A stretch of DNA of 64,000 bases from the NCBI RefSeq assembly GCF_902806445.1, contig NZ_LR760298.1, positions 124,001 to 188,000 of the forward strand, read 5' to 3'. The translations under genes and the position numbers were made by a program. Source of the DNA: Listeria sp. PSOL-1 (GTDB lineage: Bacteria; Bacillota; Bacilli; Lactobacillales; Listeriaceae). The notes below the pieces were generated by a model. It saw nothing but the letters and a program-made list of their open reading frames with translations, was not told the DNA's origin and ran no database searches. Positions 1 to 64,000 of this stretch are shown piece by piece; position 1 is the first letter of the stretch, and each line of letters begins with the position of its first letter.

Positions 1-1
1 T

Positions 2-796
2 CCAACACAACCTATTCAAGTACAAAAAACGAATCAACTTATTCCAGGAAGTGTGGTTTTAACGAAAATAGATCAACAGACGAAAGATGTTTTACCAGGC
101 GCTGTATTTGAGCTACAAGACCCGAGGGGCACGGTAGTACAGAAAGAATTAACCACAGATGAAGCAGGAAAGTTAACGATAGACAAGCTCATGCCAGGTG
201 ATTACCAACTCATTGAAACGAAGGCGCCAGTTGGATATCAGCTTGATGCTTCTCCAGTATCATTTACGATTATAAAAGGCCAGGCCCAAGCGGTTCAAGT
301 GCAAAAAACAAATGAAATGAAGCAGCAAGGTGTTATGTTAACAAAAATAGATCAACAGACCAAACAAGCTTTAGCAGGTGCCACTTTCACACTTCAAGAC
401 AAAAACGGAAAAGTTTTACAAAAAAACCTTCGGACAGATGCGACAGGGAAGTTAGCGGTAGAGAGCCTATCTCCAGGTGAATATCAATTTGTCGAAACGA
501 AAGCGCCAGTTGGATATCGGCTTGACTCTACACCTATTGGATTTACGATTACAAAAGAACAAGATAAAATGGTAGAAGTTACTGTAACCAATGTCAAAAA
601 GACGAATCCTCCTGGTTCAACTACTAAGCCTCACCAGCCTAATGTGGCAGGCGGATCTTCTTCAAAACCAAAAGACATCGACAAAATTCTTCCAGATACA
701 GGTGATGTTTTTGAAAAAGCATGGATTTTTGTAGGGATTTTGATCGTAATAGGTGTAGTGATCATGTGGTGGAGAAAACGAAAAGCTAATAATTAG
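2..796 (+). CDS. LPXTG surface protein with SpaA/Cna-B repeats (5' partial)
   Basis: The frame is open from the first bases of the window, so this is the 3' end of a larger gene. At least two tandem repeat units of about 93 residues are visible, each opening with LTKIDQQTK and ending near ETKAPVGYxLD, with part of another unit before them. This is the SpaA/Cna-B (prealbumin-like) fold found in Gram-positive pilins and stalks; the Glu of ETKAPVGY is the usual partner of an intramolecular Lys-Asn isopeptide bond. A Pro/Ser/Lys-rich linker leads to the sorting signal LPDTG, a hydrophobic stretch and the tail WWRKRKANN, so sortase should anchor it to peptidoglycan. The N-terminal function (adhesin or pilin) lies outside the window. 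The stop is followed at once by a copy of the dispersed palindromic repeat. Confidence 0.9.
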   Translation, partial: PTQPIQVQKTNQLIPGSVVLTKIDQQTKDVLPGAVFELQDPRGTVVQKELTTDEAGKLTIDKLMPGDYQLIETKAPVGYQLDASPVSFTIIKGQAQAVQVQKTNEMKQQGVMLTKIDQQTKQALAGATFTLQDKNGKVLQKNLRTDATGKLAVESLSPGEYQFVETKAPVGYRLDSTPIGFTITKEQDKMVEVTVTNVKKTNPPGSTTKPHQPNVAGGSSSKPKDIDKILPDTGDVFEKAWIFVGILIVIGVVIMWWRKRKANN

Positions 797-802
797 AAGG
801 AT

Positions 803-971
803 ACACAAAATAAATCGGCGACAAGGCGTTTGTAATTTAAAAAGTTTGCCAGACTTCCGGTTCTCACATACAGTTGTACGCTCTGCTTCCGGCTTCTGGC
901 AAACTTTTTCAATACAAACGCTTTCGTTCGATTTGTCGTGTTCGAAGTGTAGCACCTATACTCTATTTTTT
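803..971 (+). repeat. Dispersed 3'-end palindromic repeat, copy A
   Basis: An imperfect palindrome of about 170 bp starts 7 bp after the LPXTG gene stop. Perfect 15-bp arms lie at 839-853 and 895-909 (AAAAAGTTTGCCAGA and its complement), with CCGG boxes inside. An outer CGACAA/TTGTCG pair lies near 819 and 934, and a T-rich tail near 962-971. The same sequence recurs at 26211-26377, 29772-29940 (reverse), 39008-39142 and 49598-49721. It has no coding capacity and no transposase. Confidence 0.85.
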
Positions 972-1104
972 AAATATAGTGGAATGGCATGATGTCCTAG
1001 GTTCTTTATTTTGGAGATTAGATAAGAAAAATCAACAATTTTAGCGGCCCTCTATTTTGTCAAAAGGATATCGCCAAAGACGTGAGTTATTTCGGTTTAC
1101 AAGT

Positions 1105-1153
1105 AAACAAGCTTTCAAAAATCAGGCATTTGATTTTTGAAAGCTTGTTTTTC
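1105..1153. terminator. Perfect 20-bp stem terminator between convergent genes
   Basis: Arms 1105-1124 and 1131-1150 are exact complements (AAACAAGCTTTCAAAAATCA) with a 6-base loop. The T-run is better on the plus strand, but the hairpin also lies just beyond the pflB stop on the minus strand, so it probably ends transcription from both sides. Confidence 0.75.
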
Positions 1154-1195
1154 TTGGGACCAATACTTATGTTCCAGATTCTTTTTGCTGAAAAA

Positions 1196-3478
1196 TTAAC
1201 CGACTAATTTTTCGTGGAACATGCGCTCGCAAAGTTCCATTTTTTGTTCGTCGTTAAGGTCTTTTGTATTTAAACAATAGCCGCTAATACGCAAGATAAC
1301 AGGAATTCCGGCTTTGATTTTAGCGACAACTTCATCATGATTTAAGACGTTTAAATTAATATGTTGGCCGCCTTTTTCAAAGTAACCGTCGAGAATACCT
1401 ACAAGGTTGTGTGATTGTTCTTCCGCTGTTTTACCAAATAGTTTTGGTGCACCTTGGATTGTTAGGGAAATACCATCATTTGCGTAATGGAATGGAATTT
1501 TAGTCAGACTTGCTAAATTATCCAAGAAACCACCTTTTGCTTTATTTGAAGGATTTGCACCTGGGCTGAAGAATTCAGGTTCGCGAGTCATTACTCCGTT
1601 TTCATCGAACTCAGGGCCTTTATGAACAGGTGAATTACCACATTGTTTAGAGTAAGCTACATTTGATGTGATGGTTAAGATTGATACAGTTGCTTCGCTA
1701 TCTTTATATAGCTTGTGTGAATCAAGTTTTTCTTTAAACATTTTAAGAACCATAACAGCAAGATCATCAGCGCGATCATCATTTTCACCATAACGAGGGA
1801 AATCTCCTTCTACATTATAGTCATAAACAAAACCATCTTCGTCACGAATTGTTTTTACTTTTGCATATTTAATCGCACTTAAGCTATCTACTACATTTGC
1901 AAAACCACAAATTCCAAATCCCATGTTAGCTGTTACTTTTGTTGGAAGTAGGGCCATTTGCATACTTTCATAATTATATTTATCTGTCATGAAATGGATA
2001 ATATTCATGGCATCAACATAGGTGTCAGTTAGCCAATCCATTGCAACATCAAATTTTTCTAGGACTTCATCGTAATCTAGATATTCTGATGTGATCGGTT
2101 CAACAACATTAAATACACGTTCTTCCTTATGAAGATCGTCACGGCCGCCATTAATAGCTCCGAGTAGGCATTTTAGTACGTTAACACGAGCTCCGAAGTA
2201 TTGTAGGTTATGTGTTTCGCCTTTTTCTTTATCTGCTTCTGGGTTTAGTGGGCTTACGCAGCAGCTGATACACTGCATATCGCCATAGCCTTCTTCTTGC
2301 ATTAATTTATCATTTTCATATTGAATAGAAGAGTGCTTAACGCTCATTTTCATGCAATAAGTTTTGAATTCTTCAGGTAAACGCGCATCCCAAAGTACTG
2401 TTAGATTTGGTTCAGCAGAGTTGCCTAAGTTATCTAGGCAGTGTAAGAAACGATAATCAGTTTTTGTTACACGATGACGACCATCAGCGCCCATACCAGC
2501 CATAGAAGTTGTAACAAATGTTGGATTGGAAGCATAGAGTTCGTTATATCCTTTTGTACGTGCGAAACGTACCATTCTTAATTTGAGCGTTAATTGCTCA
2601 ATTAATTCTTGTGCATCAAGTTCAGTGATAATTCCGCGTTCTAAATCGCGCTGGATATAGATATCTAAGAAAATAGGGACCCGTCCGAATGAACTTGCTG
2701 CACCATTCGCTTGTTTGATAGAAGCAAGATAGCCCATATAAGTCCATTGAACTGCTTCTTGTGCATTTTCAGCTGGACGTCCAAGCTCTAAGCCGTATTC
2801 ATTTCCTAAAGCAATCAAATCTTTTAATGCTTTGATTTGTAACCAGATTTCTTCGCGAAGGCGAATGTTTTCATCAGAAGTTATTGGGATTTGTTGTAAG
2901 TCTGCTTGTTTGTCAGCGATTAAGCGATCAACGCCGTACAGTGCTGGTTTTTGGTAAAGGCCAATGATTCGACCTCGAGAATAGGCGTCTGGTAAACCAC
3001 TTACGATATGAGAGTGGCGAGCGCGTTTGATGTCGGCGGTATAAGCGCGAAAAATACCATCGTTAGCTGTTGGGCGGTTATTTAGGAAGAAATCATGCAT
3101 TTCTTGATCTACTTCATAGCCATTTTCTTTTAAACATTGTTCTGCAGTTCTAAGCCCACCATTTGGCATGAATGCTAGTTTAAATGGCTTATCGGTTTGC
3201 AGGCCTACTACCACTTCAAGGTTTTCATCAACATAACCAGCTTTGTGAGATGCGACATTGGAAACAATTTTGTTATCCATGTCAAGAACGCCGCCTTTAG
3301 CATCCATTTCGTCGACAAGTTGATTAATTTTTTCATTTAGTTTCGCTGTGCGAGGAGTGCTTTCAGATAAGAAGCTTTCGTCACCACTATAAGGTGTATA
3401 GTTATCTTGTACGAATTTACCAATATTGATCGTATCTTGCCATTCGGTTCCTTTAAAACCTTCCCATGCTTTGACCAT
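1196..3478 (-). CDS. pflB: Formate C-acetyltransferase (pyruvate formate-lyase)
   Basis: This cytosolic glycyl-radical enzyme converts pyruvate and CoA to acetyl-CoA and formate in anaerobic mixed-acid fermentation. The 760-residue product has the usual PFL length. The adjacent catalytic cysteines C406-C407 lie in [10 protein letters not shown], and the C-terminal radical loop RISGYC places the radical glycine at G733. The start is an ATG at 3478 with AAGGAGG at 3490-3496. The activating enzyme gene pflA is not next to it, so activation must come from elsewhere in the genome. The gene is divergent from narG, and its leader carries a Rex-like box and a cre-like site. Redox and catabolite control are therefore likely, which fits its placement beside nitrate respiration. 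Confidence 0.97.
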
Positions 3479-3515
3479 TTTATTCTATTCCTCCTTGAAA
3501 CGTTTGAAGTCTTTA

Positions 3516-3529
3516 TGTAAGCGTTAAAT
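3516..3529. promoter_or_regulatory. Candidate cre (CcpA) site in the pflB leader
   Basis: TGTAAGCGTTAAAT matches 12 of 14 positions of the catabolite-responsive consensus TGWAANCGNTNWCA. It lies downstream of the predicted pflB start point, a position where CcpA usually represses by blocking elongation. The call is by sequence match only. Confidence 0.4.
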
Positions 3530-3539
3530 ATACTTTACA

Positions 3540-3573
3540 AATATAGTCTACTATTTTGTGAAAGTGAATACAA
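3540..3573 (-). promoter_or_regulatory. pflB promoter with overlapping Rex/Crp-like box
   Basis: On the minus strand the -35 is TTCACT (3563-3568) and the -10 is TATATT (3540-3545), 17 bp apart. TTGTGAAAGTGAATACAA at 3556-3573 keeps the outer TTGTGAAA and ACAA of the 18-bp Rex operator and overlaps the -35. The inner right half is poor. A Crp/Fnr-type half-site TGTGA is an alternative reading. Confidence 0.45.
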
Positions 3574-3755
3574 TAACAATATTGCAAAAAAACAAATTTC
3601 TTTTATATAACTTCAACTTGTTTTTTGCATCTGTATTAATACAGAATTTAATCTTTTTCATTGATAAAAAAGAGCGATTTTGTAATGAAATTGAAAAATA
3701 TATTGTCTTTTTAATTATGGTATAGTTTATATTGTTTTCTCATTAACAAAAAGAC

Positions 3756-3799
3756 TAGGGGTTTCCCCGATGTGGACTTGGTAGTGAATAGTATATTAT
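3756..3799 (+). promoter_or_regulatory. Predicted NreC site and narG promoter
   Basis: TAGGG-GTTT-CCCC-GA at 3756-3770 is close to the TAGGG-N4-CCCCTA palindrome known for staphylococcal NreC. A -10 (TATATT 3792-3797 or TATTAT 3794-3799) follows without a good -35. The palindrome centre would sit about 42 bp before transcription start, the usual place for an activator touching polymerase. Confidence 0.65.
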
Positions 3800-3841
3800 A
3801 GTGTTGCTATTTACCGATAATTCTTAAGAGGTGACTTTCCG

Positions 3842-6800
3842 TTGAAATATAGAAAAAAAGGCTTGCGTTTTTTCAATCGCACCGAAAAATTTAATGGCAA
3901 TTGGACAATACTAGAAGAGAAAAGTAGAGCCTGGGAAAAAATGTACCGCAATCGTTGGAGTCACGACAAAGTAGTGCGCACAACACATGGAGTGAACTGT
4001 ACTGGATCGTGTAGTTGGAAAGTGTTTGTAAAAAACGGCATTATTACTTGGGAGAATCAAGCAACTGATTATCCAAGTTGTGGCCCAGATATGCCAGAAT
4101 TTGAACCGCGTGGTTGTCCACGTGGTGCGAGCTTTTCTTGGTATGAATATAGCCCGCTGAGAATTAAATATCCGTATATTCGCGGTCGTCTTTTCCGGAT
4201 GTGGCAGAATGCTTTAAAGCAGCATCCTAATCCTGTGGCTGCTTGGGCGAGCATCGTTGAAGACCCTGAAAAAGCACAAGCATATAAATCAGCGCGAGGA
4301 AAAGGTGGTCAAGTCCGTGTTTCTTGGGAAGATGCCTATGTTTTAATTGCAGCAATGCTCACTTACACAATTAAAAAATATGGTCCCGATCGTATCGCTG
4401 GTTTTACTCCAATTCCAGCAATGTCAATGATTAGCTATGCTGCTGGTTCGCGTTTTATTACAATGCTTGGCGGGGAAATGCTCAGTTTTTATGATTGGTA
4501 TGCTGATCTTCCACCTGCTTCTCCGCAAATTTGGGGTGAGCAAACTGATGTGCCAGAATCAAGCGATTGGTATAATGCTGGCTATATCATGATGTGGGGA
4601 TCAAATGTCCCGCTTACCCGTACACCAGACGCTCATTTTATGACAGAAGTTCGGTATAAAGGTACGAAAGTCGTTGCAGTGGCACCAGATTATGCTGAAA
4701 ATGTAAAGTTTGCTGATAACTGGTTAGCACCTAATCCAGGAACTGACGCGGCATTAGCACAAGCGATGACACATGTTATTTTGAAAGAATTTTACGTAGA
4801 ACGTCAAGAAGAACTATTTATCAATTACGCTAAAAAATATACGGATATGCCCTTTTTATTGTTACTCGATGAAAGCGAACAAAACGGGCTTATACCAGGC
4901 CGTTTCTTGCGTATTGCAGACTTAGGTATTCCATCTGAAAATAGCGATTGGAAGACGTGTATTATTGATGCCTCAACCGATGAAATCATTGTGCCAAATG
5001 GAACAATTGGTGCACGCTATGAAGAGGAGAAGAAATGGAACTTATCTCTTGAAGCAGAAGATGGGCATCAAATTGATCCAGCACTGTCTGTTTCTTGTGG
5101 CCAATATCAAAAAGTACAATTTCCTTATTTTGATGAAAAAGGAAATGGCGTTTTTGAGCGTACGATTCCAGTACGTGAAATTACGCTAGCAGATGGGACA
5201 AAGCGTTTTGTTGCAACAGTTTTTGACGTTATGTTAAGCCAATATGGTATTGCTCGTTATGAAAATGATCCATTGGCAGCAAAAGGTCTAGATGATGCTA
5301 CTAGCGAATATACACCGGCTTGGCAAGAAAAAATCACAGGCGTGAAAGCAAGTATTGTCACACAAATTGCTCGTGAATTTGCCCAAAATGCTTTAGATAC
5401 AGACGGACGTTCGATGATTATCATGGGTGCGGGGATCAATCACTGGTTCAACAGCGACACGATCTACCGTTCTATTTTAAACCTTGTTATCTTAACAGCT
5501 TCACAAGGAAGAAATGGCGGCGGCTGGGCGCATTATGTTGGACAAGAGAAATGTCGTCCAATTGAAGGCTGGCAAACTGTGGCTTTTGCGAAAGACTGGC
5601 AAGGTGCTGTTCGCCAACAAAATGCAACGAGTTTCTGGTATTTTGCAACAGATCAATGGAAATATGAAGAAATGGAAAATGACGCTTTAAAATCGCCACT
5701 TGGAAAACCTCTAAGATATCAGCATCCCGCTGATTATAACGTGCTTGCTGCGCGCCTTGGCTGGTTACCATCATTTCCACAATTTGATAAAAATAGTTTA
5801 ATCTTTGCACAAGAAAGCCCTAATAAAAGTAGTGAAGAGCTCATTGCTGATTTAGTAGAAGATTTAAAGACAGAAAAAGTAAAATTTGCCGTAGAAGACC
5901 CAGATAATCCTGTAAACTTCCCACGAGGATTGTTTGTATGGCGCTCTAACCTCATTTCTTCAAGCGGAAAAGGACAAGAATACTTCATGAAACATTTGCT
6001 TGGAACAACAGATAATTTACTTAGCACAGCAAATGATGAATTTAAACCAGAAGAAGTTGTATGGCGTGATGAGGAAGTACGCGGCAAGCTTGACTTACTT
6101 GTTACACTGGATTTTAGAATGACTGCAACACCAATGTATTCTGATGTCGTTTTACCAGCAGCTACTTGGTACGAAAAAACAGACCTATCAAGCACGGATA
6201 TGCATCCATTTGTACATCCATTTAATCCAGCGATCAGCCCGCTTTGGGAGTCAAAATCAGATTGGAATATTTTTAAAGGTTTAGCACAAACCTTTTCAGC
6301 CATGGCAAAACATGCATTTAAGCAGCCTGAACGAGATATCGTTATGCTCCCACTTGGACACGATTCAAAAATGGAAATCTCGCAAAGCTATGGTGAAATT
6401 AAAGATTGGAAAAAAGGTGAAATTGCAGCTATTCCTGGGAAAACAATGCCTACCTTCCAAGTCGTTGAACGCGATTATACGCAAATTTATGATAAATTTA
6501 TCACACTTGGCCCAAATCTTACTACTGGAAAAGTTGGCGCACACGGAACCCAATTTTCTGTTGCTGGCGAATATGAAGATTTGAAAACGATCAATGGGGT
6601 TTACACCGATGATACAATTAAAAATGGGAAGCCAATCATTGAAAATGAAAAACAAGTTGCTGATGCCATTTTAACAATTTCTAGTGCAACAAATGGAAAA
6701 GTTGCTGTTCGCGCTTGGCAAAGTGCAGAAGAAGCAACCGGCACTCAATTAGCTGATTTAGCAAAAGACCGGGAAGCAGAAAAAATTACGTTCCAAAGTA

Positions 6801-7513
6801 TAACCGTACAGCCACGTGAAGTTATTCCAACACCTGTATTTACCGGATCAAATACCAATGGAAAACGCTATTCACCATTTACAACCAATATCGAACGATT
6901 GGTACCATTTAGAACATTAACTGGGAGACAACAATTTTATATCGATCACGAATTATTTATGCAATACGGCGAAACACTCCCGATTTATAAACCAACTTTA
7001 CCACCAAAAGTATTCGCTACGCGTGATGCCGAAGTTACAGAAACTGAGAAAACAATCACATTGCGCTATTTAACACCACATGGAAAATGGAATATCCATA
7101 GTATGTACCAAGATAATCAGCATATGCTCACATTGTTCCGTGGTGGTCCAAATGTTTGGTTAAATCATGAAGATGCTGAAAAAGCTGGAATTGATGATAA
7201 TGACTGGTTAGAAGTTTACAATCGCAATGGAATTGTTACCGCTCGTGCAGTGATTAGTCACCGTATTCCTGTTGGGACAATGTTCATGTATCATGCGCAA
7301 GACAAACATGTTAATGTCCCAGGAAATGTAATTACTGGAACACGCGGTGGAAGTCATAATTCGCCAACAAAAATTCATGTGAAAGCAACACAAATGGTTG
7401 GTGGTTATGCCCAGTTAAGTTATGGATTCAACTATTACGGGCCAATCGGTAACCAACGCGATCTTTATGTCGCTGTTAGAAAATTGAAAGAGGTGGACTG
7501 GCTTGAAGATTAA
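3842..7513 (+). CDS. narG: Respiratory nitrate reductase, alpha subunit
   Basis: This is the catalytic molybdenum subunit of the membrane-bound, cytoplasm-facing NarGHI complex, which reduces nitrate to nitrite with electrons from the quinone pool. The 1223 residues fit NarG. The N-terminal HxxxCxxxC-x34-C motif (H49, C53, C57, C92) holds the FS0 iron-sulfur cluster, and D222 in YADLPPASPQ is the molybdenum ligand, at the same number as in E. coli. The start is TTG at 3842 behind AAGAGGTGA. It is the first gene of narGHJI and overlaps narH by 11 bp. No molybdenum cofactor genes are in the window, so the cofactor must be made elsewhere. Confidence 0.98.
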   Translation: MKYRKKGLRFFNRTEKFNGNWTILEEKSRAWEKMYRNRWSHDKVVRTTHGVNCTGSCSWKVFVKNGIITWENQATDYPSCGPDMPEFEPRGCPRGASFSWYEYSPLRIKYPYIRGRLFRMWQNALKQHPNPVAAWASIVEDPEKAQAYKSARGKGGQVRVSWEDAYVLIAAMLTYTIKKYGPDRIAGFTPIPAMSMISYAAGSRFITMLGGEMLSFYDWYADLPPASPQIWGEQTDVPESSDWYNAGYIMMWGSNVPLTRTPDAHFMTEVRYKGTKVVAVAPDYAENVKFADNWLAPNPGTDAALAQAMTHVILKEFYVERQEELFINYAKKYTDMPFLLLLDESEQNGLIPGRFLRIADLGIPSENSDWKTCIIDASTDEIIVPNGTIGARYEEEKKWNLSLEAEDGHQIDPALSVSCGQYQKVQFPYFDEKGNGVFERTIPVREITLADGTKRFVATVFDVMLSQYGIARYENDPLAAKGLDDATSEYTPAWQEKITGVKASIVTQIAREFAQNALDTDGRSMIIMGAGINHWFNSDTIYRSILNLVILTASQGRNGGGWAHYVGQEKCRPIEGWQTVAFAKDWQGAVRQQNATSFWYFATDQWKYEEMENDALKSPLGKPLRYQHPADYNVLAARLGWLPSFPQFDKNSLIFAQESPNKSSEELIADLVEDLKTEKVKFAVEDPDNPVNFPRGLFVWRSNLISSSGKGQEYFMKHLLGTTDNLLSTANDEFKPEEVVWRDEEVRGKLDLLVTLDFRMTATPMYSDVVLPAATWYEKTDLSSTDMHPFVHPFNPAISPLWESKSDWNIFKGLAQTFSAMAKHAFKQPERDIVMLPLGHDSKMEISQSYGEIKDWKKGEIAAIPGKTMPTFQVVERDYTQIYDKFITLGPNLTTGKVGAHGTQFSVAGEYEDLKTINGVYTDDTIKNGKPIIENEKQVADAILTISSATNGKVAVRAWQSAEEATGTQLADLAKDREAEKITFQSITVQPREVIPTPVFTGSNTNGKRYSPFTTNIERLVPFRTLTGRQQFYIDHELFMQYGETLPIYKPTLPPKVFATRDAEVTETEKTITLRYLTPHGKWNIHSMYQDNQHMLTLFRGGPNVWLNHEDAEKAGIDDNDWLEVYNRNGIVTARAVISHRIPVGTMFMYHAQDKHVNVPGNVITGTRGGSHNSPTKIHVKATQMVGGYAQLSYGFNYYGPIGNQRDLYVAVRKLKEVDWLED

Positions 7514-9071
7514 GGCACAAATTGGGATGGTCATGAATCTGGATAAATGTATCGGTTGTCACACATGTAGTGTAACTTGTAAAAACACGTGGACAAATCG
7601 CCCAGGTGCTGAATATATTTGGTTTAATAATGTTGAAACAAAGCCAGGCATTGGTTATCCAAAACGCTGGGAAGACCAAGAACATTATAAAGGGGGATGG
7701 AAACTAAACAGAAAAGGCAACCTAGAACTTAAAGCTGGTTCTAAATTAAATAAAATTGCTTTAGGTAAAATTTTCTATAACCCTGATATGCCTGAGTTGA
7801 AAGATTACTACGAACCATGGACTTATGATTACGATCAACTATTTACACGAGAAGAAAAGAAAAACCAGCCCGTTGCTCGTCCTAAATCTGTTATTTCTGG
7901 GCGTCACATGGAAATCGAATGGGGTCCTAACTGGGAAGATGATCTTGCAGGCGCACCAAAAACTCTACCACAAGATCCAAATATGAAAAAAATTGAAACA
8001 GAAATTAAATCTAATTTCGAAACAGCTTTTATGGCTTATTTACCAAGGTTATGCGAACATTGCCTAAATCCTGCTTGCGTTGCATCTTGCCCAAGTGGAG
8101 CGATGTATAAACGTGATGAAGATGGCATTGTATTAGTTGACCAAGAAGCTTGTCGTGGTTGGCGCTATTGTATGTCTGGCTGTCCATATAAAAAAGTATA
8201 TTTCAATTGGAAAACAAACAAAGCTGAGAAATGTACCTTTTGCTTTCCTCGCGTTGAAGCAGGTCTCCCTACTGTCTGTTCTGAAACTTGCACTGGCCGG
8301 ATTCGCTATTTAGGCGTTATGTTATATGATGCGGATCGTGTAAAAGAAGCTGCTGAAACTAAAAATGAACAAGAACTGTATGAAGCGCAACTGGATCTTT
8401 TTCTTGACCCAAATGATCCAGCAATTATTAAACAAGCACGACTTGATGGAATTGCTGAAGATTGGCTTGAAGCTGCTCAAAATTCACCCGTTTATAAAAT
8501 GGCCAAAGAATATAAGATTGCTTTCCCGCTACACCCAGAATATCGCACAATGCCAATGGTTTGGTATGTCCCACCACTTTCACCAATCATGAATTATTTT
8601 GAAGGTAAAGATTCAGTGAATAATCCGGATATGATTTTTCCAGCCATTGAAGAAATGCGCCTTCCTGTCGATTACTTGGCAAGTATTTTAACTGCCGGGA
8701 ATCAAGAAGTTATAAAAGCCGCGTTAAAGAAAATGGCAATGATGCGTTTATATATGCGAGCTGTTTCATCTGGAAAAGAATTTGATGATGAAAAATTAGC
8801 GCGTGTCAATTTAACAAAAAAAGAAACGCAGAAAATGTATCGTTTACTTGCTATCGCTAAATATGAAGATCGCTTTGTCATTCCGTTAAATCACCGAGAA
8901 GAGCAGATTGATATGTATAGCGCACAAGGTAGCACAGGATATGAAAATGATGCATGTACTGGCTGTAGTTTAGCAAGTGAACACGCACCAATCCTAGAAG
9001 CACAAGCAAATGGCAAAGATCCCCAAGAAATCTATGAAGAGAGCTTTTACGGAGGTATTTGGCGTGATTGA
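7503..9071 (+). CDS. narH: Respiratory nitrate reductase, beta (iron-sulfur) subunit
   Basis: NarH relays electrons from the heme subunit NarI to NarG through four iron-sulfur clusters. The cysteine groups are all present: C16/C19/C22/C26 in CIGCHTC, C184/C187/C192/C196, C217-W220-C223-C227 and C244/C247/C259/C263. The Trp in place of a Cys in CRGWRYC is the known hallmark of the 3Fe-4S cluster. At 522 residues it has normal length. It starts with TTG inside the end of narG, with AGAGGTGG just upstream, which suggests translational coupling. It ends inside the start of narJ. Confidence 0.97.
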   Translation: MKIKAQIGMVMNLDKCIGCHTCSVTCKNTWTNRPGAEYIWFNNVETKPGIGYPKRWEDQEHYKGGWKLNRKGNLELKAGSKLNKIALGKIFYNPDMPELKDYYEPWTYDYDQLFTREEKKNQPVARPKSVISGRHMEIEWGPNWEDDLAGAPKTLPQDPNMKKIETEIKSNFETAFMAYLPRLCEHCLNPACVASCPSGAMYKRDEDGIVLVDQEACRGWRYCMSGCPYKKVYFNWKTNKAEKCTFCFPRVEAGLPTVCSETCTGRIRYLGVMLYDADRVKEAAETKNEQELYEAQLDLFLDPNDPAIIKQARLDGIAEDWLEAAQNSPVYKMAKEYKIAFPLHPEYRTMPMVWYVPPLSPIMNYFEGKDSVNNPDMIFPAIEEMRLPVDYLASILTAGNQEVIKAALKKMAMMRLYMRAVSSGKEFDDEKLARVNLTKKETQKMYRLLAIAKYEDRFVIPLNHREEQIDMYSAQGSTGYENDACTGCSLASEHAPILEAQANGKDPQEIYEESFYGGIWRD

Positions 9072-9633
9072 CTCACAAAAATTGAATGATAAAAGACCTG
9101 TTTTTGGAAAGCTGTCAAGTTTATTAAGTTATCCTGAGAAGCAAATCTTAAACGAAGAATTTATTTTTAAGCAATTAGATCTCGCTGAAAAAGAAGCAAG
9201 CGAGTGTTTGGCTTCGTTTTGGCAAGAGATGAAGTTATTATCATTTACTGAAATAGAAGAAAAGTACGTAACAACGTTTGATTTTTCAAAGGCAACAACG
9301 ATGTACATGACTTTTTATAAATTTGAAGATGCAAGAGAACGTGGACAAATGCTGGCTAAATTAAAAGTGCTTTATGAGATGTTTGGTTTGCTTGCTGAGG
9401 ATACTGAATTGACGGACTATCTACCATTGATGCTTGAATTTTATGAAGCTGGAGAGTGGTATAGTGATGAGCGGATTCAAGATATTGAAGTTTCCATTGG
9501 TGTGATTGAAGATGGAACATATCACTTGCTTAATGCTTTACAAGAAGAAGATCATCCTTATCAGTATTTAATTCAGGCAGTTCGAACTGAATTTAAGGCT
9601 TGTTTGTTGCATAAAGGAGGGACAGCATGTTAA
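9064..9633 (+). CDS. narJ: Nitrate reductase assembly chaperone, delta subunit
   Basis: NarJ is a cytosolic chaperone of the TorD/NarJ family that holds NarGH until cofactor insertion and membrane docking. I chose the GTG at 9064 because GGAGGT at 9051-9056 lies 7 bp before it. The longer reading from ATG 9010 has no good ribosome site and runs through narH codons. The product is 189 residues and mostly helical, with acidic stretches typical of the family. It overlaps narH by 8 bp and narI by 7 bp, so the four subunits are translated as a tightly coupled block. Confidence 0.92.
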   Translation: MIDSQKLNDKRPVFGKLSSLLSYPEKQILNEEFIFKQLDLAEKEASECLASFWQEMKLLSFTEIEEKYVTTFDFSKATTMYMTFYKFEDARERGQMLAKLKVLYEMFGLLAEDTELTDYLPLMLEFYEAGEWYSDERIQDIEVSIGVIEDGTYHLLNALQEEDHPYQYLIQAVRTEFKACLLHKGGTAC

Positions 9634-10295
9634 ATGAATTTTTATGGGTGGTATCACCTTATCTCGTGCTTGCTAGTTTTATTGTCGGTCATATTTTCCG
9701 TTATCGTTATGATCAGTTTAGCGTAACAGCAAAATCAAGCGAGTTTATTGAGAAGAAGCAATTGATGGTCGGGAGTATGTTATTCCATATAGGGATCATC
9801 TTTGTTGTTGGTGGCCATTTTGTTGGGCTTATCATTCCTGAATCTTGGACAAATGCAGTTGGGATTAGTGAGCATATGTATCATCTTGTTGCTGTTCTAG
9901 TTGGTAGTGTATTTGGGATTATGGCATTTATCGGCATGTTTTTATTAACATTTAGAAGACTAGGGAATCGCAATGTGAGGCGACTTAGTTCAGCAACAGA
10001 TATTATTGTTAATTTGACACTTGTGCTTACTTTAATTTTAGGTATTTTGAGTACATTATTAACAGATCACATGCATCCAGGCTTTAATTACCGAGAAAAT
10101 ATTGCTGTTTGGTTTAGACAGATCTTTTTACTCCATCCAGATATGAATTTAATGACAAATGTGCCTCTTCTTTTTAAGTTGCACATCATTAGCGCATTTA
10201 TCATTTTTGCTCTTTTCCCGTATACGAGGCTTGTCCATGCATGGAGTGTCCCGCTTGGCTATGTTAAGCGCAGTTATATTGTAACTAGAATATAG
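9627..10295 (+). CDS. narI: Respiratory nitrate reductase, gamma (cytochrome b) subunit
   Basis: NarI is the membrane anchor that oxidises menaquinol and passes electrons through two b hemes to NarH. The 222-residue product shows five hydrophobic segments and His residues in the right places, for example GHIFRYRYD, MLFHIGIIF, GGHFVGL, HMYHL and KLHIISAF, as candidate heme ligands. It starts at ATG 9627 with AAAGGAGGG upstream and overlaps the narJ stop. It is the last structural gene; nreA follows 19 bp later, so reductase and sensor may share a transcript. Confidence 0.96.
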   Translation: MLNEFLWVVSPYLVLASFIVGHIFRYRYDQFSVTAKSSEFIEKKQLMVGSMLFHIGIIFVVGGHFVGLIIPESWTNAVGISEHMYHLVAVLVGSVFGIMAFIGMFLLTFRRLGNRNVRRLSSATDIIVNLTLVLTLILGILSTLLTDHMHPGFNYRENIAVWFRQIFLLHPDMNLMTNVPLLFKLHIISAFIIFALFPYTRLVHAWSVPLGYVKRSYIVTRI

Positions 10296-10314
10296 TGGAG
10301 GTTGAAAGAGTTAA

Positions 10315-10767
10315 ATGGTAGACAGCCTTGAGCAACTCATCACAGATTCATTAATGGATACACGACTTGACTATGCCTTTGATTTTTTAGGCATAGCCAT
10401 CAATACGAAAGAATCTAATCAAAAAGTTATTAAGTGGAAATACGTTTCAGGTAATCGTAATAATCGCTATCAAAAAATAGTGCTTCAAGTTGGTAAAGGC
10501 TTTGCAGGGATTGTATGGAAAACTGCTAGACCAATGATTGTTACTAATTTTAAAGAAGAATTAGCAGGCCCACTTGAAGAATTTCCGATCGCGATCACAG
10601 AAAACCTGGCATCACTTATTGCTGTTCCAGTTTTATCGGAGCAGGAAGTTATTGCTGTCCTTGTTGGCGGCTACCGGAAAGTAACAGAGATGGATGATAG
10701 TCTGATGCATGTGCTTAACAAGACTGCAAATGGACTTGTTGCAACAATTATAGAATTAAAAAAATAA
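10315..10767 (+). CDS. nreA: Nitrate sensor NreA (GAF domain)
   Basis: This is a small soluble GAF-domain protein of 150 residues. In staphylococci NreA binds nitrate and, without it, holds the kinase NreB in check, so that the nar genes need both nitrate and low oxygen. Family features include the central GKGFAGIVWKTARPMIV block and a C-terminal helix. It sits between narI and nreB, the usual nre gene order. The assignment rests on size, GAF-like pattern and this context. Confidence 0.88.
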   Translation: MVDSLEQLITDSLMDTRLDYAFDFLGIAINTKESNQKVIKWKYVSGNRNNRYQKIVLQVGKGFAGIVWKTARPMIVTNFKEELAGPLEEFPIAITENLASLIAVPVLSEQEVIAVLVGGYRKVTEMDDSLMHVLNKTANGLVATIIELKK

Positions 10768-10782
10768 GAAGGTGTAATCGCT

Positions 10783-11814
10783 TTGGGAAAAATTTCAAAT
10801 GAACAAAAATTAACGAATTTGTTTTTTGAACAGACAAGTGATGCCATTTTTTTCGTTGATGCAAATCAAGAAATTATCAATAAAAATAAAGCTGCAGAAA
10901 GACTTTTAGCTGAACACCATGTTAAAATACAAGACTTCATTGATTTTTGTGTGATTTGTAAAGGCTATACATCAATTAATGATGAAAAAACTTGTCATGA
11001 TTGTTTTATCAAAAGACGTGAAAGAGGAGAAGCTTTTCAAATTTTTGTTAAGCATAAAGAAAAAGGTGAAATCCCTTATAGTGCTTCTTTTACATTAATG
11101 GATGCAGAGCAAGGGATTGGCGTGCTCTCGTTAAGAAATTTAACTGAACAACAAGAAACAGCAGAGTTACTTCAAAAGAAAACATTAACAAAGTATGTAA
11201 TGAACGCCCATGAAGCTGAACGAAAAAAACTATCACGTGAGTTGCATGATGGCTTGGCGCAGGAAATGTATAGTGCCTTAATGGAAGTTCGCAAACTAAA
11301 ATATATGGAAAAAGGTCTTACTTTCAATGAACAAATGGAAGGCATCGAAAGCTTTATTTCTACAATTTTAGATGATATCCGTAACATGGCTGTTGAATTA
11401 CGCCCATCAGCACTTGATGATTTAGGTCTGTTTTCGGCATTGAAATCTTATTGCAAACGCTATGAGCAAATCTTTGGTGTTCAAGTAGCACTTATTTCTA
11501 ATGTTCACCATGAACGTTTTTCTAGCGCAATTGAAACGATGCTTTATCGTGTGGCTCAAGAATCATTAACGAATGCTGCTAAATATGCGGATGTAGACGA
11601 GATCATCGTTACACTTAGAAAACGCGACAATACCTTGTTACTTGAAATTATTGATGAGGGTTGCGGTTTTTCAACAGAGGATATTGAAATAAAAGGCACT
11701 GGACTTGGCTTAATGAATATGCAGGAACGAGTAGAGCTTCTTGGGGGGAAATGTACCATTCATTCAGAAATTGGGAATGGTACGCAGATTTCTGTTTTAA
11801 TCCCCATTAGTTAG
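10783..11814 (+). CDS. nreB: Oxygen-sensing histidine kinase NreB
   Basis: NreB is a cytosolic sensor kinase whose PAS domain holds an oxygen-labile 4Fe-4S cluster; the reduced cluster lets it autophosphorylate. Four cysteines, C56, C59, C71 and C74, have exactly the 3-12-3 spacing of the staphylococcal cluster ligands. A HisKA_3 domain follows with the phospho-His H155 in SRELHDGLAQ, then a GHKL ATPase domain with DEGCGF and GTGLGL boxes. It has no membrane segment. The start is TTG at 10783 behind AGAAGGTG, 15 bp after nreA, and nreC follows after 13 bp. Confidence 0.96.
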   Translation: MGKISNEQKLTNLFFEQTSDAIFFVDANQEIINKNKAAERLLAEHHVKIQDFIDFCVICKGYTSINDEKTCHDCFIKRRERGEAFQIFVKHKEKGEIPYSASFTLMDAEQGIGVLSLRNLTEQQETAELLQKKTLTKYVMNAHEAERKKLSRELHDGLAQEMYSALMEVRKLKYMEKGLTFNEQMEGIESFISTILDDIRNMAVELRPSALDDLGLFSALKSYCKRYEQIFGVQVALISNVHHERFSSAIETMLYRVAQESLTNAAKYADVDEIIVTLRKRDNTLLLEIIDEGCGFSTEDIEIKGTGLGLMNMQERVELLGGKCTIHSEIGNGTQISVLIPIS

Positions 11815-11827
11815 GAGGTAAATACCG

Positions 11828-12478
11828 ATGATTCGAATCATGCTTGTTGATGATCATGCGGTTGTTAGGCGCGGGCTATCTTATATTATTAATGCGCAAA
11901 AAGATATGGAAGTTGTCAGTGATGCTGCAGACGGACTTGAAGCTGTAATGGAAATGGAGCGTACGCAAGCAGACGTCATTTTGATGGACCTTAGCATGCC
12001 TCCCGGTGAAAATGGTTTAGTGACAACAAGGAAAATTAAGGAAAACTACCCTGATGTAAAAGTTTTAATTATGACAATGCACGATGACGAAGAATATTTA
12101 TTCCGAGCATTAAGACTTGGCGCATCAGGTTATTTGCTAAAAAATGCCAAAGATGACGAAATGATCGAAGCCATTCGTGCTGTTTATAATAGTGGTATTT
12201 ATATCCATCCTAAAGTAGCACCGGCACTTGTCCGTGAATTTATTTTGAAAAATGAAGTAGAGGAAAAAGTGGATTCTTATCAACTCTTATCTCGCCGTGA
12301 GCAAGAAATTCTACCACTAATCGCTTTAGGCTATCGCAATAAAGAAATTGCTGAAAAACTATTTATTTCGGTAAAAACAGTAGAGGCGCACAAAACAAAT
12401 ATTATGAATAAATTAGGTTTTGAAAAACGCACGGATATAGTTCATTACGCAATTAAAAAGAATTTAATTGATTTTTAA
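11828..12478 (+). CDS. nreC: Nitrate/oxygen response regulator NreC
   Basis: This NarL/FixJ-type response regulator of 216 residues is the partner of NreB. The receiver domain has the acidic pocket VDDH and the phospho-acceptor D54 in LMDLSMPPG. The C-terminal LuxR helix-turn-helix (about residues 155-210) includes KEIAEKLFISVKTVEAHKTN. Phosphorylated NreC should activate narG and narK: TAGGG-type palindromes lie before both genes, at 3756 and 12485. It starts at ATG 11828 with TTAGGAGGT just upstream. Confidence 0.96.
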   Translation: MIRIMLVDDHAVVRRGLSYIINAQKDMEVVSDAADGLEAVMEMERTQADVILMDLSMPPGENGLVTTRKIKENYPDVKVLIMTMHDDEEYLFRALRLGASGYLLKNAKDDEMIEAIRAVYNSGIYIHPKVAPALVREFILKNEVEEKVDSYQLLSRREQEILPLIALGYRNKEIAEKLFISVKTVEAHKTNIMNKLGFEKRTDIVHYAIKKNLIDF

Positions 12479-12484
12479 ATTGAT

Positions 12485-12528
12485 TAGGCTTTTCCCTAAT
12501 AGATATTTATTTGTGAAAAAGTTAATAT
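12485..12528 (+). promoter_or_regulatory. Predicted NreC site and narK promoter
   Basis: TAGGC-TTTT-CCCTA at 12485-12498 is a near-perfect palindrome of the TAGGG-N4-CCCTA type. A weak -10 (TAATAT 12523-12528) would put the palindrome centre about 43 bp before transcription start, nearly the same geometry as at narG. Confidence 0.6.
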
Positions 12529-12575
12529 GTAATAATGCAACCAAGAAAGCTTTAATATGAGAAGGGAAGTTTACA

Positions 12576-13754
12576 ATGAATTATTCAAAAAAAGATGCAG
12601 TCATTGCTCTTATTATGGCAACAGTGGCTATGGCTGTATCATTTATGGTGTGGGCAAGTTTATCTCCAGTGGCTAACCAAATTGCGCAAACCTATGATCT
12701 AACTGCATCGCAGAAAAGTTTGCTCATTGCTACACCTGTTTTATTAGGTTCCATTATGCGGATTCCAATGGGGATTTTAAGCGATAGAGTTGGAGGAAAG
12801 AAAGTTTATATTGGAACGATGATTTTCATTATTATTCCGTTACTTTTTATTCCAAACGTTGCTTCATTCCCAATGTTACTACTTTGTGCGCTCCTTATTG
12901 GTATGGCAGGGACGACTTTTGCGGTAGCAATCTCTTATGTTTCTTCATGGTTTCCACCTGAAAAGCAAGGGTTGATTCTTGGCATTGCTGGTATGGGAAA
13001 CATTGGTAACGCTCTAGCAGGCCTTTTTATTCCACGGATTAACAATACATGGGGCTTTGACTCAGTTTATTACTCATTGATTGGTGCTTTAGTTGTTATC
13101 ATTGTCTTATTCGCTTTACTAGCAAAAGAAATGCAGCTTCCGAAAGAAAAGAAAACTCTTGCTAAGTCCTTATCTGTTGTTAAAGATCAAAATACTTGGT
13201 ATCTGTCATTGTTTTATTTCTTAACTTTTGGAGCGTTTGTTGCTTTAAGTAATTACTTGCCTTCTTTTATGGGAGATCAATTTAGTATGACTCCAGTTAA
13301 CGCAGGCCTTATTGCAGCAGCTTTTGCAGCAGTGGCAACTTGTATGCGTCCAGTTGGAGGTGTGTTAGCGGATAAAATTAATTCCACAAAACTATTAACG
13401 CTAGTTTTTGCTTTCGTTACTGTTTTTGCACTGATCATGGCTTCTTTCTTACAAAACTTTGTTGTTTTTACGACTGTGATTTTCTTAACCGCATTAACAA
13501 TTGGTTTAGGAAACGGTATTGTTTTTAAAATGGTGCCTATGGTTTCAAAAGGTAACACTGGAGCCGTGACTGGGTTTGTTGGTGCGGCTGGTGGATTGGG
13601 GGGCTTTTTCCCACCACTTGCGCTCGGGGCAATCAAACAATCAACCGGAACCTTTTCGCTTGGATTTGTTTTCCTTGCGATCTTCACATTGCTTTGTTTA
13701 GTAACGGTTTGGGCGACTTATCTTCGCCCTTCGCGTAAAAGGACAACCGCTTAA
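12576..13754 (+). CDS. narK: Nitrate/nitrite transporter, NarK/NarT family
   Basis: This MFS membrane protein has 392 residues and about 12 membrane segments. It moves nitrate in and/or nitrite out for the reductase encoded upstream. The glycine-rich nitrate-signature helices of the NNP family are present: GIAGMGNIGNALAG in the first half and GAAGGLGGFFPP in the second. MFS loop motifs such as GILSDRVGGKKV are present too. It has its own predicted NreC site and a ribosome site AGAAGGGA. By position after nreABC it resembles staphylococcal narT. The transport direction cannot be told from sequence. Confidence 0.93.
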   Translation: MNYSKKDAVIALIMATVAMAVSFMVWASLSPVANQIAQTYDLTASQKSLLIATPVLLGSIMRIPMGILSDRVGGKKVYIGTMIFIIIPLLFIPNVASFPMLLLCALLIGMAGTTFAVAISYVSSWFPPEKQGLILGIAGMGNIGNALAGLFIPRINNTWGFDSVYYSLIGALVVIIVLFALLAKEMQLPKEKKTLAKSLSVVKDQNTWYLSLFYFLTFGAFVALSNYLPSFMGDQFSMTPVNAGLIAAAFAAVATCMRPVGGVLADKINSTKLLTLVFAFVTVFALIMASFLQNFVVFTTVIFLTALTIGLGNGIVFKMVPMVSKGNTGAVTGFVGAAGGLGGFFPPLALGAIKQSTGTFSLGFVFLAIFTLLCLVTVWATYLRPSRKRTTA

Positions 13755-13755
13755 T

Positions 13756-13811
13756 CAAAAAAGCTGTAAGGATAGTGCATGAGAAACTGCATTATTCTTA
13801 CAGCTTTTTAT
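13756..13811 (+). terminator. Terminator after narK
   Basis: A long stem pairs 13757-13780 (AAAAAGCTGTAAGGATAGTGCA side) with 13788-13810 and ends in a T-run. It closes the nar-nre-narK block. Confidence 0.85.
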
Positions 13812-13852
13812 AGTGTGTTATAATGATAAAAAATAATGTGAGGTGTTTTTTG

Positions 13853-14446
13853 ATGCCAACAAATAAAATAAATCCCAAAGTAAGTGAATATTTAAGCGAA
13901 GTAACACAGTGGCAAGAAGAGATGGAAGAGCTTAGATCAATTTTGCTTGACCTTGGGCTTACAGAAGAGATAAAGTGGGGAAAGCCTTGCTATTTATCTG
14001 AAGGAAAAAATATTGTTATTATTCAAGGGTTTAAAGCATACGTGGCACTTTTATTTTTTAAAGGCGTTTTGTTAGATGATGGTAAAGGTATTTTAGTTAA
14101 AACCGGAGAAAAGACGCATGTTGGTCGTCAAATTCGTTTTACAGAAGTAGGAAGCATTCGCGATATGTCAGCTACGATTAAAGATTATGTGAAAAAAGCG
14201 ATTGAAGTAGAAAAAGCGGGTTTGACAATAGAAAAAAAGCCGAGGCAAGAAGCACCCATTCCTGCCGAATTTCAGCAAAAATTGGATACGTTGCCAGAGC
14301 TTAAATCAGCATTTGAGAATTTAACACCAGGCCGAAAGAAAGCTTATATTCACTACTTTTCAGATGCCAAACAGTCAAAAACTAGAATCGCTAGGATAGA
14401 GAAATATATCGATAAGATTCTTTCCGGTAAAGGGATGATGGATTAG
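13853..14446 (+). CDS. YdeI-like DUF1801 family protein
   Basis: This is a soluble protein of 197 residues. The N-terminal part (about 20-125) has the DUF1801/YdhG-like pattern EIKWGKPCYLSEGKNIV. The C-terminal part has the YdeI/OmdA-type segment LTPGRKKAYIHYFSDAKQ followed by TRIARIEKYIDKIL. The biochemical role of the family is not established. I chose ATG 13853 because GAGGTG at 13838-13843 precedes it and a TATAAT at 13818-13823 would place transcription start after the upstream ATG at 13823. Confidence 0.85.
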   Translation: MPTNKINPKVSEYLSEVTQWQEEMEELRSILLDLGLTEEIKWGKPCYLSEGKNIVIIQGFKAYVALLFFKGVLLDDGKGILVKTGEKTHVGRQIRFTEVGSIRDMSATIKDYVKKAIEVEKAGLTIEKKPRQEAPIPAEFQQKLDTLPELKSAFENLTPGRKKAYIHYFSDAKQSKTRIARIEKYIDKILSGKGMMD

Positions 14447-14474
14447 AAACAGCTAAGTGATAAGTAGTTGATTC

Positions 14475-15188
14475 CTACAATTCAACGTTGTGATAGACTT
14501 TTTGGACATCTTCTAGATCTTCCAAAGCGTCGATCATTTTTTCGAATTTAGTTAGATCATCACCAGCAAGTGTGATTTCATTTTGTGGCAGCATTTCAAT
14601 TTCTGCAACAGTAAATTCAGTGATACCAGCGTTTTTTAAAGCTTCTTGGACAGTATGGAAATCACTTGGTTCGGCGTAAACAATCGCTTGATCATCTTCT
14701 TCAAGAATATCACGCACATCAACTTCAGCTTCCATTAAAATTTCCAATAATTCGTCAGCATTTTTATCAGCTACGCCAAAAACAGCGGTATTATCAAACA
14801 TATAAGCAACAGAACCACTCACGCCCATGTTGCCGCCATTTTTACTATAAGCAGCACGAACGTCAGATGCTGTGCGATTTACATTGTTTGTTAGGGCATC
14901 AACAATGACCATTGAACCATTTGGACCAAAACCTTCATAGCGGAGTTCGGAATAAGTTTCATCACCAGTGCCTTTTGCTTTTTCAATGGCACGATCAATA
15001 ATATGTTTTGGTACGTTATAAGTCTTAGCTCGTTCAATGACAAAACGTAACTTTTGATTCGCATGAGGATCTGGATCGCCTGATTTTGCTGCAACGTAAA
15101 TTTCAATGCCAAATTTTGCATAGATTCGGCTATTATTCGTATCTTTTGATGCTTTTTTTTCTTTAATATTTGCCCATTTACGGCCCAT
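14475..15188 (-). CDS. yebC: YebC/PmpR family protein
   Basis: The 237-residue product matches the YebC/TACO1 family from its first residues MGRKWANIK through the central GYGP-like EGFGPNGSM segment. Family members were annotated as transcription regulators; more recent work ties some of them to ribosome function on difficult stretches such as polyproline. The start is ATG 15188; a GTG nine bases further upstream would overlap the purine-rich ribosome site. It is a single gene with no clear operon partner. Confidence 0.95.
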
Positions 15189-15361
15189 ATTATTCACTCG
15201 CTTTCTAAGGTTAGCGTTTTAAATACTCTTCATCTATTATATAGGAGAAGGGGGAGTTTGTTAAGTTTTTTTTCTGGAACGTCCTTTTAAGCAGAAAAAA
15301 GTATGGTAATTCAGGAAGTTTTCGGTATAATTAAGAAAGAAATGAATGGAGGAAAAAATAA

Positions 15362-15703
15362 ATGTCAAAATTACCTAATTGTCCAGTTTGTAACTCAGAA
15401 TACACGTATGAAGATCGTGGTTTGTTTATTTGTCCTGAATGCGGCCATGAGTGGACAAATGCTGAAGAAACAAATGCAGATGAAAATAATGAAGTGCGTG
15501 ATGCAAATGGAAACACGCTTCAAGATGGTGATTCAGTAACGATTATTAAGGATTTAAAAGTAAAAGGAAGCTCAAATCCATTAAAAATAGGCACCAAAGT
15601 AAAAAATATTCGTTTGGTTGAAGGCGACCATAATATTGACTGCAAAATTGACGGTTTTGGCGCAATGAAATTAAAATCAGAATTTGTAAAGAAAAACAGC
15701 TAA
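15362..15703 (+). CDS. yjdM: YjdM/PhnA family zinc-ribbon protein
   Basis: This is a 113-residue soluble protein. The N-terminal zinc ribbon uses CPVC (near residue 8) and CPEC (near residue 25), followed by the family core [23 protein letters not shown] and a C-terminal beta domain. Members were once named PhnA but are not the phosphonoacetate hydrolase, and their function is unclear. ATG 15362 has GGAGG eight bases upstream. Confidence 0.93.
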
Positions 15704-15718
15704 AAACTCACGAGCAGA

Positions 15719-15784
15719 AAATAGGGCATAAACGAATTAAATCAGGCTAATTTCGCCTCGATTTAATTCGTTTATGCCCTATTT
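15719..15784. terminator. Bidirectional terminator yjdM / MHS symporter
   Basis: Perfect 25-bp arms at 15719-15743 and 15760-15784 (AAATAGGGCATAAACGAATT side) separate two convergent genes. Confidence 0.85.
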
Positions 15785-15789
15785 AGATG

Positions 15790-17235
15790 CTAAGAACTTT
15801 CATCAATTTTCTTTTTAATTTCTTTCTCTTCTTTCTTCCACCAAAGCGCTTTTTTAGGGTTTTTTCCAAGTGCAGCAGCTTCTTCTTTACTTTCAACAGC
15901 AGGGAATGATCCACGAAGCGATTTTCCAGAAGTATCGCGAAACATAAATGTGACAACGACAAAACCAATGAGACAAACAGCAATCATATAAAAAGCCGGC
16001 ATAAGATCATTATTTGTTTTGTTAATTAAAAACGAAGCAACCATCGGCGTTGTCCCACCAAAAATTGAAACCGAAATGTTAAAAGTTACAGATAAAGCGC
16101 GGTAACGAACATCTGTGAAAAAGAGTGTTGGTAGAAGTGAAGGTAATGCTCCTTCGAAAAAAGATAGCGAAAGTGCTAATAACACCAACCCCAAAAATAC
16201 TGTCCAGATATGATTTTGACTGATTAATGAAAAAGCCGGCCAAGCACATACAATGATTCCAATTAAGCCAGCTTGCACAATACGCTTATTCCCAATTTTG
16301 TCGCTTAAGTGACCCATTAAGAAAACAAATGGAATCATAATAAACATCACAATTAAGATCAGTAATAAGCTTTTTGAATTCCCATAACCAAGAACAGAAC
16401 TTAGATGTGACGGCATATAACTAAGAACCATATAATTGACAATGTTATAAAAAGCAACAATCACAATCCCAACAAATAAGAATTTTTTATGATATAACAA
16501 AATCTCTTTAAATGAAGGCTGCGTATTTTCGTCGTCTTCTTGTTGTTCTTGTAGCTCTTGAAATGCTTGAGTTTCTTCTAAATTCGAACGAAGATAAAGT
16601 CCAACCAAACCAAGTGGTGCAGCTACGAAAAATGGGATGCGCCAACCCCACTCAAGCATTGTTTGATCACCTAAAATAAATGTAAGTAAAGTAACGAGAC
16701 CCGAACCGCCAATATAGCCACAAAGCGTACCGACTTCTAAGCCACTACCTAAGATCCCACGTTTTTTATCTGGTGCTGATTCTGCTATGTACGTCATCGC
16801 TCCCGAATATTCGCCACCTGTTGAAAATCCTTGGACCAAGCGCGCAACAAGTAACAATACGGCAGCTGCAATTCCAATTGATTTATATCCAGGTATTAAG
16901 CCAATACAAAGTGTTGAAAAAGCCATCATTAAAATCGTAATGGTTAAAACTTTTTTTCTGCCCCATTTATCACCAAGCCAGCCAAATACAAAGCCACCAA
17001 TTGGCCTCATAATAAAAGCGATCGCAAAGGTTGCAAATGTGTAGACAAGTTGCAAAATGCCATCCATTTCAGGAAAAAAGACTTTCCCAATAATAACAGC
17101 TAAGTAAGAATAAATCCCGAAATCAAACCATTCCATTGCATTTCCTAAACCAGTAGCAACAACAGCCTTTTGCGCCGTTTTTGTGTCAACAATTATCATT
17201 TCTTGTGGGTTAATTTGTTGTTTCTTTTTTTTCAT
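15790..17235 (-). CDS. MFS metabolite:H+ symporter, ProP-like
   Basis: This 481-residue membrane transporter has about 12 segments. The MHS-family opening VATGLGNAMEWFDFGIYSYL, the loop GWLGDKWGRKKVL and RLVQGFSTGGEYSGA are typical of ProP and related proton-coupled osmolyte or dicarboxylate importers. The substrate is probably a small zwitterion (betaine or proline) or an organic acid, which sequence alone does not settle. The ribosome site GAAAGGGAAA precedes ATG 17235. Its C-terminus is Lys-rich. Confidence 0.88.
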   Translation of the reverse strand: MKKKKQQINPQEMIIVDTKTAQKAVVATGLGNAMEWFDFGIYSYLAVIIGKVFFPEMDGILQLVYTFATFAIAFIMRPIGGFVFGWLGDKWGRKKVLTITILMMAFSTLCIGLIPGYKSIGIAAAVLLLVARLVQGFSTGGEYSGAMTYIAESAPDKKRGILGSGLEVGTLCGYIGGSGLVTLLTFILGDQTMLEWGWRIPFFVAAPLGLVGLYLRSNLEETQAFQELQEQQEDDENTQPSFKEILLYHKKFLFVGIVIVAFYNIVNYMVLSYMPSHLSSVLGYGNSKSLLLILIVMFIMIPFVFLMGHLSDKIGNKRIVQAGLIGIIVCAWPAFSLISQNHIWTVFLGLVLLALSLSFFEGALPSLLPTLFFTDVRYRALSVTFNISVSIFGGTTPMVASFLINKTNNDLMPAFYMIAVCLIGFVVVTFMFRDTSGKSLRGSFPAVESKEEAAALGKNPKKALWWKKEEKEIKKKIDESS

Positions 17236-17386
17236 ATTTTCATTTCCCTTTCTTATAATCTAACAATAAGAAATACCCACCTTTGCTAAGAAATAAACGC
17301 GTTTGTCTAGAGAAATTAGAATAAAACATTTGTGTAGAAGCATTTTACGGTGTAATATTAAAATAGTTAGTTGAGGAGGAAAGAAG

Positions 17387-17779
17387 ATGACAGCATTACT
17401 TTTTTTACCATTTTTATTTTTACTTTGCGCTGTTTTTGGAATCGCTGGACGCGTATTGCTTGCTATTTGGATTTACAAAGATGCTGAAAGTCGCAATATG
17501 AATGCCGCTTTGTGGTGTTTGCTGATTGCTTTTACAAGTGTCATTATCGTAATGATTGTTTACTTCATTATCAAAAAACCAGCCTTTGAAGATAAGAAAA
17601 GACTGGGCTTATTGATCTCAGGTTGTATTTTAACAGTGATTACGTTTATTCTAAGTATCGTTTTTTTCGTTACCTTTGTATTTGGTATAATTCAAAGTTT
17701 TGAAGATGGTTCATGGTATGATAATCAGGAGAATATAATGGATGGCTATGATTTTGATAATGGCTATGAGAATTTTTAA
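17387..17779 (+). CDS. Small integral membrane protein, unknown function
   Basis: The product has 130 residues and three hydrophobic segments (about 3-28, 40-63, 75-103), followed by an acidic, Tyr- and Asn-rich tail rich in EN and DG pairs. The motif IYKDAESRNMNAALWCLL between the first two segments occurs in many small Firmicutes membrane proteins of unknown role. ATG 17387 follows GAGGAGGAAAG. Confidence 0.75.
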   Translation: MTALLFLPFLFLLCAVFGIAGRVLLAIWIYKDAESRNMNAALWCLLIAFTSVIIVMIVYFIIKKPAFEDKKRLGLLISGCILTVITFILSIVFFVTFVFGIIQSFEDGSWYDNQENIMDGYDFDNGYENF

Positions 17780-17872
17780 AGACATGTATAGGGGAAAATA
17801 ACTTTCCCACTGCATGTTTTTTGTTTGATTAGGGTATATTATAAAGGATAGTAAATAAAAGGGGAATGAGTT

Positions 17873-18880
17873 TTGAATACAATAATTATTATTACCGTAT
17901 TAATCGTTATTATGGGACTTGCTTTTGATTTCATTAATGGTTTTCATGATATTGCAAATGCTGTAGCGACCTGTATTTCAACACGAGCATTAAAACCAAG
18001 AGTGGCCATTTCTATTGCTGCTGTCATGAATTTCTTAGGAGCGATTTCTTTTACAGGTGTTGCTGAAGGACTTACAAAAAATATTGTTAATCCATTTTCA
18101 TTACATAATGGCGAATTCGTGGTTTTATGTGGGTTGATTGCTGCTGTGTTGTGGAATTTATTTACTTGGTTTATTGGAATGCCAAGCAGCTCATCGCATG
18201 CTTTAATTGGAGCAATTGCCGGAGCCTCGGTTGCTTCTGCTGGAAATTTTAGCGTATTAAACTATGCAGGTTTTACGACGATTATTTTTGCCTTGATTGT
18301 TTCACCCATTATTGGCTTTACCATTGGCTATATCATTTATTCCATGTTTAAACTTATTTTCCATAACCAAAAACGTGTGAAAATGAATCGACGTTTCCGT
18401 ATGGCCCAAATTGGAACAGCTGCTATTCAAGCTTACGCGCATGGGACAAATGATGCGCAAAAGACAATGGGTGTTATCACGCTAGCTTTAATTACAAGTG
18501 GACTATTAAAAGAAAGTGCTGGAGTGCCATTTTGGGTGCAGTTTACTTGCGCGGTTGCAATGGCGGTGGGTTCTTCTATTGGAGGCTTCCGTATTATCAA
18601 AACAGTAGGTACAAAAATTATGCGGATTGAACCAGTTACAGGCGTTGCGGCAGACGTTACCTCATTATCAGTGATCATGTCTGCTACATTAACGCATCTT
18701 CCTGTAAGTACAACACAGGTTATCGATAGTTCTATCATGGGTGTTGGTACTGCCAATCATAAGAAAGAAGTAAACTGGCGTACAGGTAAAAATATGTTGC
18801 TTACCTGGATATTCACTTTACCCGCAGCAGCATTAATGGCAGCATTAGTTTACTGGATTGCTGCTTTTATTTTTCTTTAA
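17873..18880 (+). CDS. pit: Inorganic phosphate transporter, PiT family
   Basis: This low-affinity phosphate permease has 335 residues. Both halves carry the PiT signature: the N-terminal FDFINGFHDIANAVAT with GMPSSSSHAL, and the C-terminal YAHGTNDAQKTMGVITLAL with LPVSTTQV. There are about ten membrane segments. The start is TTG at 17873 behind AAAGGGGAATGAG. PiT genes often have a PhoU-like partner gene upstream; none is here. The gene downstream is a DUF1149 protein. Confidence 0.93.
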   Translation: MNTIIIITVLIVIMGLAFDFINGFHDIANAVATCISTRALKPRVAISIAAVMNFLGAISFTGVAEGLTKNIVNPFSLHNGEFVVLCGLIAAVLWNLFTWFIGMPSSSSHALIGAIAGASVASAGNFSVLNYAGFTTIIFALIVSPIIGFTIGYIIYSMFKLIFHNQKRVKMNRRFRMAQIGTAAIQAYAHGTNDAQKTMGVITLALITSGLLKESAGVPFWVQFTCAVAMAVGSSIGGFRIIKTVGTKIMRIEPVTGVAADVTSLSVIMSATLTHLPVSTTQVIDSSIMGVGTANHKKEVNWRTGKNMLLTWIFTLPAAALMAALVYWIAAFIFL

Positions 18881-18956
18881 AAATAAAAAATTAGCTGGTG
18901 AAGTTTTGTGAGATCAGGTACAATAGAGGAAATAAGATAATGGAGGATGCGATCGA

Positions 18957-19349
18957 GTGGAAATTAAAACAAATCAAATCATTGTTGAAAAATATAACTT
19001 TGAAACCATTTTAGCGAAGCAAGAACAAGTGGAGAACACAGTAAGAGTAGAGATTAATGAAGTTGAACCTACTTCCGATGATAAGTCAATTTTAGAGGAA
19101 GGGAAGCTTTTTAAAATTGACGTTCCATTTGATCTGATTTTACCGCAATTCAAGATTAATGGACAAATTAGTCGTATTGTGCAATTAGTTGACTTCTTCG
19201 GCCAAGGTAATGAGTTAGGAGAAGAGCTCATTCAAGAGCTTTCTAAGCCTTTGATTTCTTATATTACACGCTTGACGTATGAGGTGTCTGAGATTGCATT
19301 TGATGCACCAGGAATTGATTTAGATTTTACCGCGAATAATAACGAGTAA
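18957..19349 (+). CDS. DUF1149 family protein
   Basis: This is an acidic soluble protein of 130 residues, well conserved in Listeria and lactic bacteria under DUF1149, with a SecB-like fold pattern of long beta strands (KIDVPFDLILPQFKINGQISRIVQLVDFFG region, about 60-90) ahead of a helix. Function is unknown. The start is GTG at 18957, with GGAGG at 18942-18946. Confidence 0.8.
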   Translation: MEIKTNQIIVEKYNFETILAKQEQVENTVRVEINEVEPTSDDKSILEEGKLFKIDVPFDLILPQFKINGQISRIVQLVDFFGQGNELGEELIQELSKPLISYITRLTYEVSEIAFDAPGIDLDFTANNNE

Positions 19350-19367
19350 AAGATTGGAACAAACTTA

Positions 19368-19437
19368 AAATCGCCCATATTTGCAGGTTTTACAAGGCTT
19401 TCATTAGTCATGACCTGCAAATATGGGCGATTTAGCT
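19368..19437. terminator. Bidirectional terminator
   Basis: Perfect 21-bp arms 19368-19388 and 19413-19433 (AAATCGCCCATATTTGCAGG side) lie between the DUF1149 gene and the convergent gene that ends at 19439. Confidence 0.8.
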
Positions 19438-19438
19438 T

Positions 19439-20272
19439 TTATTCGAAACTACATTTTGTATAGCCGCGCGATTGAGCATCTTTTAATTTGATTTTGGTTT
19501 TACTATTGGAATGATTTAAACCGCGACAATTGGGGGAAAAATGATATTTTTTCCCAGTAGCAGTGATGTAGACTGTACTTCCTTGAGCTTGGCTAGGTTT
19601 AGTTGGTTTTGGCTTGGGTTTAGCAGGCTTAGGTTTAGGTTGTGCTTTTTTTGATGGAACAACAGTTTTTTTAACGGTTGTTTTTTTGCTTGGCTGTACT
19701 TTCACTTGTTTTTGGTCATTTTGCGCGACTTTGCGTGTTTCAGTTGCTAGCTGTGTTTTCTTTTCCTTAGCTAGGCGCTCGTCTTCCACTTTTTTTGCTA
19801 GTGTTTTCTTGTATGTAGGGTTTCCAACAAGCGAAATTACTTGATGATCTTCTTTATTGCCAAGTTTAGTGTAAATCGTAGCGTTTACTTTCGCTTTTTT
19901 TATTGCTGGAATTGTAAAAGCGAATTCCCCATTTTTAGCAGTTGTTATCTTTTGTGCTGTAAAATCCTTGCTTTCGACTCTAACTTCAGCATTTGGAGCC
20001 GTTTTCCCTTTGATGATAACGGTTCCATTATTCGTCGATTTAAACTGATCTTTACTTTCAATTTTGGGGGGAGTAACATTTTTTTTAGCAGATTCTGTTT
20101 TTTGAGTTACTTTTTTATCAGCTTGAACTTCTTCAGTAGCATTTTTTGTGCCACATGCTGATAAAATAGCTAAACAGATGACAAGTAAAACAATAGGTGT
20201 TGTTTTTTTCCATTGCTTTTTAAAAATCATAAAACAAGCAATGAGTGCTAACATAAAAAACAAAACAATCAT
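19439..20272 (-). CDS. Membrane/lipoprotein with Ig-like domain and C-terminal His-Cys metal-type tail
   Basis: The 277-residue product has a first hydrophobic segment (1-18), a basic stretch KKQWKK, and a second segment ending in LSAC, which looks like a lipobox. A later Met (near 20230) would give a classical lipoprotein signal but has no ribosome site. ATG 20272 has AAGGAGTG nine bases upstream. After a charged linker comes an Ig-like beta domain (GTVIIKGKTAPNAEVRVES), then a Lys/Pro/Gln-rich stalk with KPKP repeats. The C-terminal 45-residue module GKKYHFSPNCRGLNHS...KCSFE resembles the end of some secreted nucleases and ComEC-like proteins. It lacks the second Cys of the usual terminal CxxC. 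Function is unknown. Confidence 0.7.
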   Translation of the reverse strand: MIVLFFMLALIACFMIFKKQWKKTTPIVLLVICLAILSACGTKNATEEVQADKKVTQKTESAKKNVTPPKIESKDQFKSTNNGTVIIKGKTAPNAEVRVESKDFTAQKITTAKNGEFAFTIPAIKKAKVNATIYTKLGNKEDHQVISLVGNPTYKKTLAKKVEDERLAKEKKTQLATETRKVAQNDQKQVKVQPSKKTTVKKTVVPSKKAQPKPKPAKPKPKPTKPSQAQGSTVYITATGKKYHFSPNCRGLNHSNSKTKIKLKDAQSRGYTKCSFE

Positions 20273-20281
20273 ACAAAACAC

Positions 20282-20606
20282 TCCTTTTCCTTTTTACTAG
20301 TTCAGCCATCATTTCTGAACTGTATACAGCATACTATAAATAGAATAAAATGAAAAGAATTAAATGAGGGAATTAGGTGAAAAAAAAGATAATTCATTAT
20401 AAATGTATATTTTATTAATGAAATAGAATATAATATAAAGATTTAATCGTATTTTATTTATTATTAAGAGAATAATTGATAATGTATTTAAAATAGTTAT
20501 TAAATACAATATTTTCTAAATAAAAAGTATATTTAACGACATAATTATTTTTTTGTGTTATTATACTTAATGTAAGACGCAGATACTTATAAGGAGGAGA
20601 ATTTTT
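20282..20606. other. AT-rich divergent intergenic region
   Basis: The 325 bp between the minus-strand envelope gene and the protease gene hold only very AT-rich DNA. TATACT at 20562-20567 is a plausible -10 for the protease, without a good -35. GGAGGAG at 20592-20598 is its ribosome site. I see no gene or RNA structure. Confidence 0.5.
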
Positions 20607-21473
20607 ATGAAAAAGGTACAATCTTTAAAACTTTTTGTTGCTTTTGCCATTGCCCTATTAGTTCTGACGCCTAGTTTTTCCACTCATGCCCAGTCAACTA
20701 CGGAAGCACATAAGATCCAGAAAAGGTCAATTTTGCATCCGCCTCACGACTATCGAAATAAAGTCATAGATTCAACAACCCCTACTTTTGCCTCGATTGG
20801 TCTCACAGTTTCACCTGGAAGTGATTCAAATTCCACCTTTAATTTTGAGGGAACGGGATTTGTAGTAGGGAAAAATACGTTTGTAACTAATAATCACGTG
20901 GCAATAAAATTCAGAAATGCAAATCCAATTAACAAAGGTGCCACAAATTCAGCTTGGTTTTATCCAGGAAGAGATGGAGATTATCTTCCGTTTGGCAAGT
21001 TTAAAATCATTGATGTGGCTTATTCGCCAAATGCTGACATTGCTGTAGTGACAGTAGGGAAACAAAATGATCTTCCATACGGGAAAGAGCTAGGAGATGT
21101 GGTTGCGCCATTAAAAGTTAAGAAGTTTTCCACGACAGATAGAAAAGTAACGATTTCAGGTTATCCCGGTGAAAAAAACAAGACACAGTGGTATGATACT
21201 AATCGTGTAGAAATTCATAACTTTGATAATTTAGAATCCCCTACTTTAATGTATGATATTGATACAACGCCTGGACAATCAGGTTCGCCAATTTTTAATA
21301 CTTCCCATGAAGTGGTTGGTGTCCATTCAAACGGTGGCAGAGGCAATAATGGGAATTTACGTAATTTAGGGCAGCGCTTAAATAGCGTAAATTATAATTT
21401 TATCATGAAACGTGTTAATGAAGAGAATCAAAAATTATATACATCTAATGCAGATAGATGGGTCTGGAATTAA
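20607..21473 (+). CDS. Secreted V8-like (glutamyl endopeptidase family) serine protease
   Basis: This is an extracellular serine protease of the trypsin-fold S1B group (staphylococcal V8, Bacillus glutamyl endopeptidases). Signal peptide: residues 1-28, ending STHA. A short propeptide precedes the mature domain. The catalytic triad is H97 (TNNHV), D144 (NADIAV) and S225 in GQSGSP. GVHSNGG with H240 resembles the pocket His that favours Glu at P1. The length, 288 residues, is normal. It is a single gene with its own ribosome site and terminator. Cleavage specificity is inferred. Confidence 0.9.
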   Translation: MKKVQSLKLFVAFAIALLVLTPSFSTHAQSTTEAHKIQKRSILHPPHDYRNKVIDSTTPTFASIGLTVSPGSDSNSTFNFEGTGFVVGKNTFVTNNHVAIKFRNANPINKGATNSAWFYPGRDGDYLPFGKFKIIDVAYSPNADIAVVTVGKQNDLPYGKELGDVVAPLKVKKFSTTDRKVTISGYPGEKNKTQWYDTNRVEIHNFDNLESPTLMYDIDTTPGQSGSPIFNTSHEVVGVHSNGGRGNNGNLRNLGQRLNSVNYNFIMKRVNEENQKLYTSNADRWVWN

Positions 21474-21577
21474 ACTTTTGTACTTAATCTACGGGAAAAA
21501 ATTTTTCTAAATAAAATTTACAATGATCATGCAAAACAGGCTAAAAAGAAATGATATCAAGGTATATTCTTGATTTG

Positions 21578-21640
21578 AAAAAGAGCTTATCACATTTTTG
21601 TAGTGGTCCCAAAAAATTGGGGTGTCATAAGCTCTTTTTT
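21578..21640 (+). terminator. Terminator after the V8-like protease
   Basis: Arms AAAAAGAGCTTAT (21578-21590) and its complement (21627-21639) are followed by T residues; a second small hairpin sits in the loop. Confidence 0.75.
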
Positions 21641-21831
21641 ATTTGCAAAGTTTAGCTAATCGAGTTCAAAAACAAACCATTTTGTACTCCTAATGCCAAA
21701 AATATACGATTATCATATGAAAAGTAAATAAATTAAATAAAAATAGTCCAAAGTGGTAGACCAATGTACATATTATTGTTAGTATGAACCGTAGATGACA
21801 AAATGGTTATTTCATAAAGAAGGTGTTTTTG

Positions 21832-23232
21832 TTGAATAAAAAGTATTTGGTGTTGTGCGTTATTGTTGTCGTTGTTTTAATTGGCGGCCTACTTGGCTTT
21901 AAAGCTTGGCAGAAATCTCAATTCAATAAATCGCGTGAAGCGGCGCTACAACAAGTGGATTCAAAAATGCAACAAGAAGTAAGTAATAAGCACTACACAA
22001 AAGTTGAAAAAAAAGTAAGCGGTGCAGATGTTGTTGCCTATATTCCTCGCCTAAAAGATAAAACCGATAACGTGGGACTTAAAGATGAGATTTTTAAAGC
22101 CGCAGCAGACGAACAAAAAATGATTAGTAAAAAATGGAAAAAAGATGGCATTCTTTTTTATACCTTTAAATATAAGCAGGCAGGAAAGAATACAAGGAGT
22201 GTCATGATGCAACAAGAAGCGTACATTAAAAAAGCTAATCAATTGGAAAAAGTGAATCAAACACCAATTGGCAAGGGCTTTGTTGTTGATAATGATACAG
22301 AGCGTTTACTAAAGTTAAACGATCTTTTCATCAACTGGCCTGATAAAATTGCTGAACTCCGTCGTGTTATGCAAAATGCACTAATGAAAACCAAGCAAAT
22401 ACCATTACAAAACATTCAAGTGCTAGGTAAAGTGGATTATTTAAAAGATTTAGCAACGACTAATTTTGCTTTATCTGATAAAAAATTAATGATTCCAGTG
22501 AGCGTTCCTGGTTATCCAAAAATAAAAACAGCGGATATTGATTTAAGCGATATCGCTGAGCACGTTAATCCTAAATATTTACCAAATGACATTAAACCTT
22601 CTAAAAAGACTGAACCAGTGACTGGGAAAAAAATTGCGTTAACTTTCGACGATGGCCCAAATCCGAAAACGACACCTAAAGTTTTGGAGCTTTTGAAAAA
22701 ATATCATGTTAAGGCTACCTTCTTTGTGCTAGGGAAAGCTGCAAAAGCCCATCCAGATTTGGTTAAAGAAGAGTATGAAGCTGGGCATGAAATTGGAAAT
22801 CATTCTTGGGATCATCCCCAATTAACGAAAAAATCTCCAGAAGAAGTTTCAAGCCAAATTTTAAAAACACAATTCGTTATTTACCAAGCAACAGGCCATT
22901 TTCCAGATTTTGTTCGCCCACCTTATGGAGCTGTTCATAAAGATACGGCTGAAAATATTGGGATTCCAATTGCTCAGTGGAGCGTCGATACAATGGACTG
23001 GAAATTAAAAAAACCGCCCCTTATTACAAATCAAGTCAAAGCGCGTGCCTATGATGGCGCGATTGTCTTAATGCACGATATCCATCCTTTCACATTTGCA
23101 AGTTTGGAAAATACTTTGAAAGAACTAAAAAAACAAGATTACCAGTTTGTAACCGTAAGTGAAATGTTAAAAAGTCAGCCACAAATTGGGCATCAATATT
23201 TTGATAATAATGATGAACGAATTGTGAAATAA
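21832..23232 (+). CDS. pgdA: Peptidoglycan N-acetylglucosamine deacetylase
   Basis: This membrane-anchored enzyme removes acetyl groups from GlcNAc in peptidoglycan, which in Listeria gives lysozyme resistance. From TTG 21832 (GAAGGTG seven bases upstream) the product is 466 residues, the same length as L. monocytogenes PgdA; the GTG at 21823 is part of the ribosome site. The order is an N-terminal membrane segment, about 200 residues of linker domain, then a carbohydrate-esterase-4 domain. Its motifs are TFDDGP (about 271), HSWDH (about 324), RPPYG (about 362), DTMDW and LMHDIH (about 413), which supply the metal-binding Asp-His-His and the catalytic residues. Confidence 0.95.
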   Translation: MNKKYLVLCVIVVVVLIGGLLGFKAWQKSQFNKSREAALQQVDSKMQQEVSNKHYTKVEKKVSGADVVAYIPRLKDKTDNVGLKDEIFKAAADEQKMISKKWKKDGILFYTFKYKQAGKNTRSVMMQQEAYIKKANQLEKVNQTPIGKGFVVDNDTERLLKLNDLFINWPDKIAELRRVMQNALMKTKQIPLQNIQVLGKVDYLKDLATTNFALSDKKLMIPVSVPGYPKIKTADIDLSDIAEHVNPKYLPNDIKPSKKTEPVTGKKIALTFDDGPNPKTTPKVLELLKKYHVKATFFVLGKAAKAHPDLVKEEYEAGHEIGNHSWDHPQLTKKSPEEVSSQILKTQFVIYQATGHFPDFVRPPYGAVHKDTAENIGIPIAQWSVDTMDWKLKKPPLITNQVKARAYDGAIVLMHDIHPFTFASLENTLKELKKQDYQFVTVSEMLKSQPQIGHQYFDNNDERIVK

Positions 23233-23276
23233 CGATTTTGTGAATTTGAGTGAAAGATAATAGATGTTCGAAAAGT

Positions 23277-23322
23277 AAGAGAGCCCCGCTTTAATGTGCG
23301 GATCAAAGTGCTCTCTTTTTTT
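23277..23322 (+). terminator. Terminator after pgdA
   Basis: AAGAGAGC (23277-23284) pairs with GCTCTCTT (23310-23317) around an inner CCGC/GCGG hairpin, with a long T-run. Confidence 0.8.
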
Positions 23323-23378
23323 ATTGTTGAAAGAATGATACAATGAAATGAACAAACAGTGAAAGCGAGCGACGTTTT

Positions 23379-23888
23379 TTGAAAAATAGAAAACAAGTTT
23401 TTTTGATATGCTTCTTAGGAGCATTTGCGATTATGGCAATTTTATTTTACTCTTCTTCTGAAACTTATGAACAGCAATCGATGGTGTCAACGCTAGATAA
23501 AATACTGGCAAAACAACCTTTGAAAGAGCAACTTAGCACGATTCATTTTACATATGGTTCGAGTGAAGTGAGCGTTCAGGCAATGGGTTACAGCAAGTTT
23601 GTTGAGTTTTTTCTGCGTAAGGGAGCCCATTTCTTTACTTATTTTGCAATGGGAATTTTTATTTATACAGGGGTTCGGGGGTATTTTGGTAAAAAGCGTC
23701 TGGCGTTATGGTGCGCGCTTTTGATACCGCTTGTTTTTGCTACAAGCGACGAATTTCATCAGTATTTGACTGGGGGGAGAACACCGCTTGCGCAAGATGT
23801 GATTTTAGATTTTTGTGGAGCGATAATTGGTGTAGCTCTTACAGCACTCATTTGGCGAAAGATAGTAAAAAAACATAATAAAATATAA
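23379..23888 (+). CDS. VanZ family membrane protein
   Basis: A VanZ-like protein of 169 residues with four hydrophobic segments. The conserved VanZ core is present: KGAHFFTYFAMGIF near residue 75, then TSDEFHQYLTGGRTPLAQDVILDFCGAIIG near the C-terminus. The original VanZ gives low-level teicoplanin resistance by an unknown mechanism; most homologues have no known role. The start is TTG 23379 with a weak GAAAGCGAG ribosome site. Confidence 0.88.
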   Translation: MKNRKQVFLICFLGAFAIMAILFYSSSETYEQQSMVSTLDKILAKQPLKEQLSTIHFTYGSSEVSVQAMGYSKFVEFFLRKGAHFFTYFAMGIFIYTGVRGYFGKKRLALWCALLIPLVFATSDEFHQYLTGGRTPLAQDVILDFCGAIIGVALTALIWRKIVKKHNKI

Positions 23889-23950
23889 AAAGCGTCCTGG
23901 TTTTAGCGGCTATGGCTTCTGTCGAAAATCTAAAATCAAGACGCTTTTTA
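23887..23950 (+). terminator. Terminator after the vanZ-like gene
   Basis: AAAAAGCGTC (23887-23896) pairs with GACGCTTTTT (23940-23949), with a branched loop containing further pairing (TTTTAG/CTAAAA). Confidence 0.75.
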
Positions 23951-24129
23951 TTGATATGAATTTTGGAACCGATTACAGTTAAAACAAATATAGTCAAAAA
24001 GTTTAATGACGTTACGGTTTAATAATCTTTAATAATTCTTATAAGTTTTTCGCTCGGAGTTTTTGTCATTTTATTGTAATATGGAATTAATAGCTTGGAA
24101 ATACAAGTGAATAAATTGAGGTGAAAAAA

Positions 24130-25059
24130 ATGGCTCGACATCAAAAAAAGCATAAAGTAAGAAAAGGTCGTATATTTATTACTATTTTATTCGTATTGCT
24201 AATCATTATTGCTGGACTTGCTGTGATCGGTTATTTTCAATATAACTTGAGTTTAAAAGATGCTCAAAAAGAAAGTAAAATGAAAGATTTTGCCTTTAAT
24301 GGCGAAAAAGCACGTGGGGATACGGTAAATGTTCTTTTTATTGGTAGTGATTCACGTGGGAAAGATCAAGGTCGCTCGGATTCCTTAATGATTGCTAGTT
24401 ATAATAAAAAAGCAAAGACACCTAAGCTCATTTCGCTAATGCGTGATACGTATGTAGACATTCCAGGCTATGGTAAAAATAAAATTAACGCTGCTTATTC
24501 CTACGGAGGACCTGAGTTAGTTAGAAAAACAGTAAAAGAAAATTTTGGAATTGATTGTAACTATTATGTAGTTGCTAGCTTTGAAAGTTTTCCAAAAGTT
24601 ATTGATACCCTTGCGCCAAATGGTATCGAAATCACTGCTGAAAAAGATATGTCAGCCAATATTGACGCCAAAATTAAAGCTGGAAAACAAAAGATGGATG
24701 GACATACGTTGTTACAATATGCGCGTTTCCGTCATGATGCAGAAGGCGATTTTGGACGAGTAAGAAGACAACAACAAGTCTTGCAAGCTGTCAAAGAACA
24801 GGCGATATCAGCAACAAGCATTTTCAAGATGCCACGTGTGCTAGGGACCATTCAAGGCTATACAAAAACAGATTTGCCAACTAGCTTGGTGTTAAAAACA
24901 GGAATGGATTTTGCTTTTTCAAGAACACAAGATGTAAAAACACTCACCGTTCCAGTAAAAGGAACATGGGAGAACCAGCGTATTGCTGGGGCTGGAGCTG
25001 TACTACGCATTAATATTGCTGCGAATCAAAAAGCGATTCAACAGTTTTTAAGTGAATAA
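24130..25059 (+). CDS. LytR-CpsA-Psr (LCP) family cell-wall polymer ligase
   Basis: LCP proteins are membrane-anchored transferases that attach wall teichoic acid or other glycopolymers from lipid carriers to peptidoglycan. The 309 residues comprise a short basic N-terminus, one membrane segment (about 15-38), and the extracellular LCP domain. That domain has NVLFIGSDSRG, RSDSLMI, LISLMRDTYVDIPGYGKNKIN and the Arg-rich LLQYARFRHDAEGDFGRVRR block that binds pyrophosphate lipid. ATG 24130 fits the GAGGTG at 24118-24123; the GTG at 24121 lies inside that site. It is monocistronic. Confidence 0.92.
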   Translation: MARHQKKHKVRKGRIFITILFVLLIIIAGLAVIGYFQYNLSLKDAQKESKMKDFAFNGEKARGDTVNVLFIGSDSRGKDQGRSDSLMIASYNKKAKTPKLISLMRDTYVDIPGYGKNKINAAYSYGGPELVRKTVKENFGIDCNYYVVASFESFPKVIDTLAPNGIEITAEKDMSANIDAKIKAGKQKMDGHTLLQYARFRHDAEGDFGRVRRQQQVLQAVKEQAISATSIFKMPRVLGTIQGYTKTDLPTSLVLKTGMDFAFSRTQDVKTLTVPVKGTWENQRIAGAGAVLRINIAANQKAIQQFLSE

Positions 25060-25072
25060 AAAGTTAGCGCCT

Positions 25073-25121
25073 GAGACATGAGCGGAATGAACTCGATTTA
25101 TTTCGCTTATGTCTCAATTTG
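25073..25121 (+). terminator. Terminator after the LCP gene
   Basis: The stem GAGACAT...ATGTCTC (25073-25079 with 25109-25115) contains inner AGCGgAAT/ATTtCGCT pairing; the T tail is weak. Confidence 0.6.
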
Positions 25122-25197
25122 TCTTTAATATCGAAGTTTAAACAGGTGCTTCTTGTGGTATCAGGCAACTAATTGAAGAAATGAGGTGCGATGAAAG

Positions 25198-26199
25198 ATG
25201 AAACAAATTAATCTAAAAACCCGTCCAGTAGGCTTACCAAGTAAAGATACTTTTGAAATAAAAGATGTGAAGCTTAAAGGGATGCAAAGCGGAGATGTGC
25301 ATATTCAGTTGGTCTATTTATCTGTAGATCCTTATTTGCGCGGTAGAATGAACGATACAAAGAGTTATATTCCGCCATTTAAACTAAATGAACCGATTGT
25401 AAGTACTGGCATTGGCAAGGTAGTTAAATCGAAATCCGATGATTTTCTCGAAGGAGATTTTGTAATAGGAAGTGTACCATGGCAAGAAGAAGCCATTTTG
25501 CCAGGCGAAACACTGCAGAAAATCGATCCAGCGGTTGCTAAGTTGCCTGCTTATTTAGGGATCATTGGTATGACAGGCCTTACCGCATATTTTGGTCTAC
25601 TTGATATCGGCCAGCCCGAGCCGGATGAAACGGTAGTTGTTAGTGCTGGGGCAGGAGCAGTTGGTTCAGCTGTCGGACAGATTGCACAAATTAAAGGCGC
25701 ACGTGTAGTTGGAATAGCGGGAAGTGAAGAAAAAATCCATTACATGGTTAACGAACTAGGTTTTGATGTGGGGATAAATTATAAGACAAAAGAATTTAGC
25801 CATAATTTAGCAAAAGCGTGTCCAAATGGAATTGACGTTTATTTTGAAAATGTTGGTGGCAAAGTAAGTGATGCTGTGTGGCCATTATTAAATAAATTTG
25901 CAAGGATACCTGTATGTGGCACGATTTCCTCTTATAATAAGACAGCGGAAGAGGATATGGGCCCGCGTGTACAAAGCTATTTAATTAAATCAAGTGCTAA
26001 AATGCAAGGCTTTACAGTTGGGGATTATGCTGATCAATTTGCAGAAGGTAAAAAGCAGCTAGTGCAATGGCTAGAAGAAGGCAAACTGATCCACAAAGAG
26101 ACACTTGTACATGGATTTGATCAAACGATACCTGCATTTCTATCGTTATTTGACGGTAAGAATATTGGGAAAATCGTTGTAGACGTGAGAGGGAAATAG
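25198..26199 (+). CDS. NADP-dependent oxidoreductase, zinc-free MDR family
   Basis: This cytosolic reductase of 333 residues belongs to the leukotriene B4 dehydrogenase/curcumin reductase (YfmJ/CurA-like) branch of medium-chain reductases. It likely reduces the double bond of alpha,beta-unsaturated carbonyls with NADPH. The N-terminal YLSVDPYLRGRMND, the Rossmann stretch SAGAGAVGSAVGQIA (about 151-165), DVYFENVGG and the C-terminal GKNIGKIVVDV fit. No zinc-binding cysteines are seen. It stands alone, with GAGGTG nine bases before ATG 25198. Confidence 0.9.
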   Translation: MKQINLKTRPVGLPSKDTFEIKDVKLKGMQSGDVHIQLVYLSVDPYLRGRMNDTKSYIPPFKLNEPIVSTGIGKVVKSKSDDFLEGDFVIGSVPWQEEAILPGETLQKIDPAVAKLPAYLGIIGMTGLTAYFGLLDIGQPEPDETVVVSAGAGAVGSAVGQIAQIKGARVVGIAGSEEKIHYMVNELGFDVGINYKTKEFSHNLAKACPNGIDVYFENVGGKVSDAVWPLLNKFARIPVCGTISSYNKTAEEDMGPRVQSYLIKSSAKMQGFTVGDYADQFAEGKKQLVQWLEEGKLIHKETLVHGFDQTIPAFLSLFDGKNIGKIVVDVRGK

Positions 26200-26210
26200 T
26201 TCATTGGGGA

Positions 26211-26377
26211 TATAAATAAAATAAATTAGTGACAAGCGCTTGCAGTTTGTGTTTAAGAAAATTGTCAGACTTCCGGTAGTCGTATGTTCCGCTTCCGGTT
26301 TCTGGCAATCCTCTTAACTGAAACCGCTTTCTCCTAGTTTGTTGTATTCGAAATGCAGAATCTAAGCTCTATTTTTC
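26211..26377 (+). repeat. Dispersed 3'-end palindromic repeat, copy B
   Basis: It starts about 12 bp after the oxidoreductase stop. Arms are at 26254-26269 and 26301-26316, with TTCCGG boxes inside, flanked by GTGACAAGCGC (outer left) and AGTTTGTTGTATTCGAA (outer right), and a T-rich tail. Mismatches in the arms are partly G-T pairs. Confidence 0.8.
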
Positions 26378-26471
26378 CCTAAAAAGTTTTAAGTAGAAAC
26401 CCGCCTTACGATGTATGTTATTATGATAATGATCGGATACACTATTTTTATACATAAAAGGGGGAAAGGTT

Positions 26472-28406
26472 ATGGAGATTTTTGAATTTATTCTTATTCT
26501 TTTAGGAATGGTTTTTATATCGAATGTATTAAGTCGATTTTTACCGAGTATTTCTATACCGCTAATTCAAATCGGTTTAGGTATTTTAATCGTTTTACCG
26601 TTTGAAAAATTTAATTTTAGTATTAATCCAGAATTATTTATGTTGTTATTTTTAGCACCACTACTTTTTAATGACGGAAAAAATACAGATAAAGTCGCTT
26701 TATGGAAATGGCGAAAACCGATTTTTTGGCTGTCAATTTGCTTAGTTTTTATTACGGTTTACGCACTTGGGATGTTAATTGGTGGCATGATCACTTCTCT
26801 TCCAGTTGCCGCTGCATTTGCACTTGCTGCTGCACTTGCGCCAACTGATGCAGTTGCTGTAAGTTCCTTAGCTGAAAAAGTTAAAATACCGAAAAAAGCT
26901 ATTCATATTTTAGAAGGCGAGTCTTTAATTAATGACGCTTCTGGCTTGGTTTCTTTTCAATTTGCTGTGCTCGCTTTGACAACAGGAACTTTTTCATTAC
27001 TTGATGCTGGAATGAAATTTGTACTAATTTCAATCGGAGGTATCGCCTTAGGGGTAGTGCTTAGCCTGATAAAGTGGGTCGTAACAACCGCTCTTAGACG
27101 ATTTGGAATTGAAAATATTATTTCTTTTTTATTGCTGGATTTACTTACACCGTTTCTGATTTTTTTAATTGCGGAAAGTTTAGAGGTTAATGGAATTTTG
27201 GCTGTGGTGAGTGCAGGAATGATGCAATCCATTGGCTATAGCAAAATGAATCCAGAAAGCGCAAGGTTAAATACGCTTTCTAAAAATACATGGTCGGTTC
27301 TTACATTTAGCTTAAATGGGGTTGTATTTATCTTACTTGGTACACAACTGCCACGCGTGGTTAGTGATGTCTGGTTTGATACTGGCATTTCAAATAGTGG
27401 CTTGGTCTTTTTAGTTCTTTGTATTACAGCAGGCCTACTTGTCTTACGCTTTTTACTATTATTTATTTTCCGTGCTTTTAGTGAAGAGAAAAAATCGTTT
27501 AAAGAACGGACTCGCGATAGTTTTTTATATACAATCTCTGGCGTTAGGGGGACGGTGACGCTTGTCAGTGCACTATCCCTTCCTTTTGTTATTCAAAATG
27601 GAGAAACGTTTGCTTCACGTAATTTGCTAATTGCACTTGCTGCAGGGGTTATTTTAACTACATTACTACTAGCCAATTTTGTATTGCCCCTTTTTGCTGA
27701 GAAAAAACAAAGCGATAGTGAACAAAATGAAGTTGTTATTTCTATTTTAAGAGACGTCATGAAAGATCTTAAAAAACAAGAAAACGGTGAAAATAAAGAT
27801 TATGTTCACTTTTTATCTCAGATTTATCAACAACGAATTCTTGAATTAAATCAGGATAAAGAGCACTTACGAAATGATGATTTAAAAATGAAAATTACTG
27901 TTTTAAACTGGGAAATTGAAAAAGCCGCATCGATGAAGAAAAAAGGCGAAGTTTCGGATAATAGCATTGGTCGTTTTATTAATAAACGCAATAAATATCT
28001 GTATATATTGACTAATGACAAAAAATATCGTAATAGAAGAAGAGCACTAATGACTGAATTAAGAGCACCTCAAGTAAATTTAAAGCAGCGAAAAAAGGAG
28101 CGTTGGACGCTTCAAGAAGAAACAAGAAAATATGTAACCCAGAAATTAGAAACATTGCCACATGGGTTTGTGAGCCCAGAAATGTATGATATCTATTTAA
28201 CACGCTATGAGGGTCGTGGCTTTACACACCTTGGCGGAAGAAATAAGCAAAATATGAAAGAAGAAATCGAAATTCTTGCTGAATATGCCATTCAAGTGGA
28301 ACGTGCTTTAATCCAAAAGTACTTTGAAAAAGGTGAATTATCACGTAAGGATATGAAGAAATGTCGTGAAGAAGTTTTAATTATGGAAAATGATTTGTTT
28401 AGTTAG
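26472..28406 (+). CDS. Sodium/proton antiporter, CPA1/NhaP type
   Basis: This membrane exchanger has 644 residues. About 12 membrane segments span residues 1-415, with the CPA1 core LAPLLFNDG, AALAPTDAVAV and EGESLINDASGLV; the Asp of LINDASG is the likely ion-binding residue. About 230 hydrophilic residues follow, rich in charged helices and probably cytosolic and regulatory. It exports Na+ (or K+) in exchange for H+ for salt and pH homeostasis. The ribosome site AAGGGGGAAAGG precedes ATG 26472. Confidence 0.92.
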   Translation: MEIFEFILILLGMVFISNVLSRFLPSISIPLIQIGLGILIVLPFEKFNFSINPELFMLLFLAPLLFNDGKNTDKVALWKWRKPIFWLSICLVFITVYALGMLIGGMITSLPVAAAFALAAALAPTDAVAVSSLAEKVKIPKKAIHILEGESLINDASGLVSFQFAVLALTTGTFSLLDAGMKFVLISIGGIALGVVLSLIKWVVTTALRRFGIENIISFLLLDLLTPFLIFLIAESLEVNGILAVVSAGMMQSIGYSKMNPESARLNTLSKNTWSVLTFSLNGVVFILLGTQLPRVVSDVWFDTGISNSGLVFLVLCITAGLLVLRFLLLFIFRAFSEEKKSFKERTRDSFLYTISGVRGTVTLVSALSLPFVIQNGETFASRNLLIALAAGVILTTLLLANFVLPLFAEKKQSDSEQNEVVISILRDVMKDLKKQENGENKDYVHFLSQIYQQRILELNQDKEHLRNDDLKMKITVLNWEIEKAASMKKKGEVSDNSIGRFINKRNKYLYILTNDKKYRNRRRALMTELRAPQVNLKQRKKERWTLQEETRKYVTQKLETLPHGFVSPEMYDIYLTRYEGRGFTHLGGRNKQNMKEEIEILAEYAIQVERALIQKYFEKGELSRKDMKKCREEVLIMENDLFS

Positions 28407-28439
28407 GTTGGGACATCAATAAGCTAGCGATCAGCCTTT

Positions 28440-28482
28440 TGCTTTGTGGGTTTCGTAAGAAAAAACCCACAAAGCAGTTTTT
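28440..28482. terminator. Bidirectional terminator antiporter / bioY
   Basis: TGCTTTGTGGGTTT (28440-28453) pairs with 28463-28476, with T-runs on both sides, between convergent genes. Confidence 0.85.
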
Positions 28483-28504
28483 AAGCTATGTAATCTTGTG
28501 GACT

Positions 28505-29053
28505 TTACGATTTTGGTAAAAGTTTCCCTGCAATTAAGCGTTCACGGATTAAAAGACCAATCCAGCCAGCAAGAATGGCTTTAAGAATGCCTGGGATTAA
28601 AAATGGTATCATACCTGCGTGAAATGCTTTACTAAATGTCATACCTGCGCTTATTTTGAGCCAAAGCACACCAAAAAGAAGCGTAACAAGAGCACCAATC
28701 AGGTTAGCGATAATCGCATTAATCTGAGTATAACCCAGTTTATCAAGATAATAACCTGTAATCCAAGCATTAAAGATAAAGCCTACAATAAACCCACCAG
28801 TTATACCTAAAAGAATACCCATTCCCGCAGCCATTCCTTGGAAAACAGGCATGCCAATCGCCCCGAGTGTAATATAAACACTAACGGCAATCGTACTATG
28901 CTTCGCGCCAAGAATTGTTGCTGCAAGCCCGACCGCAAAAGTTTGCGCCGTAAAGGGAATAGGGCCAATTGGAATAGCCACTTGAGCGAGTGCAGCAATG
29001 ATCCCCGCAAATAGTGCATCGACAATTAAAAATTTTAACTTTTGATGATTCAT
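28505..29053 (-). CDS. bioY: Biotin transporter substrate-binding protein BioY
   Basis: BioY is the membrane S component that binds biotin, working alone or with an ECF energising module. The product is 182 residues with six hydrophobic segments. Family motifs GPIPFTAQTFAVGLAATILG and TGGFIVGFIFNAWITGY are present, with the late acidic/Lys helix. ATG 29053 has AAGGGG upstream; the longer reading from 29113 would run through the operator. A BirA-type operator lies directly upstream, so biotin should repress it. Confidence 0.94.
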   Translation of the reverse strand: MNHQKLKFLIVDALFAGIIAALAQVAIPIGPIPFTAQTFAVGLAATILGAKHSTIAVSVYITLGAIGMPVFQGMAAGMGILLGITGGFIVGFIFNAWITGYYLDKLGYTQINAIIANLIGALVTLLFGVLWLKISAGMTFSKAFHAGMIPFLIPGILKAILAGWIGLLIRERLIAGKLLPKS

Positions 29054-29066
29054 GATACAACCCCTT

Positions 29067-29099
29067 AATGTTAACTTATATAAATAATAAGTTAACATT
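29067..29099. promoter_or_regulatory. BirA operator upstream of bioY
   Basis: A perfect inverted repeat, AATGTTAACTTA and its complement, with GTTAAC at 29070-29075 and 29091-29096 separated by exactly 15 bp. This is the GTTAAC-N15-GTTAAC architecture of Gram-positive BirA sites. It lies 14 bp before the bioY start codon. Confidence 0.85.
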
Positions 29100-29246
29100 A
29101 TTTTCTCTCTCAAGCAAGCTAAAATTCATAAAAATAGTCAAATAAAAAAGAAAGCGTTATAATAACAGGAACTTAAGAAAAATACATAAAATGATGAAAA
29201 AGCGGGTATAATTTATGTAACCCGGAAAGTAGAGGAGGAATAATAA

Positions 29247-29750
29247 ATGACTACGAGCGTCCGTAAAGCAAGTAAAGAGGATGTTACTGCTATTAAAAAT
29301 ATTGCTACACTTTCATGGCATAATACCTATAAAGATATTATCCCACAAGAAGTACAAGATGCCTTTTTAGCGAAATTTTATAATGAAAAGACATTAACTA
29401 ATCGTATCGAGGCGACGCCCTTTGCCCTTCTAATAAAAGATAAAAAAACAATTGGTTTTGTTAATTTTGTTGAATTAGCGAAAGGAAAAAGTGAATTGAC
29501 GGCATTTTATTTACATCCTGAATTCATCAATCAAGGGTATGGAACAGAACTTTTAGAAGAAGGTATGAATCTGTTTCATATACCACTCCCGATGTCAGTA
29601 AATGTTGAGAAACAAAATGAGGCAGCAATCCGTTTTTATGAAGCAAAAGGATTTGAAAAAGCGGAAGAGTTTGTGGAAGATTTTTATGGCTATGGTTTAG
29701 CAACAATCCGTTATCAACTACTACACCACGTTGAAGAAGACGAGGTCTAA
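29247..29750 (+). CDS. GNAT family N-acetyltransferase
   Basis: An acetyl-CoA-dependent acetyltransferase of 167 residues. It has N-terminal [16 protein letters not shown], the strand [24 protein letters not shown] with the acetyl-CoA loop QGYGTE, and C-terminal [20 protein letters not shown]. The substrate is unknown; the pattern is of the spermidine/amino-acid acetyltransferase type. The ribosome site AGAGGAGGA precedes ATG 29247. Confidence 0.88.
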
Positions 29751-29771
29751 TCAAACGAAAGGCCATCCGAT

Positions 29772-29940
29772 TAAAAAAGAAAGCGTAGGTATTACATTTC
29801 GAATACGACAAATCGAGAGAAAGCGTTTGCCTTGAAGAGGTTTGCCAGAAGCCGGAAGCGGAGCGTACGACTGTACGTGAGAACCGGAAGTCTGGCAAGC
29901 CTCTTCAATGTGAGCGCTTGTCGTTTGTGTATGTTCAGCC
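29772..29940 (-). repeat. Dispersed 3'-end palindromic repeat, copy C (reverse)
   Basis: This copy is inverted and begins about 7 bp beyond the stop of the minus-strand gene ending at 29947, so it keeps the family rule of following a stop codon in the sense direction. Arms 29834-29849 (GAAGAGGTTTGCCAGA) and 29891-29906 pair over 16 bp with one T-G pair. Confidence 0.85.
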
Positions 29941-29946
29941 CCTTTT

Positions 29947-30336
29947 TTATTTAGATGAGGCTGCTTTACCACTATGTGAGTATCCACCGCGAAAAATGAA
30001 GAAAATCACGCTAAGGGATGTCGCAATGATCCCACCAAGAGCTGAAAGTAGAATGATCATGAGTGTAGTAGCTAATTGGAGAATACCTAGAACCACGACA
30101 GTGATCAAAACGCCATAAATCAATCCATACATTGCAAATCTTGCTAATGTCGCTTTTTTACTAAATCCATAGTAAATTTCAGCGATTGTTGCACCCACGA
30201 AGATTGATGGAGCAGCAAACAGAATAGCTGCGAAGATAAGCTCTAGCGTTAGTTTATCAAATAGTAAACCTTCCATTCCAATGACAGCAAAAATCCCCAA
30301 AATAAAGACCGTTAAATAAGCAAAAATAAAACGCAA
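29947..30336 (-). CDS. Small membrane protein, unknown function
   Basis: The product has 129 residues and four hydrophobic segments with short loops, ending in a Gly/Ser-rich tail (GGYSHSGKAASSK). I recognise no family. I chose TTG 30336 because GGAGG at 30345-30349 (minus strand) lies eight bases upstream; the GTG at 30345 is part of that ribosome site. Confidence 0.65.
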   Translation of the reverse strand: MRFIFAYLTVFILGIFAVIGMEGLLFDKLTLELIFAAILFAAPSIFVGATIAEIYYGFSKKATLARFAMYGLIYGVLITVVVLGILQLATTLMIILLSALGGIIATSLSVIFFIFRGGYSHSGKAASSK

Positions 30337-30428
30337 TATTGCCACCTCCGATAATATATTAGTATAGCAAATAAATAAGAATTACGGAAAAATTTGCCAA
30401 AGAGGCGCTGTTTATACCGGATCTGGGC

Positions 30429-30467
30429 TTGACAAATACATAAAAAGAAATATATACTTAATTAAGT
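30429..30467 (+). promoter_or_regulatory. Promoter and palindromic operator of the MarR-ABC operon
   Basis: TTGACA (30429-30434), 18 bp, then TATACT (30453-30458). The perfect 12-bp palindrome ACTTAATTAAGT (30456-30467) overlaps the -10, a likely autoregulatory site for the MarR protein encoded 26 bp downstream. Confidence 0.65.
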
Positions 30468-30492
30468 TAACTAATTAAAAGGAGGGGCTATA

Positions 30493-30984
30493 TTGGAAGA
30501 TAATCTAGGTCATTCCGTCATTAAAGCTTTTATGAATTTTAAACGTGCAGAACTGCTTGGTTTTCACTTTGAAGGTTATACTCGTGCTGAAATTCGTTTT
30601 CTTTTCATTCTCTTTCATGGTCTAAAAAAAGATAAAAGCAAAATGGGCATGAAAGTTTCCGATATCGGTCAATTGCTTCGTGTTTCAAAACCAAGCGTTA
30701 CACAACAAATCAATGCACTAGAAAAAAAAGGTTTGATCAATCGTACACAAAATCCAGAAGACAAACGCGCTGTTTATTTAACCTTTACTGAAAAAGGCAA
30801 TAAACTAATGAAACAAGTCATTAAAAAAATTCAAGCAAACTTTGAAGATATGCGTGATTATATTGGTGAAGAAGATATGAAAACACTGATTTATTTGCTT
30901 GAAAAATTAACAGATTACCTTAATCATAAAGGTAAAGAAGAAGGAGGTGTAGTGCCAAATGATGAAACTGATGAAACGCCTTAA
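30493..30984 (+). CDS. MarR family transcriptional regulator
   Basis: A winged-helix regulator of 163 residues. The helix-turn-helix and wing span about residues 55-105 (VSDIGQLLRVSKPSVTQQINALEKKGLINRT then NPEDKRAVYLTFTEKG). It likely represses its own operon with the two ABC exporter genes and is released by a drug-like ligand. The start is TTG 30493 with GGAGGGG upstream. It overlaps the following gene by 26 bp. This MarR-ABC-ABC order also occurs in L. monocytogenes. Confidence 0.92.
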   Translation: MEDNLGHSVIKAFMNFKRAELLGFHFEGYTRAEIRFLFILFHGLKKDKSKMGMKVSDIGQLLRVSKPSVTQQINALEKKGLINRTQNPEDKRAVYLTFTEKGNKLMKQVIKKIQANFEDMRDYIGEEDMKTLIYLLEKLTDYLNHKGKEEGGVVPNDETDETP

Positions 30985-32683
30985 ATCTTATTGGTTAGGA
31001 ATTGTCATTGTTTTAGGCTTAACTTTTATTCAAGTGCTAGGCCAACTTTACTTACCGACGATTATGTCAAATATTATCGATAAAGGTGTCGTCCAAGGAG
31101 ATAAGGCTTACATTTGGAAAATGGGATCGTTCATGTTGCTTATTTCCGCATTGGCTGTAGTTCTTTCGGTGGTTATTGTTTACATAGCCTCGCGAATTGC
31201 AATGGGCTTTGGGCGTGAACTTCGTGATAAAATTTTTACACGTGTGGAAAGTTTTTCGCTGCAAGAAAACAATAAAATAGGCACAGCTTCTTTAATTACA
31301 AGAACAACCAATGATGTTGTCCAAATCCAAAATGTTTTATATATGATGCTTAGAATGATGGTGATGGCTCCAATTATGCTGGTTGGTGGAATTATCATGG
31401 CTGTTGGGCGAGATGCCAAATTGTCGCTTATTTTTGTTATTGTTTTACCAATATTATTAATGTTGGTGATTGCAATTGGCGGTAAAGCAATGCCAAAGTT
31501 CAAAGCATTACAAAAGAAAATGGATAAATTAAACCGCGTAATCCGTGAGGGTTTGACTGGGATTCGGGTTATTCGGGCTTTTAATCGTAATCAAGATGAA
31601 CTAAAGAAATTTGAAGAGGCAAACAACGATTACGCTTCTACTGCCATTGGGGTTAACCGGTTGCTTTCACTTATGAGTCCGCTAATGATGTTACTTATGA
31701 ATCTAACAAGTATTGCAATTGTTTGGATTGGTGCACATTTGATTGGTGAAGGTAGTATGCAGGTTGGGGACTTGATGGCGTTTATTCAATATGCGATGCA
31801 AATTATGATGAGCTTTATGATGTTATCTGCAGTATTTATTTTCATTCCACGTGCTGGAGCTTCTGCTGAACGTATTAATGAAGTTCTTGATATGGAACCA
31901 GAAATTCTTGATCCGAAAGCGTCCAAAAATACTGAACAGAAAGCATTGCTGGAATTTGATCATGTCACATTTCGTTATGCTGGCGCTGAAAAGCCAGCAC
32001 TTGATAACATTACTTTTAAAGCAGCAGCTGGAGAAACCATTGCCATCATCGGAAGTACTGGTGCAGGTAAGTCCACCTTGATTAACATGATTCCGCGCTT
32101 TTATGATGTAGAAAGTGGGGTTGTTCGTGTTAATGGAGTTGATGTTCGCGAACAAAATCAAGATGAACTACGCCAAAAAATTGGATTAGTTCCTCAAAAA
32201 GCTGTTCTTTTTACTGGGAGCATTGAAACAAATATGAGATATGGTAAAGAAGAAGCGACAGATGATGAAATTTGGCAGGCACTTGCTATTTCGCAAGCTA
32301 AAGATTTTGTCTCTAAATTAAGTCGTGGTATCAAGACGCATGTGGAGCAAGGTGGAAATAACTTCTCTGGTGGTCAAAAGCAAAGATTGGCGATTGCCCG
32401 GGCACTTATTCGTAAACCAGAAATTTATATTTTTGACGATAGTTTTTCAGCGCTAGACTTTAAAACAGATGCAGAGCTAAGAGGTGCGCTTTTAAATGAA
32501 ACCAAAGAAGCCGTTACACTTATTGTGGCTCAGCGAATAACTTCTGTTGTGGATGCCGATCGAATCATTGTTTTAGATGAGGGAAAAGTAGCAGGTATCG
32601 GAACACATACTGAATTAAAAGAGCATAATGCGATTTATCAAGAAATTATGCGCTCACAACTTTCAGAGGAGGAGATAGCATGA
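30959..32683 (+). CDS. ABC multidrug exporter half-transporter (subunit 1)
   Basis: A 574-residue half-transporter: six membrane segments (about 10-300), then an ATPase with Walker A GSTGAGKST (about 364), Q-loop, signature FSGGQKQRLAIARAL and Walker B IYIFDDSFSALD. Walker B ends in Asp-Asp where a catalytic Glu is usual, so this ATP site may be degenerate, as in one half of many heterodimeric exporters. The partner is the next gene, which overlaps by 4 bp. Substrates are likely hydrophobic drugs or peptides. Confidence 0.93.
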   Translation: MMKLMKRLKSYWLGIVIVLGLTFIQVLGQLYLPTIMSNIIDKGVVQGDKAYIWKMGSFMLLISALAVVLSVVIVYIASRIAMGFGRELRDKIFTRVESFSLQENNKIGTASLITRTTNDVVQIQNVLYMMLRMMVMAPIMLVGGIIMAVGRDAKLSLIFVIVLPILLMLVIAIGGKAMPKFKALQKKMDKLNRVIREGLTGIRVIRAFNRNQDELKKFEEANNDYASTAIGVNRLLSLMSPLMMLLMNLTSIAIVWIGAHLIGEGSMQVGDLMAFIQYAMQIMMSFMMLSAVFIFIPRAGASAERINEVLDMEPEILDPKASKNTEQKALLEFDHVTFRYAGAEKPALDNITFKAAAGETIAIIGSTGAGKSTLINMIPRFYDVESGVVRVNGVDVREQNQDELRQKIGLVPQKAVLFTGSIETNMRYGKEEATDDEIWQALAISQAKDFVSKLSRGIKTHVEQGGNNFSGGQKQRLAIARALIRKPEIYIFDDSFSALDFKTDAELRGALLNETKEAVTLIVAQRITSVVDADRIIVLDEGKVAGIGTHTELKEHNAIYQEIMRSQLSEEEIA

Positions 32684-34494
32684 GTCCAGGACCAAGAGGC
32701 GGAGGGATGGGAAGTCCAGTAGCAAAGCCCAAGAATTTTAACAAAACATTATTCCGCTTGCTAGGCTACATGAAGCCGCGTACATTTTCGATCATGGTTG
32801 TCTTTGTTTTTGCGATTCTCTCAACTATTTTTAATATTTTTAGTCCACGTGAATTAGGGAAAGCGACAACAGAAATTTTTGAAGGGCTGATGGGTCCTAA
32901 TGGAATTAATGATGATAAAATTTTTGATATTTTATTTTTTGTTTTTTTACTTTATATTGGAAGTTCCGTTTTTAATTTTATCCAGCAATTTGTGATGTCT
33001 AGTGTGGCGCAACGAACGGTATATGATATGCGTAAAGATTTAAAAGCTAAAATGGCACGTTTGCCGCTCCGTTATTACGATACTAGATCAAATGGTGATA
33101 TTTTAAGCCGTGCTGTAAATGATATGGATAATATTGCTAACACATTGCAACAATCCCTTACACAAGCGATTACCGCAGTAATTCAAGTTGTTGGTGTCTT
33201 AATTATGATGTTAACAATTAGTTGGCAAATGACATTGATTGTTGTTTGTACAGTACCACTTAGTATCCTTGTTGTTGCAATAATTGCCGGGAAGTCGCAA
33301 AAGTACTTTGCTGCGCAGCAAGGAAACTTAGGCATTTTAAATGATGCTGTTGAAGAAACTTACAGTGGCCAAACGATTATTAAGGCATTTGGTCAGGAAA
33401 AAAATACACTAGCAAAGTTTGAAAAAGTAAACAGTGATTATTATCAGTCAGCTAAGAAAGCACAATTTATTTCTGGGATTATGATGCCAATGATGCAGTT
33501 TATTGGAAATTTAGGCTATGTGGCGGTCTGCGTTGGTGGAGGGATTTTTGTTACCAATGGAACTTTAAAAGTTGGGGATATCCAGTCTTTTACACAATAC
33601 GTACAACTTTTTTCACAACCAATTGCTAGTGTGGCCAATATTGCTAATGTCATTCAATCGACCATTGCTTCAGCTGAACGTGTATTTGAAATGATGGATC
33701 AACAAGAAGAAGTAGACCATATCCCAGAACAAATCCCAGTAGCTCAAGGAGAAGAGCATAAAATTGTGTTCGATCACGTAAAATTTGGCTATACTACGGA
33801 TAAACCACTTATGACGGATCTTAATATTGAAGTAGAAGAAGGTCAAATGGTGGCAATTGTAGGGCCGACTGGTGCTGGGAAAACGACGATTATTAATTTA
33901 TTAATGCGCTTTTACGATGTAGATGCAGGAGAAATTCGCATTGAAGGCATTGATACAAGAGATATGACAAAAGAGCAAGTTCGTGCCAAATTTGGGATGG
34001 TATTACAAGATACATGGCTGTTTAATGGTACAATTGCTGATAATATAGCTTATGGACGTGATGGGGCTTCCCAAGAAGAAGTCGTTCTTGCGGCAAAAGC
34101 GGCCTATGCAGATGATTTTATTCGCCGATTACCTGATGGCTATCTTACAATCTTAAATGAGGAAGGATCAAATATTTCTCAAGGGCAAAAGCAATTGCTT
34201 ACGATTGCTCGAGCTATTTTGTCTGATCCATCTATTTTAATTCTTGATGAAGCAACATCAAGTGTAGATACAAGAACAGAGCTTAATATCCAAAAAGCAA
34301 TGGGTAATTTAATGAAAGATAGAACTAGTTTTGTTATTGCACATAGATTATCGACCATTCGCGATGCAGATCTTATTTTAGTCATGAATCAAGGAACCGT
34401 TATCGAGCAAGGAACCCATCAAGAATTGTTGAGTGAAAACGGATTTTACGCTGATCTTTATAATAGTCAATTTACTGGTTCAAAAGCAGTCTAA
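32680..34494 (+). CDS. ABC multidrug exporter half-transporter (subunit 2)
   Basis: A 604-residue partner subunit with a Gly/Pro-rich start, six membrane segments and an ATPase. Walker A is GPTGAGKTT. The signature loop reads ISQGQKQLLTIARA, Ser-Gln instead of Ser-Gly. Walker B is ILILDEATSSVD with the catalytic Glu. So the pair has one canonical catalytic Glu and one canonical LSGGQ-like motif on opposite subunits, the usual asymmetry of BmrCD/LmrCD-type heterodimers. It starts at ATGA overlapping the stop of subunit 1. Confidence 0.93.
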   Translation: MSPGPRGGGMGSPVAKPKNFNKTLFRLLGYMKPRTFSIMVVFVFAILSTIFNIFSPRELGKATTEIFEGLMGPNGINDDKIFDILFFVFLLYIGSSVFNFIQQFVMSSVAQRTVYDMRKDLKAKMARLPLRYYDTRSNGDILSRAVNDMDNIANTLQQSLTQAITAVIQVVGVLIMMLTISWQMTLIVVCTVPLSILVVAIIAGKSQKYFAAQQGNLGILNDAVEETYSGQTIIKAFGQEKNTLAKFEKVNSDYYQSAKKAQFISGIMMPMMQFIGNLGYVAVCVGGGIFVTNGTLKVGDIQSFTQYVQLFSQPIASVANIANVIQSTIASAERVFEMMDQQEEVDHIPEQIPVAQGEEHKIVFDHVKFGYTTDKPLMTDLNIEVEEGQMVAIVGPTGAGKTTIINLLMRFYDVDAGEIRIEGIDTRDMTKEQVRAKFGMVLQDTWLFNGTIADNIAYGRDGASQEEVVLAAKAAYADDFIRRLPDGYLTILNEEGSNISQGQKQLLTIARAILSDPSILILDEATSSVDTRTELNIQKAMGNLMKDRTSFVIAHRLSTIRDADLILVMNQGTVIEQGTHQELLSENGFYADLYNSQFTGSKAV

Positions 34495-34504
34495 TGATGA
34501 AGCA

Positions 34505-34546
34505 AAATTTCCTTTGTTAGTTTTTCTAATAAAGGAAATTTTTTTA
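34505..34546 (+). terminator. Terminator of the MarR-ABC operon
   Basis: AAATTTCCTTT (34505-34515) pairs with 34531-34541, with an inner TTAG/CTAA pair, followed by a T-run. Confidence 0.8.
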
Positions 34547-34622
34547 TGAAAAAATGCATTGAGCAAATACATTGTTCTTGTATTGCAAAAATTATATGAT
34601 AATTTTTGAGTGAGGTGAAAAT

Positions 34623-34931
34623 ATGTATCAATCAATAACTACAGCTGAATTTGAGCAATATTTGATAAAAAATAGCCCCTATCTGATTGACCTTCGTGAG
34701 CCTACTGATTTTCTTTTGGCGCATATTCCAAATGCGCATAATATTCCTATGGATGAATTAGCTTTAGCGTGGGAAGATTTAGAGCCAGACAAGCAGTATT
34801 ATCTTATTTGTTATATGGGGAAGCGATCTAGTCAAGCTTCTGAATTTTTGACAAATAAAGGGTTTCAAGCGATCAATATTTTAGGTGGTATGGATGCATG
34901 GCTAGGGGATGTTACAACTTTGTTAAGATAA
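34623..34931 (+). CDS. Rhodanese-like domain protein
   Basis: A single-domain rhodanese of 102 residues. The active loop CYMGKRS places the catalytic Cys at C63, and LIDLREPTDFLLAHIPNAHNIP is the typical N-terminal signature. It probably carries persulfide sulfur; the partner is unknown. AGGTG lies before ATG 34623. A GC-rich hairpin at 34937-34964 follows the stop and overlaps the end of the convergent MerR gene, with little T-run. Confidence 0.9.
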   Translation: MYQSITTAEFEQYLIKNSPYLIDLREPTDFLLAHIPNAHNIPMDELALAWEDLEPDKQYYLICYMGKRSSQASEFLTNKGFQAINILGGMDAWLGDVTTLLR

Positions 34932-34952
34932 GCAATGAGCGCCTAAGAACAA

Positions 34953-35675
34953 TTAAAGGCGCTCTTCCAACAGATAGCTTATCTTAGGCCGATGGAGCTC
35001 GTAAGTGATGATTTCACGAATAAAGAATTCGGAAGTTGGCTGCACTAAGACGTGTTCTAAATCTTCTTTTGTTCCCCTTGTAAGTTTAAATGTTCCAGCT
35101 GAAATTTTTTTGATGAGCGGACTATTTACCATTTCATCGAGGTCAACACCGATGAAATTTTCCGTTTGGCTTTGGTAATAAGATATAAATTGTTTGTAGC
35201 TTTTAGACAGTCTGGCAGCTTTCAAAGCAGTAAATAGCAATGTGTAGTCTTGGTTGTTAAATTTGTGAATGTCTGAGGGGACAGCAAAAAAATAGCGATC
35301 TGGATAAAAATTTTCGCATGACTGCCGAAAAGGCAATTTTACATAGTGAGTATGACGGTGAATAAGCCATTTTTTTCGTTTGATTTTGCGTTCTTCTGCT
35401 TCTAATGATTGTAGATTTAGAGCTAACTGATCTTGAATGGCGTTTTTTTGTGGATGAAGCAAAAGTTGCTTGATTTCTTTTAAAGAAAGACCTGTGTATT
35501 GTAGCATTTGAATGATATGTAATAGAAGAGTTTGTTCTTTTTGATAATAGCGATAACCGGTTTTATTATCAATTTCAGCAGGAGAAAAAAGCGAAATTTG
35601 ATCATAATAACGCAGCCTTTGAATGGAAATCTCACTTAACTTTGCCATTTCGCCAATGGTTAATAATTTTGTCAT
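34953..35675 (-). CDS. MerR family regulator (BmrR-like) with ligand domain
   Basis: The product is 240 residues. The N-terminal MerR winged helix (LTIGEMAKLSEISIQRLRYYDQISLFSPAEID) is followed by a coiled-coil dimerisation helix (about 75-110). A C-terminal domain of about 130 residues is built like the effector-binding domains of multidrug-type MerR proteins. ATG 35675 follows GGAGGTAAAC. The protein should act on the divergent 19-bp-spacer promoter at 35696-35726. Confidence 0.88.
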   Translation of the reverse strand: MTKLLTIGEMAKLSEISIQRLRYYDQISLFSPAEIDNKTGYRYYQKEQTLLLHIIQMLQYTGLSLKEIKQLLLHPQKNAIQDQLALNLQSLEAEERKIKRKKWLIHRHTHYVKLPFRQSCENFYPDRYFFAVPSDIHKFNNQDYTLLFTALKAARLSKSYKQFISYYQSQTENFIGVDLDEMVNSPLIKKISAGTFKLTRGTKEDLEHVLVQPTSEFFIREIITYELHRPKISYLLEERL

Positions 35676-35695
35676 GTTTACCTCCAAAAAATAAA

Positions 35696-35726
35696 TTGAC
35701 TCTATAGTAGCTATAGGCTTTATAGT
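35696..35726 (+). promoter_or_regulatory. MerR-type promoter with 19-bp spacer
   Basis: TTGACT (35696-35701) and TATAGT (35721-35726) are 19 bp apart, the overlong spacing that MerR proteins correct by twisting DNA. The spacer holds the dyad CTATAG-TAG-CTATAG (35702-35716). The divergent MerR gene starts 21 bp away. Confidence 0.75.
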
Positions 35727-35759
35727 AAAAATATAAAGAAGAAAATGAGGTGGTTTAAT

Positions 35760-36473
35760 ATGCAAGTTATTATTGAAAAAGATTATGAACAAATGAGTAG
35801 GACAGCGATGCAACTTTTACTTGGACTAATGTATCAACCAAAAAAAGTTCATTTAGCAATTACAGCAGGAAGCACACCAAAACGACTTTATGAATTATTA
35901 AGTGCAGAAATGAAAGCGAAAACACCACTTGAAAATGTGACTTATTATAACTTTGATGAAATTCCGATCGGCAATGAAAAATGGGGTGTAACCATTTCTA
36001 ATTTAAAACAAATGTATTTTGAACCAGCTGGAATTAAAGAAGAACAGGTCCATGCTTTAGATATGTTTAATTATACAACACATGACAAGGTTATTGCAGA
36101 ACGAGGTGGACTTGATGCGATGTTACTTGGTATTGGTGCCGATGGTCATTTTTGTGGAAATTTGCCAGGGACCACAAAATTTGGGGATGAAACCGTTCGC
36201 GTTTCTATAAAGACAAGGCCAGATATACGAGAGATTTTAATCAGCGAGGTTGGCGGCGATGAGCGCAAGGTTTCTGATTATTATGTAACAATGGGACCAA
36301 AAAGCGTGATGCAAGCTAAACATATTATTTTGTTTGCAAATGGTAAGAAAAAAGCAGAGATTATCAAGCGAGCATTTTTTGGCCCTGTTACCGAAGACGT
36401 TCCAGCATCTGTTTTGCAATTACACCCTAATTTGACACTTCTTTTAGATAAAGAAGCAGCGAGTGAACTTTAA
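35760..36473 (+). CDS. NagB-like sugar-phosphate isomerase/lactonase family protein
   Basis: A 237-residue soluble protein of the glucosamine-6-phosphate deaminase/6-phosphogluconolactonase fold. LAITAGSTPKRLYELL binds the sugar phosphate, and YYNFDEIPIG, LLGIGADGHFCGNLPGT and the C-terminal PASVLQLHPNLTLLLDKEA match NagB-type enzymes. It may not be the main NagB of the organism: it sits behind a MerR-controlled promoter, not in an amino-sugar operon. ATG 35760 follows GAGGTGG. Confidence 0.82.
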   Translation: MQVIIEKDYEQMSRTAMQLLLGLMYQPKKVHLAITAGSTPKRLYELLSAEMKAKTPLENVTYYNFDEIPIGNEKWGVTISNLKQMYFEPAGIKEEQVHALDMFNYTTHDKVIAERGGLDAMLLGIGADGHFCGNLPGTTKFGDETVRVSIKTRPDIREILISEVGGDERKVSDYYVTMGPKSVMQAKHIILFANGKKKAEIIKRAFFGPVTEDVPASVLQLHPNLTLLLDKEAASEL

Positions 36474-36478
36474 AAAGG

Positions 36479-36527
36479 ACATAAGCGCGGTATTTTGAAA
36501 GGAATATCCGCGGTTATGTTTTTTTTA
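36479..36527 (+). terminator. Terminator after the NagB-like gene
   Basis: ACATAA-GCGCGG and its near-complement CCGCGG-TTATGT (36479-36519) are followed by eight T. Confidence 0.8.
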
Positions 36528-36646
36528 ATTAATATATTTAATAAAAACTGTGTAAAAAAGATTTGATTTGATATTTATGTGTGTAATTATAAAACTTGTT
36601 AGTATGAATATTTACTTGTTGGCATGAAATTTGCTACATAAAATAG

Positions 36647-36701
36647 TATCTAGAATTTAATAATAAAAAAGGAGGTGTAACTAAGTAATCAATTCTAGAT
36701 A
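36647..36701 (+). promoter_or_regulatory. Chitinase leader inverted repeat enclosing a Shine-Dalgarno-like sequence
   Basis: TATCTAGAATT (36647-36657) and its exact complement (36691-36701) enclose a 33-base loop with GGAGGTG at 36671-36677. That ribosome-site-like sequence has no proper start codon after it, and the real chitinase ribosome site is at 36733-36739. This may be an mRNA control structure or an sRNA target. Confidence 0.4.
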
Positions 36702-36744
36702 AGGGATGACTGGATTTTAAAAAATATTAATTGAGGTGGTTCTT

Positions 36745-38994
36745 ATGAAAAAAGTGATTCGTATTCTTGCAGGTATTGTACTTGTATTATCTGGATTAAC
36801 CTTTACAGGAGAGACTACAAAAGCGGTTGAAGCACCAAAATATCGTCAAGTTGCATACAATGGCGATTGGGCTATTTGGGGAGGAGAAGGGAACTTTTAT
36901 CCCAAAAATATTGCGGCAGATAAACTGACACATTTAACATTAGCCTTTTTAGATTTTGATAGTAATGGTAAGTTGAAATTTACTGATAAAGATGCAGCAG
37001 TTGGGGCACCTGTTGGCGGCGAGGGAGTTCAGTGGAATAGTGCTAGTGCGGGCCTTTTAAATGCTATGCAAGATTTGCGCGCTAAAAATCCTAATTTAAA
37101 AATTGGGATTTCCATTGGAGGTTGGTCAAAATCAGGCGACTTTTCTGAAGTAGCGGCAGATCCTTCCAAACGCGCTCAATTTGTGGAAGATATTGCGAAA
37201 TTTATCAGATATACAAATCTGGACTTTGTTGACTTAGATTGGGAATACCCAGCTTCTGTTCGGGAACCAGATTTAGTTGATAACAAGAATGATGAAGGAA
37301 CACCTCATGCGAAACCAGAAGATAAACAGAATTTTATTACATTATTGAATGACATTAGAACAACCATTGATAAACAAGGAAAAGAATTAAATAAAACCTA
37401 TGAATTATCTGTCGCTTTGCCAGCTGCTCAAAAAACACTCCAAGACGGGGTTGATGTAAAAAAATTATTTGAAGTAGTAGATTTTGCAAATGTGATGACT
37501 TATGACATGAATGGAGCTTGGGTATCGAATAGTGCACATCATACTGCGTTATATGGAAATCCAGCAGACCCTAACTATGCAAGTGGCTTATCAGTTGATC
37601 AAACCGTTAAGTATTTACAAAGTCAAGGGGCTGATTCCAAAAAAATTGTCATCGGGGCGGCTTACTATACACGTGGCTGGAATAAAGTAGAATCAGGAAC
37701 GGATACCGATCATCCTGGACTTTTCCAACCAGCTGAAAAAAATAATAAAGATGCAGATGGAACACCTACTTATGGGGCAGGCAATAAAAGCTCACTTAGT
37801 GCAGGCGACGGGGGACGTGCTGGTGGTGTTTGGCCATACCGAAATATTGATGATCTTAAAACAAAATCAACTGATTTAAAAGAATATTGGGATGATATTG
37901 CTAAAGCGCCTTATCTCTATAACGATAAAACAGGTGAATTTTACACATACGATAATGTGCGTTCTATCGCTGAAAAAACAAAATATGTTAAAGATAATCA
38001 GTTAGGCGGCGTTATTTCCTGGATGCAGTCTCAAGATAAAGAAACAGACAGTACAAAGCGGGATGAGCTTACAAAGGCCACCAAGGATGGTTTGTTTGGC
38101 TCAACACCTCTTCCAGAAGAACAAATAAATTATGCGGGTCTGAATGTAGAAGTTTCAATTGAGCCATACAGTGAAAATGGCGTAGGTTATGAAGTAACAG
38201 TAAAAAACAATGAAAAAGTGGATGAAACAGACGATGTCCTGAAATCAGTAGAAACGGCTTTTGAAACGGTTAAATTACCTAAATTATACATTGCGCTAGA
38301 TTCTTCTGAAACACTAACAAATGGCGATTATAAAGCAGGAACCGTAACAACAGAAAATGGCATTACAACAGTAGACTTGGCATCAGTATACGATGGCCAA
38401 GAAATTCCTCAAGGTGCAAGCTATACATTTAGATTAAAATCAAGCGCAGATACGGTTGACCCAAGCCACATCAGTAAGATTGATTTAGTACAACGCATCG
38501 GGAAAACAGGTGCAGAACTAAGTAAGCAAACTGTCTATGGAACAGAGGATATTAACCATGACTCAACAGACAATACACCACCAAGTGCGCCAACAAATCT
38601 AAAAGCATCAGAGAAAGCGGATAAAAATGTCACATTAAGTTGGACAGCAGCAACAGATGACGTAAAAGTGGCTGGGTATAAGATATACCGCGATAACGCT
38701 TTAGTTGGGACATCATCAAATACGACATTTGCTGATCAAAACTTAACTCCCAATACTACCTATATTTATACCGTAAAAGCTTATGACAGCGCAGGTAATT
38801 TTTCAGCTGCAAGCGAACCGCTATCAGTGACAACAAATAATGAACTTCCAATAACGAATGCTTGGGATGCAGATAAAGTCTATACTTCAGGGGATGTTGT
38901 CACTTATCAAAGCAAAACTTACCGAGCAAAATGGTGGACACAAGGTAACATTCCAGGAGCAGAAGAATGGGGCCCTTGGGAGCTTATTCAATAG
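36745..38994 (+). CDS. chiB: Secreted chitinase, GH18 with FN3 and chitin-binding domain
   Basis: An extracellular endochitinase of 749 residues. Signal peptide about 1-29; GH18 barrel about 32-440 with the catalytic motif DFVDLDWE (D160, D163, D165, E167) and SIGGW; a beta-rich spacer domain (about 450-605); a fibronectin type III domain (about 612-699); and a C-terminal CBM5/12 chitin-binding module (AWDADKVYTSGDVVTY, WWTQG, WGPW). Length and domain order resemble Listeria ChiB. ATG 36745 follows GAGGTGG. A palindromic repeat copy follows the stop. Confidence 0.93.
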   Translation: MKKVIRILAGIVLVLSGLTFTGETTKAVEAPKYRQVAYNGDWAIWGGEGNFYPKNIAADKLTHLTLAFLDFDSNGKLKFTDKDAAVGAPVGGEGVQWNSASAGLLNAMQDLRAKNPNLKIGISIGGWSKSGDFSEVAADPSKRAQFVEDIAKFIRYTNLDFVDLDWEYPASVREPDLVDNKNDEGTPHAKPEDKQNFITLLNDIRTTIDKQGKELNKTYELSVALPAAQKTLQDGVDVKKLFEVVDFANVMTYDMNGAWVSNSAHHTALYGNPADPNYASGLSVDQTVKYLQSQGADSKKIVIGAAYYTRGWNKVESGTDTDHPGLFQPAEKNNKDADGTPTYGAGNKSSLSAGDGGRAGGVWPYRNIDDLKTKSTDLKEYWDDIAKAPYLYNDKTGEFYTYDNVRSIAEKTKYVKDNQLGGVISWMQSQDKETDSTKRDELTKATKDGLFGSTPLPEEQINYAGLNVEVSIEPYSENGVGYEVTVKNNEKVDETDDVLKSVETAFETVKLPKLYIALDSSETLTNGDYKAGTVTTENGITTVDLASVYDGQEIPQGASYTFRLKSSADTVDPSHISKIDLVQRIGKTGAELSKQTVYGTEDINHDSTDNTPPSAPTNLKASEKADKNVTLSWTAATDDVKVAGYKIYRDNALVGTSSNTTFADQNLTPNTTYIYTVKAYDSAGNFSAASEPLSVTTNNELPITNAWDADKVYTSGDVVTYQSKTYRAKWWTQGNIPGAEEWGPWELIQ

Positions 38995-39007
38995 TCCACA
39001 GAAAGAG

Positions 39008-39142
39008 CCTGTGACATAAACAAAATAAATTAGCGACAAGCGCTCGCGATTGAAAAGGTTTGCCAGACTTCGGGTTTCTGGCAAGCCTTTTCAATATAGA
39101 CGCTTTCGCTCGATTTGTCGTGTAGAGTCTACGCTATATTTT
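39008..39142 (+). repeat. Dispersed 3'-end palindromic repeat, copy D (short loop)
   Basis: It starts 14 bp after the chitinase stop. The loop between the arms is reduced to nine bases, so 39050-39067 (TTGAAAAGGTTTGCCAGA) pairs with 39077-39094 over 18 bp, with one G-T pair. The outer CGACAA/TTGTCG pair and the T-rich tail are kept. Confidence 0.85.
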
Positions 39143-39250
39143 CTTGAATGACCCAGACGCTTTTATTTATTGCGCAAAAGGAATCTTTTTGATAAATGAC
39201 ATCCTTAAAAATCCAGTGTATACTTAAATGTAAAAAGGGGGTAACATAGA

Positions 39251-40768
39251 ATGAAGAAATTTGTGCAGTTGGTGGTCATGATCCTCCTTATTATTGGAGT
39301 GGGTTTTTTACTTAAGGAATGGTCTGAAGTTATTTTATATACAGCGGCCATTTTGATTGAGCTGGCGGGAATGGCTGTTGCTATTCGTCTTATCTTTTGG
39401 GATAAACGAGGAACAAGTTCTAAAGTCGCTTGGATTGCTGTTATTTTTGTTCTGCCAATACTCGGTTATTTTATTTACTTATTTTTCGGGCGTAATCCAC
39501 AAAGCCGTATTTTTCACTACCATCAAATCAATGAAGCCCATAAAATTACGACGAAGATCCGTGCACTTGAAAAAACGCACAACACAAATGCAGCGCCAGA
39601 TTTATCAAAAAGGATTGCTCATTTAACTGATATTCAAGCCGTTAATGGCAATGAGCTAAAGCTGCTTACAAATGGTGACGAGACTTTCAAAGCGATTATC
39701 GAATCACTAAAACAAGCAAAAAATCACATTCATATTCAATATTATATCTATAGAGCGGATGCAATTGGTACCGAAATCCGTGATCTTTTAATTGATAAAC
39801 TGAATGAAGGCGTTGAAGTGCGTTTTATGTATGATGCATGGGGCTGTGCCAAGCTTCATGAAAGTTTTTTAAAACCGCTTGAAGAAGCTGGTGCAGAAAT
39901 TCAGGCGTTTGACCCAATTCGCTCAATTTGGATAGCACGCACTGCAAATTTACGTAATCACCGCAAGTTAATCGTCATTGATGGGCAGATTGGCTTTACC
40001 GGTGGATTAAATATTGGGGAAGAATATCGTAGCAATACACCTGATTTTGTCGTTTGGCGTGATACACATATCAAAATTAATGGCCCGGCAATTTTAGAAT
40101 TACAGGAATCCTTTTTAGTAGATTGGGTTTATATGAAAAATTGTGCGGAAGCAGCGGACTCATTTATTAATGAAGCAGGCGTAAAACAATATTTATCTCC
40201 AAAAACAAGAGGTTCAGAATGGGCGCAAATCGTTTACGGGGGACCTTACGACAAAGAAAATGGTGTGCGTGATGCCATTTTAGATTTGATTGAATCGGCA
40301 AAAGAGTCTGTTTGGATTGCTTCACCTTATTTTGTTCCTGATGAAGAAGCTCTTGCTGTTCTTCGGCGTGTATCCATGAGTGGCATTGATGTTCGTGTTA
40401 TCATTCCGGGAAAAGGTGATCGAGCAATCTCATTTCATGGAAGCAATGCTTATATTGAAACGATGCTTGAAGCAGGAACAAAAATGTATGCGTACCGGGA
40501 TGATTCATTTATCCATGCTAAATTAATTCTCGTAGACGGAGAAAGAGGCGCCGTTGGTACTGCAAATTTTGACGTTCGGAGTTTTCGCCTTAATCATGAA
40601 CTTATGGTCTTTTTATATGAAACAGATTCTGCAATTAAGAAGATGTTAGTTGACTTTGAAGCTGACTTCAAAGCAAGTAAGTTATATCAAATAGAAGATA
40701 TCAAACAAAAATCATGGTATACGAAAATGAAAGAAAACCTTTCTAGTTTGTTATCTCCTATTTTATAA
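39251..40768 (+). CDS. cls: Cardiolipin synthase
   Basis: This membrane phospholipase-D-type enzyme joins two phosphatidylglycerols to cardiolipin. The 505 residues include two N-terminal membrane segments (about 7-65) and two HKD motifs: HRKLIVIDGQIGFTGGLN (about 237) and HAKLILVDGERGAVGTANFD (about 424). Length is normal. ATG 39251 follows AAAGGGGG. A GNAT gene begins 27 bp after the stop and may be cotranscribed. Confidence 0.95.
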   Translation: MKKFVQLVVMILLIIGVGFLLKEWSEVILYTAAILIELAGMAVAIRLIFWDKRGTSSKVAWIAVIFVLPILGYFIYLFFGRNPQSRIFHYHQINEAHKITTKIRALEKTHNTNAAPDLSKRIAHLTDIQAVNGNELKLLTNGDETFKAIIESLKQAKNHIHIQYYIYRADAIGTEIRDLLIDKLNEGVEVRFMYDAWGCAKLHESFLKPLEEAGAEIQAFDPIRSIWIARTANLRNHRKLIVIDGQIGFTGGLNIGEEYRSNTPDFVVWRDTHIKINGPAILELQESFLVDWVYMKNCAEAADSFINEAGVKQYLSPKTRGSEWAQIVYGGPYDKENGVRDAILDLIESAKESVWIASPYFVPDEEALAVLRRVSMSGIDVRVIIPGKGDRAISFHGSNAYIETMLEAGTKMYAYRDDSFIHAKLILVDGERGAVGTANFDVRSFRLNHELMVFLYETDSAIKKMLVDFEADFKASKLYQIEDIKQKSWYTKMKENLSSLLSPIL

Positions 40769-40795
40769 ACCCTAGTTTTTAAGGAGGAACTATTA

Positions 40796-41359
40796 ATGAT
40801 TCGACAAGCTACTATGGATGATGCAACAGAAATCGCCCCACTTCTTCTTACAATTTGGAAAGATATGGAGCTCTCCATTTTTAAAACAGAAAAAGAAGCA
40901 ACGATAATAAAAGCACTAACAAAAGCCATTCTACTCCCAAATTATCGTTATTATTATAAACACATTTATGTTTACGAAAAAGGACAACAAATCGCGGGTG
41001 TGGTGGCGGGTTATCCAAGTAAAATAGAACCATTAATTGAAAAACCCTGGCAGCAAGTTATCGAGGAGTTTCATTTAACCCATACAAAACCTGTCTTTGT
41101 AGATCTAGAGACTTTCCCAAATGAATGGTATTTAGATTCTTTAGTGACAAGCGAAGAATTTCGAGGCCAAGGAATTGGCTCAGCTTTAACTAATGAATTA
41201 CCTAATATCGCTAAAGCAAGTGGGGAAAGCGTTATTGGTTTAAACTGCGATAAAAAAAACCCTCATGCCAAACGACTTTACAATCGACTAGGTTTTGTAA
41301 AAGTAGGGGAAGTAGTACTTGGAACACATTTATATGATCATATGCAAAAGCCACTATAA
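40796..41359 (+). CDS. GNAT family N-acetyltransferase
   Basis: An acetyltransferase of 187 residues. It has N-terminal IRQATMDDATEIAPLL, the acetyl-CoA loop LVTSEEFRGQGIGSAL (about 119-134) and the C-terminal LNCDKKNPHAKRLYNRLGFVKVGE. The substrate is unknown. AAGGAGGAAC precedes ATG 40796. Its proximity to cls suggests cotranscription, not a shared pathway. Confidence 0.88.
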   Translation: MIRQATMDDATEIAPLLLTIWKDMELSIFKTEKEATIIKALTKAILLPNYRYYYKHIYVYEKGQQIAGVVAGYPSKIEPLIEKPWQQVIEEFHLTHTKPVFVDLETFPNEWYLDSLVTSEEFRGQGIGSALTNELPNIAKASGESVIGLNCDKKNPHAKRLYNRLGFVKVGEVVLGTHLYDHMQKPL

Positions 41360-41449
41360 AAAGCATTGTCTAGCTTTCACAATTGTACCTTATCGAAACT
41401 GTACATTCATTTCAATTCGTGCTAAGCTAAAAGCTACGGAGGTGCAGTT

Positions 41450-42109
41450 GTGAAAAAATACATAATAAGCATATTAGTTGTGTGCCTTGCTTTTGTGGCT
41501 GGTTGCGCAAATATTACGAACACAGTTAAAGTAAACAAAAATGGGACTGCTGATATTAATTTTGATGTGAATTTTGATGGGACAGCGGCTTTTCTGGCCG
41601 ATTCAATTATGAATAAGGCGGTTCCTCAATTTAAAGATCAAGGATTTAAAGTAAAAAAAGTTTCATCAACAGAATATCAATTTAGCCGCCACATTAAACA
41701 AACAACTGGAGGCAAAAACACAAACCAATTAGCCAAAGAATACGGAATTAATTACAAGGAAACAAAAGGCTTTTTCTTTGATAAAGTGAGATTAGATGGA
41801 ACAGTTGATATGCCAAAGCTATTAAAACAATATAGTGGCGATGCAGCGATCCCAAATAATATATTATCACAAGTTAATTATACACTTGTGCTTGACTTAC
41901 CAATTTCAGGTATTGGAAAGAATAATGCAGATAAGGTTTCAGGTGGAAAATTAACTTGGAAGGTACCATTAACTGAGAAGAAACCACTTTTCTTTGAAAT
42001 AAATGTTCCTAATGTGAAAAATATTGCTATCGTAGGAGGCATCGTTCTTATTTTAGCAGTTGCTCTTATCATTTGGTTAGTAAGAAGAAAAAGAAAATCA
42101 TCATTATAA
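41450..42109 (+). CDS. LppM-like lipoprotein (DUF3153-type) with C-terminal membrane anchor
   Basis: A 219-residue envelope protein. The signal peptide ends in the lipobox VAGC (Cys about residue 19). The body opens with NTVKVNKNGTADINFDVNFDG, typical of LppM/DUF3153 proteins, and ends with a membrane segment (about 190-212) and the basic tail RRKRKSS. It is thus tethered at both ends, facing outward. Function is unknown. The start is GTG 41450 behind GGAGGTG. Confidence 0.8.
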   Translation: MKKYIISILVVCLAFVAGCANITNTVKVNKNGTADINFDVNFDGTAAFLADSIMNKAVPQFKDQGFKVKKVSSTEYQFSRHIKQTTGGKNTNQLAKEYGINYKETKGFFFDKVRLDGTVDMPKLLKQYSGDAAIPNNILSQVNYTLVLDLPISGIGKNNADKVSGGKLTWKVPLTEKKPLFFEINVPNVKNIAIVGGIVLILAVALIIWLVRRKRKSSL

Positions 42110-42114
42110 ATTAG

Positions 42115-42160
42115 AAAAACACATTTTCCTTTATTCGTTAAAAGGAAAATGTGTTTTTAA
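42115..42160. terminator. Bidirectional terminator lipoprotein / DHA2 exporter
   Basis: Perfect 18-bp arms 42115-42132 and 42141-42158 (AAAAACACATTTTCCTTT) between convergent genes. Confidence 0.9.
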
Positions 42161-42173
42161 TTTAGTAAAAATG

Positions 42174-43523
42174 CTAATCTACATGTCTATGGTACGCAAG
42201 GTTCGATACAGCGAGTAGGGCAATAAAGATAAAAAGGATCATAAAAATTAAAGAATAATTATAAATTTTAGCTGGAATCATTTGCACACTACTCAAAGCA
42301 ACGATAACTGATAACCCCAGTGCCCCTCCAAATTGGTGAATTGTATTAACCACACCTGATGCTGACCCTGCAATAGAAGGATCGGTATTCGCTAAGCCCA
42401 TTTCAGTCATTGGACTTAATGAAAGCCCTTGCCCAACTCCCAAAAATATCATCGGGACCGCCATTGATAAGATATAACCCGATTCAATTTTAGCAATAAA
42501 AGCGATGATAAAGCCAAGCATTGTTAATATTATCCCAATAAATAACACACGAGTATCACCAAAGCGTTTTTTAAGCATTGTGACTTTTGTCGCTGAAAAA
42601 AACTGAACTACAGTCATTGGTAGAAAGGAAATACCAGCTTGTAGCGGACTATAGTGAAAGACATGCTGCATTGCTTGAGGTGCAAGAAACCAATAAGCAA
42701 GTATACCACCCATAAAGAAAAAGCGAGCAATATAGGAACTACTGCGTTCGTAATCTAAAAATAATTTAAGCGGCATTATTGGTGCTTTAGCGTAGTGCTG
42801 AGTGATAATAAAAGCCCCCAAAAAAATAAGCGCGATGACCAGAAAGGTTAACTGATGGGTTTCACCAACGATGCTGTAGAGTAATGTCGAAAAGCCAATA
42901 ATAGAAAAGATCGTTCCCCGATAATCTAACTTTTGTTTACTAGTTGAAGGAAGTCTATCGGTCTTAACATATTTGAGGGTAAGAATAAAAAGAATACCTC
43001 CAATTGGCAAATTTATAAAAAAAGCATCTCGCCAAGTGAAAAGACTTGCAATCATGCCCCCAAATACTAAACCGAAGCTAGTACCGATACCAATTGTTGC
43101 TCCGTAAGCTACGATTGCTCGTGAGCGCATGTCATCACGGTAAGTATCCATTAAAAGTGCTAATGTTGCTGGTGCTAAAATAGAAGACCCTACTCCTTGT
43201 AATGCACGAGAAATAACAATCATTGGTGCATTTGTTGATAATCCTACAAATAATGAGCTTACACTAAAGAGGAATAGTCCGATGAGTAACATCCGCTTAC
43301 GACCAAAGATATCACCAGCCCGACCACTGAACAATAAAAGGCCACCAAAAGTTAGTGAGTAAGCATTACTTACCCAAGATAATGAGTGTTCATTCAGGTT
43401 TAGATCTGTCGCGATTTTTACAGTTGCTGTGAATGTGACAGATACATCGAACAAGATCATGAAGTAACTAAAAAGAATAACGGGAAGAATAATACCAAAT
43501 TTTTGCTGAGTAGATTTTGACAT
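42174..43523 (-). CDS. MFS drug exporter, DHA2-like
   Basis: A proton-driven multidrug exporter of 449 residues with about 14 membrane segments. It has the DHA2 N-terminal pattern WVSNAYSLTFGGLLLFSGRAGDIFGRKRMLL, then RALQGVGSSILAPATLALL and the export motif C-like GIGTSFGLVFGGMI. ATG 43523 has AGGAG upstream. It is divergent from the MerR-type gene at 43669, which is the likely local regulator. Confidence 0.88.
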   Translation of the reverse strand: MSKSTQQKFGIILPVILFSYFMILFDVSVTFTATVKIATDLNLNEHSLSWVSNAYSLTFGGLLLFSGRAGDIFGRKRMLLIGLFLFSVSSLFVGLSTNAPMIVISRALQGVGSSILAPATLALLMDTYRDDMRSRAIVAYGATIGIGTSFGLVFGGMIASLFTWRDAFFINLPIGGILFILTLKYVKTDRLPSTSKQKLDYRGTIFSIIGFSTLLYSIVGETHQLTFLVIALIFLGAFIITQHYAKAPIMPLKLFLDYERSSSYIARFFFMGGILAYWFLAPQAMQHVFHYSPLQAGISFLPMTVVQFFSATKVTMLKKRFGDTRVLFIGIILTMLGFIIAFIAKIESGYILSMAVPMIFLGVGQGLSLSPMTEMGLANTDPSIAGSASGVVNTIHQFGGALGLSVIVALSSVQMIPAKIYNYSLIFMILFIFIALLAVSNLAYHRHVD

Positions 43524-43668
43524 ATTTTTTCTCCTGATCAAAATGATTTATTAAAATACTTGGTTATTATAAACCTTTGTCTGCACTCTAAGGCAAGTGT
43601 TTTTTATTAAATGATTTGCATTGAAGGGTTATAATGAAACAAAATGAAGAAAGGGCTGATGAGTATTT

Positions 43669-44058
43669 ATGAATATTGATGCTGTAAGTAAGAAATTCGA
43701 TATAACAAAAGACACCCTTCGTTATTGGGAACGTATCGGTCTATTACCCAAAGTCCAGCGTAATGAAAATGGTTATCGCAACTACTGCGAAAATGATATG
43801 AACTGGATTAGTTATATTATCTCCATGCGAAAAACAGGCATGCCCATTGAAACCTGTATTGAATACGTTCGCATGCTGCATAAAAAGGATGTTTCACCCG
43901 AAGCGCGACGTAAGCTCCTAATTAATCAGCGTGATGAGTTGGTAGCCCAAATACAAAATATTCAGCTTGTCATCGATTATCTTAATGAAAAAATTGATCA
44001 TTTTGAAGAACATATTTTACCTAAAGAGGCAGAACAACTTTTTTTAGATAAAAGATGA
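43669..44058 (+). CDS. MerR family regulator (short, AdhR/NmlR-like)
   Basis: A 129-residue MerR protein with the DNA-binding domain IDAVSKKFDITKDTLRYWERIGLLPKVQRNENGYRNY and a dimerisation helix but no large ligand domain. Short MerR proteins of this form in Firmicutes sense aldehydes or other electrophiles and control nearby aldo-keto reductase or alcohol dehydrogenase genes. Both a divergent exporter and a downstream aldo-keto reductase are here. No cysteine equivalent to the AdhR sensor is obvious beyond those in NYCEND and IETCIE. Confidence 0.88.
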   Translation: MNIDAVSKKFDITKDTLRYWERIGLLPKVQRNENGYRNYCENDMNWISYIISMRKTGMPIETCIEYVRMLHKKDVSPEARRKLLINQRDELVAQIQNIQLVIDYLNEKIDHFEEHILPKEAEQLFLDKR

Positions 44059-44121
44059 AATGAAGGAAATGTACTCTAAAATGGCTGTTAAGAGCTATGA
44101 TAATAAAAAAATGCTAAATAT

Positions 44122-44152
44122 TTGCTTTACAATACGCTTTAAAGGGTATGAT
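44122..44152 (+). promoter_or_regulatory. Possible MerR-type promoter of the aldo-keto reductase
   Basis: TTGCTT (44122-44127) and TATGAT (44147-44152) are 19 bp apart, with the small palindrome CTTTAAAG (44137-44144) in the spacer. The -35 is weak, so this is tentative. Confidence 0.4.
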
Positions 44153-44183
44153 AAGGAAGTATTAATTTTTAGGAGGATGAATG

Positions 44184-45008
44184 ATGAATTTAAAAGATAC
44201 AGTGGAACTTGCAAATGGCGTTCTGATGCCACATATGGGATTTGGTGTATGGCAGGTTAAAGATGGCGAAGAAGCAGTGAATTCAGTAAAATGGGCAATA
44301 GAAACAGGATATATCAGCATTGATACAGCCGCCGCTTATAAAAACGAAGATGGTGTCGGCCGTGCTATTAAAGAATCAGGAAAAAAACGTGATGAATTAT
44401 TTGTGACAACAAAACTTTGGAATGCTGATCAAGGTTATGAATCAACGTTAGCTGCCTTTGACAAAAGCCTTGCCAAATTAGGCCTTGATTATCTTGACTT
44501 ATACCTCATTCATTGGCCAGGAACTAGACTATTCAAAGAGACATGGCGCGCTTTTGAAAAATTATATAAAGATAAAAAAGTGCGAGCAATCGGTGTATGT
44601 AATTTCCATGAACATCATCTAAAAGAATTAATGGAAGACGCTGAGATCCCGCCGATGGTAAATCAAATTGAGCTTCATCCATTACTTACACAAGAGCCTT
44701 TACGCAAATTTTGTAAAGAACACAATATTGTAGTTGAAGCCTGGTCTCCACTTGGTAACGGAAAAATCTTAGCAAATGCTGATTTGAAAGCTATTGCTGA
44801 TAAGCATGGTAAATCAGTAGCCCAAGTTATTTTGCGCTGGGATTTGCAAAATGGGATTGTGACTATCCCGAAATCTGTTCATAAAGAACGGATTATTGAA
44901 AATGCCCAAGTCTTTGATTTTGAGCTAAGTAGAGAAGAAGTAGAAGCGATTAATGCTTTGAATAAAAACGAACGTACAGGTCCAGATCCGGAGGAATTTA
45001 ATTTCTAA
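44184..45008 (+). CDS. Aldo/keto reductase
   Basis: An NADPH-dependent reductase of 274 residues of the 2,5-diketogluconate reductase/YtbE-type branch. It has a TIM barrel with the catalytic tetrad Asp in [13 protein letters not shown], Tyr of AYKNE, Lys in VTTKLWN and His in LIHWP, and the cofactor motif [20 protein letters not shown]. It likely detoxifies aldehydes such as methylglyoxal. ATG 44184 lies seven bases after AGGAGG; the ATG at 44181 is too close. Confidence 0.92.
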
Positions 45009-45485
45009 TAACTGGAAAGAAGCTACTGATTATTTTAGTTTTTGGGGGCTTTTGTCTCGTGAAATATCATTATTTGAAGCAAATAAGATTTTTTGAGCTT
45101 AGAGACACCCAAAGTTTTAACCTTGTGCCTTATCTAAGTAATATCAAACTAATATAGCTTGTCAATCAAATTATTCAATGCTACGAAAAACCTTTTAATA
45201 CAGGAACTATGTCAATAATAATCTTTTGTTCTCTTGTATCTAGCGAGATAATTCTTTTTTATTGTTTAGCACTCTACGCTACAATAGCTTTTGTAAATCA
45301 AGAATATTGCATATATATCATGGATTCTTTTAATTTTAAGTTGATTGCCATGAAGTTTTACAATAGTTTTATTTTGTCCTCTTAAACAAGGAGTGATAGC
45401 ATTTCCAGGGTGTATTTTTAAAATAAGCTGCTATGTGCAGAAAAACAAAAATTAAGAGATGAGTCATTACGATTCATCTCTTTTT
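45009..45485 (+). other. Gene-poor stretch ending in an orphan terminator
   Basis: No open frame with a ribosome site is visible between the aldo-keto reductase and the frameshifted gene at 45600. The stretch contains AACAAGGAGTGATAG near 45390, which looks like a ribosome site without a start codon. It closes with a clear terminator at 45454-45488: AAGAGATGA paired with TCATCTCTT, then T7. A small RNA or the remains of a lost gene are possible. Confidence 0.5.
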
Positions 45486-45532
45486 TGTTCCTTTCTAGTG
45501 TGAGCGTTATGAAAAAAATATTGTTATATATT

Positions 45533-45562
45533 TTGATTTTGAAAGCGATTTTATGATATAGT
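45533..45562 (+). promoter_or_regulatory. Promoter with cre-like site
   Basis: TTGATT (45533-45538), 18 bp, TATAGT (45557-45562). TGAAAGCGATTTTA (45540-45553) in the spacer matches the cre consensus at 13 of 14 positions. It would drive the frameshifted gene downstream. Confidence 0.5.
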
Positions 45563-45599
45563 GTAATTATTAGAAAATAATAAAAAGGGAGACAAAAAT

Positions 45600-46445
45600 A
45601 TGAGAAAGAGTTTACTATTTCTTTTGCTTACTCTTACCTCAGTATTACTAGTGGTACCTACACACAGTATTAATGTAGGCGGGGTAGAAAAAAACCGAAT
45701 TTTCAAGCAATTTATAATCAAGCTGTATCAGAAAATATTATTAATCCTGAAACGAAAACTTTTGCGCGATGGAAGACAGAAAATGAAGAAGAATTCTATC
45801 CTAATTTTAAAGAGGCTGTCAAGGAGAATATATTGCCGAAGGATTTGGCAACAAATTATGCTGCTTGGTTGAAAGCGAATCGCTACGGAATCCCTCCAGA
45901 GGGGGATACAAAAGTTTTTAATGATGTTACACCACATGCTTCATGGAAAGGCTTTGCTATAAAAGGCTGGCGACATTTTGATTACAAATAATACCAGTTC
46001 AAAGGGGATTACAGGCCATGCTGCTATCGCAAATAGTGATAATTACATTTTGGACATGCCAGGTACAGGCCGACGTCCTGCAAAATCTAATAATAGGCAA
46101 AGCACAGTAAGTAGTTGGTTGAAGGAATATGACAATAGTGGGAAATATGTAAAAGTTTACAGGCTAAAAGATCAAGACATGGCGAAGAGAGTAGCACGTT
46201 ATGCTGATCGTAATTATTATTCAACAACTGGAAGTGCAACGAAAAATATACAACTTGACTATGGTATAGATTACCATCTCTATCAAAAAAGCCCTAGTTA
46301 TTGTTCCAAGTTAGTTTATCAAGCTTATTATTTTGGTTCAGGAGCTGCTAAGGTAGTATATCCTAAGAATGGATTTGTAGCTCCTTATTTTTTAATAGGA
46401 ACATTTACAGCTAATTATAAACCCCAGCTTAAAAAGACTTTTTAG
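45600..46445 (+). pseudogene. YiiX/NlpC-P60-like secreted hydrolase with two compensating frameshifts
   Basis: The first frame gives a signal peptide (MRKSLLFLLLTLTSV...). It then turns into Lys/Arg/Leu-rich noise and stops at 45872. The next frame from about 45695 reads sensibly (KPNFQAIYNQAVSEN ... FAIKG). The original frame resumes at 45969 with GDILITNNTSSKGITGHAAIA, then SYCSKLVYQAYYFGSG. One A appears lost in the A-run at 45688-45694 and one extra T inserted at 45968; together they cancel. GDILI, the GHAAI histidine and the SYCSKLV cysteine are the active-site pattern of permuted papain-like (YiiX/DUF830) enzymes. Repaired length is about 281 residues. As written the gene cannot make the enzyme. 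Confidence 0.8.
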
Positions 46446-46463
46446 AAAGTAGGAATTATATTT

Positions 46464-46841
46464 ATGAAAAAAATATTTTTATGGGCAGGAGTTCCTGTAG
46501 GTATCATTATTTTGATTGGTATGATTTTCTATATTTATCAGGTACCTGTACAAAAGTACTTTGGAAAAAAAGCGATAGAAAAATATATTACGGCTCAGCA
46601 AATCAATAGAAAAGATATGCAATTACTTGATTCAGGAGCTAGCCTGATGAAAGGGGGCTATAGAGCAACCTATAAAATTAAAACAGATCCAGAGAAAGAG
46701 TACTCTTATTATTATCGTTCTTGGGCTAAAAGTGACCCTTACCATATATCTCTTAATGTTTATAAGAATGGGACCGCTCTTAATTCAAGTGATCCGTCTA
46801 TTAAACATCCTCCGCTTTCTGATGATTTTAAAGAAAAATAG
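46464..46841 (+). CDS. Small membrane-anchored protein, DUF3139-like
   Basis: The product has 125 residues: one N-terminal membrane segment (about 5-27), then a hydrophilic domain with a Tyr-rich stretch EKEYSYYYRSW, resembling DUF3139-type small proteins of Firmicutes. It follows the broken hydrolase gene by 18 bp and may have been in its operon. The ribosome site is weak (AGTAGGAAT). Function is unknown. Confidence 0.6.
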   Translation: MKKIFLWAGVPVGIIILIGMIFYIYQVPVQKYFGKKAIEKYITAQQINRKDMQLLDSGASLMKGGYRATYKIKTDPEKEYSYYYRSWAKSDPYHISLNVYKNGTALNSSDPSIKHPPLSDDFKEK

Positions 46842-46883
46842 AAAATAGAGCTATGTAGTTTTGAGTGTTTCCAGAAAAAAAAC

Positions 46884-46961
46884 ACGTCTGTTTATAAAGC
46901 ACTGATGCTTACACTAGCACTTGTTACGCTTATTGTGTTAGTCCTAGACTTTCATAAATAA
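46884..46961 (+). pseudogene. Relic of a holin-like type I toxin peptide
   Basis: The frame encodes TSVYKALMLTLALVTLIVLV followed by LDFHK and a stop. This closely fits the short holin-like toxins (about 25-35 residues, MSVxxALxLML...LxFHxK) of type I toxin-antitoxin loci in Firmicutes. The expected ATG is ACG here and no ribosome site precedes it, so it looks inactivated. A degenerate hairpin follows at 46987-47015. Confidence 0.5.
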
Positions 46962-46986
46962 AAAAAGTAATCATCTAACCACTTTG

Positions 46987-47018
46987 AACCACTCCCTGTT
47001 AAGCAGGTAGTAGTTTTT
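46987..47018 (+). terminator. Degenerate hairpin after the toxin relic
   Basis: AACcACTcCCTG (46987-46998) pairs with CAGGtAGTaGTT (47004-47015) with two mismatches, followed by T residues. In intact loci such a hairpin ends the toxin mRNA and overlaps the antisense antitoxin RNA. Confidence 0.45.
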
Positions 47019-47221
47019 GTTCATTTTATAGTTTAAAAGCTTATCTCGAGGCTGTTTTTAGTTCAATTTTGTAGAGCAGAAATGGGACAGAACTTAACAA
47101 CTTTCATTTACTTTGTTGATATCTGAAATTAGTTGGAAAAGGGCGTATTTAAACTGCATCCTTTTTTGTGGTGTAAGATCATGTTAAAGTTTTATCAGGC
47201 CCATCCCAGGCCCCAAACAAC

Positions 47222-47262
47222 AAAAAACGAGTTTCAGGAAAAATAAATTAATCCTGAAACTC
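47222..47262 (-). terminator. Terminator of tRNA-Leu
   Basis: GAGTTTCAGG (47229-47238) pairs with CCTGAAACTC (47253-47262). On the minus strand it is followed by six T (47222-47227). Confidence 0.85.
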
Positions 47263-47277
47263 ATTGCTAATGTAAGA

Positions 47278-47361
<84 letters not shown>

Positions 47362-47435
47362 TTAATATCAATGTTTTTCACCCACACAACCTAATGAGAC
47401 GCGCAAGGTTATTATATCTATATACATGCTAAGTT

Positions 47436-47465
47436 AGTATATCCTAGCGCAACTAAATTTGTCAA
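47436..47465 (-). promoter_or_regulatory. Promoter of tRNA-Leu
   Basis: On the minus strand the consensus TTGACA (47460-47465) and TATACT (47436-47441) are 18 bp apart, giving a short leader of about 65-70 nt before the tRNA. The rest of 47466-47670 shows nothing recognisable. Confidence 0.8.
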
Positions 47466-47670
47466 GTTGGCATTCTATCTAAGCTATCATGCCTTTTATT
47501 AGCTATTATTACCACTCAATTGATTTATATCATTACTATTAAATAAAAAAATAGAAGAGATTGAATCTTATAAATGTGGCGTGCTAAGAAAAAAGCAAGT
47601 TATCAGAAGCAACCTAATTTTATTAAAAATATCCAGGCAAATTACTAGAGTATTTTGCCTATAAAATCAT

Positions 47671-48099
47671 TTATATTAAAATTGTTTCTACCAATAAATC
47701 ATTTGTTTTGTCTAATTTAGAGAATGAATGAGGGATAGGATGCGTCACTAAGATGATATATTTTTGCTTATATGAAGCCTCTTCATATTTTTTGAAGAAG
47801 ATTTGCTCTGGATTATGAGGTAATAAAGTATTAGGAAATTGCATATCAAAACTATTCGATAGATATTCTTGAATATTTGTGGCTAAAATATTTTTATTTA
47901 GATGCAACTCTTCTAAAATATTTCGAGTATAGTCAGATGTGTCTACGATCTTCCCAATAGTTGGATCAGAAATAATTAATGCTTTTTTTAAATAGCGTTC
48001 CCACACAGTAGAAGCAATGGGTATATCTAGTTCAGTGTGTAAAATTAAAAGGTAATCTAGATTAATATTATAACTAATGATACGGTCAGCTTGAATCAT
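47671..48099 (-). CDS. Hypothetical protein, no recognised family
   Basis: A soluble, Ile/Leu-rich protein of 142 residues with no signal peptide or membrane segment, mixed alpha/beta character, and a central NIQEYLSNSFDMQFPNTLLPHNPEQ stretch (written here in part). ATG 48099 is preceded by AGAGAGATG on the minus strand. There are no partner genes; the tRNA lies downstream and the fluoride riboswitch starts divergently upstream. It is probably lineage-specific. Confidence 0.55.
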   Translation of the reverse strand: MIQADRIISYNINLDYLLILHTELDIPIASTVWERYLKKALIISDPTIGKIVDTSDYTRNILEELHLNKNILATNIQEYLSNSFDMQFPNTLLPHNPEQIFFKKYEEASYKQKYIILVTHPIPHSFSKLDKTNDLLVETILI

Positions 48100-48240
48100 A
48101 TTATCATCTCTCTTTTGTTTATATTTAATCTAAATCTATCATAATATTATGTGAAAAGTAAAACAAAGAGAAACCCTTTCATTTAAATAATATCTCTCAT
48201 TCTATTGACCATCAACCGCTATACAACCTAACAAACTTGC

Positions 48241-48269
48241 TTGCTTAAAAAATATTTTCGTTGTATAGT
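48241..48269 (+). promoter_or_regulatory. Promoter of the crcB operon
   Basis: TTGCTT (48241-48246), 17 bp, TATAGT (48264-48269), placing transcription start just before the fluoride aptamer. Confidence 0.7.
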
Positions 48270-48275
48270 AAAAAT

Positions 48276-48370
48276 GAAAGAGCGATGGAGTTCGCTAAAA
48301 CCGCAATATGCTGATGACTCCTGTTTAAGTAAGCTTAGTTCAACCCTAGGCTTGTTTAAGCAGGATTTTT
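48276..48370 (+). ncRNA. Fluoride riboswitch (crcB motif) with terminator
   Basis: The aptamer core is present: GCGATGGAGTTCGC (about 48282-48295), then AACCGC, and the conserved GCTGATGACTCCT (48310-48322). Its last bases also start the terminator: CCTGTTTAAGTAAGCTTAG (from 48320) pairs with CTTGTTTAAGCAGG (to about 48364), followed by T5. Fluoride binding should hold the aptamer and stop the terminator from forming, turning on the two fluoride exporters. Confidence 0.93.
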
Positions 48371-48394
48371 AATTGCTTAGAGGAGGATTAGAAA

Positions 48395-48775
48395 ATGTAT
48401 TACGTATATATTGCTATTTTCAGTGCACTAGGTGGCATGAGCCGCTATGGAATTAGCTTACTTATCAATGCTAATAACTTTCCCATTGCAACACTTGTCG
48501 TTAATCTCTTGGGATCATTTTTGTTAGCAATCATTATGCAATATTTTGCGGAAAATGTGGATGTTCCACCGCAATTAATTGCTGGTTTAGGGACAGGTTT
48601 TGTCGGTTCTTTTACTACATTTTCAAGCTTTAGTGTTGAAAATATTCATTTGTTAATGAACGGGCAATATTTTCTTGCGATTAGTTATATTGTGGTTAGT
48701 TTATGTGGGGGTTTGCTGTTTGCAGGTGTAGGTTATAAAGTAAGCTGGATTTTAGTAAAGCGAAGGGGGCTTTGA
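48395..48775 (+). CDS. crcB1: Fluoride channel CrcB/Fluc, subunit 1
   Basis: A small fluoride-exporting channel of 126 residues and four membrane segments. Motifs: GGMSRYGIS at the start, TLVVNLLGSFLLA (pore Asn), and GTGFVGSFTTFSSFSVE (Phe/Thr fluoride track and central Na+ site). It lies directly behind the fluoride riboswitch, with AGAGGAGG before ATG 48395. It likely pairs with the product of the next gene as an antiparallel heterodimer. Confidence 0.95.
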   Translation: MYYVYIAIFSALGGMSRYGISLLINANNFPIATLVVNLLGSFLLAIIMQYFAENVDVPPQLIAGLGTGFVGSFTTFSSFSVENIHLLMNGQYFLAISYIVVSLCGGLLFAGVGYKVSWILVKRRGL

Positions 48776-48777
48776 AT

Positions 48778-49140
48778 ATGATTATTCAGTTACTGATTGT
48801 CGGAATTGGTGCTGCGGTTGGGGGTATGATAAGATACGGTTTTTCTAATTGGTTAAAAAATAAGTGGCACACACAGTTCCCCTGGGCGACTTTCATTATT
48901 AACCTTAGTGGCTCCTTTTTGCTTGGTCTGCTTATTTCTTCAAATCTTTCACCAGCATGGCAATTGCTGTTTGGAACAGGATTACTAGGAGGATATACCA
49001 CATTTTCTACTTTTAAAATTGAAAATATTGAATTACTCTTAAAAAAAGAATATCAAATCTTTTTTTCTTATACAGGTTTATCTTATTTATTCGGTTTACT
49101 TTTTGCTGCATTTGGTGTGATCGTTGGCAATAACTTATAA
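48778..49140 (+). CDS. crcB2: Fluoride channel CrcB/Fluc, subunit 2
   Basis: The partner subunit has 120 residues with the same four-segment plan: GGMIRYGFSNW, TFIINLSGSFLLG and GTGLLGGYTTFSTFKIE. ATG 48778 lies two bases after the crcB1 stop with AAGGGGG upstream. The TTG at 48772 overlaps the stop and is not needed. Two-gene crcB operons are usual in Bacilli. Confidence 0.95.
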   Translation: MIIQLLIVGIGAAVGGMIRYGFSNWLKNKWHTQFPWATFIINLSGSFLLGLLISSNLSPAWQLLFGTGLLGGYTTFSTFKIENIELLLKKEYQIFFSYTGLSYLFGLLFAAFGVIVGNNL

Positions 49141-49226
49141 GAAAAGCTTAAGAAGTCAAATAAACTATTGTAGCTAAGTTTTTGGCATGATATGCTAGAA
49201 AAAAAGATTTTTGAAAGGTAATCTGT

Positions 49227-49598
49227 ATGAAAAAAATTATTTTCCTTTCTATCATTGCTTTATTTGTTTTTTTAGCCGTTGGTTGCGGTAAACAAGGTGT
49301 TCCTGCAGTGGTAGTAAATGGTACAATTAGTGATGCAAGTTCAGCTGTTCAAAATAAGACTTTAATGGTAAATGGCACGTTGAGTTGGCAAGGTGAGGCA
49401 GAAAAAAATTCACGAGACTTAACTGTTCTGCTAAATGATTCAACAAAAATTACAGATGCTTCTGGTAAAACGACAAAAATCGCTTCATTACGAAAAGGAG
49501 ACCGTTTTTCTGCCGTTTTTCCTGAAGGGACAAAAATCGTTTCTCCATCACCAGGTAAAGTTTCAAACCCAGCAACTTCTATTAAGCTAACAAAATAG
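49227..49598 (+). CDS. Small lipoprotein, unknown function
   Basis: The product has 123 residues. The signal peptide ends in the lipobox AVGC (Cys 20), followed by a small beta-rich domain with LMVNGTLSWQGEAEKNSRDL and a conserved-looking LRKGDRFSAVFPEGTKI. No family is recognised; the fold pattern suggests an OB- or Ig-like barrel. GAAAGGTAA precedes ATG 49227. A palindromic repeat copy abuts the stop codon. Confidence 0.75.
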   Translation: MKKIIFLSIIALFVFLAVGCGKQGVPAVVVNGTISDASSAVQNKTLMVNGTLSWQGEAEKNSRDLTVLLNDSTKITDASGKTTKIASLRKGDRFSAVFPEGTKIVSPSPGKVSNPATSIKLTK

Positions 49599-49721
49599 CT
49601 CGGCGACAAGCACGCGCGATTGAAGAGGTTTGCCAGACTTCTTCTTCTGATGAACTCTTTAATGCAAGCGTTTTCTATTAGTTTGTCGTGTTCGAACTAT
49701 AGAACTTATACTATCTTTTTT
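49598..49721 (+). repeat. Dispersed 3'-end palindromic repeat, copy E (degenerate)
   Basis: It begins at the stop codon of the small lipoprotein gene. The left arm TTGAAGAGGTTTGCCAGA (49620-49637) is intact, but the right arm (49646-49662) has several changes and the loop is short. The flanking CGGCGACAAGC and TTTGTCGTGTTCGAA are kept. A second hairpin with T-run (49744-49780) follows. Confidence 0.75.
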
Positions 49722-49743
49722 GAATCATATTTTCTTAAAAAAT

Positions 49744-49781
49744 AGAGCTGAGGCACATGATGCCTTAGACTCTTTTTTTGT
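49744..49781 (+). terminator. Terminator after repeat copy E
   Basis: AGAG-TGAGGCA (49744-49755) pairs with TGCCTTAG-CTCT (49761-49773), followed by T7. A similar but weaker hairpin follows copy A near 985-1010. Confidence 0.65.
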
Positions 49782-49899
49782 ATGCGCAGGGTAGATTTAA
49801 ATGTTATTTAAAGCATTTTGTTTTTGGCATTATCAGTAGCTATTCTTAATTTCTACTACGATAGTTAGAAATAATTTATTCAATTTAATAAAAAAGTAA

Positions 49900-49925
49900 G
49901 TTTAAAAGTTTAAATAAATGGATAT
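49900..49925 (+). promoter_or_regulatory. SigB-like promoter of the stress operon
   Basis: GTTTAA (49900-49905), 14 bp, GGATAT (49920-49925), close to the general-stress consensus GTTTAA-N12-15-GGGTAT. It lies about 40 bp before the first gene of a set whose members are SigB-controlled in other Bacilli. Confidence 0.55.
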
Positions 49926-49965
49926 CTACATATAGAAAAGATAATAAGAAAGGGGGGGTGCGAAG

Positions 49966-50217
49966 ATGTTGCATTTGTTATGGGTACTCATTGTTGGTGC
50001 TGTTATTGGGATTATTGCTGGTGCGCTTACCAGTAGGAAACTCCCCGCTGGTTGGATTGGTAACATTATTGCTGGTCTAGTTGGCTCTTGGTTAGGGGAA
50101 AAACTTCTTGGTAGCTGGGGTCCACATATTGCAGGAATGGCTATTCTTCCTTCCATCATTGGTGCAGTCATTTTAGTAGCAATTATTTCATTTTTTATCG
50201 GGATGAGCAAAAAATAA
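49966..50217 (+). CDS. GlsB/YeaQ/YmgE family stress membrane protein
   Basis: An 83-residue, very hydrophobic protein with three segments and the glycine pattern LIVGAVIGIIAGALTSRK and WIGNIIAGLVGSWLGEKLLG of the transglycosylase-associated (GlsB) family. These are small stress-induced membrane proteins of unclear role. It is the first gene of a five-gene block; GGGGGGGTG precedes ATG 49966. Confidence 0.9.
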   Translation: MLHLLWVLIVGAVIGIIAGALTSRKLPAGWIGNIIAGLVGSWLGEKLLGSWGPHIAGMAILPSIIGAVILVAIISFFIGMSKK

Positions 50218-50239
50218 CAAACAAAGAAGGTGCTGTTTT

Positions 50240-50794
50240 ATGAATGGGTTTGTTAGACTGATTTTTCTTCTGATTGGATTAGTAGGGATGATTGGTAGTG
50301 CAATATTTGCTGCTTTAGTTTATCCGCTTGCTGGTTTTTCAGATCAAATACAAACTTACAGTAGTTCCAATTGGTTTATGAATGTCATGATTGTTGTTGC
50401 TGTTTTAATCTTTTTTGTGTTCTTCCTGTTGTTTTTTGCAGCGATTGCAACAAAACAAAAAGTGCGTGCACTCCATATTTTAACACCAGCAGGAGATATT
50501 CAGTTAACACAGACAATGATTAATAGCACAATTTTACATGCCATACATGAGATGAATATTTTAAAGCAGCCAGAAGTTTACACAAAATTAAATAGCAAGA
50601 AACAATCAGTTCAAGCCACCATTTCTGGAGGGACAATTCCTCTTTCTCACCTGCCTGAAGCTGGAAAAAATTTGCAAGCCAATGTAGAAGAAAGACTCAA
50701 GGAATTGCTTCAAATTGAACATGTTTCTGTTGATATCCGTATGGAAGAAAGAATTCCGGAAAAACGCAAGAAGAATGAAGCACGTGTTGTCTAA
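50240..50794 (+). CDS. amaP: Alkaline-shock membrane anchor protein AmaP
   Basis: The product has 184 residues: two N-terminal membrane segments (about 5-30 and 50-75), then a cytosolic Asp23-like domain. In staphylococci AmaP ties Asp23 to the membrane. The Asp23-family gene lies two genes downstream here, in the expected order AmaP-DUF2273-Asp23. GAAGGTG precedes ATG 50240. Confidence 0.88.
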   Translation: MNGFVRLIFLLIGLVGMIGSAIFAALVYPLAGFSDQIQTYSSSNWFMNVMIVVAVLIFFVFFLLFFAAIATKQKVRALHILTPAGDIQLTQTMINSTILHAIHEMNILKQPEVYTKLNSKKQSVQATISGGTIPLSHLPEAGKNLQANVEERLKELLQIEHVSVDIRMEERIPEKRKKNEARVV

Positions 50795-50806
50795 GGAGGA
50801 ATCAGA

Positions 50807-51010
50807 ATGGATCTGCTTGAATTTTTAAAGCCATACAGAGGAAGAATTTTCTGGACGCTCTTAGGTTTCATTATAGCAGTGCTCTGGATTACCATCGGAT
50901 TTGGCTATACATTACTTATTTTGCTGTTAATAGCGATTGGTTTTGTTATTGGGAAATGGCGCGACGGGGCGTTAGATCTACAAAAATGGTTTCAATTTAT
51001 TTCTAAATAA
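50807..51010 (+). CDS. DUF2273 small membrane protein
   Basis: A 67-residue protein with two membrane segments and the family pattern FLKPYRGRIFWTLLGFIIAVL then GFVIGKWRDGALDL. It is always found between AmaP and Asp23-type genes and presumably takes part in the same membrane complex. GGAGG lies before ATG 50807. Confidence 0.9.
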   Translation: MDLLEFLKPYRGRIFWTLLGFIIAVLWITIGFGYTLLILLLIAIGFVIGKWRDGALDLQKWFQFISK

Positions 51011-51033
51011 AACGAAAAGAAAGGTGATTAGAC

Positions 51034-51462
51034 ATGGTTGAAGAAAGCAGACAAAATGGAGAACAAGAAACTCATAAAAATTCACTAACATTTGATGATC
51101 AAGTTATCAAAAAAATCACAGGAATTGCGGCAAAAGAAGTGGATGGTGTTGTTGACCTTCAAGGTGGAATGATTAGTGGCATAACTGAACGCTTCACAAG
51201 CAATGGAGACATCACAAAAGGAATTGATGTTGAAGTGGGTGAAAAGCAAGCAGCGATAGATCTTACTGCTGTTGTTGAATATGGTAGAAGTATTCCTGGA
51301 ATCTTTAACGAAATTGTCAAGAAAATTACCGAAGCAGTAGGTAGAATGACTGGACTAAAGGTTGTTGAAATTAACCTTAACGTTACAGATGTAAAAACAA
51401 GACGTGAACTTGAAGAAGATAATAAAAAAGCTAAAGATACAAATGATAATCGTTCAAACTAA
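51034..51462 (+). CDS. Asp23/Gls24 family alkaline-shock protein
   Basis: An acidic cytosolic protein of 142 residues. The Asp23 core is ITGIAAKEVDGVVDLQGGM ... GIDVEVGEKQAAIDLTAVVEYG ... GLKVVEINLNVTDV. These abundant stress proteins sit near the membrane and support envelope homeostasis; their biochemistry is unknown. AAAGGTGA precedes ATG 51034. Confidence 0.93.
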   Translation: MVEESRQNGEQETHKNSLTFDDQVIKKITGIAAKEVDGVVDLQGGMISGITERFTSNGDITKGIDVEVGEKQAAIDLTAVVEYGRSIPGIFNEIVKKITEAVGRMTGLKVVEINLNVTDVKTRRELEEDNKKAKDTNDNRSN

Positions 51463-51496
51463 TTAAAAATCTAATGAATGAAGGAGAATGAGAAAA

Positions 51497-51700
51497 ATGA
51501 CTGAAGATAATGGTATGAAAGATAAAGCAAAAGGCGAAGTAAAAGATCGTGTAGGAGGAGCTACTGGCGATAAAAAACAACAAGCAGAAGGTGTAAAAGA
51601 TAAAACTACTGGCAAATTTAAAGAAGTAACAAATAATGCAAAGGAAAAAGCAGAGGACTTTGCGAATAAAGCAAAAGACAAGTTCAAAAAAGACAAATAA
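51497..51700 (+). CDS. CsbD family general-stress protein
   Basis: A small, highly charged protein of 67 residues, rich in Lys, Asp and Glu. It has the CsbD pattern MKDKAKGEVKDRVGGATGDK followed by a degenerate repeat. CsbD-type genes are SigB targets in Bacillus; the function is unknown. ATG 51497 is chosen, ten bases after AAGGAG; the ATG at 51488 is too close to it. Confidence 0.92.
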   Translation: MTEDNGMKDKAKGEVKDRVGGATGDKKQQAEGVKDKTTGKFKEVTNNAKEKAEDFANKAKDKFKKDK

Positions 51701-51722
51701 AGTGCAACAAAAAATTAAACAG

Positions 51723-51757
51723 CTCCCTTTATAGTAACTACTATAAAGGGAGTTTTT
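51723..51757 (+). terminator. Terminator of the stress operon
   Basis: CTCCCTTTATAGTA (51723-51736) pairs perfectly with 51739-51752, followed by T5. Confidence 0.9.
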
Positions 51758-51892
51758 ATGATTCATAAGCTAAATATCAATTTTTTATATTTTGAAATTT
51801 ATACGATAAACAAAAACTATGACTTCTTTTTAAAAGCATGCTATGCTTAAAACAAAAAGACGATTGAGTCAGTAGAAAAGGTGAGTGTTATC

Positions 51893-52246
51893 ATGCGTGT
51901 TTTTGCAGGAATTATATCGATTCAAGCATCTATTTTAGGGTTTATTTCTTTTATATCTGCTATTAAGCCAAGCGGGACCCATCTCCTTATCGTTCCAGAA
52001 AGCTTGGCAAAGAATGCGAGTCTAGGCTTGTCGATTATGATGCTTATTGCAGGGGTTTTGATTATTTGTTCTAAACGAGACGATTTTTTACTTTTTTTAG
52101 CGATGCTATTTTGGGTATTTGGCGTTATTTTAGGACTGCTTTTTGTGCCTAGTTTTTCGGGAATTTATTTTCGACCAGTTGTTTGTGGAATTTGCATTAT
52201 CATTAGCTTTAGTTATATTAATTTTAAACGGAATAAAAATAATTAA
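51893..52246 (+). CDS. Small membrane protein, unknown function
   Basis: The product has 117 residues and four hydrophobic segments. No family motif is recognised. ATG 51893 follows AAGGTGAG; the GTG at 51881 lies inside that ribosome site. The ribokinase-like gene begins 20 bp after the stop, so they may be cotranscribed, but nothing ties this protein to sugar uptake. Confidence 0.65.
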   Translation: MRVFAGIISIQASILGFISFISAIKPSGTHLLIVPESLAKNASLGLSIMMLIAGVLIICSKRDDFLLFLAMLFWVFGVILGLLFVPSFSGIYFRPVVCGICIIISFSYINFKRNKNN

Positions 52247-52266
52247 CGCGAAAATGAGGGGTTTTG

Positions 52267-53160
52267 ATGAGTAAAATTTGTGTTGTAGGTAGTTTAAACA
52301 TGGATAAAACGATGACGCTAGCAAAACTTCCACAAATAGGAGAAACACTCGAAGGACAAGAGATAAGCGACTCAGCTGGCGGAAAAGGTTTCAATCAAGC
52401 GGTTGCGGCTGCTAGGTTAGGTAGTGAGGTTGTTTTTATTGGAGCGGTTGGTGATGATGAAAATGGGCGTATTTTAAAGAAGATATTAAAAGATGAACAC
52501 ATTGATGATGAGCAAGTAGAAATGCTTGATACCACAACTGGAATAGCTTGGATTCTTATTGAGGAAAGTGGTAAAAACATGATCTTAACTTATGCAGGTG
52601 CCAATAAAGCATTTTCATTAAATGAGCTAAAACGACAATGTATTGCTGATTGCGATATTGTTATTTCCCAATTTGAAATAGCCGAAGCAACGATTTTAAG
52701 TGCATTTAAACAAGCAAAAGCAGCAGGGAAAACGACAATTTTAAATCCAGCACCTGGAAAATTTTGTAAAAAAGAATTACTTGAGTTAACGGACTATTTT
52801 ATGCCCAATGAAACCGAATTTGATATCGTGACAAATCATCAGTCAAAAACAACAGAAGAGCGAGTTGCAAAAGCAAAAGAGCTGATAAAAAGTGGAATAA
52901 AGGCCATTATTATTACACTTGGGGAGGCAGGTTCGCTTATTATAACTAGTGAAAGTGTTCATGAAGTTCCAGCTGTAAAGGCAAAAGTTATCGATACAAC
53001 AGCAGCAGGTGATAGTTATATTGGGACATTTGCTCACTTTTTAGCACAAGGTGCTTCCATTTACCAAGCAGCAGAAAAAGCAGCAAAAGTAGCAGCAAAA
53101 GTTGTGGAAAAATACGGGGCATACACGTCACTTCCAACTGCTGAAGAACTCAATCAGTAA
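52267..53160 (+). CDS. rbsK: PfkB family kinase, ribokinase-like
   Basis: A 297-residue sugar kinase. The ribokinase N-terminal signature SLNMDKTMTLAKLPQIGETL and the Gly-Gly loop AGGKGFNQAVAAARLG are present, as are the C-terminal anion hole and catalytic Asp in DTTAAGDSYIGTFAHFLA. It phosphorylates ribose or a similar sugar at O5; no rbs transporter is adjacent, so the natural substrate is uncertain. ATG 52267 follows GAGGGG. Confidence 0.88.
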   Translation: MSKICVVGSLNMDKTMTLAKLPQIGETLEGQEISDSAGGKGFNQAVAAARLGSEVVFIGAVGDDENGRILKKILKDEHIDDEQVEMLDTTTGIAWILIEESGKNMILTYAGANKAFSLNELKRQCIADCDIVISQFEIAEATILSAFKQAKAAGKTTILNPAPGKFCKKELLELTDYFMPNETEFDIVTNHQSKTTEERVAKAKELIKSGIKAIIITLGEAGSLIITSESVHEVPAVKAKVIDTTAAGDSYIGTFAHFLAQGASIYQAAEKAAKVAAKVVEKYGAYTSLPTAEELNQ

Positions 53161-53219
53161 TGTTTATTTTGAATACAATAGGGAATAGATAGTTGAATTT
53201 AAAGAAAGAAGGTAATGGC

Positions 53220-54362
53220 ATGGATCAACAAGAAAAGATTCAAATTTTGAAAGACCTCGTTAATATTAATTCGACTAATGGCAACGAAGAAGAAGTGGCA
53301 GACTACTTAAAGAAATTATTAACAGATCACGGAATTGATTCAGAAAAAGTAATTTATGCAGAAAAACGCGCGAGTTTAGTTAGTGAAGTAGGCGACAAAA
53401 ATGCAGGGAAAGTGTTAGGCTTTTCAGGACACATGGATGTTGTTTCGGCTGGGGATGAAAGTAAGTGGACATTTCCGCCATTTCAGGCAACTGAAAAAGA
53501 TGGAAAAATTTATGGTCGGGGTGCAACAGATATGAAGTCAGGCCTTGCAGCACTCGTTATTGCTATGATTGAATTAAAAGAAGAAAAAACGCCTTTAAAC
53601 GGAAAAATTAAATTATTAGCAACAGTTGGCGAAGAAATTGGTGAACTTGGAGCAGAGCAGCTGACAAGTAAAGGTTATGCTGATGATTTAGACGGCTTAA
53701 TTATTGGCGAGCCAAGTGGTTATCATATTGTTTATGCTCATAAAGGTGCTATGAATTATACACTTAAATCTTACGGAAAAAACGCCCATAGTTCAATGCC
53801 AGAACTTGGCATTAACGCGATTGATAACTTATTGAAATTTTATAATGCAGTTGAAAATCAAGTAGCTAAAATGTCGAAGGAAAATCCTATTTTAGGAAAA
53901 TTTATCCATAATGTAACGGTGATTAGTGGTGGCGAGCAAGTAAATAGCATCCCTGAAGCAGCAGAATTACAAGGGAATATTCGTACAATTCCAGAAGAAA
54001 ATAACGAAACGGTCAGAAAAATTTTTAAAGAAATTCTCGAAAAGTTAAATCAAGAAAAAGATGTTCATTTAGAACTGACATGGGATTATGATAAACAACC
54101 GGTATTTAGTGACCGGGAATCAACACTTATCAAAATTGCAGAGAAAGTAGCTAAAGCACAAATTGGTCAAGATATCCCGCTTCTTGGTATATCTGGTGGA
54201 ACGGATGCAGCAGAATTTACAAAATCTAAAAAAGAATTTCCAGTAATTATTTTTGGCCCAGGGAATGAAACGCCGCATCAAATAGACGAAAATGTTGATA
54301 CAGATAACTATCTTGAGATGGTTGATGTGTATAAAGAAATTGCTAAACAGTTTTTAAATTAA
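53220..54362 (+). CDS. dapE: M20 family deacylase, DapE/ArgE type
   Basis: A two-zinc metallohydrolase of 380 residues. GFSGHMDVVSAGDE holds the first metal His and Asp, GRGATDMKSGLAALV the bridging Asp, and TVGEEIGELGAEQL the catalytic Glu pair; a lid domain lies in the middle. It resembles Listeria succinyl-diaminopimelate desuccinylase, but DapE and ArgE-like paralogues are hard to separate by eye. ATG 53220 follows GAAGGTAA; the reading from 53193 lacks a ribosome site. Confidence 0.85.
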   Translation: MDQQEKIQILKDLVNINSTNGNEEEVADYLKKLLTDHGIDSEKVIYAEKRASLVSEVGDKNAGKVLGFSGHMDVVSAGDESKWTFPPFQATEKDGKIYGRGATDMKSGLAALVIAMIELKEEKTPLNGKIKLLATVGEEIGELGAEQLTSKGYADDLDGLIIGEPSGYHIVYAHKGAMNYTLKSYGKNAHSSMPELGINAIDNLLKFYNAVENQVAKMSKENPILGKFIHNVTVISGGEQVNSIPEAAELQGNIRTIPEENNETVRKIFKEILEKLNQEKDVHLELTWDYDKQPVFSDRESTLIKIAEKVAKAQIGQDIPLLGISGGTDAAEFTKSKKEFPVIIFGPGNETPHQIDENVDTDNYLEMVDVYKEIAKQFLN

Positions 54363-54405
54363 CTGGTGAAACAAATAGAATTGTAAACGCTTGTATTTGA
54401 GCGAG

Positions 54406-54441
54406 ATAAATCGGTGACAGGGTTGTCGCCGATTTATTTTG
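54406..54441 (+). terminator. Terminator with the repeat-family outer motif
   Basis: ATAAATCGGTGACA (54406-54419) pairs with TGTCGCCGATTTAT (54424-54437) with one T-G pair, then TTTT. The ATAAATCGGCGACA sequence is the same as the outer left part of the dispersed palindromic repeat (copy A). Confidence 0.75.
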
Positions 54442-54604
54442 TTTATAGGACAAGTGTGTTTTTTTATGAACTTTTTTGTTTTTATTTCATCATAAAATGA
54501 GTTTTTTACAGAATATAATTTTATAAACATCATATACAATTTTGATAAAAACTAATAAAATAAACTATGTAAACGATTTCTATCTTTGTGGAAGGGGGAT
54601 TGTT

Positions 54605-55801
54605 ATGTCGAAATGGGGTAAGTTTTGCTTGCTTTATTTAGGTGGCGTTATTATTTCACTCAGCCAGTTGAAGGTACCTCCAGTTATGAATGAGTTATCA
54701 GCAACACTTCATGTTTCAATTGCTGATCTTTCTTGGCTAATGTCAGTGTTTACAATTTCGGGTATTTTTATTGCACTGCCTGGTGGAATGATTGTTACAA
54801 AAATTGGAGCAAAAAAATTACTGCTTGGTATTACTGGATGTTTGTTTTTCGGAAATCTTATCGGTGCTTTTGTTAATCATTTTTATTTACTTTTAGTTAC
54901 GCGGGTTATTGAAGGGATTTCTTTTTCCACGATTGTGATGACGGGTGTTGTACTAATTAGTTATTGGTTTCAGGATAGTTCAAAAAGTGGCACAGCGATT
55001 GGGATTTTTACAACGTTCTCAGCACTTGGTTCACTCATTGCGATGAATATTTTCGCTCCAATGGCAAGGATGTTTGGTACGGCTTCACTTTGGTATTTTA
55101 TGGCGGCATTATCGCTTGTGATCTTTATTTTGTTTGCTTTATTTACAGATGGTCCAGTTTCTCAAAAAGAAGAGCATAGAAGTGGCAAGGCATTTCTCTC
55201 TGCTGTTAAAAATAAGCAGATTTGGCTGCTTGCACTTATGCAAGGAACAATGGCTTTTGTTCTTTTCACTTTTATTAGTATTTATCCGTTTCTTTTTACT
55301 AATTTTTATGGGTTGAGTCAAAATGTTGCTAACTTTTATGCGAGCTTGTTTGGGTTATTTGGCATTCCATTTGGGATTCTTGCTGGCTATTTAATCGATA
55401 AAACAGGAAGGCCTGGATTGGTTATTTTATCCGCTTTTCTTTTGATGGCAGCTTCTTGTTTAGCAGCTGCGTACCTTACTCAAGCAACGTATGTTATTCA
55501 GATATTCGCTTTATCAGTTGCTGCAAGCTTAGCCTCATCAGCAGTTACAATCATGGTACCGCGAGTCGTTAAGCAAAGTGAGCTAATTGGTTATAGCATG
55601 TCGATTGTCAATTTGTTCTATTATTTAGGCATTGTTATTGGTGCACCTCTGATTACAAAGTTGGTTGAAGTAGCCTCTTGGAAAATCAGCTTATTTGTGT
55701 TAACGAGTGTTGTACTTATTGGGGTTTTTGCGGCCTTTATTTTTCTACTACAGACAAGAAGCCGTGTTGTATTGAATTTTAATCAAGAGGAGGAATTATA
55801 A
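54605..55801 (+). CDS. MFS transporter linked to kynureninase
   Basis: A major-facilitator protein of 398 residues and 12 segments, of the cyanate/nitrate/aromatic-compound-like branch by its glycine pattern (GGMIVTKIGAKKLLLG in loop 2-3). It ends one base into kynU (TAATG overlap), so the two are translationally coupled. That suggests transport of kynurenine, anthranilate or a related aromatic amino acid. ATG 54605 follows AAGGGGG; the longer reading from 54542 has no ribosome site. Confidence 0.85.
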   Translation: MSKWGKFCLLYLGGVIISLSQLKVPPVMNELSATLHVSIADLSWLMSVFTISGIFIALPGGMIVTKIGAKKLLLGITGCLFFGNLIGAFVNHFYLLLVTRVIEGISFSTIVMTGVVLISYWFQDSSKSGTAIGIFTTFSALGSLIAMNIFAPMARMFGTASLWYFMAALSLVIFILFALFTDGPVSQKEEHRSGKAFLSAVKNKQIWLLALMQGTMAFVLFTFISIYPFLFTNFYGLSQNVANFYASLFGLFGIPFGILAGYLIDKTGRPGLVILSAFLLMAASCLAAAYLTQATYVIQIFALSVAASLASSAVTIMVPRVVKQSELIGYSMSIVNLFYYLGIVIGAPLITKLVEVASWKISLFVLTSVVLIGVFAAFIFLLQTRSRVVLNFNQEEEL

Positions 55802-57083
55802 TGGAGAGAACATTTAAGAGTGATTTAGCATTTGCAAAAGAATTAGATATGAAAGATCAACTACATGCTGTGAGAGAGCATTTTTTCATCAAGAAGAATG
55901 AAATTTATATGGATGGAAATTCATTGGGGTTAGCTTCCAAAGATGCAGAAAGGTCACTGCTTTCAATGATGGATAAGTGGAAAAAAGAAGGAATTAAAAT
56001 CTGGAACGTTGAAGATAGTAAATATTATCATTATTCGAATAAGCTGGCAGAAATGATGGCACCATTAATTGGTGCTGAAGCTGATGAAGTAGCAGTTGCT
56101 GGTAGTACTACTTCAAATATTCATCAACTCATCAGCACGTTTTATCACCCAACGAGAGAAAGATATAAAATTTTGGTTGATGATTTGAATTTTCCAACGG
56201 ATCGTTATGCAGTAGACAGTCAAGTGCGTCTTAAGGGGCTTGATCCAAACGATGCTGTAAAAGTAGTTAAAAGTCCAGATGGAAGCTTTATTTCTGAGGA
56301 TGCTGTGATTGAAGCAATGACAAGTGATGTTGCGATTATTCTTTTGCCAACCGTGCTTTATCGCAGCGCGCAAGTACTTGATATGAAACGAATTACGAAA
56401 GCTGCACATGAAAAAGGAATTGTCGTTGGTTTTGATTTATGCCATGCTATTGGAGCAATCGAAATCGACTTTAAAGAAATTGAACCTGATTTTGCGATTT
56501 GGTGTACGTATAAATATTTAAATGGTGGCCCAGGCTCCATTGCCGGGCTATATATTCATCGTAGACATTTTCATAAAGTTCCAGGAAATGCAGGTTGGTT
56601 TGGTAATAAGGATGAAACGCAATTTCAACTTAAACATCAATTTGAACATCAACAAGATGCAAGTGGCTGGCAAATTGGGACACCATCATTATTATCAATG
56701 GCGCCACTTGAAGGAACATTAAAGCTTTTTAACGAAATTGGTATGCCGGAAATTCGGAAAAAATCCTTGAATATTACAGCATACTTGATGTATTTGATTG
56801 ATGAAAAATTAGCGAATATGGTTATCGTGTTGGCAACCCGCGTGAGGATAATAAACGCGGCGGGCACGTTTGTCTTGAACATGATGAAGCATATCGGATT
56901 AGTTTGTCTTTAAAAGAAAATGGGATTATTCCTGATTTTAGAGAGCCTAATGTGATTCGCTTAGCTCCAATTGCTCTTTACACTTCTTATGTTGAGGTAT
57001 ATCAAGTTGTTGAGGTCTTAGCAGAGATTATTAAAACAAAGAGCTATGAGTCATTTGATAAAGGACGTGCTTTAGTTGTATAA
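55801..57083 (+). pseudogene. kynU: Kynureninase with a one-base frameshift near the C-terminus
   Basis: Kynureninase is a PLP enzyme that splits kynurenine into anthranilate and alanine. The first 338 codons match the family: MDGNSLGLASK, PLP-phosphate SSTT-like GSTTSN, FDLCHAIGAI, and the Schiff-base lysine K238 in WCTYKYLNGGPGS. At codon 339 (56815) one A seems lost from what would be GCG-AAA-TAT. The frame then drifts and stops at 56913. In the next frame the proper C-terminus continues: YGYRVGNPREDNKRGGHV ... DFREPNVIRLAPIALYTSY, to a stop at 57081-57083, about 427 residues in all. The lost part includes active-site residues, so this copy is probably inactive unless the base is a sequencing error. 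Confidence 0.88.
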
Positions 57084-57124
57084 TAAATGCTTATTATAGG
57101 GTAAAATAAAAATGGGTGATATAA

Positions 57125-57532
57125 ATGGATGAAATAGATAAAAAGATTTTGCAACTATTAATGAAAAACAGCCGCATGCCGGTCAAAGAAATTTCCAAAC
57201 AGGTATTACTTTCAGAACCAAGTGTCAAAAATAGAATGGAGAAACTTGTTGAAAATGGTATTATTGAGAATTTTACAATTAAAGTTAATCCAATGAAGCT
57301 AGGCTTTAATATTTCGTTTATTATTAAAATCAGCAACTTAAAACCGACTGTCCAATCTTTAGAGCGGATTCTGAAAAATTTTCCAAACCTAACTGAAGCG
57401 CATGCAATTACTGGACAAGAGAATTATATCGTACGAGGTTATGCAACCGACATTAATGAGATTGATAAATTATTGAACGAGTTAATGCCGATTGGAACGA
57501 TTAATACGTCAATTATTTTTTGGAACGATTAA
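57125..57532 (+). CDS. Lrp/AsnC family regulator with altered C-terminus
   Basis: A 135-residue regulator with an N-terminal helix-turn-helix (DEIDKKILQLLMKNSRMPVK ... LSEPSVKNRMEKL) and a C-terminal RAM ligand domain. Lrp-type KynR proteins control kynurenine genes in other bacteria, and this one directly follows kynU. A 28-bp tandem duplication (57493-57547) at the end of the gene shifts the frame. The present product ends SIIFWND; without the duplication it would end SIILETPIDRMLSI. The last RAM strand is therefore changed, and activity may be affected. Confidence 0.85.
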   Translation: MDEIDKKILQLLMKNSRMPVKEISKQVLLSEPSVKNRMEKLVENGIIENFTIKVNPMKLGFNISFIIKISNLKPTVQSLERILKNFPNLTEAHAITGQENYIVRGYATDINEIDKLLNELMPIGTINTSIIFWND

Positions 57533-57547
57533 TACGTCAATTATTTT
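57493..57547 (+). repeat. 28-bp tandem duplication inside the lrp-like gene
   Basis: TGGAACGATTAATACGTCAA plus TTATTTT occurs at 57493-57519 and again at 57521-57547, period 28. Because 28 is not a multiple of three, the second copy throws the reading frame and creates the early stop at 57532. Confidence 0.92.
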
Positions 57548-57579
57548 AGAGACCCCAATTGATCGAATGTTATCTATTT

Positions 57580-57634
57580 AAAAAGTTATGTATTCTTATT
57601 GGCTGTTTGCTAATAAGAATACATAACTTTTTTT
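57580..57634. terminator. Bidirectional terminator lrp-like / esterase
   Basis: AAAAAGTTATGTATTCTTATT (57580-57600) pairs with 57612-57632 between convergent genes, with T-runs on both strands. Confidence 0.88.
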
Positions 57635-57637
57635 AGG

Positions 57638-58513
57638 TTAGAGCTCGTCTTTATCTTTCAATTGACCTAAAAACCGAATGGCTGCTTTATAAGCAAGGGC
57701 ACCCTCCTCTTTTGTTGTATCTGTATCAAAATCATGTGGCAGATCCTCCACTTGGTAAAATTCATGATAAAGCGTGCCATTTGCTAATTTTTCGGATTCA
57801 ACGGCAGGGACATCAGGATCACTTAAACTATGAGCTAAGAAGATGGGGGGTAAGAAATGAAAATCTTGTTCAGGATCTAAGGAATATGTATCCATTAATT
57901 TTTGATTTATTGGTATGCCGGCAACCATGGATAGCCACTCGCCGCTTTGTTTAGAATAAAGGTAAAGGGCAAATCTCTTCTCGACTGCGCCTTCTGCAAT
58001 TTCATGGGGTAAAATCATCGCATTACAGAGTGTAGCAGAAATAGCTGGATATTTTTTGAAAAAAAGATTTTCTGTACGGACCCATGTCGATTTCAGACTG
58101 CTATATCCATAAAAAGAAAGGATTGCAAACGGTTTTGGCAGAGCTGGATCAGATGCAAGATTGATCGCTAAAAATGCACCAGAAGAACGACCAAACAGAG
58201 CGAAATCATCGTTTGTTAATCCCAGTTCTTGACGAGCATTTTGTTTAAACCAAAAAACCGCGTCAGAAGCATCTTGATAAATTTGTGGCAATTTAGTTTC
58301 AGGCGCTAATCGATAATCACAAGCGAGTAAATGATACCCACTTTCGAGAAATAGCTGGATATATTCTTCTGGTAAATCATAACGTGTGCCGTAAATTAAG
58401 CCACCGCCATGAAAGTAAATAATGGTTCGAGCGTCTGTTTTTTCACTGCGATAAAAATCAGCCTTTAAATCAAGCGCTTCTCGTTTAGCATATGTTAATG
58501 TCTTTTTTATCAT
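57638..58513 (-). CDS. Alpha/beta hydrolase (esterase/lipase)
   Basis: A serine hydrolase of 291 residues of the hormone-sensitive-lipase-like type. The oxyanion motif HGGGLIYG (about residue 35), the nucleophile elbow GRSSGA (about 118), and C-terminal Asp and His (DPDVPAVES; LPHDFDTD) form the usual triad. No signal peptide is present, so it is cytosolic. The substrate is unknown. GAGGAGG precedes ATG 58513. Confidence 0.88.
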   Translation of the reverse strand: MIKKTLTYAKREALDLKADFYRSEKTDARTIIYFHGGGLIYGTRYDLPEEYIQLFLESGYHLLACDYRLAPETKLPQIYQDASDAVFWFKQNARQELGLTNDDFALFGRSSGAFLAINLASDPALPKPFAILSFYGYSSLKSTWVRTENLFFKKYPAISATLCNAMILPHEIAEGAVEKRFALYLYSKQSGEWLSMVAGIPINQKLMDTYSLDPEQDFHFLPPIFLAHSLSDPDVPAVESEKLANGTLYHEFYQVEDLPHDFDTDTTKEEGALAYKAAIRFLGQLKDKDEL

Positions 58514-58591
58514 TATAAAAGCCTCCTCGTACTTATTAGTGTAGCTTTATTTTTTTCATTTTGCCAGCAATATTTGTCAAGGAAAAAGGTG

Positions 58592-58625
58592 TTTTCAAAT
58601 TGTGTTCACTATGGTACAATGAACA
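58592..58625 (+). promoter_or_regulatory. Promoter of the FNT gene with overlapping inverted repeat
   Basis: TTTTCA (58592-58597), 17 bp, TACAAT (58615-58620). The inverted repeat TGTTCA-N11-TGAACA (58603-58608, 58620-58625) straddles the -10 and could be an operator; I do not recognise the regulator. Confidence 0.45.
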
Positions 58626-58684
58626 AGTTGTCATATTTTTTATACGTATTTTGTTAAAATTTTAATGTATGGAGATGAAGTAAG

Positions 58685-59485
58685 TTGGATATCGAAAGCA
58701 GTCCATTGATGCAAAAAATTGATTATAGTACCAAAAAGAAGGTAGATTTAGCTAATAACCATATTATTCGTTATATCGTTCGAGCAATGCTTGCCTGTTT
58801 ATTCCTAACTCTTGGAACAGCAGTGGCCGTTATGATTGGAGATAAAGTTGATCATTTTGCACATGGTCTTGGAAAAATTTTATATGCTTTCATGTTTAGT
58901 TGGTCTCTCGTTATGATCATATATATGAACGCTGAGCTTGGTACATCAAATATGATGTACATGACAACAGGTGTTTATCAGAAATTAGTTCGCCCAGGGA
59001 AAGCTTTAAAGGTTTTATTCTTATGTATTTTCTTCAATTTAATTGGCGGTATTATTGCTGGTTATATTATGTCGCTTACTTCTGCATTCCACGCGCTTCC
59101 AGCGGATCACTTTTTATTTACTGCTGTAAGTGGGAAATTAGCAAAGGCTCCATTACAAATTTTTGTAGAAGGAATTTTTGCAAATATTGTTGTGAATACA
59201 GCGGTGTTGTGTACGTTAAGAATGAAAGATGATGCAGCTAAAGTACTCAGTATGATTTTCATTATTTTCATCTTTGCTTTTCTAGGTTTTGAGCACGTTA
59301 TTGCTAATTTTTCTTCATTCTCGTTAGCATTCTTTGCTTCAGGTGGTCATCTAGCAGGGATGACGCCAGGTAGTGTCATTACAAACCTTGTACTTGCGAT
59401 GCTTGGAAATTATGTTGGTGGTGGTTTAGTTATTGGACTTGGTTATGCTTGGCTTAACCGGACACCTTCCATTTTTAAAGATTAA
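58685..59485 (+). CDS. Formate/nitrite transporter (FNT) family channel
   Basis: A pentameric-type anion channel of 266 residues with six membrane segments. The FNT pore motifs are recognisable: NAELGTSNMMYM on the first half and GFEHVIANFSSF, NLVLAMLGNYVGGG on the second; the central His sits in GFEHVIAN. It could carry formate made by PflB or nitrite made by NarGHI, both encoded in this window but 45-55 kb away. The start is TTG 58685 behind GGAGATGA. Confidence 0.92.
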   Translation: MDIESSPLMQKIDYSTKKKVDLANNHIIRYIVRAMLACLFLTLGTAVAVMIGDKVDHFAHGLGKILYAFMFSWSLVMIIYMNAELGTSNMMYMTTGVYQKLVRPGKALKVLFLCIFFNLIGGIIAGYIMSLTSAFHALPADHFLFTAVSGKLAKAPLQIFVEGIFANIVVNTAVLCTLRMKDDAAKVLSMIFIIFIFAFLGFEHVIANFSSFSLAFFASGGHLAGMTPGSVITNLVLAMLGNYVGGGLVIGLGYAWLNRTPSIFKD

Positions 59486-59493
59486 TTATTTTT

Positions 59494-59536
59494 TAGATCA
59501 GTTTGAGCAATTACTGCTTGAACTGATTTTTTTTAT
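59494..59536 (+). terminator. Terminator after the FNT gene
   Basis: ATCAGTT (59497-59503) pairs with AACTGAT (59521-59527), with inner GAGCA/TGCTT pairing, followed by a T8 run. Confidence 0.85.
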
Positions 59537-59612
59537 AAATCTTGCGTTTTCATTTTTTTGTATTTATTTTTTGTTCATCCGAGTTATAATAAAATTAGTG
59601 GAGGTGAAAGAG

Positions 59613-60176
59613 ATGAAGTGGCAGCAACCGACTGAAAAAGAGTGGTTAGTAGTGGCAAACAATGAACAGGAGCAAGACGGTTTATTTTATTATGCGGTTT
59701 TGACTACGGGGATTTTTTGTCGCCCATCTTGTGGTTCGCGTTTACCTAAACGAGAAAATGTTGTTATTTTTTCAACACAGGAAGAAGCTTTAGAAGCTGG
59801 TTTTAGGCCGTGTAAAAGATGTATCACAGCTGGCATGAAAGTTCCTGATAACGAGTGGGTGGATCAAATTAAGTCTTTTATTGCGGATCATTACCGCGAA
59901 ACATTAACTTTATCTGACATTGCTAATCATTGTCATGGAAGCCCATTTCATCTGCATCATGTCTTTAAGGCTGTGATAGGAAGCACGCCGTTAGAATATT
60001 TGCATCGTATCCGTATTGCAAGGGCCAGAGAACAGCTTGTGAACACAGATTTAAAAATAGCTGAAATCGCAACTTATGTCGGTATTGATAGTCCAGCGCA
60101 ATTTAGCATCTTTTTTAAAAAATATATAGGTGTCTCACCAAAAGATTATCGAAAACGAAAGCAGGTGAAGGGATGA
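59613..60176 (+). CDS. adaA: AdaA: methylphosphotriester repair protein and AraC-type activator
   Basis: The product has 187 residues. The N-terminal Ada zinc domain has the four cysteines C36, C40, C67 and C70 (FCRPSCGSR ... RPCKRC); C36 takes the methyl group from DNA phosphotriesters. The C-terminal AraC helix-turn-helix pair (TLSDIANHCHGSPFHLHHVF; IAEIATYVGIDSPAQFSIFF) then activates ada genes. I chose ATG 59613 with GGAGGTG at 59600-59606; the longer reading has no ribosome site and overlaps the FNT gene. A TATAAT lies at 59585-59590. It overlaps adaB by 4 bp. Confidence 0.94.
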   Translation: MKWQQPTEKEWLVVANNEQEQDGLFYYAVLTTGIFCRPSCGSRLPKRENVVIFSTQEEALEAGFRPCKRCITAGMKVPDNEWVDQIKSFIADHYRETLTLSDIANHCHGSPFHLHHVFKAVIGSTPLEYLHRIRIARAREQLVNTDLKIAEIATYVGIDSPAQFSIFFKKYIGVSPKDYRKRKQVKG

Positions 60177-60661
60177 TCTATTATGGGAAGATCAATGAAA
60201 ATAATAGTTATTTAGCAGTTTTGGATGAAGGGCTATGCTTTGTTAGCGGTGAAATAAATGGCCTTTCAGAACTTAAAACTTGGCAAGAAAAACATTATCC
60301 AAAAGAGAAGCTAGTGGAAAATGATGAAGTAACAGCACCTTATGAAGAATGGTTTACTAGTTATTTTAGCAATCAGATTCCACAGCAAGACATTCCGCTA
60401 ACATTGACCGGAACACCTTTTCAACAAAAAGTCTGGGAAATTTTAAAATCGATTCCTTATGGGGAAAAGCGAACTTATAGTGAAGTTGCAGAAGAACTAG
60501 GAAACAAAAGAGCCGTTCGTGCCGTGGCTAAAGCAATTGGAGCAAATCCAGTATTAATTGTTATTCCGTGTCATCGTGTCATTGGGAAGTCAGGTAAGCT
60601 GACAGGTTACCGGGCAGGCCTTGCGATGAAAGAAAAATTACTTGAAATAGAAAGTTCTTGA
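60173..60661 (+). CDS. adaB: AdaB: methylated-DNA-protein-cysteine methyltransferase
   Basis: A suicide repair enzyme of 162 residues that takes the methyl group from O6-methylguanine. The acceptor Cys is C133 in IPCHRVIGKSG; RAVAKAIGANP (with the Arg finger and Asn hinge) and GYRAGL complete the site. The ATGA overlap with adaA means translational coupling and induction with the adaptive response. Length is normal. Confidence 0.95.
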   Translation: MIYYGKINENNSYLAVLDEGLCFVSGEINGLSELKTWQEKHYPKEKLVENDEVTAPYEEWFTSYFSNQIPQQDIPLTLTGTPFQQKVWEILKSIPYGEKRTYSEVAEELGNKRAVRAVAKAIGANPVLIVIPCHRVIGKSGKLTGYRAGLAMKEKLLEIESS

Positions 60662-60922
60662 TTAAAGTAAATACAAGAGCTAGTTATTTGAAAAAAACAA
60701 GTTTTTGTTGAACAATGTTTTTTAAGTGAAAACGATGGAGTAGGTTGGGATTTTAACAATAATGCGAAATTAAAGCTGTTGTGATAATAATGGCAAGTGA
60801 TATTCAATGAGAGATAAGTAATGTATTCATGGTGACCGGTAAATCGCTTTCTTGAAAAACGTTTGCTAATTTGGCCACACCTTAAAAGTAATCAAATGAA
60901 TTAAAAGATGACGGATGGTTAT

Positions 60923-60999
60923 TTGTGTTTTAAATTCCAGTTTAATGTATAATTTTTCAAAGCCATGTAAAGGCAAGTCATACTTTATATGGCTTTTTT
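60923..60999 (+). promoter_or_regulatory. Promoter immediately followed by a terminator hairpin
   Basis: TTGTGT (60923-60928), 19 bp, TATAAT (60948-60953). Transcription would start near 60960, where a hairpin begins: AAAGCCATGTAAAG (60959-60972) pairs with CTTTATATGGCTTT (60983-60996), then T residues. It may be a leader attenuator for the regulator gene at 61110 or a tiny RNA. The rest of 60662-60922 and 61000-61090 shows no gene. Confidence 0.5.
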
Positions 61000-61109
61000 A
61001 TTTGTTGATTTCATAAAATATTCACAATTATATGGTAAAAAATGTAAATTTTCAACTTCATACAATGGTAGATTGTGCTAAATTTAAACCATATTGAGGA
61101 GGGAAATTT

Positions 61110-61826
61110 ATGATGTACAGAAAAGCAATTCAAAAGGGTATAACAATGGAAGATATTATTCAAGAATTACGATTAAATGCATACAGACCGTCTTTGGTAA
61201 AAAGTAAAAAGTATTCTAAAAATGAAGTCCTTCAAGCGGAAGATGTTCACGATTCAGGTATTTTATTTATACAATCAGGTTATATAGGCAAATACATGAG
61301 TATTAACCATTATGAAAAATTAGTGGATTTTCATGCTGGATTTGATTTGATCGGTTTTAACGAAATTCTTGTCCCCCTTAAAGAAAAAAATTATTGCTTG
61401 CGGATGTTTGACCCAGTTCATGTTATCGTCATTAATGCTGATTATTTATTAGATTATTTATCTATTCGGCCCGTTTTTATGGAATACTTGGTTAAAAAAA
61501 TGGCGAATAAATTACACAATATAGCATTAAAAGAGGCAGCTAATGGGAAATATCAACGGGATCGCGTAGTTTCTGGCTTGCTCGCAGCAGCAGTGTCTCT
61601 TGGAGCAACAAATTATCATGACAATTATCAATTTCCAAGTGTCATTAATCACTATCTTTTGGCTAATTATTGCCGTATTGATCCAGCTTCTTTTTCCAAA
61701 GTATGTAAAAAATTGGTGGCTGAGAAATTAATTTATATTCATGGCAGACAAATTGAATTAAATGTTTGTGAATTGAGAGCGAGCATTTCTACAGGATATG
61801 AAAGAAAAGAAAATTTTATTTTTTAA
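61110..61826 (+). CDS. Crp/Fnr-family (PrfA-like) transcriptional regulator
   Basis: A 238-residue protein with a cNMP-binding-like beta barrel (about 20-125; ILFIQSGYIGKYM, HAGFDLIGFNEIL), a long dimer helix and a C-terminal winged helix (HYLLANYCRIDPASFSKVCKKLVAEKLIYI). Conservation to Crp is weak, as in the PrfA-like paralogues common in Listeria. No Fnr-type cysteine cluster is seen. It directly precedes two surface-protein genes and may control them. AGGAGGGAAA precedes ATG 61110. Confidence 0.75.
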   Translation: MMYRKAIQKGITMEDIIQELRLNAYRPSLVKSKKYSKNEVLQAEDVHDSGILFIQSGYIGKYMSINHYEKLVDFHAGFDLIGFNEILVPLKEKNYCLRMFDPVHVIVINADYLLDYLSIRPVFMEYLVKKMANKLHNIALKEAANGKYQRDRVVSGLLAAAVSLGATNYHDNYQFPSVINHYLLANYCRIDPASFSKVCKKLVAEKLIYIHGRQIELNVCELRASISTGYERKENFIF

Positions 61827-62088
61827 GAAAATTTAAATTTAACGGTTTTTCTAAGGATAGTGGATGAAATCGTTCTTTATTTTTTGGCATTTTAAAACAC
61901 ATTAAAATATGTTGTCGTTTGAAATTTTCTCTGTATGAGCTTGTTATTTTACTTCATGTATCATGTATAGAAGTTAATCGTTCCTTTTGGCTGTTTAATT
62001 TTCGGAACTAATAAACAATTCCAGGGAGGTGATATATGGGATAAAGTCTATTGAGATTCTCCAGCTAAAAAGAAAGGGATGAAAGGTA
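61827..62088 (+). other. Intergenic leader of the surface-protein gene with a two-codon ORF
   Basis: AT-rich. GGGAGGTG (62023-62030) is a strong ribosome site followed by ATG-GGA-TAA (62036-62044), a two-codon ORF, 44 bp before the real start of the surface-protein gene. It may be a leader ribosome-loading site or a decayed gene start. Confidence 0.4.
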
Positions 62089-63477
62089 ATGTTTGTGCTT
62101 TGTAAAAAGATTTGGCTAAAATTTATTGTTGCCATTTTAGCTATGAGTGTTGTTTTGTTTCCAGTTCATCTAAATGAAGTGAAAGCTGAAGAATACCCAA
62201 ATATCTTGCCACCAGAATGGGATGTGTCTGCAAATTGGGATATCCTTAGTTCTAGCACTAATCTTAACTTTCCGGAAAATTGGATGGACTTAATTTTTCT
62301 TCAAAATGATTTTGTAGTAGGAAAGACAGTTCAACCAATGAAGAGAGTTTTAGTAAATGTGGCAAATATTGATGCTAAGTTTGAAGCTGAACGCGTTTTT
62401 CATTTGAAAAAGGGTTGCACGTATCGATTCAAATTGAATTATGGAATTCGTTTAACTGGCAAAGCATCAGTGAAGATGGATTTTGATGGAAGTGTCGTCT
62501 CAAAATCAAATACGACGCATGATGATCTCTACAAAGAAACAATTGTTGCCGACCGAGATCGTGATTACAAAATCAAAATAACAGTAGATGCGCCGAAAAA
62601 TACCAATGTTTACTTTATGCTTGGTTATGGAGTAAATGATTTGGAGGGAGGTGTTAAAGTTACAGAGAAAGGGCTACCAGTGGTTGTTAATCATATAGAT
62701 GAAAAAGGAGCAACCCTTGCTAAAGAGGAGCTATACGAAGGGAACGTAGGCGAAACTTATAAAACCCAAGCGAAGAAAATTGCTGGTTATAAGTTAAAGC
62801 GAGTGATAGGTAAGGAAGAAGATGTTTTTTCAAAAGAAATACAAAAAGTTATTTATGAATATACACCTGTTGACAGTCCAATTGAAGAGGGAAAAGTGAC
62901 TGTTCAATATGTGGAGCAAAATAATCATAAATTACGCCCAGATCAATTAATAAAAGGGACGATTGATAAGGCATATAATGTTAGCATTCCTGATATTGCT
63001 GGTTATGAGCTTCAAAAGGTCGATGGTAATGCACACGGAGTTTTTACAAAATCGGAACAAATCGTTAAGTTAGTTTATCGAAAAATAGCTACTAATACGA
63101 AAGGTTCTATTAGGATTCAATATGTCGACGAAAAGATGAATGAAATCAGAACACCTGAAACTAGAAGCGGAAATTTAGACGAAGCTTACCAAGTCATTCC
63201 TAAGCAAATTAAAAATTATCGTTTTAAAAAAGCAGTAAATAATTTATCAGGAAAATACGAAAAGGAAGCTAAAACAATTACTCTAGTTTATTCAAGTGTG
63301 AAAAATGATGCAGACACTAATCGAACTTTACCAGAGAAGAAAGCGAAAAAAGAACCTAGCCAGGAAATGCCTAAAACAGGAGATGCCCCTATTTTTTATT
63401 GGGTAATCATTGGTCTGCTGATTTTATCAAGTAGCCTTGTTGTTTGCTTTTTAAAAACGAAAAGATTTTATCGTTAA
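62089..63477 (+). CDS. MucBP-repeat surface protein with MPKTG sorting signal
   Basis: A cell-wall protein of 462 residues. Signal peptide about 1-34 (ending VKA); a unique N-terminal domain (about 40-205); three MucBP-type repeats of about 65-70 residues (PVVVNHIDEKGATLA; VTVQYVEQNNHKLRP; IRIQYVDEKMNEIRT), each ending in VY or IYEY; a Lys/Pro-rich linker; and the sorting signal MPKTG, a hydrophobic segment and KTKRFYR. The first position is Met instead of Leu, a less common sortase motif. MucBP modules bind mucin or glycans. The N-terminal domain is repeated in the next gene. Confidence 0.9.
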   Translation: MFVLCKKIWLKFIVAILAMSVVLFPVHLNEVKAEEYPNILPPEWDVSANWDILSSSTNLNFPENWMDLIFLQNDFVVGKTVQPMKRVLVNVANIDAKFEAERVFHLKKGCTYRFKLNYGIRLTGKASVKMDFDGSVVSKSNTTHDDLYKETIVADRDRDYKIKITVDAPKNTNVYFMLGYGVNDLEGGVKVTEKGLPVVVNHIDEKGATLAKEELYEGNVGETYKTQAKKIAGYKLKRVIGKEEDVFSKEIQKVIYEYTPVDSPIEEGKVTVQYVEQNNHKLRPDQLIKGTIDKAYNVSIPDIAGYELQKVDGNAHGVFTKSEQIVKLVYRKIATNTKGSIRIQYVDEKMNEIRTPETRSGNLDEAYQVIPKQIKNYRFKKAVNNLSGKYEKEAKTITLVYSSVKNDADTNRTLPEKKAKKEPSQEMPKTGDAPIFYWVIIGLLILSSSLVVCFLKTKRFYR

Positions 63478-63495
63478 GGGAAGGGAATTTGTTTT

Positions 63496-64000
63496 ATGGA
63501 GAAAAAAACATTTAAAAAAGTAGGAATAGGATTTGTGGCTATATTGCTTTTTGTTATAGGGGGAGCCTTTTTCCAAGAAAAGGATATCGCTGCTAAAAGC
63601 ATCATCCCATTTGATTTGTTGGAAGGCGATTTTAATGTTGCTAAAGATTGGCAAATCCTTGATTATAGCAGTGACTTGAAAGCATCACTTAGTTTGGTTT
63701 TTCTTGAAGATAAAGAATCTAAAGTAGGTGGCACAAAGTTAAATGCAGCGCTTTGCAATTTCGCGAATATTGGAAATGCTAAATTTAAAGCAAGGAAATC
63801 ATTTCATTTAAAAAAGGGTCGTACTTATAACTTAAAATGGTATTATGGTTTCCGTACAACTGGAAAAGCTAAAGCAAGTATTGATTTTAATGGGACGAAA
63901 AAAACATCCTCATCAACCTTAAATCAAGATGTTTATACTGAAACGATTGTAAGTGATAAAGAGCAAGACTATGTTATTACACTAGAATTTAATGCTCCAA
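63496..64000 (+). CDS. Paralogous surface/secreted protein (3' partial)
   Basis: An open frame from ATG 63496 runs to the window end (168 codons visible). The ribosome site GGAAGGG lies upstream and the previous stop is 19 bp before. The N-terminus has a signal peptide (KKVGIGFVAILLFVIGGAFF). The rest is clearly homologous to the N-terminal domain of the preceding protein: SFHLKKGRTYNLKWYYGF against VFHLKKGCTYRFKLNYGI, and TGKAKASIDFNG against TGKASVKMDFDG. It is thus a tandem duplicate, probably also wall-anchored; its C-terminus is outside the window. Confidence 0.85.
   Translation, partial: MEKKTFKKVGIGFVAILLFVIGGAFFQEKDIAAKSIIPFDLLEGDFNVAKDWQILDYSSDLKASLSLVFLEDKESKVGGTKLNAALCNFANIGNAKFKARKSFHLKKGRTYNLKWYYGFRTTGKAKASIDFNGTKKTSSSTLNQDVYTETIVSDKEQDYVITLEFNAP

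Follow-up and report, generated by a model that had tools for sequence, protein, structure and literature searches.

The stretch of DNA analysed here (the window; 64,000 nucleotides, positions 124001-188000 of the genome of Listeria sp. PSOL-1, hereafter G000, which is a single contig of 2,096,749 bases) carries five long intergenic palindromes at gene 3' ends. An initial annotation took them for a terminator, an mRNA 3' stabiliser or a processing signal, and the question that they raise is whether they are such a resident signal or copies of something that inserts. We consider it highly probable that they belong to an EFAR-like, non-autonomous mobile palindrome that targets hairpins and replaces the tips of terminators in either orientation. 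A mobile element with a terminator target is indicated by the random orientation of the copies, by their number (about 90 in this genome as against none convincing in 24 congeners) and by sites of which both an occupied and an unoccupied form exist.

Copies and anatomy of the element

A covariance model of the element core (R1; 160 positions, built from 22 copies including the five of the window) recovers exactly five copies in the window, at E-values that range between 9e-16 and 6e-36. These are the five palindromes of the initial annotation, and the model finds no other place there, opposite-strand echoes aside. The cores start at about window positions 814, 26225, 29769, 39029 and 49599, corresponding to genome positions 124814+, 150225+, 153769-, 163029+ and 173599+. 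The boundaries first assigned to them cover the core, the element itself being about 15-60 bp longer on its 3' side, where a second hairpin follows and then, wherever it is undecayed, an inverted end. The copies and a short form are as follows:

797..1008, + strand: copy c1, in a convergent spacer behind a SpaA-domain surface-protein gene (stop at 796), the gene facing it being pyruvate-formate-lyase-like (both from Pfam); left end decayed, right end ATGATGTCCTAGGTTCTTT readable; core G000:124814-124975
1148..1187, - strand: short form made up of nothing but the end palindrome, GAATCTGGAACATAAGTATTGGTCCCAAG, immediately behind the pyruvate-formate-lyase-like gene; pattern match at G000:125167-125182
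26205..26376, + strand: copy c2, in a tandem spacer downstream of a gene that ends at 26199; left and right ends decayed; core G000:150225-150381
29757..29946, - strand: copy c3, between convergent genes at 29247-29750 (+) and 29947-30345 (-); ends partly decayed; G000:153769-153928
39003..39164, + strand: copy c4, in a tandem spacer after a GH18 gene; core G000:163029-163148
49590..49779, + strand: copy c5, with an internal deletion; right end with a T run readable; core G000:173599-173725

In c4 the centre of the big loop is missing and both inverted ends can be read (AAAGAGCCTGTGACAT / ATGACCCAGACGCTTTT). In c5 the upstream gene ends at a TAG (49596-49598) that belongs to the left sequence of the element, ACAAAATAA/TAG, a sequence able to supply a stop codon. 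Four other genomes of the window's genus have clean, unrelated terminators where G000 has the short palindrome at 1148-1187. Another short form of G000, AAAAAAGAGTCTGGGACATAAATGCTTGTCCTAGACTCTTTTTTT, is an uninterrupted palindrome with no full element (L079; G000:286922-286955). It lies behind a gene with a GPWEL.. tail, which is also found in the GH18 gene, with its CBM5/12 module, that precedes c4. The window further holds a fluoride riboswitch (48272-48330, + strand; 51.3 bits, gathering threshold 34), followed downstream by a gene of the CrcB family (PF02537) at 48395.

Searched with c3 alone by BLAST, the whole genome yields 45 matching pieces at about 40 places. R1 returns 140 matches at E <= 1, which include opposite-strand echoes because the core is palindromic. 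Counted by hand on the better strand only, at E <= 0.001 and leaving out one ambiguous place (113709), the element is present at 90 places.

The anatomy was drawn by eye as a composite of 30 oriented copies, many of them with decayed ends. From left to right, the left end AGAGTCTGGGACAT is followed by AACAAAATAAATCGGCGACAAGCG and then by a long stem, CATTGAAGAAGTTTGCCAGA / TCTGGCAAACTTCTTCAATG, whose CTTCCGG-bounded centre is often deleted. After the long stem come CGCTTTCGCTCGATTTGTCG, a small GTAG-CTAC hairpin, a second hairpin GCTCTATTTTTT...AAAAAATAGAGC and the right end ATGATGTCCTAGACTCTTTT, which is an inverted copy of the left end. The element has terminal inverted repeats (left AGAGTCTGGGACAT, right ATGTCCTAGACTCT), with intact ends readable in a minority of copies, and measures about 195-290 bp between them, besides shorter derivatives. 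Compared with shuffled sequences, the RNA folds of c1 and c4 have z-scores of -5.5 and -5.2. In the folds of c1 and of L129, a copy from a related genus, the long stem and the second stem form two adjacent hairpins, and at occupied sites such as L129, L086, c4 and c5 a hairpin is followed by a T run.

Unoccupied sites, insertion edges and paired arms

The same build, with another inner stem (TTTGGCGGA / TCCACCAAA), is found in a related genus of the same family (g3), of which nine genomes were sampled, one of them (G035) a single contig. The upstream flanks of 11 occupied sites of G035 were searched in the eight other g3 genomes, giving 68 matches over 10 sites; 50 of these had a locus and were examined, and 18 were not. 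Among the 50 loci, 11 are without the downstream neighbour, five are occupied (three in the orientation of G035 and two in the opposite one) and 34 are unoccupied with both neighbours present. At 32 of the 34 unoccupied loci there is a terminator-like hairpin with a stem of 8 or more pairs and, on one strand, a T run. As a control, the better of two mononucleotide shuffles was taken 50 times for every locus, and a stem as good as the observed one came up in 0-5 of these draws. We folded 25 chosen unoccupied examples. The loci L141 and L208 failed the hairpin scoring, L208 nonetheless folding as a terminator, and a few other unoccupied hairpins are weak (L117, L222). L223, scored as lacking the neighbour, holds an inverted copy by eye.

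Terminators are common at gene ends; hence, an unoccupied terminator alone is weak evidence, and it is the position of the edges at three g3 sites that is decisive. At each of these, in alignments made by eye, the lower stem is kept, a tip of 28-33 bp is replaced and the edges lie inside both arms. At the site L092, the unoccupied version in G030 reads GAATAAAAATAAGCGGCGACTTTAGGATTTGGAGTCGTCGCTTATTTTTATT and the occupied version in G033 reads GAATAAAAATAAG, element, TATTTTTATT, 29 bp of the tip being gone; the lower stem retained in L129 (G033), as compared with L140, is AAAAATAAG...TATTTTTATT. At the site L087, G034 has the unoccupied AATAGCAAAAACGCC...GGCGTTTTTGCTATT, and G031 has AATAGCAAA, an inverted element and TTTGCTATT, with 28 bp gone. 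Here the comparison of L211 with L209 gives AATAGCAAA...TTTGCTATT as the kept stem, and the copy of L211 is opposite in orientation to that of G035. At the site L086 (L086 compared with L204), 33 bp have been lost between AAATAAAAAAAG and TTTTT(GT)ATTATTT. No target-site duplication is visible at these three g3 sites with readable edges. The fold of L129 has one closed outer stem, made up of the retained target and the element ends, around two inner stems (z -6.95).

For the window copies c2, c4 and c5, four genomes of the window's genus gave no unoccupied site, being too diverged. For c3, G007 has a long orthologous spacer with a terminator in it, but the edges are not alignable. In G014, a CRISPR-like array with a 36-bp repeat (GTTTTAGAGGTATGTTATTCTGAATGGTTCCAAAAC) and spacers (L063, 4500-4900) lies beside the orthologue of the gene preceding c3.

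If target stems are retained, each copy should show pairing between the sequences that immediately flank its two ends. Such pairing is weakly significant in g3 (8.33 against 7.53 of 14 positions, for the 15 of 70 copies with both ends found; 366 of 20000 permutations). A first version of the test, in which some right ends were misassigned (e.g. L091 and L099), gave 822 of 20000 permutations for 14 of the 30 copies of G035 and 19725 of 20000 for 14 of the 90 copies of G000. With four of the 90 the count in G000 is 18262 of 20000, and the pairing is absent in that genome. Since the tests are negative there, the claim of hairpin insertion for the window copies rests on their membership of the family.

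The arms of the long stem are paired copy by copy within the element. In the 112 of 160 copies with both anchors, a copy's own arms pair at 14.1 of 16 positions, as against 9.7 when the two arms come from different copies. The corresponding values are 13.4 against 11.5 in G000 (43 copies), 14.4 against 10.9 in G035 (29) and 14.8 against 10.9 in the other g3 genomes (40), with 0 of 5000 permutations in each of the three sets. Arm sequences vary from CATTCAGGGAGTTTGGCG to CCTCGCCCCAATTTGATG, yet they are complementary. Among g3 species there are 12 orthologous occupied pairs, 11 of them with readable arms, and at these pairing survives in both copies at all 26 two-sided changes and fails at 24 of the 26 one-sided changes; 18 of those 26 one-sided changes come from two pairs that are misanchored or shifted (L242/L247 and L105/L249). 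At one orthologous site both arms may differ at up to seven of 17 positions and still be paired. In the pair L230/L254, five two-sided arm differences despite flanks that are 94.5-96% identical suggest that both arms could have been replaced jointly rather than by stepwise compensation. This joint turnover of the two arms is the element's most unusual feature.

These observations bear first on an explanation without any transposition, in which terminator hairpins are exchanged by replication template switching or ectopic gene conversion, with A/T tracts and stems acting as microhomology. It would accommodate a target tip that is replaced rather than duplicated and arms that change together at orthologous sites with every two-sided change paired, and the one enzyme family tested as a mover (PF01797) does not track the element. 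However, a shared stem of about 9 bp is short for conversion, and about 90 sites in one lineage suggest a dedicated process, so that we regard such exchange as unlikely.

A poorer fit is a classical MITE, moved by the DDE transposase of an autonomous IS with the same inverted ends and duplicating its target. The inverted ends, the high copy number and the internal-deletion derivatives are what such an element would have, but an IS-driven MITE is expected to duplicate its target, and at the three readable sites 28-33 bp of target are lost with no duplication seen. In G000, moreover, none of 37 pattern matches forms a convergent pair of end motifs at IS-like spacing, and we hold this origin to be quite improbable. 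RUP and NEMIS also duplicate their target, whereas the Listeriaceae element replaces it. The pneumococcal BOX/RUP/SPRITE elements, NEMIS and ERIC appear in one account as miniature intergenic elements whose RNA folds strongly (PMC10969869). REP elements (TnpA-REP/RAYT) are likewise extragenic palindromes in many copies with no transposase in cis, and at the 20-40 bp quoted for them (PMC3733652) the Listeriaceae element is much longer. A RAYT-type Y1 transposase (PF01797) was discarded as the mover: it does not follow the element, being absent from G000 and present in one of the nine g3 genomes.

Distribution and position relative to genes

All nine g3 genomes are positive in searches for the element, with 13-47 matches each, echoes included. 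Within the window's own genus, none of the 24 other genomes has a convincing match (two reach E of about 0.005-0.007), and both genomes sampled from a second genus of the family have no match. Under stricter filters, 10 of 395 genomes of the order are positive, namely G000 and the nine of g3, as against 0 of the 385 others, and the R1 core model has no match in the sampled genomes outside Listeriaceae. An exact 20-base probe finds one stretch in named genomes, a copy of the element in Listeria portnoyi; the probe differs from the usual g3 stem and its single match is no measure of frequency. The genus g3 would be the Listeria group that includes L. portnoyi.

Plasmids have no match to the g3 form (L085) or to the G000 form (L002), phages have none to the g3 form (L085), and viral contigs have none to an exact 22-base core pattern. 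Literature searches, judged by titles, and searches with sequence strings found no description of this Listeria repeat, in agreement with the first impression that none had been named. According to PMC2267715, neither L. innocua nor L. monocytogenes has clusters of repeated stem-loops, which is in line with a genus that lacks the element here. G000 has 2.10 Mb in one contig at 95.9% completeness, as against 2.6-3.2 Mb in the 24 other genomes of its genus, and within that genus it alone has the element in number; a reduced lineage with an expansion of the element is possible. In G035, seven copies (L106-L110, L112 and L113) have a longer form, with a core of 214-231 bp and an extra inner segment like CTTCTTACATGGTCGGGGAAACTACTCCCTCCCTGTTTTCAGTCATCA, and L102 has a longer form too, with a different insert.

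Neighbouring genes were taken from ORF-based calls in the flanks of the copies. Of the 90 copies of G000, 46 are in convergent spacers, 20 are co-directional in tandem spacers and 24 are opposite in tandem spacers; divergent spacers have none. Since 11 of the 42 window spacers of at least 40 bp are divergent (26%; 32% by length), 0 of 90 copies there is very unlikely. In 86 of the 90 a facing stop codon lies no more than 60 bp from the core, and in all of them no more than 161 bp. Where the left neighbour is directed towards the copy (66 copies), the median distance from stop to core is 21 bp, and about 22 bp of the stop-to-core distance is the element's own left end. The five window copies do begin within about 15 bp of a stop codon, as originally noted.

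They also share one orientation relative to the gene that they follow, and this had been offered as an argument against an inserting element. However, c1, c3 and c5 are in convergent spacers, and the tandem spacers of the genome are evenly divided (20 versus 24, p = 0.65), so that orientation is random genome-wide and the argument falls. Of the signs that had been named as telling against a 3'-end role, random orientation is present, and random position, copies inside genes and target duplications are not. In G035, 12 of the 30 copies are opposite, seven co-directional, nine convergent and two divergent; 21 have a facing stop within 60 bp and two have no facing stop. The 3'-end rule holds in G000 and less strictly in G035, and the orientation rule fails. 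Some of the g3 copies are found within operons or T-box leaders, and many are without the inverted ends. Three g3 copies (L098, L242 and L247, the last two being the same site in two genomes) adjoin, on the opposite strand, a sequence like AGGGTGG(N)ACCGCG, the conserved motif of T-box leaders. Leader hairpins, too, may be targets of the element.

A resident regulatory family (a terminator, an mRNA 3' stabiliser or an RNase III site), kept by selection and not mobile, is close to what was first proposed, and its connection with gene 3' ends, terminators and strong folds stands. The compensatory arms and the g3 copies that occupy the same site in two species could also be read in its favour. 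It leaves the random orientation, the want of anything convincing in 24 congeneric genomes, a site that is occupied or unoccupied among related species and opposite orientations at one site to be explained, all of which fit a mobile element. We therefore see little chance that this family is a resident one, and a regulatory reading is secondary at best. In general, 3'-end location and strong structure are insufficient evidence for a resident regulatory RNA. Group IIC introns prefer intrinsic terminators, lie beside the terminator in a fixed orientation and carry a ribozyme core; an RNA-mediated element using terminators as they do would share the terminator targeting and a probably transcribed location, but random orientation, insertion inside the stem and no Rfam family at the window copies (gathering thresholds) make it scarcely credible.

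Probable enterococcal relatives and a proposed model of movement

The end motif GTCTGGGACATAA, allowing at most one mismatch, has 6-21 matches in each g3 genome, versus 0-3 for the reversed pattern. It is also enriched in some genomes of another family (f3), with 38 matches against 3 for the reversed control in G232 and 27 against 1 in G259; most other genomes have few matches, about as many as the control. At 30 loci of G232 and G259 the motif lies mostly in 35-bp hairpins, GTCTGGGACATAACTC...GAGTTATGTCCCAGAC, some of which are followed by a second repeated module with CCGAATAAACGGTGGGAGC. Against plasmids, at a limit of E 1, the f3 modules L284 and L279 have partial matches only, in 36 and 27 records, of which 29 and 25, respectively, are from Enterococcus; the module L283 has no plasmid match at E 0.001. 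An Enterococcus faecium element of about 175 bp (L320) has ends GTGGGACAAAAG...CTTTTGTCCCAG, two hairpins by eye and a CCTCTTTTT tail. L318, L319 and L321 are diverged versions of it, L318 and L321 looking alike. The left end of these four enterococcal elements is TGGGACA or TGGAACA, and their ATAAACGG(C/T)GG box resembles ATAAATCGGCGG, a likeness seen by eye. The Listeriaceae core differs from them in its long stem around TTTGCCAGA or TTTGGCGGA and in its CTTCCGG boxes.

The EFAR elements of Enterococcus faecalis, reportedly described by Venditti et al. in 2007, are said to insert into unrelated stem-loops of 24-37 bp, with most of the loop deleted and part of the stem kept. A hairpin target, a lost loop and a partly kept stem are what the Listeriaceae element has at the three g3 sites. 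An EFAR-like element is an intergenic palindrome of about 170 bp with two adjacent hairpins (an L shape) and shorter forms, both of which features the Listeriaceae element shares. EFAR is named among MITEs in PMC3733652, and an Efa-1 family of 163 bp, with 65 copies and a double hairpin, is given in PMC2267715; the two are probably the same. The anatomy of L320 agrees with EFAR as described above and with Efa-1 as outlined in PMC2267715. The Listeriaceae element behaves like enterococcal EFAR and is probably related to it.

We propose that intrinsic terminators, and probably hairpins of other kinds, are the element's insertion targets, most of them directly following a stop codon, and that it enters them in either orientation. 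Insertion would remove the hairpin tip (about 28-33 bp), the lower stem and the A and T tracts belonging to it staying in place. The element ends, CTGGGACATAA...TT(A/T)TGTCCCAG, would then continue the retained stem into one large closed structure followed by a T run, and the occupied site would probably still terminate transcription. The target may be recognised as an extruded hairpin and the element moved by something supplied in trans. Recognition of the hairpin by a trans-acting nuclease or recombinase is possible, as is hairpin exchange during replication. The window copies would have arisen in the same way as those of g3.

More tentatively, the process could be one of hairpin-for-hairpin replacement in which any extruded hairpin is a target, existing copies of the element included; we would not expect this to be the case, though it deserves to be kept in mind. 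If true, self-targeting replacement would explain the paired turnover of the arms, the flips of orientation at one site and the loss of the tip, and movement would depend on a hairpin nuclease or replication template switching, not on a transposase. Such elements, long in Listeriaceae and short hairpins in enterococcus-like genomes, would then be a major source of new terminators.

For the mobile palindrome as proposed here, the nine related species with their occupied and unoccupied sites provide a large set for working out how it moves. One class of long intergenic palindromes would thus be terminator-invading mobile DNA. This suggests how the genome can tolerate about 90 insertions, each of which goes into a terminator and probably leaves a terminator behind.
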